The notes under the pieces were generated by a model. The model saw only the letters and a program-made list of their open reading frames with translations, searched no databases and had not been told where the DNA came from. Below are positions 1-50,714 of a DNA stretch of 50,714 bases, piece by piece. Within the stretch, counting starts at the first letter, position 1, and the number at the start of each line of letters is the position of its first letter. This DNA is from Candidatus Kapaibacterium sp. (GTDB taxonomy: Bacteria > Bacteroidota > Ignavibacteria > Kapaibacteriales > HRBIN21), in contig JANXCT010000010.1 of NCBI GenBank assembly GCA_025059875.1, positions 1 through 50,714 of the forward strand, in the 5' to 3' direction. Made by a program: the position numbers and the translations under genes.

Positions 1-1099
1 GGGGGCCGACGTAGAGGACCCGGGGACGGTAGAGCCGGTTGTCGCGGTGCTGCTCCACGATGTGCGCAAGCAGCCCGGCGCTACGGGCGGCGAAGAAGAT
101 CGGCGTGTAGAGCTCGATCGGAATGCCGAGCAGGTAGTAGACAGGTGCGGCGTAGTAGTCCAGGTTCGGGTACAGGCCTTTTTCGGCCAACATCACCTCC
201 TCTCCGCGCTGGCACATCTCGACAAGCTCCCCTCCTTCGCCTTTGGCCACCACAAGCTCCCGGAGCGTCTCCTTGAGGATCACGGCGCGCGGATCGGGGC
301 GGCGCATGTAGACGCGATGCCCAAAGCCCATGATGCGCTCCTTGCGGGCAAGTTTTTCGCGAATGAGCGACTCCAGCCGCTCGGCGCTTTGCGCCTCCAG
401 GAGCATGTACATCACAGCCTCGTTTGCACCTCCGTGAAGCGGGCCTTTAAGGGAGGCCACAGCGGCCGTCAGGGCTCCGTAGACGTCGGCCAAGGTCGAG
501 GCCACCACGCGCGCAGCAAAGGTGGAGTTGGGCAGCTCATGCTCGCTGTAGGCGATCAGGCTCTGCTCAAAGGCGCGCACTTCCTGGGGGCTTACGTCTC
601 GGTCTACGATGGCGCGCAGGAAGTTCTCCACAAAGCCGCGTCCGGGATCGAAGCCCAGAGGTGCCTTACCCTCCGCCAGGCGCAGCAGATTGGCCGTGAT
701 CTGGGCGATCTGCCCAATGAGGCGCGGGGCTTTGGCGAGCTCCAACTCAGCATCGGCCTTATTAGCCTCGGGATCAAAGCCGCCAAGGGCAGAGACGGCC
801 GTCCGCAGCCGATCCATGGCGTGCATCGCAGGCGGTAGCTTGGCCAGGAGCTCATAGAGAAGCTCCGGAACGGAGGCCTCGGTCATCTGCCGCTCGAGCT
901 CAGCTCGACGCTCCGGACCAGGCAGCCGCTCATCCAAAAGCAGACCCACGACGTCCACGTAACCTGAGCGGCGGATGAGGTCCAAGAGGTTGTAGCCGCG
1001 CACAACGATCTCCTCGCGCTCCGTATCCAGCACCGAGATCCGCGTCTCGGCCGCAATCACCCCTTCCAAGCCGGGGCTGTACGGTTGCTGCTCAGGCAT
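1..1099 (-). CDS. gltA: Citrate synthase (3' end cut by window edge)
   Basis: Condenses oxaloacetate with acetyl-CoA to citrate, the entry step of the TCA cycle, in the cytoplasm. I translated the minus strand from the ATG at 1099 and the frame stays open to base 1, giving 366 residues; the family is about 370-385 long, so only a short C-terminus is missing. Visible signatures are YSEHELPNSTF (about 184-194), GPLHGGANE (219-227, His222), GFGHRVY (258-264, His261) and PNLDYY with Asp314; the spacing of His222, His261 and Asp314 is that of the short archaeal/Gram-positive-type enzymes. It lies 95 bp downstream of the E1 alpha gene on the same strand, so the two may be co-transcribed, linking acyl-CoA formation to the cycle. 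A 2-methylcitrate synthase is the main alternative, because this subfamily includes both and the motifs do not separate them. Confidence 0.93.
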   Translation of the reverse strand, partial: MPEQQPYSPGLEGVIAAETRISVLDTEREEIVVRGYNLLDLIRRSGYVDVVGLLLDERLPGPERRAELERQMTEASVPELLYELLAKLPPAMHAMDRLRTAVSALGGFDPEANKADAELELAKAPRLIGQIAQITANLLRLAEGKAPLGFDPGRGFVENFLRAIVDRDVSPQEVRAFEQSLIAYSEHELPNSTFAARVVASTLADVYGALTAAVASLKGPLHGGANEAVMYMLLEAQSAERLESLIREKLARKERIMGFGHRVYMRRPDPRAVILKETLRELVVAKGEGGELVEMCQRGEEVMLAEKGLYPNLDYYAAPVYYLLGIPIELYTPIFFAARSAGLLAHIVEQHRDNRLYRPRVLYVGP

Positions 1100-1194
1100 C
1101 GTACGGCTCCTCCTGCATGTCTACGACTGACCTTGCCTGTACCGTATCGGAGGCGCAAAGCTACGAACAAAGCCACCCTGGCGTGCGGGGACGG

Positions 1195-2478
1195 CTACAG
1201 GAATACGTTCCGAAAGGCCTCCTCCGGTGAGGGAAAAGGCCGCTGGAGAACCTCCTCTACTGCCCGGCTTAGGGTTTCCCGAATCCGCTCGCGAAGCGCA
1301 GCGACGTCCTCAGGACCTAGGACGCCACGCTCTTGGAGGAAGCTGATGTAGCGCTCAACGGGATCGCGTGCCTCCCAGTAGCGGCGGATAGGTTCGGGAA
1401 CATAGGCTGCATCATCGTGCTCCGCATGCCCGCGCATGCGGAAAGTGATGGTCTCCAGCAGCGTTGGGCCCTCTCCCCTACGGGCACGCTCAACGGCACG
1501 GCAGCAGGCCTCGTAGACCAATTCCACGTCCGTACCATCGACGACTTCGCCGAAGCAGCCATATCCGAGGGCGCGATCTGCCTGGAAGGTACAGGCATAC
1601 TCGAGCCGGTTTGGAGTGGAGTAGGCGTACTGGTTGTTCTCGATGACCACCACAACTGGCAGCCGCTGGACAGCAGCGAAGTTGATTGCCTCGTGGAACT
1701 CTCCGGTCTGCGCCCCCCCGTCTCCGATGAACGTCAGCACTACGGTGTCCTCTCCCTTGAAGCGGGCCGCCAGCGCATACCCCACGGCGACCGGCAGCAT
1801 TGCGCCGAGGTGGGAGATGTTGCCGTAGATGCGCCGCTGAGGATCCGCATAGTGCACGGTGCCATCAGTCCCGCGGGTTAAGCTCCCCTCACGCCCGAGA
1901 TGGGTTGCCAAGAGCGCTTTCAAATCCTGACCGCGAACGAAGTGGACCCCAAGGTCGCGGTGCATCGGGAAGATAGCGTCCGTAGGGCGTAGCGCAAACG
2001 CCGTACCGACGGCAACAGCTTCATTCCCGAGCTGAGCATACACCCCGCCAACGGCCCGCCCCTGCCGGTAGAGGCGAATCATCGCCAGATCGAACTCCCG
2101 CGCCCACAGCATCCACTCAAGAAGCCGGCACCGCTGATCGTCACTGAGCCGTGGAGAAGCTCGGAGAGGTGGGATCGGGGCATCAAGGTCCGGCAACTCT
2201 GGAGTTGGGCGCCAGCCTGGGAGGACTGTCCTCGGTACCAACAGGGCCACTAAATCCTCCTTCAGCATTTGCATCCACGGCACCTGAGGGCAGCGGGCGA
2301 CCAAGTCCTGAAGGGGGAGAATCCCCGTCCGGCGCCATCGCTGCAGCTCCGCTGGACTCACCCCTAAGTGCGTCGCAAGGTCACCGTCAGCTGTAGCCCC
2401 GAAGAAATCCCGCAATGCCTGGAGTATCGCCGCCACTTGCGATTTCTCAAAACGGAGGTCCATCCGGCCCTTTCCCAT
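1195..2478 (-). CDS. ThDP-dependent 2-oxoacid dehydrogenase E1 alpha subunit with N-terminal CI-type helix-turn-helix
   Basis: E1 alpha subunits decarboxylate pyruvate or branched-chain 2-oxoacids with thiamine diphosphate and pass the acyl group to E2. The catalytic part (about residues 108-427) shows YRQGRAVGGVY, the thiamine-diphosphate motif starting GDGGAQTGE (252-260) and ending ENN (280-282), and the loop region FRMRGHAEHDD. The 427 residues exceed the usual 320-370 because of an extra N-terminus: residues 13-75 read like a phage CI-repressor HTH (Bac_CI_repr type), with DLATHLGVSPAELQRWRR as the recognition unit followed by GILPLQDLVARC and WMQML. A proline-rich linker (about 85-107) joins them. 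No E1 beta, E2 or E3 gene is adjacent. The substrate (pyruvate or branched-chain oxoacid) cannot be told from sequence. The start at 2478 keeps the HTH; Met6 is an alternative. An ATG that would remove only the HTH (Met69 or Met71) would leave a poor N-terminus. Confidence 0.88.
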   Translation of the reverse strand: MGKGRMDLRFEKSQVAAILQALRDFFGATADGDLATHLGVSPAELQRWRRTGILPLQDLVARCPQVPWMQMLKEDLVALLVPRTVLPGWRPTPELPDLDAPIPPLRASPRLSDDQRCRLLEWMLWAREFDLAMIRLYRQGRAVGGVYAQLGNEAVAVGTAFALRPTDAIFPMHRDLGVHFVRGQDLKALLATHLGREGSLTRGTDGTVHYADPQRRIYGNISHLGAMLPVAVGYALAARFKGEDTVVLTFIGDGGAQTGEFHEAINFAAVQRLPVVVVIENNQYAYSTPNRLEYACTFQADRALGYGCFGEVVDGTDVELVYEACCRAVERARRGEGPTLLETITFRMRGHAEHDDAAYVPEPIRRYWEARDPVERYISFLQERGVLGPEDVAALRERIRETLSRAVEEVLQRPFPSPEEAFRNVFL

Positions 2479-2501
2479 AGCTTCCCCGAAGGCGAAGTGG
2501 A

Positions 2502-2909
2502 CTACTGTTGTAGCACTGAACTGCTCCTCACCCCCTGACGATCCCTGTCAGCACCCGACATCGCTGCCAGCCGTCCCCATTCTCGCGCCGCGACAATTGT
2601 CACCCCCACGGTAGCCACGATAGAAGCCCCTACCGGCAGTGCGACAGGCGAATCAGCCGCCTGCAGCTCCACCACCCACCGTACCCAGTTCCAGCAGAGC
2701 AGCACAACGGTCACCAACCACATGCCCGCAGCAATTCTCCGGAAGCGCCACGATAGACGCCATATCGCCGCCGCATGGACAGCCACCACAACATTGCCCA
2801 AAGCTGCCCGGATTCGCTCGTGCCCTTCCCCAAGCACCCACGCCGATATGCCGAGTAGCAGTAGCGCCCCGATGTAGCCCACCACCCACCGAAACATGCC
2901 GTGCGACAT
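2502..2909 (-). CDS. Small membrane protein, unknown function
   Basis: I do not recognise the family. The frame extends upstream to 3050, but the first 47 residues are basic and cysteine-rich and look non-coding, so I chose the ATG at 2909 (135 residues); 2927 and 2978 are other possible starts. About four hydrophobic segments are visible at residues 6-27, 35-52, 57-79 and 88-108, followed by a charged, hydrophilic tail of about 27 residues. The gene ends 23 bp before the E1 alpha start on the same strand, so it is likely the first gene of that operon. Nothing in the sequence assigns a substrate or activity. The modest codon signal and lack of a clear ribosome-binding site leave some doubt that it is expressed as drawn. 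Confidence 0.5.
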   Translation of the reverse strand: MSHGMFRWVVGYIGALLLLGISAWVLGEGHERIRAALGNVVVAVHAAAIWRLSWRFRRIAAGMWLVTVVLLCWNWVRWVVELQAADSPVALPVGASIVATVGVTIVAAREWGRLAAMSGADRDRQGVRSSSVLQQ

Positions 2910-3000
2910 GCTGCTGCAGCACTCCATCCAACCGCCAGCGGTAAGACGCAGAGCGCCATCTCCAGAGTATAGAGCCATGCTGCAGGCTGGCCGCCTACGG

Positions 3001-3008
3001 TATTTTTG
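3001..3008 (+). promoter_or_regulatory. Candidate -7 box TATTTTTG
   Basis: The octamer matches the Bacteroidota/Chlorobiota -7 consensus TAnnTTTG. It lies 31 bp before the ATG of the broken PD40 gene, in the intergenic region between divergent genes. No convincing -33 TTTG element is visible at the usual distance. Confidence 0.35.
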
Positions 3009-3038
3009 CCGACAAGTTCCGCTCAGCAGCCTATTGAG

Positions 3039-4235
3039 ATGCTCCAGCACTTGCTTCTGTCAAAGTCCGTCCTGGGCTTCATCTTCCCATTGTGGTGCTT
3101 TGCTAGTATAGCCAACTCTCTACGACAGCTCAATACGCGGGGCGATGATTACATCGTTGGACTCCTCGGACCCGCCCTCATCATCTCACGCGATGGTGCG
3201 TCTCGTTACAGAGCCATATGGCTCCGGGATGATGCCCGCTGGAATCTACCTCAGCTGAAAGCTCTCTTAGCCGACACCACGTTCCTCCCTCGCACCATCC
3301 TCAGCGATTCCCCCCAGCCCACAGTCCTTGGTACCGTCAACACTCCGCATCGCTCCGCTGAGCTTGCCGTGCGCCGATGGAACGGTACCGAATGGAGCCT
3401 ACCTGAACCCTTGAAGGAGCTGAACTCTTCCGCGTAGGATGGGCATCCTGCCCTATCCCCTGACGGTCAATGGTTAGCGTTCGCCTCAGACCGCCCTGGC
3501 AGGGGAAGATTAGACCTCTACATCAGCCCCCGCCTCCCCGACGGTAGCTGGGGTACGCCGCAGAACTTGGGCGCTGCGGTGAATACCCCTGCTGACGAGG
3601 CCATGCCGTGGTTCCTCCCCGATGGCCGACTCATCTTCGCCACCCGGAGATATGACCACTTCCCTACGCGCTGGAAGCTGGCCGTCGCCCATCGCGACGC
3701 AGATGGCTCATGGGAGTGGAATGCCTTCATACCCCCACCCTTGACGTCAGAGGACGGTAACGCGATCTCTCCTGCAGTCTGGCACGACACTCTCTTCTTC
3801 GCTTCCGACCGCCGTGGTGGTCGCGGTGGGTATGACCTCTACGCCTTCCCACTCTGCGGCCCCGTCACGGTCGTCCTCCATTCCAACTCGCCTATCCTAG
3901 CCGCACGGACTACCGTGACTGTCAGCGGTAGTGATGGGCTTGAGCGACGATGGGAAGCTGCTCCGGCAGAGCTCCGCTTTGCCGCAAGAGCCTTTCAGCA
4001 CTACACAGTGCAAGTCCACCAGCCCTGTCGTCCCCCGGTCGAGGTACGGTTCCAGCCTCCCTGCGACTTCAGCCATAGCGTCGTGTACCACCAGACGATC
4101 TCCCTGCCCAAGACTTTCGTCGTACAGACTGCTGTGCTACCGCTACCAGGCAACACTGCTTACAGACCTCTCACTACCGAACACGCCTGGGCCGGTGCCC
4201 TGCAGTGGAGCTTCCAGCTCCGGCCGACCCCCTGA
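3039..4235 (+). pseudogene. PD40 beta-propeller surface protein, interrupted by an in-frame amber codon
   Basis: Read through in a single frame, this encodes a signal-peptide-like start (LLLSKSVLGFIFPLWCFASIANS region, shown here only by position 4-26) followed by WD40-like PD40 repeats: LNTRGDDY, HPALSPDGQWLAFASDR, VNTPADEAMPW with FLPDGRLIFATRR, and LFFASDRRGGRGGYDLY. The frame is broken by TAG at 3435-3437, exactly where the paralogous protein at 37344 has Asp in the motif NSSADD; the coding sequence resumes in the same frame directly after it (DGHPALS). A single G-to-T change in a GAG codon would explain it. A TGA ends the frame at 4233-4235. Family members are periplasmic or outer-membrane, often ending in an OmpA domain, which is absent here. 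It could be a real pseudogene, a sequencing error, or a readthrough codon. Other genes in the window use TAG as a normal stop. Confidence 0.75.
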
Positions 4236-4606
4236 CTCCTGCACAGCTCCCCACCTGGAATATCGGAGCAGCTCAGGAGACTGAACTCTTACTGGATAGC
4301 CTCCCAACTCCTCTACCACCTCGCTGGGCGTCCAGAGTGCCTGTCCTCCGGTGGTCCCCTCGTTGAGATCACTGGAACGGCAGCACCGGAGGACACCCTC
4401 TTCTATGCCGGCCCCCCGCTCTCCTTTGGCTCTCTGGCTCTAGTTCCGGGCACAGTGCTGTCAGGCCATCAACTAGTGTTGGTACGTGCTCATGCCTTAG
4501 GGGTTGAGCTCCAGAGGCGATTACCATCCCCCCCTCCCCCCTCTCCGCTGGCGCTTTGAGGCTCAGCTCTCTCCTGGGAACCCGGTGGTGATTTGCCGAG
4601 TCCAGC
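4236..4606 (+). other. Intergenic stretch, possible decayed 3' end of the PD40 gene
   Basis: The frame of the broken PD40 gene continues without a stop from 4236 to the TGA at 4557-4559, with a protein-like stretch in the middle (LVEITGTAAPED, LALVPGTVLSGHQLVLVRAH). This would add about 107 codons after a second nonsense codon (TGA 4233-4235). An alternative reading is a one-base slip in the CCCCC run at 4229-4233, which opens another frame for about 45 codons (AAQETELLLDSLP). Either supports decay of a longer gene, but neither shows a recognisable domain. The remainder, from 4560, leads into the hpd promoter and holds no gene that I can support. Confidence 0.3.
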
Positions 4607-4637
4607 TTGGTGCCGACTGAGCTTTTTACTAAGTTTG
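4607..4637 (+). promoter_or_regulatory. Candidate Bacteroidota-type promoter for hpd
   Basis: TTG at 4607-4609 and TAAGTTTG at 4630-4637 are separated by 20 bp, matching the -33 TTG / -7 TAnnTTTG layout of Bacteroidota promoters. The -7 box lies 10 bp before the first possible ATG (4648) and 37 bp before the second (4675), which makes the 4675 start somewhat more likely if the promoter is real. Confidence 0.5.
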
Positions 4638-4647
4638 TGGCTGCGTT

Positions 4648-5802
4648 ATGTCTAAGCCTACAAGAGGGAGTCCCATGCAGCCTTCCGCAGAAATGACTCA
4701 GCAAGAAGTTGGTGTTGAGCCTCTCCCTGTACGACAGATCCACCACGTAGAGCTCTACGTCGGCAATGCCAAGCAGGCGGCTTACTTCTACCGCCGGGCA
4801 ATGGGGTTTGAACTGATTGGGTTTGCAGGACCTGAGACTGGTGTCCGCGAGACTGCCTCTTACGTCCTTCGGCAGAACAAGGTTACGCTCGTGGTAACAG
4901 CTCCTGTCCTCCCGAACCATCCCATTACGGAATGGTTGGCCCGCCACGGCGACGGGGTACGTGACGTTGCCTTTGAAACAGATGACGCTGAGTTCTGCTA
5001 TCGGAAGGCCGTAGAACGAGGAGCACGAGGTATACAGGAGCCGACCGTGCTGGAGGATGAGTACGGCAAAGTGATCGTTGCCTCAATCGCTACGTACGGT
5101 GAGGTCATCCACACCTTCGTGCAGCGAGATTCCTACGCTGGCGTCTTCTTGCCACCGTACAAGCCGACGCCGAAGGATACACTGGCACAACCGGTTGGCT
5201 TCAAGCACATCGACCATGTCGTAGGGAACGTAGGCTGGAACCAGATGAACGAGTTCGTGGCCTTCTACAACCGGGTCTTCGGCTTCCAGCGCTTCGTCTC
5301 CTTTGACGACAAGGATATCTCCACCGAGTACTCGGCACTACGTTCCACAGTGGTGGCGAATGAGAACAAGTGGATCAAGTTTCCCATCAACGAGCCCGCT
5401 GAGGGCAAGCGCCGATCCCAGATTGAGGAGTTCATCATCTACAATGCGGGTCCTGGCGTCCAGCACATCGCACTGGAGTGTGAGGACATCATCCAGACGG
5501 TCCGTCAGCTGAAGGCCAACGGGGTGGAGTTCCTCTACACCCCTGTGACCTACTACGACGTGCTAGAGGAGCGCGTCGGCAAGATTGACGAGGACATTGC
5601 TGCCCTGCGAGAGCTGAACATCCTCGTGGACCGGGACGACAAGGGATACATGTTGCAGATCTTCACAAAGCCAGTCCAGGACCGACCCACGCTCTTCTAT
5701 GAGCTCATCCAGCGGAAGGGCGCTGAGTCCTTCGGCAAAGGGAACTTCAAGGCGCTCTTTGAGGCCATAGAGCGGGAGCAAGCCCTCCGAGGCAATCTCT
5801 GA
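4648..5802 (+). CDS. hpd: 4-hydroxyphenylpyruvate dioxygenase
   Basis: Converts 4-hydroxyphenylpyruvate, the transamination product of tyrosine, to homogentisate using Fe(II) and O2; cytoplasmic. It has the two tandem vicinal-oxygen-chelate domains of the family: residues about 30-165 (IHHVELYVGN start) and 185-355 (FKHIDHVVGNV start). The three iron ligands are present in the second domain: His190 (IDHVV), His273 (GVQHIAL) and Glu352 (TLFYELIQRKG). The full 384 residues are slightly longer than usual at the N-terminus, so Met10 (4675) or Met16 (4693) may be the true start. No homogentisate dioxygenase or fumarylacetoacetase gene is nearby. It is followed after 74 bp by glutamate dehydrogenase on the same strand, which would regenerate 2-oxoglutarate consumed by tyrosine transamination. 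Confidence 0.96.
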   Translation: MSKPTRGSPMQPSAEMTQQEVGVEPLPVRQIHHVELYVGNAKQAAYFYRRAMGFELIGFAGPETGVRETASYVLRQNKVTLVVTAPVLPNHPITEWLARHGDGVRDVAFETDDAEFCYRKAVERGARGIQEPTVLEDEYGKVIVASIATYGEVIHTFVQRDSYAGVFLPPYKPTPKDTLAQPVGFKHIDHVVGNVGWNQMNEFVAFYNRVFGFQRFVSFDDKDISTEYSALRSTVVANENKWIKFPINEPAEGKRRSQIEEFIIYNAGPGVQHIALECEDIIQTVRQLKANGVEFLYTPVTYYDVLEERVGKIDEDIAALRELNILVDRDDKGYMLQIFTKPVQDRPTLFYELIQRKGAESFGKGNFKALFEAIEREQALRGNL

Positions 5803-5876
5803 CGCTAACGTGGGAACAAGGTACCCAACGGGGGGACTGACGCTGCCCCATATGTGCCATCAACTATGTCTGCATA

Positions 5877-7337
5877 ATGGCATCTGATTCCAGTGTTGCA
5901 ACTCCTCCGGTGCAAGAACGTGAAACAACACCGTTCTTCGAATCTGTCAATCGCAACTTCGCAAAAGCTGCAGCGCTACTAGACTACCCCCGCGGACTCT
6001 TAGAGCAGATCCGTGTCTGCAACAAGGTCTACTACGTCCAGTTCCCCGTGCGTATCCGCGGCGAGATCCAAGTCATTCAAGGCTGGCGCGCAGAGCATAG
6101 CCATCACCGCTTGCCTTGCAAGGGAGGCATCCGGTATGCAGAGACAGTGGACCAAGACGAGATCATGGCACTCGCAGCTCTGATGACCTACAAGTGCGCG
6201 ATTGTCAACGTTCCATTCGGTGGCGCAAAGGGTGGCATTCGGATCAACCCCCGCAACTACACAGAGGAAGAGCTGGAGCGCATTACCCGCCGTTATACCG
6301 TTGAGCTCATCCAGAAGAACTTCATTGGCCCCTCGTTAGACGTCCCAGCCCCTGACTTCGGGACGGGACCACGGGAGATGGCCTGGATTGCCGACACCTA
6401 CATGACCTTCCGCCCTGACGACATCAATGCGTTAGCATGTGTTACCGGCAAGCCCGTGGAACAGGGCGGTGTCCGCGGGCGTACTGAAGCCACTGGCCTA
6501 GGAGTATACTTCGGAATTCGAGAGGCCCTCTCCATACCAGAGCTAGTGCGCCCCCTGGGTTTGAGCCCCGGGATAGAGGGAAAACGCTTCATTGTCCAAG
6601 GCTTCGGGAACGTGGGATACCATGCAGCGAAATTCCTCCAGCAAGAAGGTGGAGCCATCATCATCGGTGTCATAGAGTGGGACGGTGCCGTCTACAATCC
6701 AGATGGCATCGATGTGGAAGAGCTGGCACAGCACCGCAAAGAGACGGGTTCCATCCTCTACTTCCCCCGCGCCAAGACTATCCCGCTAGAAGAGCGGGAC
6801 TCTGTCCTGGAGTACGAGTGCGATGTTCTCTTACCAGCAGCGCTCGAGTCACAGATCCACCGCTACAATGCACCGCGTATCCGGGCCAAAATCATTGCAG
6901 AAGCTGCTAACGGCCCTACAACAGCAGCAGCAGAGGAAATCCTGCAGCAGCGCGGCATCCTCGTCATCCCTGACATCTTTCTCAACGCCGGTGGGGTCGT
7001 GGTGTCGTACTTCGAATGGCTCAAGAACATCGCCCACGTACGCCTTGGACGCTTGGAGAAGCGTTTTGAGGAGCGCTCCAACCAGCGCCTCGTCGAGATG
7101 GTAGAACGTCTGACAGCAAAGTCCCTCACCCCAACCGAACGGGAGCTGCTCCTACGTGGGCCGGACGAACTGGACTTGGTTCGCTCCGGTCTTGAGGATA
7201 CTATGATTACCGCCTTCCACGAGCTGTGGCGAACCTACAAGGAACGAAAAGGAGTCCACGATCTGCGGACGGCTGCCTTCATTGTGGCGATTGACAAGAT
7301 CGCCACAGCTTACTTCCAGCTAGGGATCTTCCCGTAG
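5877..7337 (+). CDS. gdhA: Glutamate dehydrogenase (Glu/Leu/Phe/Val dehydrogenase family)
   Basis: Interconverts glutamate with 2-oxoglutarate and ammonia, using NAD(P). Substrate-binding and catalytic motifs are in order: CKGGIRY (81-87), TYKCAIVNVPFGGAKGGI (104-121, with Lys118 in the catalytic position), VPAPDFGTGPREMAWIAD (156-173, Asp160), and the Rossmann motif GFGNVG (242-247), then LNAGGVVVSYFEW near the C-terminal part. The 486 residues are somewhat longer than the usual 410-450; the extra length is in an N-terminal tail of about 20 residues and an insertion of about 30 residues near 398-435. Context with hpd, hutH and guanine deaminase suggests a catabolic, ammonia-releasing role, but cofactor specificity cannot be read reliably. 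Its 3' end overlaps the opposing glycosidase-like gene by 28 bp. Confidence 0.95.
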   Translation: MASDSSVATPPVQERETTPFFESVNRNFAKAAALLDYPRGLLEQIRVCNKVYYVQFPVRIRGEIQVIQGWRAEHSHHRLPCKGGIRYAETVDQDEIMALAALMTYKCAIVNVPFGGAKGGIRINPRNYTEEELERITRRYTVELIQKNFIGPSLDVPAPDFGTGPREMAWIADTYMTFRPDDINALACVTGKPVEQGGVRGRTEATGLGVYFGIREALSIPELVRPLGLSPGIEGKRFIVQGFGNVGYHAAKFLQQEGGAIIIGVIEWDGAVYNPDGIDVEELAQHRKETGSILYFPRAKTIPLEERDSVLEYECDVLLPAALESQIHRYNAPRIRAKIIAEAANGPTTAAAEEILQQRGILVIPDIFLNAGGVVVSYFEWLKNIAHVRLGRLEKRFEERSNQRLVEMVERLTAKSLTPTERELLLRGPDELDLVRSGLEDTMITAFHELWRTYKERKGVHDLRTAAFIVAIDKIATAYFQLGIFP

Positions 7338-9310
7338 TGTGCCGGCAATAGTACTTCTACCTCAACTGCGGCCTCCGGCACGAGCACCCCATTCTCCTGC
7401 TGTAGCAAGGAGACACCGTCTACCTTCGCCTTTGGGGCTGGGACGTCACCCCGCTGAACCCGTATGCAGCGTCGCAGTCCACGCCAAGAGCACTCTAGCT
7501 CCACCCACTCGACGCCGTCAGGCAGCCATGGCCCGATGTGTAGTCCCTTATCTGTCACCCATACTCCGGCAATGTCACACACCAGCAACTGGAGGAGTTC
7601 TGACCAGTTCCAGAGCAGGATACCTACCTGGGGGCAGGGCGGCACTGGACGGGGGCCGTAGAATTCAAACCATGATCCCGAGCGAGCTTGCGGAAGGGAA
7701 GCCAGCCACTGCAGTACTCGCCATACCCGATTAGAGCGGCCTTGCGCTGCATATGCCCGGGCAACTAAAAGGGATGCCAAAGGCCATGGCCCAGGGGAAT
7801 CGGGCTCCGAACTGATGTGATACCGTCCATACCCACCCCCTTCCCAACGCTGGTTCCAGAGCTGTTCTACGGCCTCCATCGTACGGTGTGCCAGCGCGGA
7901 ATTCGGTGGGATAAGCCTATGGATGATCGGCAGGGTGACAGATACATCGGGATTGAGCCAGTGACGCTCCTCAGTACGTAGAGGTACCCCTTGGGGGATG
8001 GCAGGATGATCCTGAGGATGAAGTTCCCACTGGACCTCTCCAGTGATACGCCGGCGCTTGATGAGGCATCCATTCGCTACGAGCCGATATCGGGGATGGA
8101 ACAGGAGAGCTCGCTGCATGCGGAGAGCGGCTGTCTCCCATCGGACAGCCCGCTGAGAATCGCCTACTCGCTCTGCTAACCGAGCAGCTGCCTTCCATCC
8201 CGTCACGAGCCAAACCTGGTAGGCGAGCTCAAAGCCGTCCTCTACGCCGTGCAACGGCATGCGTTCCCAGTACTCCCGCGCATTATGGACGAGGAATGCC
8301 CGCTCTGCTCGGAACCGGAATGGATACTCAGCAACTGCGGCCAGCTTCCGCCACCAACGACGCACGAACTCTACATCACCGGTCCAGCCGACGTATGCAT
8401 CAACGGCCGCTAGCAACACCCCATTCTGATCCAGCTCGACCAACTCTGGCGGTCTTGGCCGACTAGAATCCCATGGGGCACCATCGCCCTGGACCAGCGC
8501 TGTGAGAACTCGCTCCAGCACTGCTTGCGCCTTTGCGTGATGTCCGGCATTGAGCAGCCCGAAGACGTTCATACAATGATCCCGCACCCACTCCAGGTTG
8601 TACTGCCAGATACTGGCGTCCATCCGCCCGGAGACGGAGATGGTAGCCGGAAGCTGCCAACAGGCGGTTCGGAAGAGGTGTTCGAGAAACGGCTCTGAGC
8701 ACCTCAGCTGGTGAACCTGATTCCAGTACTCTACAGCTTCTGCTGCCGGCCCCTGAGGGATGGTCCATCGGCAGAGAGGTTTTCCATCCTGAATGACATA
8801 CTCTAGTGCCAACCGACGCTCCTCACCGCTTCCGAGCTGAAACTCTGCTTGGCAGTGGCGATCCTTTACTCCCGTCCACACCCGCAGCAAGACCGGCTGC
8901 CCTTCGTTCCGCAGCCGGACCAGACGTAACAGCCGGGGGACTTGCAGATCTGGGTAGAAGAACTCCTCCCAAAGCCACAACGCACCAGCGCTCCAGGAAG
9001 CCTTTACTGTTGGAACGGGCGCTGTAACATCCCACTCAACTTGTGGACTTGTGGCCGCGTAGTGCTGCTCCGAGACCGCCAGTGCAAGCTGCGTGTCCGA
9101 TATGCCTCGCTGCGCATGGAAGTTGAGAGCTGCGCGCTTAGGCCCGAAGTGCTCTGGGTCGAGTAGTGCAATGCCCAACGGTGTCCCGACTTGGGGGCTA
9201 TACTGGATTGCAGCCGCACTGAGACCGTTGCCTAGGAAAAAGTAGCAGACTCCGGGCAAGTCCGTTCGAACGTCGGGGTGCCCTTCGTTTGGATTATCGT
9301 TGTACGGCAT
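7310..9310 (-). CDS. Six-hairpin glycosidase-like protein (glucoamylase/GH15-like fold)
   Basis: The 666-residue product has an N-terminal beta-rich part (about 1-190) and a helical part (about 200-600) with repeated amphipathic helix pairs, as in (alpha/alpha)6-barrel glycoside hydrolases. Features typical of this fold are EWVRDHCMNVFGLLNAG (240-256), ELDQNGVLLAAVDAYVGWTGD spaced over 292-312, the acidic GVEDGFELAYQVW segment near 355, and GILLWNWSELLQLLV near the end of the barrel. No signal peptide is visible, so it is probably cytoplasmic. I cannot assign a specific GH family, substrate, or catalytic acid and base; glycogen or trehalose-like alpha-glucosides are possible. The start ATG at 9310 is followed by a hydrophilic N-terminus. 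Its last 28 bp overlap the end of gdhA on the other strand. A role in polysaccharide turnover is inference. Confidence 0.72.
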   Translation of the reverse strand: MPYNDNPNEGHPDVRTDLPGVCYFFLGNGLSAAAIQYSPQVGTPLGIALLDPEHFGPKRAALNFHAQRGISDTQLALAVSEQHYAATSPQVEWDVTAPVPTVKASWSAGALWLWEEFFYPDLQVPRLLRLVRLRNEGQPVLLRVWTGVKDRHCQAEFQLGSGEERRLALEYVIQDGKPLCRWTIPQGPAAEAVEYWNQVHQLRCSEPFLEHLFRTACWQLPATISVSGRMDASIWQYNLEWVRDHCMNVFGLLNAGHHAKAQAVLERVLTALVQGDGAPWDSSRPRPPELVELDQNGVLLAAVDAYVGWTGDVEFVRRWWRKLAAVAEYPFRFRAERAFLVHNAREYWERMPLHGVEDGFELAYQVWLVTGWKAAARLAERVGDSQRAVRWETAALRMQRALLFHPRYRLVANGCLIKRRRITGEVQWELHPQDHPAIPQGVPLRTEERHWLNPDVSVTLPIIHRLIPPNSALAHRTMEAVEQLWNQRWEGGGYGRYHISSEPDSPGPWPLASLLVARAYAAQGRSNRVWRVLQWLASLPQARSGSWFEFYGPRPVPPCPQVGILLWNWSELLQLLVCDIAGVWVTDKGLHIGPWLPDGVEWVELECSWRGLRRCIRVQRGDVPAPKAKVDGVSLLQQENGVLVPEAAVEVEVLLPAHYGKIPSWK

Positions 9311-9437
9311 CGGCTTCTATCCCCCTCGTGCAGAGCCTACAGACGATGAACGGCGGGTGAACACTAGCTGAAAAGCCATTTCGTTGCTCTTTTTGGCAGA
9401 CTGAGGAAATTTGACACGGTTTGACTTCGCCGCCAGC

Positions 9438-10571
9438 ATGCAGAAGTCAGAACGACTCGTCGCGCTGGACGCTGTCCGTTTCGTGGCAATGTTCCTGATG
9501 ATTCAGGGGCATACGCTCGACGCGCTCGTAGCACCCACGGAGCTAGATGTGACAAAGTTCCCGTGGTCGGTCTGGAATTTCCTCCGGGGACTGACGGCGC
9601 CGGTCTTCCTCCTCGCGTCGGGAATCATCCATGTCTTCGCCACCAAGCGAGACTCCCATGGACGACTTCCTAGACAGCTCGTATGGCGACGAATCCGATG
9701 GGCACTGACGCTGCTGGGCATTGGGTACCTCATGATGTTCCCGGCCCAGCGCCTCTGGCACCTCAACTACGTGCCCGCCGAGCAGTGGACAGCCTTCTTT
9801 CGGGTCCACATCCTCCAACTCCTGGGCGTCACCCTGCTGGCAGTGTTGGCACTCTTCCTCCTCACGCGGACCCATCGTCAACTCGCTCTTGCAGGGGCTA
9901 TAGTGGGACTGCTCATCGTCCTTGCTGCACCGGCCGCAGCATGGGTTGACTGGTACCGCGTCCTGCCCGAACCACTGGCAGCCTACATGAGTACGGACCG
10001 GGGGTCCCTGTTCCCCGTGATTCCCTTCAGTGCTTACCTCTTCCTGGGCCTACCACTTGGCGCTTGGCTCCTCCAACTCCCAAGTGGCACACGACTCTGG
10101 GCACTCCAGCGCATTGTCCCCCTTGCAGGTCTTGGCCTGACCGCTGCTTCTGTAGCGTTAGCCCCCTGTTTCCAAGGCTTGCTCCCGCCACACGCAAATC
10201 CCTTCCATGCGAATCCAGGCTTCATCCTGCTGCGGTTTGGCCTAGCATTGGTTTTCGTCGGGGCTATTGCTTGGCTCTACGGATGGACACGGAATTGGGC
10301 AAACCTCTACACCCTTGCTGGACGCTACGCCCTCTTTGTCTTCGTTGGCCATCTGGTAGTCCTATATGGTACCCCGTGGTTCGACAGCTTCGCTCGATGG
10401 TACCCCAAGACGCTCTCCCTGGCTGAAGGGATTGGGATTCTGGCTGTCGTCTTAGCCCTCCTCGGGGTAGGGATTGCAGCTGCCGAGCTCTTGCGTCGCT
10501 GGTGGCGGAAACCGTCCCTGCTCTGGGCTGGGGTAGGTAGCGTCTTGGGCTACATCCTCCTGGCTCCCTAA
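9438..10571 (+). CDS. Heparan-alpha-glucosaminide N-acetyltransferase-like membrane protein (DUF1624/DUF418 type)
   Basis: A 377-residue integral membrane protein with about ten hydrophobic segments. The N-terminus RLVALDAVRFVAMFLMIQGH (6-25) and the following FLRGLTAPVFLLASG are characteristic of the DUF1624/HGSNAT catalytic family, where the histidine equivalent to His25 is the proposed acetyl-transfer residue. Family members acylate sugars across the inner membrane; the substrate here is unknown. The open frame begins with a TTG at 9411, but the ATG at 9438 places the conserved motif at the usual distance from the start. It is followed after 6 bp by a DUF2231 gene, so the two are very probably one transcript. 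It is divergent from the glycosidase-like gene, with 127 bp between them. Confidence 0.8.
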   Translation: MQKSERLVALDAVRFVAMFLMIQGHTLDALVAPTELDVTKFPWSVWNFLRGLTAPVFLLASGIIHVFATKRDSHGRLPRQLVWRRIRWALTLLGIGYLMMFPAQRLWHLNYVPAEQWTAFFRVHILQLLGVTLLAVLALFLLTRTHRQLALAGAIVGLLIVLAAPAAAWVDWYRVLPEPLAAYMSTDRGSLFPVIPFSAYLFLGLPLGAWLLQLPSGTRLWALQRIVPLAGLGLTAASVALAPCFQGLLPPHANPFHANPGFILLRFGLALVFVGAIAWLYGWTRNWANLYTLAGRYALFVFVGHLVVLYGTPWFDSFARWYPKTLSLAEGIGILAVVLALLGVGIAAAELLRRWWRKPSLLWAGVGSVLGYILLAP

Positions 10572-10577
10572 GGCACC

Positions 10578-11006
10578 ATGCTCCCCATTCACCCCGCGAT
10601 CGTTCACTTCCCAATAGCCCTCTTACCCCTTGCAGCGGTTCTGCGTTGGTGGCTACTGTGGCGACCTTCTCCGTGGGGAGACCCTGCAGCACGCCTATGC
10701 AGCTGGCTTGGGACGCTTTTCTTGGCAGCGGCAGTCATCTCTGGACAGGCCGCTATCCCTACACACATGCCAGAGGAGGCTACACCTGTATTCCAGCTTC
10801 ACCAGCAGCTTGGGACACTGCTCTTACTGTGGTACGGCAGCATAGCGCTCTGGGAAGTAGCCCGCCACCACAAGATGCGACGAGTAGAGCTGTTAGCACT
10901 AACACTCGCCCATAGCATCGGCTCTGCTATTGTGCTCTTCACTGGCTCCCTCGGCGGACGCTTGGTGTACGAGTACGGAGTGGGGGTCACTGCAGGGCAG
11001 GACTAA
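10578..11006 (+). CDS. DUF2231-type small membrane protein
   Basis: The 142-residue product begins MLPIHPAIVHFPIALLPLA, the typical DUF2231 opening (His-Pro then HFPIAL), has four hydrophobic segments (about 8-26, 42-62, 76-94 and 105-127) and ends with the family's GGRLVYEYGVGV signature. DUF2231 proteins are inner-membrane proteins of unknown biochemical function, in some genomes found beside cytochromes. Conserved histidines (His5, His10, His74) could bind a metal or haem; that is inference. It directly follows the acyltransferase-like gene with a 6 bp gap, implying co-expression. Confidence 0.82.
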   Translation: MLPIHPAIVHFPIALLPLAAVLRWWLLWRPSPWGDPAARLCSWLGTLFLAAAVISGQAAIPTHMPEEATPVFQLHQQLGTLLLLWYGSIALWEVARHHKMRRVELLALTLAHSIGSAIVLFTGSLGGRLVYEYGVGVTAGQD

Positions 11007-11837
11007 CCTTTCGCTCAAGAGTGCTGGAAAAGCGCTGTGAGGACACAGCCGCGGTGGACGGCAGGATGCTTGCAGGAAGCCCCACTCATACTATGAAGCG
11101 CATCATGCCATACGCGATCACAAACGGACCGAACCTGCACCACAACGTTCTCGACGTGCTGCCAACCGCGCTATGCACTCTGCCAGCTCTGGCTCTCAGT
11201 AGCCAAACACACCAACTCGGCCGCTGACGACGTTGCCGGTTACTTGCCGCCATCCGATGCTCTAAACCCCACGTCTCGGAACCTCGTGCTACTCTGAACG
11301 GCGTTGGAGACGCCGCCAGCCTCATTGCGGTGTCCAGGAGGCCTCGAAAACATTCTAGGGACTGGTGGTCCGAATGAGGAAGCAGCTTCGCGAGCTTTTC
11401 CTGTTGGGCTGGGGAATGGACGGGAAAGTCACGTTGGTGCAAGCTACATATTGCCCTAGCCCAAACAGTTCCAGAGCGTAATAGACCCCGCCACTTCGGG
11501 CAGTCAGCAGCCCATCGACGGCACATGGATTCCGTGCAGAGTTGGCGATTGTCCACAACGCAGCCCAAATCCCGAGATTTCAACACCAGCTGAGCTCTCA
11601 GGAGTAGCTTCCAACGCCAGATACCGAAGCCGCCACGTCTCAAATCAAGGATGCCAACGTGTTCGCCGAAGGCTCAGCGACACAAGAGGTGCAATCCTGC
11701 GAGCACGTAGAGCTAATGCATCAGCGCCTTGCCGTAGGTTTCCGCTCCCGAGTCCCACGCCAAGTTGCTTACCGAATGCAGAACTGTTCCTCCTGCAGAG
11801 GCAATTCTCCCGCCGCTGAAACTCCGCGAGGAGCGCA
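11007..11837. other. Long intergenic gap with no supportable gene
   Basis: This 831 bp stretch is unusual in an otherwise tightly packed window. The longest frame is on the minus strand (11086-11643), but its product is rich in Arg, Trp and Cys with no domain, signal peptide or codon regularity, and overlapping frames are equally open. Another minus frame at 11355-11558 has a short protein-like part (NSARNPCAVDGLL). I see no tRNA, RNase P, SRP or tmRNA signature. It may be a decayed gene remnant, an unrecognised RNA, or a long leader for hutH. Confidence 0.4.
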
Positions 11838-11845
11838 TAGCTTTG
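11838..11845 (+). promoter_or_regulatory. Candidate -7 box TAGCTTTG upstream of hutH
   Basis: Matches TAnnTTTG and lies 25 bp before the chosen hutH ATG (11871). This position supports 11871 over the upstream in-frame ATG at 11847. No clear -33 element is visible. Confidence 0.4.
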
Positions 11846-11870
11846 CATGCTCCTTCAAGGCCATTCGAGC

Positions 11871-13448
11871 ATGCCGACCTTGGTCATCGATGGCGAATCC
11901 CTTCGTATCGAGGAGCTCTGGCGCGCCGTCACGGAACCCGGCTGGCAGCTAGAGCTAAGTCCCAGGGCCCGCCAACGCATCGAACAGGGCCGAGCGTGGG
12001 TAGAACGATGGTTACAGGAGCAACGGCAGGTCTACGGTGTTACAACTGGGTTCGGCGAATTAGCTGCTGTCCCCATCTCCGCCTCTCAAGCCCGTGAGTT
12101 GCAAATCCACTTGGTACGATCCCACAGCGTCGGGGCTGGAGAGTGGCTCCCCTGCGAAGTCTCAAGAGCGATGCTCCTCCTACGAGCTAACGTGCTGGCC
12201 CGCGGGTACTCTGGCGTGCGGCCTGCGGTCGTAGACTCGTTGATAGCTCTCTTCAACAGCGGCCTTGTACCGGCAATTCCCCGCCAAGGCTCTGTTGGGG
12301 CTAGTGGCGACTTAGTCCAATTAGCCCACCTCGCACTAGCCCTCATCGGAGAGGGGTTCTTCCGAACGGAGAACGGCATAGAGCCCGCTGCAACGGTACT
12401 GCAGCGCCATGGCCTTGCTCCACTCCAGTTAGAGGCGAAGGAGGGTCTAGCCCTCATCAACGGCACCCAGATGACAACTGCATACGGGGCTCTTAGTGTC
12501 TACCGAGCGTGGCAATGCGCTCTCATCGCTGACGTTGCAGCAGCCCTGACTGCCGATGTTCTCCGAGCCTCCCCAACCCCGTACGACGCCCGTCTCCATT
12601 CACTACGCCCCTTCCCTGGCCAACAGCGCACAGCAGCCCGCCTCCGCATGCTCCGTGCCGGAAGCTCCCTCCAACATCTCCCTCGGCCTACCCCTCTACC
12701 ACAGGATGCCTACAGCCTACGCTGCATCCCCCAAGTCCACGGCGCCTCCCACGATGCTATTGCTTACGTTTGGAACGTCGTCCAGATTGAGCTCAACGCA
12801 GTCACGGACAACCCCATTGTAGACCTCGACTCCGGCCAACCGATCGAGGGTGGGAACTTCCACGGACAACCCTTGGCGCTAGCATTGGACTTCCTCGCAC
12901 TGGCATGTGCTGAGCTTGCCAATATCTCCGAACGACGCATTGAGCGCCTTCTGAACTCACGCACCAGCGGGCTCCCTGCCTTCCTGGCGGCTAAGCCGGG
13001 ACTACATTCGGGACTGATGATTGCCCAGTATACAGCAGCCTCCATCGTGTCGGAGAACAAGGTCCTGTGCCATCCCGCGAGCGTCGATTCTATCCCCACT
13101 TCAGCTGGCCAGGAGGACCACAACTCTATGGCGAGCATTGCTGCTCAGAAGGTGTGGCAGGTGGTAGAGAATCTGCAGACCGTACTTGCTCTTGAGCTGC
13201 TCTGTGCCGCACAGGCGTTGGAGTACCTCCGGCCTAGCCGCAGCAGTTCTCGGTTGGAGCGCCTCGTGGAGTGCATTCGCGACCACGTCCCGCCCCTCCA
13301 GGAGGACCGCCCACTCTACAGAGACGTAGAGCTTCTGCGTTCCCTCATTACTTCTGGCGAGCTGCTCGCTGCTGCTCTCCCCGAGAGCGTCGGCGACTAC
13401 CCAACCTCTCACGACCTTCCTATCCCCAACATCATGCCTGCGCAATAA
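11871..13448 (+). CDS. hutH: Histidine ammonia-lyase
   Basis: Deaminates L-histidine to urocanate and ammonia, the first step of histidine catabolism. The self-processing triad Ala144-Ser145-Gly146 that forms the MIO cofactor lies in SVGASGDLVQLAHLAL. Tyr55 (VYGVTTGFG) and His85 (RSHSVGAG) are present; a His at this second position favours histidine over phenylalanine or tyrosine as substrate. Further family blocks are ALINGTQ and CIPQVHGA, and the later NSRTSGLPAFL, HPASVDSIPTSAGQEDHNSM. The 525 residues are normal for the family. I chose the ATG at 11871 because MPTLVIDGESL is the usual beginning. It heads a plus-strand set with a transaldolase and aconitase. hutU is not in the window, and hutI lies 18 kb away on the other strand. 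Confidence 0.94.
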   Translation: MPTLVIDGESLRIEELWRAVTEPGWQLELSPRARQRIEQGRAWVERWLQEQRQVYGVTTGFGELAAVPISASQARELQIHLVRSHSVGAGEWLPCEVSRAMLLLRANVLARGYSGVRPAVVDSLIALFNSGLVPAIPRQGSVGASGDLVQLAHLALALIGEGFFRTENGIEPAATVLQRHGLAPLQLEAKEGLALINGTQMTTAYGALSVYRAWQCALIADVAAALTADVLRASPTPYDARLHSLRPFPGQQRTAARLRMLRAGSSLQHLPRPTPLPQDAYSLRCIPQVHGASHDAIAYVWNVVQIELNAVTDNPIVDLDSGQPIEGGNFHGQPLALALDFLALACAELANISERRIERLLNSRTSGLPAFLAAKPGLHSGLMIAQYTAASIVSENKVLCHPASVDSIPTSAGQEDHNSMASIAAQKVWQVVENLQTVLALELLCAAQALEYLRPSRSSSRLERLVECIRDHVPPLQEDRPLYRDVELLRSLITSGELLAAALPESVGDYPTSHDLPIPNIMPAQ

Positions 13449-13457
13449 AACTTGCGC

Positions 13458-13471
13458 CGGTGACGTCACCG
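13458..13471. repeat. 14-bp perfect palindrome CGGTGACGTCACCG
   Basis: A perfect palindrome lying between the hutH stop and the transaldolase start. It is not followed by a T run, so it does not look like an intrinsic terminator. It could be an operator for a dimeric regulator or a small RNA hairpin; no second copy was noticed. Confidence 0.45.
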
Positions 13472-13509
13472 AGCGATGCTGGGCGATGTTAAACTCTCGC
13501 TGCCTTGCC

Positions 13510-14202
13510 ATGCGCTTACTTATAGACTCCGCGAACCTGGATGAAATCCGCACAGCCGCAAGCTGGGGCATCTTGAGTGGTGTAACCACAAACCCAACGT
13601 TGCTGGCGAAGGAAGACCCGAGCGTAGACATTCGTGAGCGGCTTCTGGAAATCCATCGCATAGTCGGCGGTCATCTCTCGGTCGAGGTCGTCTCTACAGA
13701 CACAGCCGGCATGCTACGGGAGGCCGAAGAGATTGTCTCTTGGCTGCCGGAAGCCGTCATCAAAGTACCGATGACTCCTGAGGGGATGGCGGCTGTCCGG
13801 GAACTCTCACGGCAAGGAATTCCCACGAACGTCACGCTCGTCTTTTCACCCGCCCAAGCCATCATCGCTGCGAATGCTGGTGCAAGCTTCGTAAGCGTCT
13901 TCTTGGGACGCCTGGACGACATCGGCGGTGACGGTGTTCGAGTCTTGGCTGACATCTGCGAGATTTGGGAGCGGCAGGGAATCGAGGCTGAGCTCATTGC
14001 GGCATCGCTGCGACATCCGATGCACCTGGTCGAGGCTGCTCGTGCTGGAGCCAACATTGCCACAGCTCCCTTCCGCGTCCTTCGGCAGGCCATGGCTCAC
14101 CCCCTCACCGACCTCGGCCTCCAGGCATTTCTGGCGGATTACCAGCGCCTTCAGGAAGAGCAGGCACGCGCACGGCAAATCCCGCTGGTCTCAGTCACGT
14201 AA
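13510..14202 (+). CDS. Transaldolase-like / fructose-6-phosphate aldolase (TalC subfamily)
   Basis: A small (230-residue) transaldolase-family TIM barrel. It begins MRLLIDSANLDEIR, has SGVTTNPTLLAKE (23-35), and the Schiff-base lysine Lys85 in AVIKVPMTPEG, followed by GIPTNVTLVFSPAQA and SVFLGRLDDIGGDG. Members act either as transaldolase in the non-oxidative pentose phosphate pathway or as fructose-6-phosphate aldolase; motifs do not decide which. The frame opens at ATG 13486, but family proteins start at the residue equivalent to 13510. It lies 61 bp after hutH and 24 bp before aconitase, probably in one transcript. The cytoplasmic central-carbon function fits with acnA downstream. Confidence 0.92.
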   Translation: MRLLIDSANLDEIRTAASWGILSGVTTNPTLLAKEDPSVDIRERLLEIHRIVGGHLSVEVVSTDTAGMLREAEEIVSWLPEAVIKVPMTPEGMAAVRELSRQGIPTNVTLVFSPAQAIIAANAGASFVSVFLGRLDDIGGDGVRVLADICEIWERQGIEAELIAASLRHPMHLVEAARAGANIATAPFRVLRQAMAHPLTDLGLQAFLADYQRLQEEQARARQIPLVSVT

Positions 14203-14226
14203 GGTCATCCTTGGAGCTGCAGAACC

Positions 14227-16995
14227 ATGCCTCGCCGTGATCGTTTCGGTGTCGTACGCTCGCTACAGACCTCGACAGGAACGCTCTCGTACTACAGTCT
14301 CCCCGAGCTGGAACGGCAAGGTTACCGAGTAAGCCATCTCCCGTTCTCTCTCCGCATCCTACTGGAGAACATCCTCCGCTCAGAAGACGGCTTCACCGTC
14401 ACCGAGGAGCACGTCCACAACCTACTCTCATGGCAGCCACGCCCACCGGAGCGGGAAATCCCCTTTATGCCGACCCGGATTCTGATGCAGGACTTCACGG
14501 GGGTGCCCGCCATCGTCGACCTGGCGTCGCTCCGGGCGGAAGCAGCCCGAAAGGGTGTGTCGCCAGAGCGCATCAATCCATTGATTCCGGTGGACCTGGT
14601 GATCGACCACTCAGTCCAGGTGGACTTCTTCGGCACCATCTGGGCTTACGAGCGCAACGTGGAACTGGAGTACCAGCGGAATCGCGAGCGGTATTCCCTC
14701 CTGAAGTGGGCACAGCAGGCCTTCCGAAATTTGACCGTCCTCCCTCCGGGCATGGGCATATGCCATCAGGTCAACTTAGAGTACCTCGCACAGGTCGTGG
14801 CGGTCCGGGACGGCATTGCCTGTCCCGACACGCTCGTCGGGACGGATTCCCACACCCCGATGGTCAATGGAATTGGAGTCTTAGGATGGGGTGTTGGCGG
14901 GATCGAGGCTGAGGCAGCGATGCTCGGCCAGCCCCTCTTCCTCCTCCTGCCCGAAGTCATAGGTCTCCGGCTCATTGGGGAACTCTCACCAGGAGTGACG
15001 GCTACGGACCTGGTGCTGACAATCACCGAGCTGCTCCGCAGGTATGGCGTCGTCGGCAAGTTCGTAGAGGTCTTCGGTCCTGGCCTGAACTCCCTAACGG
15101 TCCCTGACAGAGCTACCATCGCCAACATGTCCCCTGAGTTCGGATGTACCGTCACCTACTTCCCCGTTGACAACCAGACTCTAGAGTACCTCCGCGCTAC
15201 GGCCCGACCGCCAGAGCTCATCGAGCGGGTGGAATGGTACTGCAAGGAAAATCTCCTCTGGCGCGAAGCCGAAGAGTCCATCCAGTACACAGACGTGCTC
15301 ACTCTGGACCTCTCCACTGTAGAGCCTACTCTGGCAGGTCCTCGACGCCCACACGACCGAGTGCCATTACGAAGCGCGAAGGCTACGGTCATCAGCAGTC
15401 TGGAGCAGACATACAACCGAGCCTACGTACCGATAGAGGAGCGGTGGGAGACTATCGCGCAGGCAGCAGCTATAGGCAGCCCAGGGTCCACTGTCGCTGT
15501 TGCGACCCGTCCATCCTTGCGGACGGTTCCTATCCGTACCGATGGGCTGCAGTTCCTGCTCAGCGATGGCGCTGTCGTCATCGCCGCTATCACGAGCTGC
15601 ACCAATACCTCCAACCCAACGGTTATGCTGGCAGCCGGCCTCTTGGCGCAGAAGGCTGTCAAACGTGGGTTACGCGTTAAGCCATGGGTCAAGACTAGCC
15701 TTGCACCAGGCTCTCGCGTGGTAACGCAGTACTTGAGGCGGTCTGGGCTTCTCGACGCTTTAGAAGCCCTCGGCTTCCACGTCGTCGGATATGGCTGTAC
15801 GACATGCATCGGCAACAGTGGGAACCTGCCAGAACCGATTGCACGGGCAATCACCGACAACGAGCTCGTCGTTGCCGCTGTGCTTTCTGGGAACCGCAAC
15901 TTTGAGGCCCGGGTCCATCCCCAGGTACGGATGAACTTCTTAGCCTCCCCGCCATTGGTGGTCGCCTATGCTCTAGCAGGCCGCGTAGACATTGACCTTC
16001 TATCCGAGCCGTTAGGGACCGATCCGAACGGGGAGCCGGTCTACCTGCGGGACATCTGGCCCAGCCCTGGGGAGGTCCGCTCGCTTATGGAGCAGGTGCT
16101 ACGTCCGGAGGACTTCCGGTCTACATACTCCAGCGTCTATGCTGGCGACCGCTTCTGGCAGGAACTGGAAGCTCCGAAAGGCGAGCTGTATCAGTGGGAT
16201 CCTGATTCTACGTACATCCGTGAGGCACCCTTCTTCCGTGATCTACCGCTCCATCCTCCGCAACCGGGCGATATCCGAGGTGCCCGTGTTCTGCTATGGC
16301 TTGGTGACACAGTAACGACTGACCATATCTCCCCGGCCGGCTCCATCTCCCCCTTCTCCCCAGCAGGGCGATGGCTCATCGAGCACGGAGTAGACCCCCT
16401 GGACTTCAACTCCTACGGTGCCCGCCGTGGAAACCATGAAGTGATGGTGCGCGGCACATTTGCCAACATCCGGCTCCGGAACGCGCTGGCAAGTCGCGAA
16501 GGAGGATGGACCCGCTACTTCCCAAGTGGCGAGGAGCTGACAGTCTACGATGCCGCCATGCGATATCTGGCTGAAGGAGTCCCAACAATCGTTCTTGCGG
16601 GCAAAGAGTATGGCAGCGGCTCCTCTCGTGACTGGGCGGCGAAAGGTCCCGCTCTCCTGGGCATTCGAGCTGTCATCGCGGAGAGCTTCGAGCGCATCCA
16701 CCGCAGCAACCTCGTTGGCATGGGGATCTTGCCGCTACAGTTCCCGCCGGGCGAGTCAGCAATGACGCTCGGCTTGGACGGCAGCGAGCTCTACGACATC
16801 ATCGGCATTAGTGATGGCCTGGCTCCCCAGAAGGTCTTGCGAGTGATCGCTCGCAAGCCTGATGGAAGCACCCGCGAATTCAGCGTCATTGCTCGCTTGG
16901 ACGTCCCTGTGGAGGTAGAGTACTACCGCCACGGAGGCGTCCTGCAGTACGTCTTCCGCAACATCCTCCAAAGCACCGTGAGTGCTAGTCCCTGA
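14227..16995 (+). CDS. acnA: Aconitate hydratase (AcnA/IRP1 type)
   Basis: Isomerises citrate to isocitrate through cis-aconitate with a [4Fe-4S] cluster. The cluster cysteines are visible: Cys458 in TSCTNTSNPTVML, and Cys524 and Cys527 in GYGCTTCIGNSG. Other family blocks are VVGTDSHTPMVNG-like DTLVGTDSHTPMVNGIG, SPEFGCTVTYFPVD, GDTVTTDHISPAGSI, the swivel-domain YGARRGNHEVMVRG, and EYGSGSSRDWAAKGP. The 922 residues match full-length AcnA, with all four domains present. The start ATG at 14227 gives the usual N-terminus. With citrate synthase at the left edge, this supports an oxidative TCA cycle. It is the third gene of the hutH-transaldolase-acnA set. Confidence 0.97.
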   Translation: MPRRDRFGVVRSLQTSTGTLSYYSLPELERQGYRVSHLPFSLRILLENILRSEDGFTVTEEHVHNLLSWQPRPPEREIPFMPTRILMQDFTGVPAIVDLASLRAEAARKGVSPERINPLIPVDLVIDHSVQVDFFGTIWAYERNVELEYQRNRERYSLLKWAQQAFRNLTVLPPGMGICHQVNLEYLAQVVAVRDGIACPDTLVGTDSHTPMVNGIGVLGWGVGGIEAEAAMLGQPLFLLLPEVIGLRLIGELSPGVTATDLVLTITELLRRYGVVGKFVEVFGPGLNSLTVPDRATIANMSPEFGCTVTYFPVDNQTLEYLRATARPPELIERVEWYCKENLLWREAEESIQYTDVLTLDLSTVEPTLAGPRRPHDRVPLRSAKATVISSLEQTYNRAYVPIEERWETIAQAAAIGSPGSTVAVATRPSLRTVPIRTDGLQFLLSDGAVVIAAITSCTNTSNPTVMLAAGLLAQKAVKRGLRVKPWVKTSLAPGSRVVTQYLRRSGLLDALEALGFHVVGYGCTTCIGNSGNLPEPIARAITDNELVVAAVLSGNRNFEARVHPQVRMNFLASPPLVVAYALAGRVDIDLLSEPLGTDPNGEPVYLRDIWPSPGEVRSLMEQVLRPEDFRSTYSSVYAGDRFWQELEAPKGELYQWDPDSTYIREAPFFRDLPLHPPQPGDIRGARVLLWLGDTVTTDHISPAGSISPFSPAGRWLIEHGVDPLDFNSYGARRGNHEVMVRGTFANIRLRNALASREGGWTRYFPSGEELTVYDAAMRYLAEGVPTIVLAGKEYGSGSSRDWAAKGPALLGIRAVIAESFERIHRSNLVGMGILPLQFPPGESAMTLGLDGSELYDIIGISDGLAPQKVLRVIARKPDGSTREFSVIARLDVPVEVEYYRHGGVLQYVFRNILQSTVSASP

Positions 16996-17097
16996 AACGA
17001 GTGTCGGTAGGGTGAATCGCTCTGCCTAACCCCTGCTCCCCTTTCTGCAAGGACTTGCGGACCATCGCTGTTTGTGTTAGCAGAATCGCTAAGCGCG

Positions 17098-17110
17098 GTC
17101 GTTAAACGAC
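17098..17110. repeat. Short inverted repeat GTCGTT-A-AACGAC
   Basis: Two perfect 6-bp arms around a single A, in the 205 bp between acnA and the DUF2723 gene. It could be an operator site for the downstream gene. The rest of this gap contains no gene that I can support. Confidence 0.3.
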
Positions 17111-17200
17111 ATGGGCGGTTGCCGGTTAGGGGTGCGTGGAGCCATTCTGCGGCAGCGATAGGGACCTGCTTCTCCTCCTCTGTAGCTGCAAAGAGCAAAG

Positions 17201-19051
17201 ATGCCAGGGACGCGGGTTTCCCACGTGCAGAGTCGTGAATCGCCTTCCGGACCTCTCTTCCCACCCCCCTTCTGGTACGGTGCGCTTGGCTGTCTTGCGG
17301 CAGCTACTGCCCTCTACTTGGTAACATGCGCGCCCGACGTCACCTATACGGACTCCGGGGAGCTTGCCGCCTGCTGTGTCGTCTGGGGAGTAGCCCACCC
17401 GACTGGATACCCTCTGTTCACGCTGCTTGGGCGTCTGTGGGTGACGCTACTTCCTTTCGTCCCGCCAATTAATGCGCTCAACGCACTAGCGGCTCTTTGG
17501 ACAGCCCTCTCCGCGGTCGCCTTCTTCGGACTCTGCTGGGAATTCCTCTCGCTGACTGAAAAGCCGGAGGAGCCAGTGCAGCAAGCGGCTGTCTGCGCGA
17601 TCACAACGCTCGCCTATGTGTCAGCACGAACCGTCTGGGAGCAAGGAACAGCGCTTGAGGTCTACTCACTGCATCTCCTCTTGCTCTGGCTCGTGACGTG
17701 GGCAGTGCTAATGGCATGGCGTACTAGCTCCATGCGGTGGCTGCTGTTGAGTGCTTACATCGTGGGGCTAGGCTTGGCACACCACGCAATGACCGTGCTG
17801 CTCCTGCCTGCCGTCGCATGGCTTTATGTGCCGATGTTCCGTCAGCGTGGAAGACAGCCTCTCGGCTTACTGTTTGGACTTGCTCTGCTACCCTTGCTGC
17901 TGTACGTAACGCTGCCCTTGCGGAGCGCGGCCGAGCCACCGCTAGATTGGGGCGGAGTTGCCCGCAGCCCTGACAAGTTCCTTTACCACGTCACCGGCAG
18001 ACAATACCAGGTTTGGATGTTGGCCGACAGCACGACATGGCAGAAGCATGCTGAGCTCTTTGCCCACCTCCTGCCATGGCAGCTCGGTGTTGTGGGACTT
18101 CCAATCGTTGCTCTCGGCATCTGGCGGCTATGGCGGCAATCCCGATACCTTTTGGGCTGGCTCGTAGTGCTCATCGGTAGCTGCCTGCTCTACGCCTTCT
18201 CCTATAGCATCCACGACATCGCTCCCTACTTCCTACAGGCATACGGTGGACTGCTCCTCGCGCTGGCCGTGGGTCTTGCCTTCCTCTGGAAACGCCTCCC
18301 TCGCGTCCACTGGTTGTTGGGAGCTATCCCTATCGTGAACCTGGCCGGCAACTGGCAAGTCAACGACCGGAGCAGCGACTACACTGTAGCTGCCTACGTA
18401 CAGCTCATCGGGGAAATTGCTCAGCCGAACGCGCTCATCATCTCCTCGCAGTGGGACTTCTGGTGCTCGGCTTTCTGGTACAAGCAGGTAGTCGAAGGAT
18501 TCCGGCCAGACATCGCCCTCGTTGAGCAGGAGCTCGTGCGCCGCACGTGGTACCTCCAGCAGCTCCAGCGATGGTATCCCGACGTCATGCGCTGCTGTGC
18601 TGATGCATTACGCCTCTACGAGCAACAGCTCGAACCCTTCGAAGCCGGCCAGCCGTACGATGCCGTCCGCTTGCAGCGAGCCTACGAGAACTTCTTCAAC
18701 TCCCTGATTGCCGCGCATATCCAGACTCGTCCCGTCTACCTCTCACCAGACATTCTCGTCCGCGAGCCAGCTATTGGAGCAGCCTACGCGAAGGTCCCGG
18801 AGATTCTCCTACTGCGCCTACACCCAACCCCTGACACTCTCCCCGGCTCTCTGCAACGCTTAGACTTCACCAAGCTTGCCCAGAGTCTACGCCGACAGCG
18901 TTCATCGCTAGACCGAGAACTCCGGGAAGCAGTCGTCCGCGGGATAAGGGCTTCCCTCTTGTACGCTCGTCAACACGGACAGCTTAGTGTAGCGGAACGT
19001 CTGGAAGATTACCTCAATGCCTTCGGTGCAACCGTCCATAGCTTGCCTTGA
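17201..19051 (+). CDS. DUF2723 membrane protein, glycosyltransferase-like (GT-C type)
   Basis: A 616-residue polytopic membrane protein. The DUF2723 signature lies at the N-terminus: TYTDSGELAA (48-57, Asp51 and Glu54) followed by WGVAHPTGYPLFTLLGRLW (62-80). The acidic pair in the first periplasmic loop resembles that of protein O-mannosyltransferases and related GT-C enzymes, so transfer of a lipid-linked sugar to proteins or other acceptors is plausible but inferred. About nine or ten hydrophobic segments fill residues 25-390; the C-terminal 220 residues are soluble and probably periplasmic. The gene overlaps the open frame of the next one, a mannose-1-phosphate guanylyltransferase paralogue, which hints at a shared role in surface glycosylation. 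Confidence 0.85.
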   Translation: MPGTRVSHVQSRESPSGPLFPPPFWYGALGCLAAATALYLVTCAPDVTYTDSGELAACCVVWGVAHPTGYPLFTLLGRLWVTLLPFVPPINALNALAALWTALSAVAFFGLCWEFLSLTEKPEEPVQQAAVCAITTLAYVSARTVWEQGTALEVYSLHLLLLWLVTWAVLMAWRTSSMRWLLLSAYIVGLGLAHHAMTVLLLPAVAWLYVPMFRQRGRQPLGLLFGLALLPLLLYVTLPLRSAAEPPLDWGGVARSPDKFLYHVTGRQYQVWMLADSTTWQKHAELFAHLLPWQLGVVGLPIVALGIWRLWRQSRYLLGWLVVLIGSCLLYAFSYSIHDIAPYFLQAYGGLLLALAVGLAFLWKRLPRVHWLLGAIPIVNLAGNWQVNDRSSDYTVAAYVQLIGEIAQPNALIISSQWDFWCSAFWYKQVVEGFRPDIALVEQELVRRTWYLQQLQRWYPDVMRCCADALRLYEQQLEPFEAGQPYDAVRLQRAYENFFNSLIAAHIQTRPVYLSPDILVREPAIGAAYAKVPEILLLRLHPTPDTLPGSLQRLDFTKLAQSLRRQRSSLDRELREAVVRGIRASLLYARQHGQLSVAERLEDYLNAFGATVHSLP

Positions 19052-19072
19052 CAGCAAGGCATGGCCCACCGG

Positions 19073-19080
19073 TATTTTTG
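19073..19080 (+). promoter_or_regulatory. Candidate -7 box TATTTTTG
   Basis: Matches TAnnTTTG in the short gap after the DUF2723 stop codon; a TTG lies 22 bp upstream (19048-19050). It is 28 bp before the chosen start of the downstream gene (19108), which therefore may have its own promoter. Confidence 0.4.
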
Positions 19081-19107
19081 CACGTGCTACTTAGTGACAG
19101 GTGGCCT

Positions 19108-20190
19108 ATGAACGCCGTTGCGACAATCTTAGCTGGCGGTGTGGACATATACCTGTGGCCGGAGAGCCGGGAGCAGATACCCAAGTTCCTCCTCCCTCTC
19201 CTTTCAGACGGTTCGATGCTTCAAAATACCCTCCAGAGACTCCGTCCGCTCTTCAGTTCTGACCGGATCGCGATTGCGACAACGGCCTCACTCCAACACC
19301 TCCTATGGGAACATCTCCCCAACTTCCCTACTGAGCAGTTCATCATTGAGCCAATTGCCCGCAACACTGCACCCTGCCTCGTATACGCAGCCCTTTGGTG
19401 GGAACGGCGCTCCTCCCCAGATGTACTTGTCCTCTTCCCAGCCGACCATGCAATCGCAAACCTTGGGGAGTTCCACCAGAGCGTGGAGACTGCCGTCTGG
19501 ACAGCCTATACAACTCAGCGACCAGTTCTGTTAGGCCTCCCTCCGCGCTATCCTGAGACTCGATTTGGCTACCTCCAAGTAGAGGAATGTCCGGACCCAT
19601 CTCTAGCTCAGCGTGGGGTCCTACGAGTGCGGACATTTGCGGAGAAGCCCGATCGTGAGACCGCCCAGCGTTTCATTGATTCTGGCGACTTTCTCTGGCA
19701 CACCGGGATCGTAGCGCTACCGATAGCGACCCTCTGGGAGCTGCTCTGCCGGCATCTTCCAGACTACTACTCCCTCTTTGCCCCACTGCTGCGCTCAGCT
19801 TCAGAGCTTTCTCCCGAGCACATAGAGCGCATCTATCGCCAGCTTCGCCCCCTATCGCTCGAACACGGATTACTGGAGCCAGCCGCTGCTCAGATGCTGG
19901 CACTCCGCTGCTCTTTCGACTGGACCGATGTTGGAACGTGGGACGAGGTCTATCGCCGCGCCCTGAAAGACCCACGTGGGAATGTCCTCCATGGCGACGT
20001 TATCGCCATAGATACCAGTGGTTGCTACGTCAGCGCCCTCGGGGGAAAGCCCATCGCCCTCATCGGACTCAACGGCCTCATCGTCGTTGACACCGACGTT
20101 GCAACCCTCATTTGCCCACGTGGAGCCTCCGAGCGCGTGGCCGAGATCGTGCACTACCTCCGCCGCAAGAAAATGCGGCACCTGCTATGA
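19108..20190 (+). CDS. Mannose-1-phosphate guanylyltransferase paralogue with degenerate nucleotide-binding signature
   Basis: The 360-residue product aligns by eye along its whole length with the intact ManC-type protein at 32443-33561 (EPIARNTAPC, FPADHAI, RTFAEKPDRETAQRFIDSGDFLWHTGI, DWTDVGTWDE). However, the pyrophosphorylase signature that reads AGGSGERFWPLSRQQRPKQ in the intact copy here reads AGGVDIYLWPESREQIPKF: the second glycine of the loop and the catalytic arginine are replaced (Asp12 and Tyr15), while the lysine (Lys26) stays. Loss of that Arg would be expected to abolish or change NTP binding. It may be a non-catalytic or regulatory paralogue, or use another substrate. The frame is intact and carries a proper C-terminus. 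The start at 19108 puts the core motif at the normal distance; the track frame extends upstream to 19048 without support. Confidence 0.85.
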   Translation: MNAVATILAGGVDIYLWPESREQIPKFLLPLLSDGSMLQNTLQRLRPLFSSDRIAIATTASLQHLLWEHLPNFPTEQFIIEPIARNTAPCLVYAALWWERRSSPDVLVLFPADHAIANLGEFHQSVETAVWTAYTTQRPVLLGLPPRYPETRFGYLQVEECPDPSLAQRGVLRVRTFAEKPDRETAQRFIDSGDFLWHTGIVALPIATLWELLCRHLPDYYSLFAPLLRSASELSPEHIERIYRQLRPLSLEHGLLEPAAAQMLALRCSFDWTDVGTWDEVYRRALKDPRGNVLHGDVIAIDTSGCYVSALGGKPIALIGLNGLIVVDTDVATLICPRGASERVAEIVHYLRRKKMRHLL

Positions 20191-20239
20191 AGTCCTGCAC
20201 ATCAAGCTGCAAGTGACGCTGCGCAGGACTAGGCCGGCA

Positions 20240-21310
20240 TCACTCCAACGTCACCGTTAAGCTCAGTCGGTTGACTAGCCCCAATCGGCGGGTTGGGGTG
20301 AGGGCGTAGTCTAGCTGTCCACGGAAACCGCTCCCAACGTATCGAACTCCTACCCCTCCTGACAGCCACATTTGGTCGTTCCCAAAACGGTAGCCCGCTC
20401 GCACCGACAGTAGGTCGTTCCACGTATACTCAGCCCCGACAGCAAACTGCTCCGGCACGTCGGAGTAGGTCTCAAAATCCAAGGCCGCAATGAGGCGATG
20501 TTCTTGGTGGCCCTCAGAGTAAAGCTTAGCTGTAGCCGGCCGACCCTGGATAACGCTGAGAGCATCGAATGCAATGCCTGCTCGGAACATCAATGGGATG
20601 GCATAAGGGTTCGTTACGATGCTCATAGCCGTTGGGTCAGAGTTCAAAGCATCTATGAGCCGACGCTGGAGGTAGAGCCCCTGTCCAGAGTACTCCATGT
20701 TCGGCCCCAAGTTGTGCACGGAAAAGCCCAAGCGCAGCCCGTAGAAATCCGTCTGGTAGAAAGTTCCGACGTCGAAGGTCACACCCGTCGCAGAGACATC
20801 TAACAGACTGTTTTGGACGAATCGCCCAGTGACGCCGAAGGAGAACTGCTCTGTCACACGCCCACCGAAGGTAACTCCAACGGCAACATCGGAGATGGTG
20901 TATGTTGCCCCTGTCCCCTCGGGCTGCTCTAAGGTCGTCACGGGGATATCACCGCTGGCGAAGCTAATGAAACTACCGGCGAGCCGGAAATTCTCCCCCA
21001 ATGGCACTGCTACTGCTGCGAAGTTGTGCGAAAACCCTCCGAACCACTGCGTATGGGAGAAGTGGCCGCTGATGCCCGTAATGTCCCCGACGCCGGCTGG
21101 ATTCCAGTAGATGGCTGTCAAATCATTGACGGCTCCAGCACTGCCGCCGAGCCCAACAGCGCGAGCTCCTATGGGCAGCTTCAAGAACTGTGATCCCGCT
21201 GCTCCTACCTTCTTGAACTCGCCTGCTGAGGGCGCATAGAGCTGGGCACTGCTACTAGCCACCCCAAGCAGCACAATGATAGCGCTCTGCCACAGAGTTC
21301 TCGGCTGCAT
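20240..21310 (-). CDS. PorV/UPF0164-family outer-membrane beta-barrel protein
   Basis: The 356 residues begin with a signal peptide (cleavage probably after SSSAQ near residue 23) followed by the family opening GAAGSQFLKLPIGARAVGLGGSAGAVNDLTAIYWNPAG. The remainder is rich in alternating polar/hydrophobic strands and ends in LSLTVTLE, as in an outer-membrane barrel. PorV-type proteins bind or shuttle type IX secretion substrates at the outer membrane; UPF0164 relatives are often encoded beside large exoproteins. Here it follows the 1270-residue exoprotein gene by 12 bp, so co-expression is almost certain. PorQ-like or another member of the family cannot be excluded. No hpd-type or metabolic link is seen. 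Its 3' end is 49 bp from the opposing ManC paralogue. Confidence 0.85.
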   Translation of the reverse strand: MQPRTLWQSAIIVLLGVASSSAQLYAPSAGEFKKVGAAGSQFLKLPIGARAVGLGGSAGAVNDLTAIYWNPAGVGDITGISGHFSHTQWFGGFSHNFAAVAVPLGENFRLAGSFISFASGDIPVTTLEQPEGTGATYTISDVAVGVTFGGRVTEQFSFGVTGRFVQNSLLDVSATGVTFDVGTFYQTDFYGLRLGFSVHNLGPNMEYSGQGLYLQRRLIDALNSDPTAMSIVTNPYAIPLMFRAGIAFDALSVIQGRPATAKLYSEGHQEHRLIAALDFETYSDVPEQFAVGAEYTWNDLLSVRAGYRFGNDQMWLSGGVGVRYVGSGFRGQLDYALTPTRRLGLVNRLSLTVTLE

Positions 21311-21322
21311 CTCTCTCCGTGC

Positions 21323-24300
21323 TTACTCTGGTACTTGCCGAATCCCACCAACAACTACGCTGAAGGGGAGCACGGCCTTAGCACCGTTCGGTGTCTCGAT
21401 GTGTGCAACGAAGGCCTGGCTCGCTACGCGTTGCAGGTTATCCGACAGCAGGTCCCACACAGCAACCCCCAGGCGCCCTTGCTCCTGTGCGGTACGGGCA
21501 TCGTACTCCAGCGTCCGGACCAGCTCACCACTAAGGGTGTAGATTCGGATTGTGCATCGCTCCGGCAACCGAGTGAAGAAGATCTTCGCATCGTACTGCG
21601 ACCGCTGGGCCTGGTGGACAACGTAGTAGGGATTCGGGACCACCTTGACCTGCTGCTCTAGTATCGCGTCTGTGATCTTGTCTGGTGGCGAGGGTTGGCT
21701 GACTCGAGCGCGAATCTTGGCGCCGGGAAGCGGGAAGCCCAGCGCTCCACCAGTAGTCTCAAAGACAATCGTATCACCAGGACGGAAATCGCGCGTAGGC
21801 TGGCTTGGGGCCCTATCAACACCTGAGAGTGGCGACACCCCCCAACCTCGCTTGTTGGCGAAGTCGATGAGGAACCGACATCCGGAAGCCACGAAGACAT
21901 GGACGAAGTCAATCGTATCACCATCACTGATGACCGACAAGTAGTACCGACCCTGCTGGGGAAGCCAGTCGCCTAACTGGACACGGCGCTGGGTAATCCC
22001 GTCGGCGCTCCGTCCGTTGACCCACGGGACAGCCGCAAACCCATATGACCCAATCGGGACCTGACGGGCATCAGGGCCCGTACCACGCGAAAGAGTAAGA
22101 TCTACCCTCGGCAGCTCACCAGGATAGGAGACCTGCACAGGGCGACCCGTTACTGGATCGAGCCGCTCAAAGCTGGCAGCGTTGTAGACCTTCACGTTGT
22201 AGTAAGGCACCTGCACCTGCTTGGAATTCCGTCCTGAATTCCACGTAATCGTCACCGTCTCTGTCCCTCCGGGCTCCAAGACGACCAGATACCGCGCCGG
22301 TCCGTTGTTGAAGCTGACGTATCGCTGTGTCGCTGGATCCGGTTGGGTGAGCTGCACCTGAGTGCGATCTGGATACACGGGAACGTCCACATCTGATCCG
22401 GCTCGGCGCTCAGCCCGATATGGGCGGTACTGGCCAGCCCACTGTTGGACGGCATAGTCAAAGGCAAAGCCGAGGGTGCCATAGATGTACTGGTCAGGAG
22501 CGTTGCATACCGCATCCGTGCGAAAGGTTCCCGTCCGCTGGACGTAGCTGACGGTGTCAAGCCGACCAATCCCCTGCGTCGTATCCCCAGTAAAGACTCC
22601 CGCAAACTCCGAAAACAGTCCTACGACGGTCCCCTGGCATTGAGTCGGCTCAAACAGGGCTACGTAGCGCCCCAATTCCGTACCAGCCGTCAGGTCGCGC
22701 AGAATGACCTGTCGGGCATAGATCCCGTTGACAGCTCCCTGAGGCGCAAAGAACCGCGTCCCGAACCACAAGGGCTGAAATTCGACTTCCAACTCGTGTC
22801 CACCAAAGAGCTGCTGAAGCCGTTGCTCATCCTGGACGAGGAAGCGGAAGTTGTAGATGCCTCCCAACTTGTCCCGATCTTCGGAGGTTATCGTAATCGT
22901 AGCTGGCTCGCTAGCTGGCGCTGGGCGCGGGAAGGCTTGCAAGACGTTGACTCCCGTTACGCCGATGTTGAGCTTACTCGGAGTGCGCTGGATAACATCC
23001 CCTTCATCGTACGCCAGCAGCCGGTAGTAGTAGTCCACATTGTTGAAGAGTCGCTCGGTGCGAGCTGGATCCGGATTGTCGTCGACGGTGCCACTTCGGT
23101 CATCATCTCCGACGTCTACGAATGTCCGGTTGTTTGTAATTCGAGCGATGTAGCGGGCAATTGTCTGCCGAACCTGCTGCCGTAGCACTGGGTCGTCGTC
23201 AAAGTCTGGAAAGACAAGCGTTGCCTTCCCTTGCTGGATATAGTCGTAGAGTGCGTTGAGGAACTCTTCTGTGCTAGGGAAGCTTTGGCGCACCAAGCCA
23301 CGTCCCCCAGTCAGGGCACGGCTAATCTGGACTTCACCTGTCAAGTACCGGTTCCGGGTGGCAGCATTCAGCGACTGCCAAAATTCACCCCATGGCTCCC
23401 CACCAAAGCCCACGCGGGCAACGCGGACTGTAAAGCTATCAGGCTGCGATATGAAGACCAGGGAGTCTATCCGCGGATAGGGGCTCCCCGGCAGAAGTGG
23501 ACGGTCCGACTTCTTGATGAACGGATTGGGCACCTCCCACCGAGCAATCTCCTTCCATCCAAAGGGTCCACGCGATGCGGCGGAACGGTGGTCCACATCA
23601 AACGAATCCAGGTCTAGCCGGCGGGCACGGTAGAGTCGATATCCCAAGAAGTCCAATCCTCGTTCACTGTCGTCGTACGTGTACTCAGCTGTCGAATCCC
23701 AACGGATCACTACACCATTGTTCAGAGGACTCCACGAGAGATTGGACCTATCCGGAGGGATTGGGGCCTTGAAACCGCCGTCGTAGACTGCTTGGGCAAA
23801 CCGCACCTTCCGGACGAGTTCATCGAGGTCTCCAAATCCTGTAGCATCCCGTCCAGTAGAAGTCGCAGCCAAGATCAGTCCAACGACGACTCGGGCTGTA
23901 TCTCCAGGCGCCATGTTGAATGGGCCTGTCGCCATCAGGAAGCGCTTGTCCCCAGGCCCTTGATCGCCATCCCGAATTCGTGCAGCCATGAAGTCATACC
24001 GCTCCTCGTCACCTGTGGGATCATTCTCGATAACCCAGTTCCGGAACGTCACCAACCCCAGTTGTTCCGAGAGCGGGTAGAAGCGCCGGTCTTTCCGAAT
24101 GAAGCCTGTGGCTGGATCTACCGCTGGACTCTCCAGGAAAGTCATCCCCAAGTATCCAAACCCCTTTCCAGCCTCCCCCTGGTCTGGATTGCTCCACTGG
24201 ATTGCCAGGTTGAGGGTCGGGTCCTCGTCGTAGAAGCGTACTCGATCGTTCCCGGCAATCGCGACCGGGTTAGCGGCTGGACCAATGTCAAAGTCCATCG

Positions 24301-25135
24301 CTGGCGCCATCCAGCACTCGTAGAGCGTATCCTGCGAACGGTTGATGATGAGGTACTTCAGGAAGATGAAGTCGCCGTAGTCGCCGAAGCCCCAGGAGTA
24401 GATAGTCTGCTCAATGTCCACGCGCAACGGATACCCCTGTGAGCGCCGCACAGCAACCCCCCCTTCGTACCGCCGCAGGTCAGTATCCTTGAAGACACAC
24501 CAGATATCCTCCTGCGAGATAAAGGCCGGTCCCCGAGGATAGGTTCGCAGGTTACGCAGCGTCAAATCATCAATGTAGTCACCAAAGTAGCGATTGACCT
24601 TCAGCGTCTCACGCTCGGAGGTGATCCAAAGCGGCCAGTTCGGTCCCTGAGGCCGCTGTCCCGCTTGTTCTGGCAATGGAGTACCATCGGGCGCATAGTC
24701 CGTGGAGAAGTACAACTGGTACTTGTCTTTCAGCTCATCGTTGTACTCGTCGCCGTCCGCTACCCGGCCTGGTACCATCCAGGAGGCTCCAGAATTCGGG
24801 TTATAGGAAACAATTACGAGTTTCCGCAGTTCACCGCGGACACGCTTCTTAGCCCCGAACCAGATCCCACCACCGAAGATGTACTGATTCTGCGAGCCCC
24901 GAGGCCAGAACCCTCCGCCTCGGTTTGCCGCAATGTTGAGGCCGAAGATGCCGTAGTTCGTGGTGTAGAATTCTATGCGGCTGACACGATTCCTCCGCTG
25001 CTCAAACGTTCCCTGAGCAAGCCGCTGGGGTTGTGGGATATCTCCCTCTTTTGCTCCGTAGTGCTCACGGGCCGTCCTCGCATCCGCAGAAAGCACTAGG
25101 ATGACACCGAAGACAGCAGGCAGCCACCACCGCAT
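21323..25135 (-). CDS. Large secreted protein with C-terminal sorting-like domain, unknown function
   Basis: A 1270-residue protein with an N-terminal signal peptide (hydrophobic 3-16, cleavage near ADA at 17-19). The body is rich in Asp, Tyr, Gly and Arg with few helices, and no enzyme motif was recognised; the middle (about 500-700) has a region resembling a fibronectin-like segment (NLSWSPLNNGVVIRW, then YRLYRA). The last 109 residues (from about 1162) read VVPNPYY, CTIRIYTLSGELVRTL, AVWDLLSDNLQRVAS, which is the pattern of a type IX secretion C-terminal domain (type A-like), although the terminal strand is less typical. It sits between a TonB-dependent receptor and a PorV-like protein on the same strand, with gaps of 72 and 12 bp. 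This order suggests that the receptor and PorV-like protein help place or use it at the cell surface. Confidence 0.8.
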   Translation of the reverse strand: MRWWLPAVFGVILVLSADARTAREHYGAKEGDIPQPQRLAQGTFEQRRNRVSRIEFYTTNYGIFGLNIAANRGGGFWPRGSQNQYIFGGGIWFGAKKRVRGELRKLVIVSYNPNSGASWMVPGRVADGDEYNDELKDKYQLYFSTDYAPDGTPLPEQAGQRPQGPNWPLWITSERETLKVNRYFGDYIDDLTLRNLRTYPRGPAFISQEDIWCVFKDTDLRRYEGGVAVRRSQGYPLRVDIEQTIYSWGFGDYGDFIFLKYLIINRSQDTLYECWMAPAMDFDIGPAANPVAIAGNDRVRFYDEDPTLNLAIQWSNPDQGEAGKGFGYLGMTFLESPAVDPATGFIRKDRRFYPLSEQLGLVTFRNWVIENDPTGDEERYDFMAARIRDGDQGPGDKRFLMATGPFNMAPGDTARVVVGLILAATSTGRDATGFGDLDELVRKVRFAQAVYDGGFKAPIPPDRSNLSWSPLNNGVVIRWDSTAEYTYDDSERGLDFLGYRLYRARRLDLDSFDVDHRSAASRGPFGWKEIARWEVPNPFIKKSDRPLLPGSPYPRIDSLVFISQPDSFTVRVARVGFGGEPWGEFWQSLNAATRNRYLTGEVQISRALTGGRGLVRQSFPSTEEFLNALYDYIQQGKATLVFPDFDDDPVLRQQVRQTIARYIARITNNRTFVDVGDDDRSGTVDDNPDPARTERLFNNVDYYYRLLAYDEGDVIQRTPSKLNIGVTGVNVLQAFPRPAPASEPATITITSEDRDKLGGIYNFRFLVQDEQRLQQLFGGHELEVEFQPLWFGTRFFAPQGAVNGIYARQVILRDLTAGTELGRYVALFEPTQCQGTVVGLFSEFAGVFTGDTTQGIGRLDTVSYVQRTGTFRTDAVCNAPDQYIYGTLGFAFDYAVQQWAGQYRPYRAERRAGSDVDVPVYPDRTQVQLTQPDPATQRYVSFNNGPARYLVVLEPGGTETVTITWNSGRNSKQVQVPYYNVKVYNAASFERLDPVTGRPVQVSYPGELPRVDLTLSRGTGPDARQVPIGSYGFAAVPWVNGRSADGITQRRVQLGDWLPQQGRYYLSVISDGDTIDFVHVFVASGCRFLIDFANKRGWGVSPLSGVDRAPSQPTRDFRPGDTIVFETTGGALGFPLPGAKIRARVSQPSPPDKITDAILEQQVKVVPNPYYVVHQAQRSQYDAKIFFTRLPERCTIRIYTLSGELVRTLEYDARTAQEQGRLGVAVWDLLSDNLQRVASQAFVAHIETPNGAKAVLPFSVVVGGIRQVPE

Positions 25136-25207
25136 CTCTCCATTCTCCCGCTTATGGTACAGCAGACTCCCTCAAGCGTAAGCTACACTCATGCAGGCTC
25201 CCTGGTC

Positions 25208-28200
25208 TCAGAAGCGCAGCAGGAAGCCCAGATTGACCGATCGGGGAAGACGGTAGTTGAGCTGTCGAGCCACCGTATCCCGCACCCACCGGAGATAGCT
25301 CTGGTACTTCTCTTCTTGCGTCACGACCCCGTCCCGATTGAAATCGGCATCCGGAGAGTAAAGACGCCGACCAAAGCTGTCGTACTGTGCTGGACTGATG
25401 GTCTCGGGACGGTTTGGATCTGCGTCTCGATACCAGTTCGTCGCGCTGAAATCCCCTAACTGCCGGTTGAGGCTCTCTCCGTCGTAGTCAGGACTGCCGG
25501 TACGCTCGTAGACGGCAATCGGGTGGGTGGTGTTGAGTAGGTTGAAGACATCGATGTACAGCTCCAACGTGGCGCTGCGGAAAGCCTCTCCAAAGAGAGA
25601 ACCAAGAGGAATTGCTCGCTGCAGCCGTAAGTCCACAGTCCAGTCCGACGGCTGCCGTGCACCATTGTACTCACCCACCTGATTCCCCTGGCGATCCCGC
25701 TTCGTGTAGGGAGTCCCAGTGGCAAACACCCCCGTAAAGTTCAGCGTCGTATTCTCAAAGGGTCGTAGCCCAGCAATGGATGGGCCCTCACCTTCACGGA
25801 GGAAGAAGGAGAGCGAGAAGTTCAGCACATGGCGACGGTCGTAGTCAAGGTAGTACTCGGTCAATGGGAAGGTCTTCGTGCCCGTGTAGGGGTCTTCGCC
25901 TGCCAGGATGGTTTGCCAGTACTGCGTCGTAGGCCCAGAGGCTGTACCACGAGCGTAGGAGAGGGTATAGTTGATGTCAAATCCGACGTTCCCCACCGGA
26001 CGGCGCCGGAGTCGGACCTCCAGCCCTCGAACGTTCCCGTACTCAGCAACGGTGTACTCCGAGTACGGATCTGGCAGAGTCGGGACATAGCGAAGCCCTA
26101 CCTGGTTGTAGATGTCCTTGTAGAAGGCCGTCACGTCTACTGCGAAGTCCTCCGTCAGTGCATGTGCATAGGAAACCTGGTACTGATTGCTCCGCTGCGT
26201 TCCCAGGTTGGGGTTGCCGAGGATTTGGTTCCCGCGGAGGCGGAAGGTATTCAGAGCGTCATACAGGAACGTCGGCTGAGGCATCTGCTGGAAGATACCG
26301 TAAGCGACCGAGAACGTGGAGCGCTCCGTGATTGGATAGTTCACAGAGACTCGAGGACTCAGATTCAGCTTTGCCTTTGCTGGGGCGAAGTATGCCTGGT
26401 CCTGAATTGGGATGAAGCGCTGGCTCTCGGTACGATACTTCGCGTTCGGCTGGAAGTAATCCAGTCGGAGCCCCACATTCAGGATCATTCCTCGGTAGGA
26501 GAACTGGTCCTGGATATAGGCAGCCACCGTGTAGGGCTTGTACGGTTTGCTCGTTAGCTCCCACACCTGTTGATTCTCAGCGTAGATGTTGCCACCCCAG
26601 CGGTCGGTGTAGACGTCAAAGAATGCGTTCCCATCCCACGGCAAGCTGTTGTAGTGGTGGTGGAGTGTTAGGAATCTAGCTTCAAATCCCGCCTTGAGGA
26701 GGTGCACCACTTCTCCTGCCTCCACTCGGCTAGTGATGTAGCCGTCTACCTGTAGGTACTCTGAGTACCTGAACTCAAAAGCCCGCTCATTCCCGGCAGC
26801 AATGAAGAAGCCCTGCAACCCGTACGGATTGCGGGTGCTCGTAGCGTTGCTACCTCCCTCCACGTATCCAGTCCACGGGTGGCGAATCGGGCGTACAGTG
26901 ATGAGGTACCCATCTTCGCTCACCGTCTGTCCAGTAAGGAGCGTGTAGTGGTCAATGACTTTATCCCCAACCCCTCCCCGCAGCTCCCTCGGCAACAGCT
27001 GGTTACCCTCCACGACATAACGGTCCTGCGGATACCAGAGGCTGAACCCTTCAAAGAAATGGGGACGATCAAAGTAGTTCTTCACCCATCCGCGGCCAGG
27101 CTCGTAGGCTAAGTAGCGGCGCGATACTTCGTTGACGTTCCAAGTATTGGAGACCGTCAGCTCGTAGTACGTAGCCTGCCCCAAGGCGTGGGTGACACGG
27201 GCTAAGACGTTGCCAACGAACTGGTCTATGACCGCACGCTTTGCGAAGTATTCCTGGACACCGTTGGACTCTCCATTCACTATGCCCTCATCCCGAGCGT
27301 ACATCCAGCCGATCGATGGCCGCTCGTAGTCCGTCAACCCAAACATGCCACCCACCAACAGGCTGATGTCTTTCGTGAGGGCGAACTTCAGCCGCGCACT
27401 GAGTGAGCGCATCCACGTCCGATCTTGCGGGAGCTGCCCCCAGGAGTTACCCCAGGGATCCTTCACATCCAGACCCGCATTCCGATATTGGTTGGTCAGA
27501 TACTGTGCGCTTAAGTAGAAGGTCGAACCGCTCAGCAAGGGAATGGGTCCACCAAACGCCAGTTCGTAGTTGTACTCCTTCCGAGGCAGTCGCCGGAGTC
27601 CATTCCTTGCCGAACCGTAGAGGAAGGCAATATCGTCCGTGTAGAAGCGGAAGGTCGCTTCATAACGGTCTGTTCGTCCAGTCTTGGTCACCGTGTTGAC
27701 CACACCTCCCAAGGCATTGCCGTACTCAGCAGCGAAATTGCCCGTTAGTACCTGCACTTCTTCAACTGCCAGATTGGTCACTGTTGGGAAGTAGCGGAAA
27801 CCACCGTTGCCAAAAGCCCCAACGAACTGGTCAGCAATGTCCAGCCCGTCAAGCCGGATCTGGGTCTCAATGGCTCGGCTGCCACGGACAATGAAGCCAT
27901 TTCCTGCGGCCAGCACACCCGGGGTAAGGAGCGCGACTTGTTGGACTGTCTGGCGCGGGATGTTCCGAATCTCTTCAGAGGTGACATTCCGTAGAGTCCC
28001 TATGGCGTACTTCTCCACTAGTGGGGCCTTCGCCTCCACTGTCACCTCCTGTACCCGCACAGCCTCAGGCTCCAACTGTACAGAGATCTCCGTCGTTTGG
28101 TCTGCAGAGATTCGAACCTGTAAGCGCACCTCCCGATAGCCAATGGCGCGTATGACGACAGTATAGGTACCGACGGGCACATTCACAATGCTAAATCGCC

Positions 28201-28372
28201 CATCCGGGCGAGCAAATCCTCCAAGGGTTGTTCCCTCTATCCGGACGGTCGCTCCGGGGATAGGTTTACCCTCTTTGTCCGTTACTCGTCCCGCCAGGAC
28301 GCCATAGATACCCGCCCAGGTCACGCTGAGTGGGATCATGAGTCCAACTGTCCACAGCACAAGGCGCCGCAT
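25208..28372 (-). CDS. TonB-dependent receptor with carboxypeptidase-regulatory-like domain
   Basis: A 1054-residue outer-membrane receptor. Residues 1-20 form the signal peptide; 23-100 form the regulatory-like beta-sandwich (GRVTDKEGKPIPGATVRI, GRFSIVNVPVGTYTV); the plug follows at about 110-235 (VQEVTVEAKAP, LLTPGVLA, VRGSRAIETQIRLDG, EVQVLTGNFAAEYGNALGGVVNTVTK); and the barrel fills the rest, ending in LGFLLRF with terminal Phe. No separate TonB box is obvious, and no SusD-like partner is adjacent. Ligand unknown. The gene is 57 bp downstream of a BNR-type exoprotein gene and 72 bp upstream of the 1270-residue exoprotein gene. This order (receptor, large exoprotein, PorV-like barrel) suggests a functional unit, perhaps export or surface assembly rather than nutrient uptake. 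Confidence 0.94.
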   Translation of the reverse strand: MRRLVLWTVGLMIPLSVTWAGIYGVLAGRVTDKEGKPIPGATVRIEGTTLGGFARPDGRFSIVNVPVGTYTVVIRAIGYREVRLQVRISADQTTEISVQLEPEAVRVQEVTVEAKAPLVEKYAIGTLRNVTSEEIRNIPRQTVQQVALLTPGVLAAGNGFIVRGSRAIETQIRLDGLDIADQFVGAFGNGGFRYFPTVTNLAVEEVQVLTGNFAAEYGNALGGVVNTVTKTGRTDRYEATFRFYTDDIAFLYGSARNGLRRLPRKEYNYELAFGGPIPLLSGSTFYLSAQYLTNQYRNAGLDVKDPWGNSWGQLPQDRTWMRSLSARLKFALTKDISLLVGGMFGLTDYERPSIGWMYARDEGIVNGESNGVQEYFAKRAVIDQFVGNVLARVTHALGQATYYELTVSNTWNVNEVSRRYLAYEPGRGWVKNYFDRPHFFEGFSLWYPQDRYVVEGNQLLPRELRGGVGDKVIDHYTLLTGQTVSEDGYLITVRPIRHPWTGYVEGGSNATSTRNPYGLQGFFIAAGNERAFEFRYSEYLQVDGYITSRVEAGEVVHLLKAGFEARFLTLHHHYNSLPWDGNAFFDVYTDRWGGNIYAENQQVWELTSKPYKPYTVAAYIQDQFSYRGMILNVGLRLDYFQPNAKYRTESQRFIPIQDQAYFAPAKAKLNLSPRVSVNYPITERSTFSVAYGIFQQMPQPTFLYDALNTFRLRGNQILGNPNLGTQRSNQYQVSYAHALTEDFAVDVTAFYKDIYNQVGLRYVPTLPDPYSEYTVAEYGNVRGLEVRLRRRPVGNVGFDINYTLSYARGTASGPTTQYWQTILAGEDPYTGTKTFPLTEYYLDYDRRHVLNFSLSFFLREGEGPSIAGLRPFENTTLNFTGVFATGTPYTKRDRQGNQVGEYNGARQPSDWTVDLRLQRAIPLGSLFGEAFRSATLELYIDVFNLLNTTHPIAVYERTGSPDYDGESLNRQLGDFSATNWYRDADPNRPETISPAQYDSFGRRLYSPDADFNRDGVVTQEEKYQSYLRWVRDTVARQLNYRLPRSVNLGFLLRF

Positions 28373-28424
28373 TCCACCCCCACGCTCTGTGAGACTTGAC
28401 TATGGGTCGCAATCTGTGGCTCGG

Positions 28425-28432
28425 CAAATTTA
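28425..28432 (-). promoter_or_regulatory. Candidate -7 box TAAATTTG for the TonB-receptor gene
   Basis: On the minus strand the octamer matches TAnnTTTG and begins at the last bases of the upstream exoprotein gene, 53 bp before the receptor ATG (28372). It suggests an internal promoter for receptor, exoprotein and PorV-like genes. Confidence 0.4.
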
Positions 28433-30394
28433 CCGGACCACAACTAGCTGCCGAACAACCGAGCCACTCGAATGGTGCAGCCGAAGGTAGTAGACCCCAG
28501 AAGGCAACTCGGCTGCGTCGAGCAAGAAGGAGTAGGGCTTGTTCGCCTCTGCCCATCCCTCGTACAGAGTCTTCACTCGGCTACCTACCGGACTGCAGAG
28601 CTCCAGCGAGAGCCATCCAGAGGACGAGGGGATGAGCTGAATGTGTCCTGCTTTCACTATTGGGTTCGGGTAGACCCGGAACTGAACGCCACCGCTGTGC
28701 GCTTCTTCATTCACGCCTGTTGGGAGGGCATATGTCATAACGTAGATGTCATCTGCCTGCCCTGACTGCCACCGGGCCCCCTGCACGAACGACCCGGGAA
28801 CGCCCCCCGCTTGGTAGGCAATGACAGCATACCCTACTGGGCCACCCCGAGGAGCTGTCGGGAAGCTACAATCAACCCCATTGGGAGTGAGATTTACCGG
28901 TGGGGACCACGTGGTGTCGTTCAGTTTCGTAGTCAAGTAGATGTGTCCATAGCCGTAGACAGCTGTAGGCTCGTCTTCCGGAGCTATCGTATCCCCTTCG
29001 TTTGGAGCCGACATGACAGCATAAAGTCGACCCTGATCGTCTATGCCAAGTTTCAGGCGATCAACGTAGCCGCTTGCGATTGTGTGACGTACCTGTACTA
29101 CTTGCCCGCCCCGCCCTACGACCGGTGGGGGAAGCGGGACCAGAACTCCCTGGGTTGCTCCCTCAAATCCATACACCCCCATGGGATATGCCCCTGCTAC
29201 CCTCAAAGAGTCATAGTAGACCGTGTCTTCGATGACTTGCGCACCTAACCGCCTTACAACATGCCGCCCCTTTAGGAAATAGGCTGCTAGCGTTGCTAGC
29301 GCATGCCATCTGCCCCGATCGTCAACAAGGAAGCTGTAGTTGTCAACACCCGGGATTGTATCTGTGTGGAAGACAGTCACCCGAATCGTCGTGTCACCTG
29401 CGGTCGTATCTATGGTGCTCTCTTCGTATCTAGCAAACTGGAACTGTCCTGCCGCTAAGGGAACTGGTGGTGACCACGTGGCACCATTATCCGCAGAGAG
29501 CCGGAGGATGATTGTCGGCCCCGTCTCTAAAGGTACTGAAAGATAGGCAACGAGTAGTCGCCCACCGCCGGCTTCAATAATGTAGTGGTCCGCCCCCTGG
29601 ATTGCTGGTGGGGCTTCGCCCCCTGAGAGGAAGACTTCGTCGCTCCATGTCCTACCTTGGTCAGTGGAGCGCCGGTAGGCGACTTGCCCAGCGTTGTTGC
29701 CGGCATTGTACGTGTAGACAACGTGCAGTGTCCCCTCTGCTGTGCTCGTCAGATATGGCCATAAACTTCCAGCCGGCCCTACATCAGTGACGGACCAGCT
29801 TTCATCGAGGGGGCCTTGGTTTCGCACGAACCTGAGCGGTGTATGAGACATAAAGGCTACCGCTCCTCCGGGTAATGCTGCTGCTGCCGGCCAACCCGTT
29901 CGCACTGCCTCGATTCGAGTCCAACCCCGCTGGGTTGGGATAACGCTGGGATTCTCCGGATTGCTAAGATCAACCGCTGCGTAGTACGTTCCCCGATCCC
30001 GGAAGCCACTATCAGGCTGGTCAGAGGATGCCATCCAGACGAGCTGCAGGACGTTCTCTGGACCGTACCAGACCATGCGGTTCTTGATGAGGAAATTTGT
30101 CTGCCAGTCGTACGTAGTGTTAGCAATTCTGACACCCGGAAGATTCTGGAGGGACCGTGCTGGCAGGCGGCGGAGTAAGGTTGCGCGCCGCTCGGCGACG
30201 AGCTCCATCCTCTGACCATTCAGAGGTATCGCCCGGGGCTCTTTCAGGGGATATAGCGGTATCCCCGACGGAATACGGAGGAGCTGAACGTCTGTTTTCG
30301 TGCTGTGAACTGCTACAGACCCTTCTGCCGAAGGTGTACCCATCAGCCAGATAGCAGCACCCATTGCAACCAAGGCACAGAAAGCTGGCTTCAT
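28430..30394 (-). CDS. BNR/sialidase-type propeller exoprotein with type IX sorting domain
   Basis: The 654 residues begin with a signal peptide (1-24) and contain Asp-box repeats typical of BNR propellers: STDQGRTWSDEVF and SADNGATWSPPV, plus related TTKLNDTTWSPPVNL. These repeats occur in sialidases and in many non-enzymatic surface proteins; no sialidase catalytic Arg triad or Tyr/Glu motif was identified, so activity is not claimed. The C-terminal 83 residues (from about 572) are a clear type A sorting domain: FRVYPNPIVKAGHIQL, LCSPVGSRVKTLYEG, LDAAELPSGVYYLRLHHSSG and RQLVVVR. The protein is therefore predicted to be exported by a type IX system and attached to or released from the surface. 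It is the first gene of the minus-strand surface block, and a near-match -7 box (TATATTAG) lies about 50 bp upstream. Confidence 0.85.
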   Translation of the reverse strand: MKPAFCALVAMGAAIWLMGTPSAEGSVAVHSTKTDVQLLRIPSGIPLYPLKEPRAIPLNGQRMELVAERRATLLRRLPARSLQNLPGVRIANTTYDWQTNFLIKNRMVWYGPENVLQLVWMASSDQPDSGFRDRGTYYAAVDLSNPENPSVIPTQRGWTRIEAVRTGWPAAAALPGGAVAFMSHTPLRFVRNQGPLDESWSVTDVGPAGSLWPYLTSTAEGTLHVVYTYNAGNNAGQVAYRRSTDQGRTWSDEVFLSGGEAPPAIQGADHYIIEAGGGRLLVAYLSVPLETGPTIILRLSADNGATWSPPVPLAAGQFQFARYEESTIDTTAGDTTIRVTVFHTDTIPGVDNYSFLVDDRGRWHALATLAAYFLKGRHVVRRLGAQVIEDTVYYDSLRVAGAYPMGVYGFEGATQGVLVPLPPPVVGRGGQVVQVRHTIASGYVDRLKLGIDDQGRLYAVMSAPNEGDTIAPEDEPTAVYGYGHIYLTTKLNDTTWSPPVNLTPNGVDCSFPTAPRGGPVGYAVIAYQAGGVPGSFVQGARWQSGQADDIYVMTYALPTGVNEEAHSGGVQFRVYPNPIVKAGHIQLIPSSSGWLSLELCSPVGSRVKTLYEGWAEANKPYSFLLDAAELPSGVYYLRLHHSSGSVVRQLVVVR

Positions 30395-31180
30395 TAGCTA
30401 CACCCCTAGACCGAGTCCAACAACTGCCGCTTGCTTGCTGTGCTAATATAACAAGTCCGGTACACCCATTGCACTGCCTAAAGCTCACCAGCGCCTTAGC
30501 ACTGAGGCTCACCGTTGCATTCCTCCGGCCATCACGACCAAACCGCCGCACCCCACCCAGGGCAACGGTCGAAAACCAAGGCCGCACTCCCACAGCCACT
30601 GAGGACACGATCTCCCAGAAGCAACGCCTGTACTTAACTGCCCGAGCTTCCCTCACCCACCGCATGCAGAAACTCCTGGCACCCGTGCACCCGCGACCGA
30701 TTATCCCCCTCCCCTGGAGTGGCCACTACGACCGAGCATGGTGTCAGCGAGGGTCTCAACAGCAACACTCCTACAAGAGCAGACATAGCACCTTCCGTCT
30801 ACCCATCCCTGTGATCGCAAGCTATTCCGCATCACTTGGCACAGTCAGCTCGAAGCCTCTAGTATCGCACGCTGTCTCCACGGGCTCGGCCAATCCACAT
30901 TAACTAACGGTCCACCGACGCAGGTGGCAAGCCCCTCTTCAGGTACCATGCAGGGGTACTGGCAAGCCCACGAGCAACAGCAGAGTAGCTTCCTAACAGG
31001 CTATGCCAAGCCAACTTAGGACTATCGGGGCATCCCTCTAGGAGCGGAGACTTTGGGGCGATTTGCCTGCTATAGACTGGTCTCCCGACCAAGGGTGGAG
31101 CAGCCCCGTTGTTTGACCCCTTCAACCAGCCCGTTCGTCATCCCGTTCTGCGGCTCCAGACGTGCAGCCCTGCTACAGTG
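30395..31180. other. Intergenic stretch with no supportable gene
   Basis: In these 786 bp, frames of up to 179 codons exist (30364-30903 plus; 30904-31125 minus), but their products are rich in Ser, Pro, Arg and His with no domain or conserved-looking motif. The promoter of the BNR exoprotein is probably in the first 60 bp. I see no tRNA or other RNA signature. Like 11007-11837, it may be a remnant of a decayed gene or hold an unrecognised RNA. Confidence 0.4.
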
Positions 31181-32443
31181 TCATGCCGAGGCCTTCCACA
31201 CGCAGCGCCCCCCAATCCAGACCTCGGCTACGTGGTTGACACCGAAGTGGTAGACCATCTCCCGAACGTCTTGGAGCCGCAACACGAGGAAATCAGCGTA
31301 CTTGCCGACCTCCAGGCTCCCCAGAAGGTGCGAACGTTCTAACGCGGCAGCCCCATTGAGCGTTGCTGCCACAAGGGCTTCCTCTGGCAGCATTCCCATG
31401 CACTGGCACGCCAAGGAGAGCACTACCTGCATGTTCTCGCAGAAGCATGAGCCCGGGTTGCAGTCAGTGGCTAGAGCAACGGGTACACCTGCCGCAATCA
31501 GCCTCCGTGCAGGTGCATATGGGAGCCGCAATGTGTATGCTGTCCCAGGCAGTAGAACGGCGATGGTCCCAGCACTTCGGAGAGCGGCGATGCCCGCATC
31601 GGAGACATGGAGCAGATGGTCAGCCGAGACAGCGCCTACCCGCGCAGCCAGTTCTGCAGCCCCAACGGGTGCCAGCTCATCAGCATGGAGGCGTGGACGC
31701 AGGCCGTAGTCCTGCGCCGTTCGTAGGATGCGCTCTGCCTCTTGCGGGGTGAAGTACCCTTCGTCCACGAAGACATCACAGTACTCCGCTAATCCCTCTG
31801 CTGCAACCGCAGGGAGCATCTCCTGGCAGATTAGCTCTATGTACTTGGAGCGACAGTTGCGGTACTCCGGTGGGAAAGCATGAGCTCCCATGAAGGTCGG
31901 CACAATTCGAAGGGGGAGCTCTTGCGCCAAGCGGCGAATTACGCGGAGGAGCTTCAGCTCGTCGGCTGTCGTCAGCCCATAACCGCTCTTGATCTCTGCA
32001 GTCGTCGTGCCATGCTGGAGTGCGCTCCAGAGGAGTGCCGAAGCTTGGCGGAACAATTCCTCCTCGCCAGTGGCGCGGACAGTACGCACTGTCGTCATGA
32101 TACCGCCGCCCGCTGCGGCAATTTCAGCGTACGTCGCTCCCCGCAGCCGCTGGGAATACTCCTCGACCCGAGAACCAGAGAAGACCATATGCGTGTGAGC
32201 ATCGACGAAGCCAGGAATGACGACTCGCCCCCCGACGTCCCACTCTGCTTCCCACTGGAGGAGCCCAGTAGACCTAAGCGAGTACGCCTCCGTCTTGGGC
32301 CCAACCCAAAGGATACGCTCCTCCACCACCATAGCGGCATCGTGCACGATCCCCAGTTCCTGCATGGCCTCCCCTACCTTGACCCGTGCGCCCTCTGCCC
32401 GGACGGTGACCAGTTGTCCAATGTTGGTCACCAAGAGCGCCAT
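31181..32443 (-). CDS. hutI: Imidazolonepropionase
   Basis: Hydrolyses imidazolone-5-propionate to N-formimino-L-glutamate, the third step of histidine catabolism; a metal-dependent amidohydrolase in the cytoplasm. The metal motif HTH is at residues 83-85 in IPGFVDAHTHMVFSGSR, a hallmark of HutI; other family blocks are SGYGLTTADELKLLRVI, FMGAHAFPPEY, HADELAPVGAAELAA, SADHLLH, and the metal Asp in ATDCNPGSC. The 420 residues are normal. Its ATG overlaps the stop of manC by one base (TGATG), so it is translated from the same mRNA as the SDR and ManC genes; this company is odd for a histidine-pathway enzyme. hutH is 18 kb away; hutU and the final step are not in the window. Confidence 0.95.
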   Translation of the reverse strand: MALLVTNIGQLVTVRAEGARVKVGEAMQELGIVHDAAMVVEERILWVGPKTEAYSLRSTGLLQWEAEWDVGGRVVIPGFVDAHTHMVFSGSRVEEYSQRLRGATYAEIAAAGGGIMTTVRTVRATGEEELFRQASALLWSALQHGTTTAEIKSGYGLTTADELKLLRVIRRLAQELPLRIVPTFMGAHAFPPEYRNCRSKYIELICQEMLPAVAAEGLAEYCDVFVDEGYFTPQEAERILRTAQDYGLRPRLHADELAPVGAAELAARVGAVSADHLLHVSDAGIAALRSAGTIAVLLPGTAYTLRLPYAPARRLIAAGVPVALATDCNPGSCFCENMQVVLSLACQCMGMLPEEALVAATLNGAAALERSHLLGSLEVGKYADFLVLRLQDVREMVYHFGVNHVAEVWIGGRCVWKASA

Positions 32444-33561
32444 CAGAGCAGCGCCTCGTATCCCTGCTGCCGTAGGTAATTGACAAGCTGCCGCACCTGC
32501 TGGACATGCGATTTGGCGCAGCAGAGCACGGCATCGTCCGTGAGCACGACGACGCTATCACGCAGCCCCAAGAGCGTCACCAGGGGCTGCGGCTGTGTTC
32601 GGGCATCCACCACGATACAGCCCTGCGACTCCAAGAGGATGACGTCGCCGTTGACGACATTCCCATGGGCATCTGGCTGCAGGACCCGCTCCAACGCGTC
32701 CCACGCACCGACATCGTCCCACCGGAACGTAGCGCGAACAGTTGCAATCCGCTCCGCTCGCTCCGCAATCGCGTAGTCAACCGAGATATCCGGCAGCTCA
32801 GCGAAGACAGCCCCCAGCCCTGGATAGGCCCCCTCAACCGGCTGCCCCCACACCGAGCGGACTACCTGTCGAAGACCTTCCCAGTGCTGCCAGAACTGAG
32901 GTGCATAGATACGGAACGAGTGCAACAGCACATCCAGCCGCCAGAAGAACATCCCGCTGTTCCACAGGAACGAGCCGCTCTGGACGAACTCCTCTGCCAC
33001 CTCTCGGCTGGGTTTCTCTCGGAAGCGCCGGGCGCTGTAGACCGAGATTCCTTCAGCATCCTCTAGCAGCGCATCCACTTCTATGTAGCCGTATCCCGTC
33101 TCCGGTCGTGTCGGCGGAATACCAATCGTTACGAGCTCTCTTCCCTGCCCAGCCCGGGCGAGCGCTTTCCTCAGACACCGTTGAAACTCCTCCACAGGCT
33201 CCACGAGATGGTCCGACGGAAAGGCTGCCACGACGACAGGGGCACCCTCTCCGAAGCGCTCTGCAACGACGGCTGCAGCCAAGAGTATACAGGCGGCCGT
33301 ATTGCGTCGCATCGGCTCTGCAATGACGTTTGCTGGCGGAATCTGCGGCAGGGCGCGCCGTAGGAGGCTCTGCAGCGGAGCGGAGGTTAGAACATAGACG
33401 TTCTCCAGCGGGAGGACTCCCCGGAGGCGTTCCACAGTCTCTTCCACCAGCATCCGCCCTGACGGAGTCAAGCGTAGGAGCTGCTTCGGGCGCTGCTGCC
33501 GGCTCAAAGGCCAGAACCGCTCCCCGCTGCCCCCAGCCATGATGACAGCAACGGCCTCCAT
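32443..33561 (-). CDS. manC: Mannose-1-phosphate guanylyltransferase
   Basis: Makes GDP-mannose from mannose-1-phosphate and GTP for surface polysaccharides. The 372-residue protein has the intact signature AGGSGERFWPLSRQQRPKQLL at the N-terminus, EPMRRNTAACI, FPSDHLVEP, RFREKPSREVAEEF, FLWNSGMFFW and FRWDDVGAWDALE. It lacks the C-terminal isomerase domain of bifunctional ManC/ManA proteins. I chose the ATG at 33561, which has a GAGGG sequence 6 bp upstream, over a GTG at 33573 that overlaps the SDR stop. The gene is joined to the SDR gene upstream and to hutI downstream (one-base overlap). A second, signature-degenerate paralogue lies at 19108-20190. Confidence 0.95.
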   Translation of the reverse strand: MEAVAVIMAGGSGERFWPLSRQQRPKQLLRLTPSGRMLVEETVERLRGVLPLENVYVLTSAPLQSLLRRALPQIPPANVIAEPMRRNTAACILLAAAVVAERFGEGAPVVVAAFPSDHLVEPVEEFQRCLRKALARAGQGRELVTIGIPPTRPETGYGYIEVDALLEDAEGISVYSARRFREKPSREVAEEFVQSGSFLWNSGMFFWRLDVLLHSFRIYAPQFWQHWEGLRQVVRSVWGQPVEGAYPGLGAVFAELPDISVDYAIAERAERIATVRATFRWDDVGAWDALERVLQPDAHGNVVNGDVILLESQGCIVVDARTQPQPLVTLLGLRDSVVVLTDDAVLCCAKSHVQQVRQLVNYLRQQGYEALL

Positions 33562-33569
33562 CGCTACCC

Positions 33570-34268
33570 TCACGCTGGGATTCCGCCGTACATAGGAATA
33601 ACCGCGCCCGTGATGGCTCGCCCCTCTTCGGAGCAGAGCATGAAGATTGCGGCAGCAAACTCCTCAAGGGAAAGCCACCGCTCCTCCTCCCCGCCACGAG
33701 CCCACTCCAAGTTCGCCGGTGTGCGCAGGATAGAAGGAACTACAACGTTAGCCCGTACGCCGTACGGACGCCCCTCTTCAGCAGCAGCCTGCGTCAGAGC
33801 AATGACAGCGGCCTTGGCAGCAGCGTATGCAGCCTTCCGCTCTTCCGGACGGAGAGCAGCCTTTGCCGCTACTGTCACGATTGCGCCCTTGGTCTCTCGG
33901 AGTAGCGGGAGGGCGGCTCGGAGTACCAGGAAAGTCGTCGTGACGTTGAGCTGCAGCATCTCTGCGAGCACCTCCGGCGGAGTCTCCTCCAGCAGCATCC
34001 CAGCCCGAATGCCTCCAACTAAATGCACCACCGCATGGACCGGACGTGGTGCCGCAGAGAAGTAGGCCTCGACGGCCTCCTGCTGAGCCAGGTCCCCAAT
34101 GGCAATGCTCAAGCGCTGTTGAAGTCCTGTGGGGAGGGTTTGGCGGAGTCGCTCGACACCTTCCGGAGTGTGACAATGGGCATGGACAGACCATCCCCGC
34201 TCCAGGAAGTGCGCCGTCACTTGCTGTCCAGCGTTCCCACTTGCACCAGTGATGAGCACCGTCGGCAT
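33570..34268 (-). CDS. Short-chain dehydrogenase/reductase lacking the usual catalytic serine
   Basis: A 232-residue Rossmann-fold oxidoreductase with the nucleotide motif TGASGNAG (7-14), HLVGG (82-86), LNVTTTF (107-113) and the YxxxK pair Tyr148/Lys152 in AAYAAAKAAV. The position normally occupied by catalytic Ser is Ala (TVAAKAALRPEE, residues 132-143). The pattern xxAAKAAL followed by YxxxKxAV is also found in dihydropteridine-reductase-like SDRs, which lack the serine, so a pteridine-type role is possible but only inferred. The acidic or basic residue deciding NADH versus NADPH is not clear. It starts 34 bp after the subtilase stop and its end abuts manC, so the four genes are probably co-transcribed. 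Substrate unknown. Confidence 0.88.
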   Translation of the reverse strand: MPTVLITGASGNAGQQVTAHFLERGWSVHAHCHTPEGVERLRQTLPTGLQQRLSIAIGDLAQQEAVEAYFSAAPRPVHAVVHLVGGIRAGMLLEETPPEVLAEMLQLNVTTTFLVLRAALPLLRETKGAIVTVAAKAALRPEERKAAYAAAKAAVIALTQAAAEEGRPYGVRANVVVPSILRTPANLEWARGGEEERWLSLEEFAAAIFMLCSEEGRAITGAVIPMYGGIPA

Positions 34269-34302
34269 CGGAGTTCTCCCACCCGTTGCACACGCATTCG
34301 CG

Positions 34303-36351
34303 TCAATAGATCACAAGAGGAGCCACCAAGCACTCGGCCGTCCCTACCCCGTAGAGCGCTTCTAACCAGTACGTCCCAGGAGCAAGCTGCTCCGTAGGAA
34401 GCCTTGCTGTCCAGCGTTGTCCCATCGAGCTCCATAAGCGGTCGGCCGGTAGCTGATATTCCCACACTCGGCGCCCGAGCCCATCCCACAGTTGGATTCG
34501 CTGCAGTGGAGAACCTGTCCCTGGCAAGAGCTCCGGGAGATCAGCGTAGCATTCGGCTCCACGAGCCGCAGGCGTTGGAAAGATACGGAGTGCAGGAGGT
34601 CCCGCAACTACTTCCTGGACTCGGACGGCATCGGGGAGCCACATACCACACGGCACCGTCGGCAGCCGTGTCACAGCGTACCATCGCCCAACGAGTTCAT
34701 CTCCAGCGGCGCTCCGTACTATCACCCGCACCCATAGCGTCTCCCGGCCTTCCACGAGAGCAGCAGGCAGGTCTCCGTAGAACAGCACTCGCTCCCTCCC
34801 CCAAGCGGAGAGAGGAATGCTCCCCACGGTCTCTCCTCCGGGCCTCGATGCTAGCTGCAACGACGCGGAGAAGAGGGAAAAGGGAACGAGCGCATAGCTG
34901 GCAACTCGCACGCTCCCCGATGCACGTCTCCACACTGCTGGTGGGCCTACTGCACCACCGAGAGCTTGGAGAGCACGCCAGACATTGGGGACACCGTAAC
35001 CCAGCAGCGTATCGGGCTGAGTAGCGTTGGAGGCCGTCTGCAGCAGCGCTTGCCGTATCCTCCACGGAGGCAGATCCGGCCGCGCCGCGACTAACAGAGC
35101 AACACTACCCGCTACAAGAGGGGTTGCCATCGAGGTTCCCGAGGCTCGCACGGCCGTGGTCTCTCCCGGCGCAGCCGCAACAACGGAAAGTCCCTGTGCT
35201 GCTAAACTTGGGCGCAATACCCCATTTCGCCACCGTCCTATAGAGCTAAACCACACGCGATTCCAGAGGCTATCCACGGCCGCTATGGCCAGGGCGCTAT
35301 CGGCGTCTGCCGGGGAGACCAGTCCACGCTCCCCATCGTTCCCCATTGCTGTCACACAGATCACTCCACGCCGAGCCGCAGCCTCCAGTGCTTGGGCCAC
35401 GATTGTCGTACGTCCATCTAGCTGCTCCGGCGTGTACGAGACCTCCGTACTGTCAAAGTCCCGGTAGCCCAGGGAAGAAGAGACAACGTCCACCCCCAGA
35501 GCCTCCATCCACTCCAAAGCTGCTGCATAAGCGTCCTCCTCGACATGCCGCTCTGCAGCAATATCCTCAGTCTTCGCTAGCACATACGTTGCTGTCGGGG
35601 CAACTCCAATGAGGGTATCGCGCCAGAGAGCCCCCACAACGGAGAGCACTAGCGTACCGTGCATGTCCTGCCGAGGATGCTCGCCGGGCTTGTTGGTGGT
35701 TAGCGTGTCCCCGAAGAGGAAGTCGTACTCTGCCCGAACCTTTAGGTGAGGAAATGCCGGATACCCACGCCAGCGGAAACCTGTATCCAGCAGCCCAATC
35801 CAGACGCTATCGCCTGTGATGCCCATTCGGTGGAGCTCCGGGACCGCCAGCATCTGGAGCTGGTTCCACGAGGGACCGTACTGGAACATTCCACAGTCTC
35901 CGAGCTGCTGGTTAGCTAGTGGAGCTTGGGAGCTCTCTGAGCCGCCCGGTACCGGAAGCGGCAGTACGAGCGGCACCTCACGGGTTGGCTGCACTGCTCT
36001 CACGAACGGCAACCGCCGAATACGTTCAATCCCGGCAGAATCCGTCCACACAACGACGTAGTTCTTCCACCGGAGACGCAGCCCAACCCGCCCCCATCGC
36101 TGAACGCTGTCCACGTACGGCTGGTAGATGGGAGCATCCTCTAGCGTGACCAACGAATCTTGCGGTCTCACCTTCGCTCTCCGCTGCAATGCCCGCGGAG
36201 AAAGCAACTGGATGGTCTGCTCATACAGCGGGCTACCCTGCCGAAAAGGCTCCGGCCCTTTATCCCGAAAGAAGACTCGCCACGCCTCTTGAGCCTCGGC
36301 TGTGGCGACACAGGTAGCTACTACCAGTGCAGCGCACGTCCTAATTCCCAT
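34303..36351 (-). CDS. Secreted subtilisin-like serine protease (S8) with C-terminal sorting-like domain
   Basis: An extracellular peptidase. The open frame extends to 36678, but the ATG at 36351 begins a good signal peptide (MGIRTCAALVVATCVATAEA), giving 682 residues; everything upstream looks non-coding and includes the divergent promoter. The catalytic triad is complete: Asp189 (GLLDTGF), His231 (DMHGTLVLSVVG) and Ser407 (ASGTSMATPLVAG); oxyanion Asn338 is in AMGNDG. Residues 25-150 look like a propeptide. The C-terminal part (about 600-682) has LRIFPTPAARG, IQLWDGLGRRVWEYQL and LAPGTYWLEALYG, the pattern of a type IX sorting domain. Likely supplies peptides and amino acids, consistent with the catabolic genes nearby. 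It is the first gene of a minus-strand set with SDR, manC and hutI. Confidence 0.93.
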   Translation of the reverse strand: MGIRTCAALVVATCVATAEAQEAWRVFFRDKGPEPFRQGSPLYEQTIQLLSPRALQRRAKVRPQDSLVTLEDAPIYQPYVDSVQRWGRVGLRLRWKNYVVVWTDSAGIERIRRLPFVRAVQPTREVPLVLPLPVPGGSESSQAPLANQQLGDCGMFQYGPSWNQLQMLAVPELHRMGITGDSVWIGLLDTGFRWRGYPAFPHLKVRAEYDFLFGDTLTTNKPGEHPRQDMHGTLVLSVVGALWRDTLIGVAPTATYVLAKTEDIAAERHVEEDAYAAALEWMEALGVDVVSSSLGYRDFDSTEVSYTPEQLDGRTTIVAQALEAAARRGVICVTAMGNDGERGLVSPADADSALAIAAVDSLWNRVWFSSIGRWRNGVLRPSLAAQGLSVVAAAPGETTAVRASGTSMATPLVAGSVALLVAARPDLPPWRIRQALLQTASNATQPDTLLGYGVPNVWRALQALGGAVGPPAVWRRASGSVRVASYALVPFSLFSASLQLASRPGGETVGSIPLSAWGRERVLFYGDLPAALVEGRETLWVRVIVRSAAGDELVGRWYAVTRLPTVPCGMWLPDAVRVQEVVAGPPALRIFPTPAARGAECYADLPELLPGTGSPLQRIQLWDGLGRRVWEYQLPADRLWSSMGQRWTARLPTEQLAPGTYWLEALYGVGTAECLVAPLVIY

Positions 36352-36369
36352 GGGCTTCTTTCCGCGCCT

Positions 36370-36377
36370 CAAAATTA
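36370..36377 (-). promoter_or_regulatory. Candidate -7 box TAATTTTG for the subtilase operon
   Basis: Matches TAnnTTTG on the minus strand, 19 bp upstream of the chosen subtilase ATG. It would lie inside the gene if the upstream starts were used, which supports the 36351 start. Confidence 0.45.
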
Positions 36378-36403
36378 CACACGCCCTTGCAGGGGCTGGT
36401 GCA

Positions 36404-36411
36404 TAAATTTG
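36404..36411 (+). promoter_or_regulatory. Candidate -7 box TAAATTTG for the outer-membrane protein operon
   Basis: Matches TAnnTTTG on the plus strand, 45 bp before the ATG at 36456. It forms a divergent promoter pair with the minus-strand box 27 bp away, and argues against the upstream TTG start at 36387. Confidence 0.45.
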
Positions 36412-36455
36412 CGAAGCCCTCGCGCTGTTTGTGTACCAATCTAAAGGCTGTCTCC

Positions 36456-37322
36456 ATGGCACCCGCCTTTGCAGCGACCCTCTGCCTACTGGTACTCCTT
36501 GAGTCTGCAGCAGTAGTAGCCCAAGAGGACATCCTACGTCCTCGAGGTGCGCCCGTTGTAGCGCCATGGGAAGAGCCCACCTTACCTGTACTGCTCGGCA
36601 TTGAAGCCGGGGGGAACTGGAACATGGCCTCACAAGTCTTGCGGTACTCGCCTTTCGAGCCCACAAACACCCCATCACGACTCTTCAGAAGTGGGAGCGG
36701 TTTCTCGCCAACTTTCAATGTGGGCGCGGACATAGGACTGACCCCACAGCTAGGGCTTGTCGTCCGTGCTGGGTATGACATCAAACAGTGGGGGAATTCT
36801 GGCACCGGTGAAGCAGACTGCATAGACTTTCTCACCGGTGCTATTAGGGAAGTGCCTGTCGCTGCCGAGTGGACCTTTGTGGTGCACTACATCACCCTCG
36901 GTGCTGGACTCCGCTACAACCTCACCCCACAACTCTGGCTTAGCGGCGGAGTCACCGCCCACTTCCACCGGACTAACCAGCAGAAGGAAAAGTACTCTGT
37001 CGATGACCCAGCGGGAAACTGTGGCTTTGTCAATCCAGCGGATGGCAGGCTCTACCGGACTTTGGAGATCACATCCGAATGGAATACGCCTCCTATGAAG
37101 AGCTCACGGATCGGCCTAGAGCTAGGAGCCGGGTACCGAATCATGCTGGGGTACAAGTTGTGGCTGGTTCCCCGGGTGCAATTCCAGCTCTTGTCTAGCT
37201 TTCGTGAAGATGTTCGCTCTCGAGACTCTTGGAAGCGAAGCGAAGGGATTGTTGACGTGATTGGGCGTGATGCTTCCCAGCACTCTCTCCAACTCCTCGT
37301 AGGGCTCTGGTTTGGTCTGTAA
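36456..37322 (+). CDS. Outer-membrane beta-barrel protein (small porin/OmpA-barrel-like)
   Basis: The 288-residue product begins with a signal peptide (MAPAFAATLCLLVLLESAAVVAQ, cleavage near residue 22) and then shows alternating strand patterns typical of 8- to 10-stranded barrels: FSPTFNVGADIGLTPQLGLVVRAGYD, VVHYITLGAGLRYNLTPQLWLSGG split over several strands, IGLELGAGYRIMLGYKLWL, and a terminal strand QLLVGLWFGL. I do not recognise a specific family beyond 'outer membrane beta-barrel protein'. The region of three Cys residues (about 110-190) could form a disulfide. It is followed after 21 bp by an OmpA/PD40 gene, so the two are very likely co-expressed; the pair could be a barrel plus peptidoglycan-linked partner. 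Confidence 0.75.
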   Translation: MAPAFAATLCLLVLLESAAVVAQEDILRPRGAPVVAPWEEPTLPVLLGIEAGGNWNMASQVLRYSPFEPTNTPSRLFRSGSGFSPTFNVGADIGLTPQLGLVVRAGYDIKQWGNSGTGEADCIDFLTGAIREVPVAAEWTFVVHYITLGAGLRYNLTPQLWLSGGVTAHFHRTNQQKEKYSVDDPAGNCGFVNPADGRLYRTLEITSEWNTPPMKSSRIGLELGAGYRIMLGYKLWLVPRVQFQLLSSFREDVRSRDSWKRSEGIVDVIGRDASQHSLQLLVGLWFGL

Positions 37323-37343
37323 CACCCGAACTACAAGTATGCA

Positions 37344-38828
37344 ATGCCTGCAATCATCGCCGCTGTAGCGTTGGTAGTTGGGAATAGCCTCGTACTGTGG
37401 GCACAGATTCAGGCTCGCCCGAAGGGGTCCGCTGTCCAGGTCACGCCAGTAGATGCCCTCAACTCATCAGCGGACGACTTCGTTACCAGCATTGCTCGAG
37501 GGGGACGTGAAGTCTACCTAACCTCCAGCCGTGGTGGTGGGCGGCAGCGCCTCTACGTTGCGGAACGGCAGGGAGACCGTTGGGGGTCACCTCGGCGAAT
37601 CGGTGGAGAAGTCAGCGACGCTACCCACGTTGGAGGTGCAACTCTGACGATGGACGGGAACCTCCTCCTCTTCGCTGCCTTCCAGCATGATCTCGGCGGC
37701 AGCGGACGGACGGACCTCTACAGTGCATACCGTTCAGGCGACCGCTGGACGAAAGTCGCTAACCTCGGAGCGGCCGTCAACTCTAATCACTGGGACTCGC
37801 AGCCCTGCATTGCTGCCGACGGGACCCTACTCATCTTCGCCTCCGACCGGCCCGATGGCAGTGGCGGCACCGACCTCTGGATGTGTCGTCGCGAGGGGAA
37901 TCGGTGGTCAGCGCCAGTAGCACTCCGTACACTCAACTCCTCTGCTGACGATATGGCACCCGTTTTAGCAGCCGACGGGCGCACCCTCTACTTCGCTTCC
38001 AACCGTGACGGCAACTTCGACATTTTCGTCAGCCGCATGGGGCCAGATGGAAGCTTCGGAAGGCCGGAGAAGTTCGCTGCCCCGGTCAATACGCCTGCTG
38101 ACGAGTATTTCTACGTCCCCCTGCCAGACCAGAATGCTGCCCTCCTGAGCCGCGCAACCTCTGCCGGGGATTTGGATGTCTTCCTCGTCGTCCCCAACCC
38201 GAATCCACCAGAGCCTGTGCTGATGGTCCAAGGGACGGTCCGTGATGCGTCCACTCAGGCGCCCCTTGGGGCAACGATGACGATTACGGACCTTCGTACG
38301 CGGCGAAAGATCGCTGAGCTCTATAGCGACGAGGAGACAGGCGAGTACTACGTTGCTCTCCCTGCAGGACGGACATACTCCATCACTGCCTCCCGAGAGG
38401 GCTACCTCTTCTACAGCGAGCGCTTTGAGGTCGGACGCGACATCGCCGTCAACCCCATTACGAAGGACATCCTGTTGACTCCCGCCGAGCGCGGGCGTAC
38501 TCGACTGCTGGTCTTCTTCGACTTTGATAAGGCCGAGCTGAAGGAAGAGTCCCTGCCAGACCTGGACCGATTGGTAGAGTTCCTCAAAGCGTATCCCTCA
38601 GTGCGCATTCTCATCGAAGGCCACACCGACGACGTCGGAACTGATGCCTACAATGACCGCCTATCCCAACGACGCGCCGATGCTGTTAAAGACTACCTGG
38701 TCAAGCAAGGGATAGATGCTCGGCGCATCGAAACCAAAGGCTGGGGACGGCGTCGGCCCCTTGTCCAGGGAACCACAGAAGAGGCTCGGGCCCAGAATCG
38801 CCGAGTTGAGGTCTCTGTCATTCAGTGA
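37344..38828 (+). CDS. OmpA-family protein with PD40 propeller repeats
   Basis: A 494-residue envelope protein. After a signal peptide (1-20) come PD40 repeats spanning about 30-280, with recognisable units LNSSADDFVTSI, ATLTMDGNLLLFAA, CIAADGTLLIFASDRPDG, APVLAADGRTLYFASNRDG and VNTPADEYF. A carboxypeptidase-regulatory-like domain follows (about 295-375: VQGTVRDASTQAPLGATM). The C-terminal OmpA domain (388-494) contains FDFDKAELKEES, EGHTDDVGTDAYNDRLSQRRADAV and QNRRVEV, with the Asp and Arg that bind peptidoglycan diaminopimelate. Homologous architecture occurs in the PorE type IX secretion component, so a structural role linking the outer membrane to peptidoglycan is plausible; this is inference. 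The pseudogene at 3039 is a broken relative. It is followed 11 bp later by a cytochrome c-porin gene. Confidence 0.92.
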   Translation: MPAIIAAVALVVGNSLVLWAQIQARPKGSAVQVTPVDALNSSADDFVTSIARGGREVYLTSSRGGGRQRLYVAERQGDRWGSPRRIGGEVSDATHVGGATLTMDGNLLLFAAFQHDLGGSGRTDLYSAYRSGDRWTKVANLGAAVNSNHWDSQPCIAADGTLLIFASDRPDGSGGTDLWMCRREGNRWSAPVALRTLNSSADDMAPVLAADGRTLYFASNRDGNFDIFVSRMGPDGSFGRPEKFAAPVNTPADEYFYVPLPDQNAALLSRATSAGDLDVFLVVPNPNPPEPVLMVQGTVRDASTQAPLGATMTITDLRTRRKIAELYSDEETGEYYVALPAGRTYSITASREGYLFYSERFEVGRDIAVNPITKDILLTPAERGRTRLLVFFDFDKAELKEESLPDLDRLVEFLKAYPSVRILIEGHTDDVGTDAYNDRLSQRRADAVKDYLVKQGIDARRIETKGWGRRRPLVQGTTEEARAQNRRVEVSVIQ

Positions 38829-38839
38829 CCTCCGCTACC

Positions 38840-39943
38840 ATGCCGACCCATTCAGCAGCACGGTTGCTTCTCATCGCAGGGCTGCTCCTCTGCTCAGATG
38901 ACACTGCAGAAGCCATCCCGGCCTTTGCCCGCCAGTACGGGCTCTCATGTGCTACCTGCCACCACACTTTCCCAAAGCTCAATGCCCTTGGCCAGCAGTT
39001 CTCTGGCAGTGGATACATCTTCGAGGGCCTTCAGGAGAAGGCCTATGTCCCTAACACAGGCGACGACCACCTGAATCTGTTCGATCGTGTCCCACTGGGC
39101 TTCCGCTTCCAGCAATGGGCCGAAGTACGTGCTGATGGGAGCCGTGTTCGGCAGGACTTCAAGGCCCCATGGGCAGTGAAGTTCCTCACAGGCGGGGCCC
39201 TTGGGCGCATTGCCTCCTTCTACGCCTACGTCATCTTTGAGAAGGGTGAAGCTCCTTTCTTCGAGGACGCGTGGGTCCACCTCCATCCATGGGAAGGGTG
39301 GGGTGTGCAGTTGGGGCAGTTCCAGCCTTGTGACCTCATGTTCCCACGGGAACTGCGACTAACGCGTAGCGACTACGCCATCTACACCGTCGGCCGCTTC
39401 CCCTTGACGTACCAGCGTGGTGTCACCTGAGCCTACCCTGGAACCTTTCGGTCGGAGCGGTCAACGGCAACAGCATCGAAGAATACATCGGCGAAGATGC
39501 TGATGCTGACAACCGCAAGGTCTTCTTTGCCCACATCAGACTCCCGCTGAAGTTAGGGCTCTTCGGGCTCTACGGAGAGATGCCAGACACCGCAGGAACG
39601 CTCATCCGAGGCTACCGCGTTGGCTTGGATTGGCGGTGGATGCCGTGGGATTACACTGAGCTCTTCCTGCAGCTCCTCTACGGCTACGATAACACCCAGG
39701 CGCACGAGCTTGCCGGTGGCCTCCTGGGAGTTGACTACACGAACTTTCCGCATGCCGTCGCGTTTCTCGCTAATCTCGTCACCGCCCCCGTGGGCTCTGT
39801 CTACCGTCCACTGCGGCAACAGTCGGTAGCAGTCCAGTATAGCTTACTACCCGTACCGCAACGCTCGGATCTTAGCAGAGCTGGAACGCCAGCTCCTGCA
39901 GCCAGTCACCCGCCTCACCCTCGGGGTTGACTTCGCCTACTGA
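38840..39943 (+). pseudogene. Cytochrome c-porin-like protein broken by two compensating frameshifts
   Basis: The first part (38840-39425, frame of 38840) encodes a signal peptide, a single c-type haem motif CATCH (Cys37, Cys40, His41) and a barrel-like domain (FRFQQWAEVRADG, FYAYVIFEKGEAPFFEDAWVHL). It stops at TGA 39428-39430. Coding quality then jumps to the next frame at about 39427 (LPWNLSVGAVNGNSIEEYIG) and continues cleanly to about 39843 (VAVQYS), and then returns to the first frame (YYPYRNARILAELERQLL, TRLTLGVDFAY) to stop at 39941-39943. One missing base near 39425 and one extra base near 39844 would restore a 367-residue protein. No other damage is seen. This could be two assembly errors or a recent pseudogene. 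In-family function is presumed electron transfer or porin-like at the outer membrane; uncertain. Confidence 0.82.
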
Positions 39944-39965
39944 AGCTCCACTATGCTGAGGCCCA

Positions 39966-41267
39966 ATGGCGGCCGTAACGGTGTACCGAGCGCGTGTGCT
40001 CTTGAATCCAACTCCTCAGCGCCGAGTAGAGTGCCTCTGGGACGGGGCCCTTATCGTCGAGGCCTCTAACGGTAGCATCGTTGCTCGCGCACCAACAGCA
40101 GAGCTTGGCCGTCATTTCTCCGGAGCCCCCACAGTGGACTTTGGTCCTCACAGCGTTCTACTCCCAGGCCTCGTTGACGTACATACCCACCTCCCGCAAT
40201 ATCCCGCAATGGGGCAGGATCGCGGCGAGCTGCTAACTTGGCTCCGGGAGCTCATCTTCCCGCTGGAGGCCCAATATGCTGACCCAGACTTCGCCGAACG
40301 GCAGGCCGAGTCCTTCTTCCGAACGGCCCTGGAGTTCGGAACTACAACCCTGCTCACCTTCGGTCCCCCAACAGTAGCAGCGACCTCGCGTGCCTTCACT
40401 GCTGCCGCCCGCGTCGGGCTACGTGTGTTCATGGGTCAGACGCTGATGGACCGCAACATACCGGTAGAGCTCTCCACACCTGCTGACGACGCTCTCCAGG
40501 CACTAGAGCGTATCGCTGGTGAGTGGCACGGATATGATGGGCGGCTCTTCTTGGCCGTTTCCCCACGCTTCGCCGGCAGCTGTAGTCTTGAGTTGCTCCA
40601 ACTCTGCTCTCGGTTTGCTCAGCAGCACCAGCTCCTGCTTCAGACTCACCTGGCGGAAAGTCCTCAGGAACTACGCTGGATCGCCCAGCTCTTTCCAGAC
40701 TTTCCTGACTACACGGCCATCTACGAAGCTGCAGGTCTCCTAACGCCGCGAACGATCTTCGCGCACTGTATCTACCTCTCCCCGTCCGAGCAGGCGCGCC
40801 TACGCTCTGCCGGATGCGCCATCGCACATTGCCCGCGCTCTAACGTGTTCCTCCGGAGTGGAATTATGCCACTGCGCCGGTACCTCCGGGAGGGCTTTCG
40901 CGTAGGGCTAGGTACTGACGTTGGAGCCGGCTACTCGCTGTCTGTGCTGGAGGAGGCCCGCTATGCCTGCGAGATAGCAAAGCTACGCACCTTCTTAGCA
41001 CCTGAAGAGATCCCGACAGAGATTACGCCAGAGGAAGCCCTCTGGCTCGCTACACTCGGCGGAGCCCAAGCGCTAGGGTTGGAGCACCGGATCGGCTCTC
41101 TGGACCCCGGCAAAGAAGCCGATTTCATCGTCACGGATGCATCTGCGTGGGTCCCTCCTGTGACTCTCCAAGGCTTAGCCCCAGAGGCGCTCTTCAGCCG
41201 ACTTCTCTACACAGCCCCTCCAAGCTCCCTCAAGGCGGTCTTCGTCCGCGGACGCCGACTCCGTTGA
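39966..41267 (+). CDS. guaD: Guanine deaminase
   Basis: Hydrolyses guanine to xanthine and ammonia; a zinc amidohydrolase. The 433 residues show the metal and substrate motifs in order: VHTHLPQYPAMGQD (72-85, His73/His75), SPRFAGSC (199-206), THLAES (227-232), FAHCIYLS (266-272), AHCPRSNVFLRSG (287-299) and GLGTDVGAGYS (314-324, Asp318). The SPRFAxSC and HCPRSNVFL patterns are characteristic of guanine deaminase, rather than of other TRZ/ATZ enzymes. Its start is 22 bp after the cytochrome-porin gene, so it is probably the last gene of that operon. The gene's end lies 14 bp from the opposing GNAT-like gene. Together with hutH, hutI, hpd and gdhA it forms a set of nitrogen-releasing catabolic enzymes. 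Confidence 0.93.
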   Translation: MAAVTVYRARVLLNPTPQRRVECLWDGALIVEASNGSIVARAPTAELGRHFSGAPTVDFGPHSVLLPGLVDVHTHLPQYPAMGQDRGELLTWLRELIFPLEAQYADPDFAERQAESFFRTALEFGTTTLLTFGPPTVAATSRAFTAAARVGLRVFMGQTLMDRNIPVELSTPADDALQALERIAGEWHGYDGRLFLAVSPRFAGSCSLELLQLCSRFAQQHQLLLQTHLAESPQELRWIAQLFPDFPDYTAIYEAAGLLTPRTIFAHCIYLSPSEQARLRSAGCAIAHCPRSNVFLRSGIMPLRRYLREGFRVGLGTDVGAGYSLSVLEEARYACEIAKLRTFLAPEEIPTEITPEEALWLATLGGAQALGLEHRIGSLDPGKEADFIVTDASAWVPPVTLQGLAPEALFSRLLYTAPPSSLKAVFVRGRRLR

Positions 41268-41281
41268 ATCGGCTCAGCAGC

Positions 41282-42412
41282 TCAGATGGGCATTTCGTAG
41301 ATGCGGTACCGCTTGTAGAGCCGTGCTCCCAACGCCTTCTCCAGCGGATTGCGCATCGCCCAGTTATCCTCCAGCACCCAACTGGCCTCGGCAAACCGGA
41401 TGCCCTTCCGTAGTCCCCGCATGCCCAACTCATAGTAGAGGACGGCATCGGCCCCTAAGTTCTGGTACTCTGGCAAGATGCCCAGGACCATGATCCGCAT
41501 AGCATCGATCCGCTTGCGCTTCGTTGCAAGGTGCCAGAGTGCCCCAAGCAAGCTCCCTGAGCGGTTGAAACGGAGCACTTGGTTGATGTCGGGGATAGCC
41601 AGAGCGAAGCCGATTGGTTCCTCTCCTCGAAAGGCAAACAGTGCCAACTCTGGGTCTGCAACCTGCCTAAGGCCAGCCACCAAGAATTCCATCTCCGCAT
41701 CCGTCAACCGGACGAAGCCCCAATTTGGCTGCCAAGCACGATTGTAGATGAGCTTGATGCGCTCCACGTCCTGTCGGAAGAGCCGTCGATCGCGAAAGTC
41801 CATGCCCCGCACCCAAATTCTGTAGCGCTCCCGCACAAGCTGCTGCCCCCGCCGCAGCTTCTCGGAGAGGAACTGCTCCGTCAAGAGGTAGGCAAGCAAG
41901 TCCTTAGCCTTCTGGAGGCCGCAGGCCTCCAACAGCTCGGCATAGTACGGCGGATTGTAGGGCATCATGATCGCTGGAGGGCGGTCGAAGCCGTCTATGA
42001 GTAGTCCACACTCGTCGTTCATGGAAGGGTTTACAGGTCCACGGATGCTCGTCTTCCCTTGGCGTCGCAGCCATTCGGCCGCTGCTTCCATCAGGATACG
42101 CGCAACGCCTGTATCAGGGACACACTCGAAGAAGCCGAAGAATCCCACAGCGTCCTGGTGGAGCTGATTGTGGAGCTCATTGACAATCGCTGCAATCCGC
42201 CCCACGGGTTCCGCTCCGTGCCACGCGACCCAGAGGTGCATACGGGCATGGTGGAAGAAAGGATTCCGGCGTGGGTCCAGCAGCTTGCTTTGCTCTGCCT
42301 TCAGCGGAGGTACCCAGTTCGGATCGTCCCGGTAGAAGCGCCATGCAAGACGGATGAACTGGCGCCGCTCTGAGGGGTCTTCGACTGAGAGAGGAACGAG
42401 CCGAATGTCCAT
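41282..42412 (-). CDS. GNAT-fold N-acetyltransferase-like protein, substrate unknown
   Basis: A 376-residue protein, conserved in style with hypothetical GNAT-like proteins of many Bacteroidota. It starts MDIRLVPLSVEDP, then AWRFYRDDPNWVPPL (about 25-40), GRIAAIVNELHN, FGFFECVPDTGVARILMEAA, IRGPVNPSMNDECGLLIDGFDRPP and MMPYNPPYYAELLEACGL (about 130-185), with a second GNAT-like half (about 220-376). The open frame extends upstream to 42715, but the first 101 residues are low-complexity Ser/Thr/Arg and overlap the preceding GWxTD gene, so the ATG at 42412 is clearly better. It is the last gene of the ispF-kinase-ruvX-GWxTD set, 19 bp after the GWxTD gene. I cannot name the acyl donor or acceptor. 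Confidence 0.8.
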   Translation of the reverse strand: MDIRLVPLSVEDPSERRQFIRLAWRFYRDDPNWVPPLKAEQSKLLDPRRNPFFHHARMHLWVAWHGAEPVGRIAAIVNELHNQLHQDAVGFFGFFECVPDTGVARILMEAAAEWLRRQGKTSIRGPVNPSMNDECGLLIDGFDRPPAIMMPYNPPYYAELLEACGLQKAKDLLAYLLTEQFLSEKLRRGQQLVRERYRIWVRGMDFRDRRLFRQDVERIKLIYNRAWQPNWGFVRLTDAEMEFLVAGLRQVADPELALFAFRGEEPIGFALAIPDINQVLRFNRSGSLLGALWHLATKRKRIDAMRIMVLGILPEYQNLGADAVLYYELGMRGLRKGIRFAEASWVLEDNWAMRNPLEKALGARLYKRYRIYEMPI

Positions 42413-42431
42413 CACTACCGCAGCCTCTATG

Positions 42432-43742
42432 CTACAGGCGCTCGATGCTGACCAGCCGCCAGCGTCCGTCTGGCCGTAGTTCAAAGAGGAAACGCTGCCG
42501 GAGTCGCTCGTACGTCCACAGCTCTCGCGGAGGGCTCTCCGGTAGGAGCTCCCGGTGGAGGTGTGTTGGAGGGCCGTAGAGGATGTAGATCTTCCCCCGC
42601 TCCGTCTGTGCACCGTCTGGCTCCACAACGGACTGGAAGGCGAAGTAGGCGTAGTCCACTCGGCGGAAATACACGGCCATAGCCTCATTGTAAGCCGTTG
42701 CCGGCGTAGGATCACGCTGTTTCCAGTATTGCCAAATCTTTCGCCACTGCTCCTGCTGCGATCCCGAGCGCAGCCGTGACCACGCCTCCTTCGTCAGCAG
42801 GTAGTACATGCTCTGCACTGCATACGAAATCCGGCGTAGTGACAGCGGCATCGTTGCCCAGACGACTCGGAACTCCCACCGAAGCGTGTCCGTTGGCTCC
42901 TCGTCCCGCCAGAGTAGGAGCTCGTAACGCCCAGGCACCAGCTCCGCAGTTGTCAAGAGGGACTCGATCCAAGCCCCAATCCCGCTATCGGAGCGCACGC
43001 GGTACCGAGGGAGAGGATGCTCAACCCGCTCTAACCTCCCCGGACCTTGCGCAACAAGCCCTGCAGAGAGTTCCGGTGTGCTGTCCCACCATCGTTCGCC
43101 TCCTGCTGGAGGCAACTGTCGGCAGCGATAGCGGTACGACTGCCCGGGCTGCAGCCGAGCATCCCACAGGAGGAGCCGAACCGTGTTGACCCCAAACGGA
43201 ATAGCCCCGCCAAGCACGAACGGCGCAATGAGCTCTCGCTCCGAGGTGCTTGCAAACAGAGGTGCCTTCCACTGCTGCCGAGAGACAGGAAGATCTTGCT
43301 GGCGGACTTCACGATGCGCCAGAAGTAGTTGTAGGCGGCAACGGTGTACCGAGGCCGGTACTACTACCTCAATGGCGCGAACCCAAGCGGAATCCCGTGA
43401 CAGTGTCGCCTCGTACTGCTGCACCCAGAGCGTATCGCGTACTTCCAACCGGCGGCGCACAATCCCCACAGTGTCCAACAACTCCGTGCCCAACTGCACT
43501 AAGGCCCGAAAGCCCCCACGGATGGTCTCTTGCTCAAACGGCAGTACGGCATACGCAACTCGCACGAGCACCACAACATGCATGGAATCAGCCCCTTCCG
43601 GCAGAGCGTAGAGCTCTGCAAACCATCCCTCGCCGAACTGTCCGAAGAAGTAGCGCCCCAGCAACTCTGTGTCTTGCTGTGCGACACTCTCACTCCAGAG
43701 GACAGCAGCACACAGGTAAAGCTTTACAACCCACCGCCTCAT
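42432..43742 (-). CDS. GWxTD domain-containing secreted protein
   Basis: The 436-residue product has a signal peptide (1-21, LCAAVLWSESVAQ) and the GWxTD domain in its C-terminal third: IWQYWKQRDPTPATAYNEAM, YFRRVDYAYFAFQ and ERGKIYILYGPP, with a terminal WRLVSIERL-type strand. The eponymous GWxTD tetrad is altered, but the surrounding pattern is clear. These proteins are common in Bacteroidota, Acidobacteria and Gemmatimonadetes and are of unknown function, thought to be periplasmic or extracellular. Its start follows the ruvX stop with no gap (43743/43742), so translation is probably coupled. The N-terminal two thirds is beta-rich with no recognised domain. Confidence 0.85.
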   Translation of the reverse strand: MRRWVVKLYLCAAVLWSESVAQQDTELLGRYFFGQFGEGWFAELYALPEGADSMHVVVLVRVAYAVLPFEQETIRGGFRALVQLGTELLDTVGIVRRRLEVRDTLWVQQYEATLSRDSAWVRAIEVVVPASVHRCRLQLLLAHREVRQQDLPVSRQQWKAPLFASTSERELIAPFVLGGAIPFGVNTVRLLLWDARLQPGQSYRYRCRQLPPAGGERWWDSTPELSAGLVAQGPGRLERVEHPLPRYRVRSDSGIGAWIESLLTTAELVPGRYELLLWRDEEPTDTLRWEFRVVWATMPLSLRRISYAVQSMYYLLTKEAWSRLRSGSQQEQWRKIWQYWKQRDPTPATAYNEAMAVYFRRVDYAYFAFQSVVEPDGAQTERGKIYILYGPPTHLHRELLPESPPRELWTYERLRQRFLFELRPDGRWRLVSIERL

Positions 43743-44213
43743 TCACAGCTCCTCCGATCGTACCTTACCCCATGCGCGGAGCTCCTGCAGGAAATCCCAA
43801 AGGATCAAGGCTGCTGCCAGCCGGTCACTTTGCCCCCGCTGGCGGAGCCGCTTACGCGAAATCCCCAAAACCCTCATAGCTTCCTGCGCTCGCCGAGTGG
43901 AGCCTGTCTCATCGTAGACATAGACCGGCTGTGGAAAGCGCTGGCGCAATTGCTTGACAAACGCTCGGAGAGCCTCCAGGACAGGGCGCGTCCTCGGGGA
44001 CTCCTCGCCGCCGACCGGCATCCCGACAACAAAGGCTGCAACGCGCTCGGTCTGCACGACCCGCTGTAGTTCCTCCCAGAAGCGAGGGTGATCGTACCGC
44101 AACACCCCGCCGGGAGTGACGCTCAAGTGAAGCTCATCGCAGACAGCCCACCCCACACGGCGTAGTCCAAAGTCGACACCCAACAGGCGCCGTCCTCGCA
44201 GCTCCTCCGCCAT
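43743..44213 (-). CDS. ruvX: RuvX/YqgF-family Holliday-junction resolvase-like protein
   Basis: A 156-residue RNase H-fold protein; in bacteria, YqgF/RuvX has been linked to pre-16S rRNA end processing and to Holliday-junction cleavage. Motifs: LGVDFGLRRVGWAVCD (11-26, catalytic Asp14), VVGMPVGGEES, YDETGSTRRAQEAM with Glu/Thr-like residues, and DRLAAALILWDFL with the final Asp. I chose the ATG at 44213, which has a GAGG sequence 5 bp upstream; the ATG at 44228 overlaps the kinase stop and could be used. It directly follows the kinase gene, and precedes the GWxTD gene with no gap. Confidence 0.92.
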   Translation of the reverse strand: MAEELRGRRLLGVDFGLRRVGWAVCDELHLSVTPGGVLRYDHPRFWEELQRVVQTERVAAFVVGMPVGGEESPRTRPVLEALRAFVKQLRQRFPQPVYVYDETGSTRRAQEAMRVLGISRKRLRQRGQSDRLAAALILWDFLQELRAWGKVRSEEL

Positions 44214-44220
44214 GACAACC

Positions 44221-46278
44221 TCAGCCATGGGCAGTGCTCTGCTTTCGGCGGAACCACAGTCGGACGCGTGCTCCTCCCTCTGGATTGTTGCCCCACTCGA
44301 CCCTACCACCTTGGGCATCGACCAGCTCCCGGACAATGCGCATTCCCAATCCTGGCTCTACAGCCTCCGCAATCCCCGGACCGTTGTCGCATAACTCTAT
44401 CAGAACCCAGCTCGACTGCGGGGAGGCCAGCACAATGATTTGTGCATCCTCCTTTCCCCGGACAGCCCTCCACGCATTCTCCACTAAGTTGGCCAACACG
44501 TGGAAGAGCCACCGGCGATCTCCTTCAAGGAACAGCGGAAACGGAGGCTGGATGAGCCGAAGCACTCCGCTACTGACGAGATCCCCGTAGGCTTCCGAAA
44601 GCTGTGCCCACAAATCCCTCACCTCAGTCCATGCCTGGGCCGGAGCAGACCGGGCCAGACTACGCGCACTCTCAATCCGAGAACGCAACCGCCGAAGTAC
44701 CTGGCCCATCCTCTCCCTGTCACCCTCCTTGAAAGCCCTGTCTAGCCAATTAAGCTCCCCATAGAGTTCATGGGCCAAGACCCCTGCCAGCCGAATCTGC
44801 TGCTCCTCCAAGAGCTGAGTCAGCTCGAGTTGCCACTCCCAGCGGGCTCCAAGAGGAACATGCAGCCACCACTGCTGGCCCAACCGCTCCAATCTGAGCT
44901 GTGCAGCAGCCGGCCGCTCTACGGGTCTTCCGAAGGGGAGATTGTCTCTATGGTCCTCCACGGACTTGGGTTGTCCTCCACCTACCTGGCTCTTTACCGC
45001 TAGCGAAGGGTCAGCTCGGTAGCGATTCGGCCGGAGTTCAACAATCCGGGAAGGACTCGAAGCCATCCCACGCTGCAAGAAGCGGAAGACAGCACGTCGC
45101 AGCGCGGCTCGCCAGATCCGGTACCCAGCGATTCCAAAGAGAAGAGCAACCCCTCCGACTCCCAAGCCATACCCAAGCCCGACCAATGCCCTCCGCACCA
45201 GCGGCACTGCGGAGAGCCGCCAGAGCTGAATTCGCCGACCTGTAGCGAGGAGAGCACTCGCGCCAAGACTGGCCACTAAACGAACGGAGCCGTCTACCTC
45301 TGCCTGAGCGTGGACTCCACCAAGGTCACCAACCACGAGCCTTCCGCCGGTCACCACCCACCACCATCCGTACGCACTGTGGAGAGTTGCATCCCCACCC
45401 GCAGGGAGAGTTGCTATGGGCTTCTCTCTGTCCAAGCGACGCAACCTCCACTGTGCATCCTGCTGATCCAGCCATACTGGAACGGTTGCGTCTCCGTCCA
45501 CCAGGATAGCTACCTGAGATACGGGGGCTGGAAATCTCCTATCAGACTCCAGGCCTCCATCGGCCCTCCATACTCTCACTCGTGTCTCCCTCTCCGAGTG
45601 CTGCTCGGCAAGGGCTATCCGACCATCTGGAAGTATCCACACCTGGGCGCTCTCCGGCTGCTCCACCGCCGTCAGCCATAGAGGGGAGCCAGAACGCCAC
45701 ACGCGGTACAGTGCCCCCCGCATCCCTTCGCGTCTCACCCACGCTGCCAGTTCCTGTATCGGGTCTCCAGCAACGTAGGCTACTTGGTCTGCCACCCTCT
45801 TCCACTGATCCTGCTCACGTTCGTAGGTCCATACACCCTGCCGGCCGGCAAAGAGCCACCATCCTACGCCTATAACGGGTATACCCCCCTCGGCTCCCTC
45901 TGGTCCTCCCCTCGCTGCTAGTCGGACCCGCTCATTCCCTTGAGCATCCACTCCGATCCACTCGAACCGCCGTCCATCATCAATCAGTACCCAGACCAAA
46001 GAATCGCCAACCACCGCCCAACACCGCCCCGGTAGCCTGGCAGCAACCCCATCGTGCCGCGCTCGAAGCAAGGTTAGCTGCGTAGCATGGGGAATCCCCC
46101 AAGCCTCACTCCCGACAGTCGTTATGCTTGCCCAGACAGTGTCGGCTCCCTGTACAACGGCCACCACTGCGTCATCCCCAGCGCCTTCAGCCTCGAGCCG
46201 AAGTTCTCCCACTGGTGTCTGCCAGATTCCACAACCGCCGAGCAAGAGGAAGCCTACGAGACCGATTGGATTTCGCAT
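44221..46278 (-). CDS. Sensor histidine kinase with N-terminal lipobox and propeller-like sensor
   Basis: The 685-residue product senses an unknown signal and autophosphorylates on His. It begins MRNPIGLVGFLLLGGC: the lipobox LGGC gives lipidated Cys16, an unusual start for a histidine kinase. Residues 20-355 form a repeat-rich, Trp-rich domain resembling a beta-propeller (RQGVWTYEREQDQ, ILPDGRIALAEQ, WLDQQDAQWRLRRL). A single transmembrane helix (about 363-388) follows; then the dimerisation His503 (LAHEL) and the HATPase domain, with N-box Asn597/601 (NLVENA), DNGPG (631-635) and GLGMRIV (643-649). The start ATG at 46278 overlaps the end of ispF by 25 bp; upstream residues look non-coding. 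No response-regulator gene is adjacent. Odd placement beside housekeeping ispF and ruvX. Confidence 0.85.
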   Translation of the reverse strand: MRNPIGLVGFLLLGGCGIWQTPVGELRLEAEGAGDDAVVAVVQGADTVWASITTVGSEAWGIPHATQLTLLRARHDGVAARLPGRCWAVVGDSLVWVLIDDGRRFEWIGVDAQGNERVRLAARGGPEGAEGGIPVIGVGWWLFAGRQGVWTYEREQDQWKRVADQVAYVAGDPIQELAAWVRREGMRGALYRVWRSGSPLWLTAVEQPESAQVWILPDGRIALAEQHSERETRVRVWRADGGLESDRRFPAPVSQVAILVDGDATVPVWLDQQDAQWRLRRLDREKPIATLPAGGDATLHSAYGWWWVVTGGRLVVGDLGGVHAQAEVDGSVRLVASLGASALLATGRRIQLWRLSAVPLVRRALVGLGYGLGVGGVALLFGIAGYRIWRAALRRAVFRFLQRGMASSPSRIVELRPNRYRADPSLAVKSQVGGGQPKSVEDHRDNLPFGRPVERPAAAQLRLERLGQQWWLHVPLGARWEWQLELTQLLEEQQIRLAGVLAHELYGELNWLDRAFKEGDRERMGQVLRRLRSRIESARSLARSAPAQAWTEVRDLWAQLSEAYGDLVSSGVLRLIQPPFPLFLEGDRRWLFHVLANLVENAWRAVRGKEDAQIIVLASPQSSWVLIELCDNGPGIAEAVEPGLGMRIVRELVDAQGGRVEWGNNPEGGARVRLWFRRKQSTAHG

Positions 46279-46727
46279 ACGCAGAACGCTGCAATCCCTT
46301 CTTCCCGTCCGACGAACCCAAGGTGCTCTGGGGTCGTTGCCTTCACCGACACCCGCTCTACCGGTATCCGGCACAGCTCTGCGATCGTATGTCGCATCGC
46401 CTCCCGATAGGGAGCAATCTTCGGCTGCTGTAGCACCACCGTTACATCAACATTCACGACTCGGTAGCCCTGCTCCGCAAGCAGCCCAACTACCCGCTCA
46501 ACGAAGACGCGGCTGGAGACGCCCCGGTACGCTGGGTCCGAATCCGGGAAGTGCTCCCCAATGTCTCCCAGACCGGCAGCTCCCAAGAGGGCGTCGCAGA
46601 GGGCGTGAAGCAAGACATCCCCATCGCTATGAGCCAGCACTCCCTTCGGCGAAGGGATCTCTACTCCACCAATGACCAACTTGCCTCCGTCCACCAGCCG
46701 ATGAACGTCGTAGCCAAACCCGACCAT
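46254..46727 (-). CDS. ispF: 2-C-methyl-D-erythritol 2,4-cyclodiphosphate synthase
   Basis: Closes the cyclic diphosphate of the non-mevalonate isoprenoid pathway, releasing CMP. The 157 residues are exactly typical. Motifs: MVGFGYDVHRLV (1-12) with metal ligands Asp7 and His9, LAHSDGDVLLHALCDALLG (31-49, His41) and FPDSDPAYRG. The open frame extends to 46901, but the first 58 residues are unlike the family and the ATG at 46727 fits it. Its last 25 bp overlap the start of the kinase gene. Having ispF shows that the organism makes isoprenoids by the MEP route. Confidence 0.96.
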   Translation of the reverse strand: MVGFGYDVHRLVDGGKLVIGGVEIPSPKGVLAHSDGDVLLHALCDALLGAAGLGDIGEHFPDSDPAYRGVSSRVFVERVVGLLAEQGYRVVNVDVTVVLQQPKIAPYREAMRHTIAELCRIPVERVSVKATTPEHLGFVGREEGIAAFCVCEIQSVS

Positions 46728-46754
46728 CTCGCAACATCTGTCGACCTCCTCAAA

Positions 46755-46762
46755 CAAAACTA
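46755..46762 (-). promoter_or_regulatory. Candidate -7 box TAGTTTTG for the ispF operon
   Basis: Matches TAnnTTTG on the minus strand, 28 bp upstream of the ispF ATG (46727). It would lie inside a coding region if the longer open frame were used, supporting the short start. Confidence 0.4.
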
Positions 46763-46843
46763 CAGGCTTTTCAAGTAGCGCTGCCGTCAGCCGGGAACTC
46801 CCTGCAAGCCACCTTATGGCTGTCGGATGTCTGCCCGATTGTG

Positions 46844-46851
46844 TATATTTG
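46844..46851 (+). promoter_or_regulatory. Candidate -7 box TATATTTG for the giant surface-protein gene
   Basis: Matches TAnnTTTG, 52 bp before the ATG at 46903. No strong -33 element is visible. With the 46755 box it makes a second divergent pair. Confidence 0.45.
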
Positions 46852-46902
46852 CGCGCGTGTAGCGTCAGTGTGCATGTCCCATAGATAGTAGATGAGGCCA
46901 TA

Positions 46903-49900
46903 ATGCTACAGCGGGCTCTCTTGGTGCTGACCTCTTTGGCATCGTTGGTCCTACTCCATCTCCCTGCATCAGCGCAGTCCTGGCTCTGGGCGCGCCGAAT
47001 TGGTGGTGCTTGCTATGACTACTATGTGTACCCCATGCGGGTCGCCTCCGATGCCCAAGGCAACGTCTACGTGACGGGGTACTTCTACTACTACTTCACC
47101 GCCGAAGGCGTGACATACTACACCTACAATTTCGGCGCTCATGTGGACATGTTTGTGGCTAAATACAGTCCTACCGGGGTCCTGCAGTGGGTCCGGGTTG
47201 GTGGTGGCACCGGTAGTGACTACGGTTACGGCATTGGGGTTGACGCCAATGGGAACGTCTACGTTACAGGGTACTACTACAGCAATCCTGCTGTTTTCGG
47301 AAGCTGGTCGTTAGCGGCAGCAACGACACCTGATGTCTTCCTGGTCAAGTACGACGCCAACGGCAATGTCCTGTGGGCTGCTCGTATGGCGGGGACTTCG
47401 ACGGACATCGTCTACAACCTTGCTGTAGATGCCAACGGAAACAGCTATCTCACTGGCTATTTCAGTAGCTCAACCACGTTCTTCTCTGCCGGTTCCACTA
47501 CAGGCACTACCCTCCCGGCCGTGGGAAGCGGTGTAGAAGCCTTCGTCGCTGTCTATAACACCAACGGAGTCTTCCAGTGGGCACGAGCTATTGGTGGGAG
47601 CTCCTCGGAGTATGGATATGGCGTCGGGGTAGACCAGAGCGGCAACGTCTATGTATCGGGCTACTACTACAGCAACCCCATCTATGTAGGCTCAACTGCA
47701 ATGTCTCTGTCCGTCGCCTACGCCACTCCTGAGATCTTTCTGGCGAAATTCAACCCCAGCGGCACCGCTCTCTGGGTAGCTAACGCTATGGTCGGCTCCA
47801 GTACAGAAATCTTGTACGATATGTCCACTGACGCTTCGGGCAACTCGTTTCTGACAGGCTATACCACTTCTAACCCCGCGTATGCTATCTCTGCTGCCGG
47901 GAGTGGTGGAGGGACGATCACGATTAGCCGTGGCACTACTACTGCTCAAGCCTTTGCCGTCCGCTTCAACACCAATGGGGTTGCGCAATGGGGGAGCATC
48001 GTCGGTGGTACCGTCTCTACGTATGGCTATGGCATCGACGTTGACAATAGGGGGAACATCTACCTGGGTGGTTACCACTACGGCAGCTTCACCTTCGGAA
48101 GCTCCACAATCTCGGTGAGCGCAACCCCCGACGTCTTCATCTTGGTGTGGCAAAGCGATGGCACAGCCGACTTCGGCGTAGCAGCTACGGGTAACAGCAC
48201 CGATATTCTTTACCACCTACGTGTCTCCCGCCCACGTCGAGAGGCGGCTATTACTGGGTATTTCTTGAGCACGCCTCTCACCTTTGGCAACATCAGCATT
48301 AATAATGACAGTTACACCTCTGGCTGCTACTACTACGCAGCAGGGTTCTTGGCCACCATGCGTGTGCGTCCTAACTTGGATGCCGGGATTGTAGGGCTTG
48401 CCAACCCACAGCCACCCTTTGCTTCGGGCAACCAAGGCGTGACAATCCGCCTACAGAACTTTGGACGGCAACCTATCACCAGCATTACCGTTGCATGGTC
48501 TGTGGACGGGACGCCGCAGTCCCCGCAGACGTGGACTGGAACACTGAGCTCAGACGCTGTTACGACGCTTACCCTGGGCACACTCAACTTCGCACCCCGG
48601 ACGATCGTGAACCTGCAGTTCAGCATCACTGCCGTCAACGGGCTAACCGATGAGGACGCTTCCAACAATGCCCTCACTGCTCAGCGTGCGCCAGCCCTGG
48701 CGGGTGCCTATACCATTGGCGGCACAAGCCCCGATTTCCCCAGCTTTACGGCGGCTGCCAACTACCTCCATATCGGCGGTGTCCTGGACACGGTCACCTT
48801 CCGCGTCCGTAGTGGAGTCTACACAGAGCAGTTGAACCTCAACGCCACAATACCAGGCGCTGGGCTTCCAACGCGCCGGATTACCTTCGAGTCCGAGTCT
48901 GGCAATGCTGCCAGCGTTACGCTGCGATACGCTGCTACTTCGTCGCTGGATAACTTCGTCGTGCGCTTGAACGAGCTCAAACACGTCGTGCTGCGCAACC
49001 TAACAATCCAAAATACGGGAGCGTCGTTCGGGCGCGTCATCTGGCTGACTTCTACCAGCTCCAGCTTGGGAGCTGGCTGCGACGACGTCACTATTGAAGG
49101 GTGCCAGCTCATCGGGCGTAGCTCCACGAGCACGGCAACGGCCGACGCCGTTGTCTACGCGTACGAGAACAACCACAATAACCTTGTTCTGCGCAACAAC
49201 ACGATTCGCAATGGCAGCGTCGGTGTCTTTGTCGGTTCTTGGTGGTTCCCACTGACAACAGGGCTGCGGTTGGAGGGCAACACTATCCGCGACTTCTACG
49301 TTGGCGCACTGTATGCTCTCTATTTAGACGCCCCTGTTGTGGTACGGAATCAACTGATTGGGTCACCCACCTCTATCGCCTCGGGTGGATATTACCTGTA
49401 CTTCCTGTTCAACGACAACGCTATCACGGTGGAACGCAACCACATGTGGGGCATGCCTGGCGGCAGCGGAGTGCTCGTCAACTCGTTCTACAGTTCTGTT
49501 GCTGCCACGGCGCGTATCGTGAACAACTTCATCGAGATCGGGAACAACACAGCGAACCTGTCCCGTGGCATAGACATACGCTCGCGCTCGAATATCGCTA
49601 TCGTGCACAACAGCGTCAACGTGCGCAGCACGAACGCCAGCTCTGCAGCCTTCTACAGCGCTGCTGGGAGCAGCCTGCGGGTTACGCACAACATCTTCAT
49701 CAACAGCGGGACAGGCTGGGCGATCTGGGCCAACAGCGCCTTTGCTGCCAGCCCCAGCGCGTGCAACTACAACAACCTCTACAGCGTCAGTGGTCCAATT
49801 GGGTGGTTCGGGGGCAGCAATCGGCAAACTCTCGCTGACTGGCGAACTGCCACCAATTATGATGCGAATTCGATATCCAAACCTGTTCCCTGGGCATCAG

Positions 49901-50714
49901 GTACCGACCTGCACTTGACGCAGGTGGATGAGCCTTTGTACACGGGTGTACCGCAGAATGCCGATGTGCCCGTTGACATTGACGGCGAGGGCCGGCGTGT
50001 CTGGTACATGGGTGCCGATGAGGTGATCCCTGTCATCACAATTACACAACAGCCTGTGGACACGACGCGAGGCTGCCTGGGAACCTCCACGACGCTCCGT
50101 ATCCAGGCTACTGCCACCTTCAACGCACGCCTCTCCTACCAGTGGCTACGGAATGGCGCGCCAATCCCTGAGGGATACGATGGCCGTTTCTTCGGCACTA
50201 CAACCCCAACGCTGTCTATCCAAAACACAAAGCCAACTGACGAAGGTGCATACGCCTGCCTGGTTACAGGCAACAGTGGTGCAACTCCCGTGCTGTCCAA
50301 CCTGAGCATTCTCATTGTGTGGTCGCCGATTGAAATCACGCAGCAGCCTGAGTCACAGTTTGCATGCGTAGGCGGAGAGGTTGTGCTGGGGGTCCTTGCC
50401 AACGGGACCATCTTCGGCTACCAGTGGCAGCGGGAGACCCCTGCAGGATGGCAAGACATCCCTGGTGCAACGCAGGGGCAGCTTCGACTCAGCAACCTGC
50501 AGTATTCTTCGTCCGGGCGATACCGGTGCGTACTCTTCGGTACCTGCGGTACGGAGCAACTCCCCACGGACCCGGCTGTGGTCTTCGTACTAGGCGATGT
50601 CCAGTTTACGGCAGCGCCCGACACTGTTGCCACTGCCCTCGGTGGTCGGGCGGAGCTGAGTGTGGAGGCGGAGGTTGTGGGGGCGCCGCCGACGTACCAG
50701 CCGCAGTACCAGTG
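46903..50714 (+). CDS. Giant surface protein: SBBP propeller, beta-helix and Ig-like domains (3' end cut by window edge)
   Basis: Open from the ATG at 46903 to the last base (1270 codons and still running); no stop codon occurs in the window. A signal peptide occupies 1-24 (SLVLLHLPASAQ). Residues about 30-470 hold seven SBBP-like blades (VDANGNVYVTGYYY type), alternating a YGYGxxVD type and an I-x-Y-x-x-x-x-D type, which fits a seven-bladed propeller. Residues 488-590 resemble a CARDB/Ig-like domain (LDAGIVGLANPQPP). Residues 601-1030 form a right-handed beta-helix (VVLRNLTIQN, NNLVLRNNTIRNGSVG, IVHNSVNV), ending in a GADE motif. Two Ig-like domains follow (about 1045-1140, ITQQP, then YQWLRNGAPI; and about 1144-1230), then a third begins. 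The ensemble suggests an exported adhesin-like protein, and a type IX sorting domain would be expected beyond the edge. Function and ligand are unknown. Confidence 0.88.
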   Translation, partial: MLQRALLVLTSLASLVLLHLPASAQSWLWARRIGGACYDYYVYPMRVASDAQGNVYVTGYFYYYFTAEGVTYYTYNFGAHVDMFVAKYSPTGVLQWVRVGGGTGSDYGYGIGVDANGNVYVTGYYYSNPAVFGSWSLAAATTPDVFLVKYDANGNVLWAARMAGTSTDIVYNLAVDANGNSYLTGYFSSSTTFFSAGSTTGTTLPAVGSGVEAFVAVYNTNGVFQWARAIGGSSSEYGYGVGVDQSGNVYVSGYYYSNPIYVGSTAMSLSVAYATPEIFLAKFNPSGTALWVANAMVGSSTEILYDMSTDASGNSFLTGYTTSNPAYAISAAGSGGGTITISRGTTTAQAFAVRFNTNGVAQWGSIVGGTVSTYGYGIDVDNRGNIYLGGYHYGSFTFGSSTISVSATPDVFILVWQSDGTADFGVAATGNSTDILYHLRVSRPRREAAITGYFLSTPLTFGNISINNDSYTSGCYYYAAGFLATMRVRPNLDAGIVGLANPQPPFASGNQGVTIRLQNFGRQPITSITVAWSVDGTPQSPQTWTGTLSSDAVTTLTLGTLNFAPRTIVNLQFSITAVNGLTDEDASNNALTAQRAPALAGAYTIGGTSPDFPSFTAAANYLHIGGVLDTVTFRVRSGVYTEQLNLNATIPGAGLPTRRITFESESGNAASVTLRYAATSSLDNFVVRLNELKHVVLRNLTIQNTGASFGRVIWLTSTSSSLGAGCDDVTIEGCQLIGRSSTSTATADAVVYAYENNHNNLVLRNNTIRNGSVGVFVGSWWFPLTTGLRLEGNTIRDFYVGALYALYLDAPVVVRNQLIGSPTSIASGGYYLYFLFNDNAITVERNHMWGMPGGSGVLVNSFYSSVAATARIVNNFIEIGNNTANLSRGIDIRSRSNIAIVHNSVNVRSTNASSAAFYSAAGSSLRVTHNIFINSGTGWAIWANSAFAASPSACNYNNLYSVSGPIGWFGGSNRQTLADWRTATNYDANSISKPVPWASGTDLHLTQVDEPLYTGVPQNADVPVDIDGEGRRVWYMGADEVIPVITITQQPVDTTRGCLGTSTTLRIQATATFNARLSYQWLRNGAPIPEGYDGRFFGTTTPTLSIQNTKPTDEGAYACLVTGNSGATPVLSNLSILIVWSPIEITQQPESQFACVGGEVVLGVLANGTIFGYQWQRETPAGWQDIPGATQGQLRLSNLQYSSSGRYRCVLFGTCGTEQLPTDPAVVFVLGDVQFTAAPDTVATALGGRAELSVEAEVVGAPPTYQPQYQ
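47005..48260 (+). repeat. Imperfect tandem repeats encoding seven propeller blades
   Basis: Within the giant gene, short tracts recur: the YGYG-type tract at about 47221, 47611 and 48022 (spacing about 390-411 bp) and the other type at about 47404, 47808 and 48200. The motif GYYYSNP occurs twice at nearly the same place in the unit. The pair period of about 400 bp shows that the blades arose as duplicated pairs. Confidence 0.6.

Follow-up and report, generated by a model that had tools for sequence, protein, structure and literature searches.

At the centre of a four-gene surface block in Candidatus Kapaibacterium sp. is a trio consisting of a TonB-dependent receptor (TBDR), a giant exoprotein and a PorV-family barrel, and of the 66 places where both flanks of a giant could be read, 61 have this trio complete and with its gene order unchanged. 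We propose, with a probability of roughly 55%, that the giant is exported by the type IX secretion system (T9SS), held by a PorV-like barrel of its own and combined with the TBDR into an uptake complex that works without SusD. The export and anchoring steps of this proposal follow the logic of the protein families, while we infer the uptake step.

A conserved trio within a four-gene block

The window, that is, the whole 50,714-nucleotide stretch of DNA analyzed, is a complete contig from a source genome of 1.97 Mb that is 98% complete, and its base composition is unremarkable. As the original prediction had it, four genes follow one another on the minus strand, first that of the 654-aa exoprotein P0001 and then those of the TBDR P0002, the 1270-aa giant P0003 and the 356-aa barrel P0004, with intergenic gaps of 57, 72 and 12 bp; their coordinates and those of their features are given in Table 1. 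A scan for promoters and terminators found 5 of each, against 3.9 and 7.2 in shuffles, and no terminator-like site within the three gaps of the block, which weakly supports the four genes being read as one transcript.

Table 1. Features of the four-gene block, in window positions
Feature	Position	Strand	Basis
P0001, 654 aa, BNR/Asp-box protein	28430..30394	-	PF13088 E 2.7e-7, 30.6 bits vs 31.4; own-genome match
P0001 type A-like T9SS sorting tail, residues 574-652	28439-28675	-	TIGR04183, Por_Secre_tail
P0002, 1054 aa, CarboxypepD_reg_2 + Plug + barrel	25208..28372	-	Pfam matches over cut-offs
EF-hand-like loop DFNRDGVVTQEE ahead of last strand of P0002, residues 1010-1021	25310..25345	-	
P0003, 1270 aa, giant exoprotein	21323..25135	-	Sec signal by eye; lipobox none seen
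Core conserved among giants, residues 44-512	23600..25006	-	Profile search of the PDB, 0 matches at E<=1
C-terminal domain of the giant, Ig-like T9SS-type class (VVPNPY...), residues 1156-1266	21338..21670	-	Held-out separation
P0004, 356 aa, PorV/PorQ-family barrel	20240..21310	-	NF033709 169.1 bits, cut-off 90
Upstream intergenic stretch, presumed promoter region	30395..31180	-	Relatives L025, L028 carry ECF sigma/anti-sigma pair here

Loci for comparison were gathered by similarity to the giant alone, and 66 were read besides the window. Trio counts were taken over all ORFs, a trio being complete when, on one strand, a TBDR precedes the giant and a PorV-family barrel follows it. Four of the 70 giants were excluded because they lie at contig ends (L074, L091, L092 and L096:17080-19998), leaving the 66 with both flanks. 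Complete trios were found at 43 of 45 places in the first set (the window, six named relatives and 40 class loci), at all 5 in four further class loci and, beyond the window's class, at 13 of 16. Of the five places without a complete trio, L093 has its giant split into two overlapping ORFs and a barrel further along, L182 has the barrel and no receptor, L184 and L186 have 700-aa forms with a receptor and barrel a few genes away, and the last is L096:2216-5539. The original prediction hung on the gene order being kept in relatives, and it is. The 61 trios, which are not independent since L024-L028 are close to the window (78-88% identity over aligned halves) and L029 and L080 are nearly alike in the tree, have median gaps of 35 and 18 bp and largest gaps of 227 and 115 bp. 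Mirror-tree distance correlations run from 0.946 to 0.952, values that may reflect shared descent alone and do not tell it apart from co-function.

Among named sources, the giant has its nearest relatives in Bacterium HR21 and in assemblies of Candidatus Kapabacteria or Bacteroidota, with 80-86% identity over the best segment. Further out, 145 of 149 class genomes match the giant at E<=0.001, many through short or distant stretches only, and 131 of 247 genomes of the phylum have a match to the core profile at E<=1e-6. Because loci were drawn from the better matches, mostly one per genome, paralogues of lower rank are under-represented. Outside the trio the core is also present, in the 700-aa forms of L184 and L186 and in L020 from the window's own genome, none of them in trio order; that genome has four core-profile matches and one trio was seen in it.

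Neighboring genes and a possible role in the envelope

The block often has additional neighbors in other genomes. Upstream of it, 12 of the first 47 loci carry an ECF sigma gene together with an anti-sigma-like gene, and a GWxTD-domain gene commonly stands after the barrel in relatives. The sigma/anti-sigma pair is missing at the block site in the window, L026 and L027, and when the L028 anti-sigma protein was used as query no pair was found in the rest of the window's genome, in a run without a positive control. The GWxTD relative in the window stands apart from the block, at 42432-43742. Compared with curated models, the anti-sigma-like gene of L025 scores 27.9 bits against 100 and that of L059 has no match. 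In Bacteroides, Dma proteins govern vesiculation as well as some of the polysaccharide loci (PMC13088901).

Such neighbors would fit a module for surface structure or envelope homeostasis, in which the giant and barrel would make up a stress-linked structure or an outer layer of a permanent kind and the receptor would be a structural or signaling partner. The Dma-like character of the anti-sigma gene and the frequent GWxTD gene speak for this, as does the finding that 20 of the 21 other genomes of the same order have a homologue of the giant, a spread that is wider than a nutrient-specific set would predict. However, the receptor retains its plug and a TonB-box-like stretch, the pair upstream is lacking in three loci that include the window, and the class genome L194 carries two trios side by side, an arrangement that suits separate ligands. 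We consider an envelope module unlikely.

Two classes of sorting tail in one block

Type IX-like C-terminal domains (CTDs) had been predicted for two of the proteins; the match is marginal for P0001, and the tail of the giant belongs to a related but distinct Ig-like class. P0001 falls short on the type A models (TIGR04183, 21.9 bits against a cut-off of 23; Por_Secre_tail, E 8.6e-4, 20 bits against 27). Its counterparts in relatives share this tail, as 10 of 10 first-gene proteins match TIGR04183 at E<=0.01, nine of them above the cut-off and L025 below it at 22.7 bits. The window giant has no TIGR04183 match at E<=1 and reaches only E 0.018 with the PorZ model. Searches of 20 giants at E<=0.01 matched the PorZ model in 8, TIGR04183 in 2 and the PorU model in 2; there was one weak match to Pfam CHU_C (E 0.0026), and TIGR04131, the type B tail, was absent from the families matched. 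The PorZ model fails as a clean marker of the giants, since it also matches two of the 10 first-gene proteins (L175 and L187, both from outside the window's class).

Profiles of the two tails were trained on one part of the sequences and scored on the held-out remainder. All 42 held-out giants favored the giant profile and all 18 upstream proteins favored the first-protein profile, and the giant-CTD model matches 69 of the 70 giants, the remaining one ending at a contig edge. The two classes are nonetheless related, as the giant profile still gives the first-gene proteins of L175 and L187 scores of 28.9 and 22.6 bits. Judged from these profiles, and within a comparison confined to the tails of these loci and of PorU/PorU2, the giant CTD is a class distinct from, yet kin to, the type A tail. 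Given that the tails of P0001 and the giant differ, one putative operon would export two proteins by different T9SS-type tails, and only the giant's tail has a barrel of its own next in order. The CTD of PorU from the same genome is closer to the ordinary class (26.3 vs 11.8), so the analogy with PorU drawn below is one of layout and not of CTD kinship.

The barrel and its paralogues

The predicted assignment of P0004 as a PorV/UPF0164 barrel was right as to the PorV/PorQ family (Table 1), but the protein is not PorV proper (NF033710 equivalog, 65.5 bits against a cut-off of 250) and the name UPF0164 came from no tool. P0004 is far under the cut-offs for PorV, PorQ and PorV2, and scores 20.8 bits with PorP_SprF, where the cut-off is 22.3.

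T9SS parts are present elsewhere in the genome, namely SprA (931.6 bits), PorU (707.1 bits) and canonical PorV (253.2 bits, cut-off 250), the last encoded directly downstream of PorU. PorV-family genes number six in this genome, and five of them exceed the family cut-off. A second barrel gene overlaps the 3' end of a PorU2-like gene (on longest-ORF starts), and directly upstream of a third lies the gene of a 137-aa protein whose sorting tail scores exactly the cut-off value; with the giant and P0004, a CTD gene therefore precedes four of the six. In a tree, one branch with the 45 block barrels on one side has on its other side the 19 rows of canonical-type PorV (two of them identical and some under the NF033710 cut-off), with support of 100/99, and long-branch warnings apply to the remaining own-genome paralogues. 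We propose that P0004 may be a dedicated CTD receptor and anchor of the giant.

It could instead be a general PorV-like accessory or a FadL-type channel, with the four proteins co-expressed and acting separately. This would be in keeping with the PorQ-like gene and the sixth PorV-family gene, neither of which has a CTD gene upstream among the neighbors seen by eye, but it sits poorly with a three-gene order that is fixed, with small gaps, across distant families at a mean identity of ~31-34%, and we find mere co-expression quite improbable.

The receptor and the question of uptake

P0002 was predicted to be a TonB receptor without SusD, and both parts of that description are correct. Its plug scores 36.7 bits (cut-off 23.9) and its barrel 29 bits with OMP_b-brl_3 (cut-off 27), and it lies outside the SusC/RagA subfamily (TIGR04056, 61.8 bits against a cut-off of 368.25). 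The SusD model PF07980 has no matches anywhere in the genome, with a positive Bacteroides control, and for this reason the lack of SusD beside P0002 says little. The original prediction read the block as a specialized export or surface-assembly module rather than ordinary uptake. Its first half agrees with a conserved unit in which a giant has a PorV-family neighbor, as T9SS assembly would have it. The opposition to uptake was not supported: P0002 has a plug, inspection by eye shows a stretch resembling a TonB box in many of 57 receptor rows (a pattern search matched only 25 of 61), and the genome has two TonB_C matches and 13 plug-bearing TBDRs. Uptake with a substitute for SusD is no less likely than export, and a specialized T9SS surface assembly is likely, belonging to an uptake machine instead of replacing one.

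We give very little weight to the receptor itself moving the giant or P0001 outward, on the model of the TonB-dependent transporter Oar of Myxococcus xanthus: Oar is likewise a plug-bearing receptor with a CarboxypepD_reg-type N-terminal extension that is linked to a secreted protein, PopC, and needed for its secretion, but its layout dominates Bacteroidetes receptors, importers such as SusC included (PMC6434023, whose accessible part mentions neither a T9SS tail nor a PorV-like partner), and with T9SS tails on both exoproteins and SprA, PorU and PorV in the genome a second export route is unnecessary.

Proposed assembly

For the SusD-free uptake complex proposed here, we envisage that the giant would cross the inner membrane via Sec and the outer membrane via the SprA-type translocon of the genome. 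Its CTD would then be captured by the adjacent barrel P0004 instead of the general shuttle PorV, and the giant would remain on P0004 in the way that PorU remains on PorV and PorZ on PorQ. Anchored on its barrel above P0002, the giant could serve the receptor as a substrate-binding partner or lid, taking the role of SusD in SusCD, and P0002 would take in the ligand using TonB energy. P0001, with its type A-like tail, would leave by the canonical PorV and probably aids the capture or processing of substrate. The giants are generally not SusD-type lipoproteins, as a loose lipobox pattern occurs in just 3 of the 61 trio giants.

More tentatively, the trio may represent a third T9SS sorting route in Bacteroidota beside type A with PorV and type B with PorP/SprF, in which a distinct CTD class and a dedicated PorV paralogue acting as shuttle and anchor would build SusD-free TonB-dependent uptake complexes, a T9SS-exported giant replacing the lipoprotein lid.

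Relation to known systems

The closest parallel is found in Porphyromonas gingivalis, where, according to the accessible part of PMC5562754, PorV holds PorU and PorQ holds PorZ. Both pairs place a T9SS-exported surface protein on a PorV/PorQ-family barrel, and the PorU and PorV genes of the window's genome show the same CTD-then-barrel order. The giant, however, is neither PorU nor PorZ, P0004 misses the PorV and PorQ cut-offs, and the unit includes a TBDR. A shuttle gene adjoining its substrate gene also recalls type B substrates, which use cognate PorP/SprF-like shuttles often encoded alongside, whereas type A CTDs are all recognized by PorV (both from the accessible part of PMC12618676). 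Unlike type B substrates, the 20 giants scanned show no TIGR04131 match, and the barrel P0004 is of the PorV family by NCBIfam. If the proposal is correct, the trio would add a third case to the rule of type A with PorV and type B with PorP/SprF as given there.

The proposed complex would resemble SusCD in that its TBDR has a CarboxypepD_reg extension and is encoded beside a large partner. In SusCD, SusD is the lid. The two differ in that P0002 lies off the SusC model in a genome without a SusD match, and the giant is T9SS-tailed with no lipobox seen by eye. BamG-BamH offers another comparison, a FadL-like barrel acting as a pillar under a large extracellular protein (PMC12611786, accessible part); BamH, unlike the giant, is a surface lipoprotein, and P0004 has no match to the BamG model at E<=1. 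The trio is built from known parts, and no description of it was found in the literature searched, a scope that left preprints and most subscription papers outside.

A complex of this kind would join type IX secretion and TonB-dependent uptake, which are usually treated apart, and would point to a way in which receptors could be covered in lineages that lack SusD. It would also give a testable function to many barrels annotated as PorV/PorQ family and to unnamed giant exoproteins across the phylum.

Features of the individual proteins

Neither Pfam nor NCBIfam has a family that matches the window giant at E<=0.01, and a sequence profile of the giants' core found no relative in the PDB at E<=1. 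AlphaFold models of its two halves (7 sequences each) were poor, with pLDDT of 35.1 and 53.0, so a lid-like fold for the giant is not supported by structure. Foldseek matches of the second half, PorZ and PorU among them, were discarded at a query TM of ~0.1. When the giant-CTD profile was searched against the PDB, the top matches were repeat propellers, matched in short repeated pieces and dismissed as chance, and PorU appeared at E 0.27.

P0001 has a signal peptide, judged by eye, and on its sequence match is probably a propeller. The EF-hand-like loop near the end of P0002 (Table 1) recurs in other receptors: a strict pattern applied to the last 120 residues finds it in 34 of the 43 receptors scoring >500 bits in the first locus set.

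Variation within and around the block

The EF-hand-like loop of the TonB-dependent receptor is conserved in most relatives among the first set of loci (the window, six named relatives and 40 class loci), and a GDDNxDG stretch resembling it was found in many of the giant exoproteins. In L093 the giant is split over two ORFs that overlap but are read in different frames; a frameshift or an error in the assembly may account for this. L184 and L186 each carry a five-gene cluster with a 700-aa giant form first and the receptor and barrel last, which is a rearranged version of the trio.

Upstream of the block, 12 of the 47 loci in the first set have an ECF sigma factor paired with a Dma-like anti-sigma factor; at this site the pair is absent from the window, L026 and L027. 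Downstream of the barrel, relatives encode a block-linked GWxTD-domain protein that is separate from the block in the window. Three loci outside the class (L175, L176 and L187) have an Amidase_2 (N-acetylmuramoyl-L-alanine amidase) gene immediately 3' of the barrel, two of the three proteins bearing sorting tails, a hint of peptidoglycan-derived ligands in those loci.

Elsewhere in the window's genome there is a PorU2-like gene that either adjoins a PorV-family barrel gene or overlaps with it, and another such barrel is immediately preceded by a 137-aa protein with a T9SS sorting tail and a signal peptide (by eye), possibly a minimal pair.

Coordinates of features in the window and the loci read
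Feature	Position	Remark
EF-hand-like loop	window 25310-25345	immediately before receptor's last strand
PD40 + CarboxypepD_reg + OmpA fusion protein	window 37344-38828	494 aa
GWxTD-domain protein	window 42432-43742	PF20094
137-aa sorting-tail protein + PorV-family barrel	L022:6821-8219	G000:C8
PorU2-like gene + PorV-family barrel gene	L023:2114-8099	G000:C2:188113-194098; PorU2-like, 1653 aa
ECF sigma + Dma-like anti-sigma pair	L025:2839-4666	
ECF sigma + Dma-like anti-sigma pair	L028:2799-4578	
ECF sigma + Dma-like anti-sigma pair	L059:387-2343	
Split giant	L093:8034-11776	
Five-gene cluster	L184:7731-17747	
Five-gene cluster	L186:7761-18719
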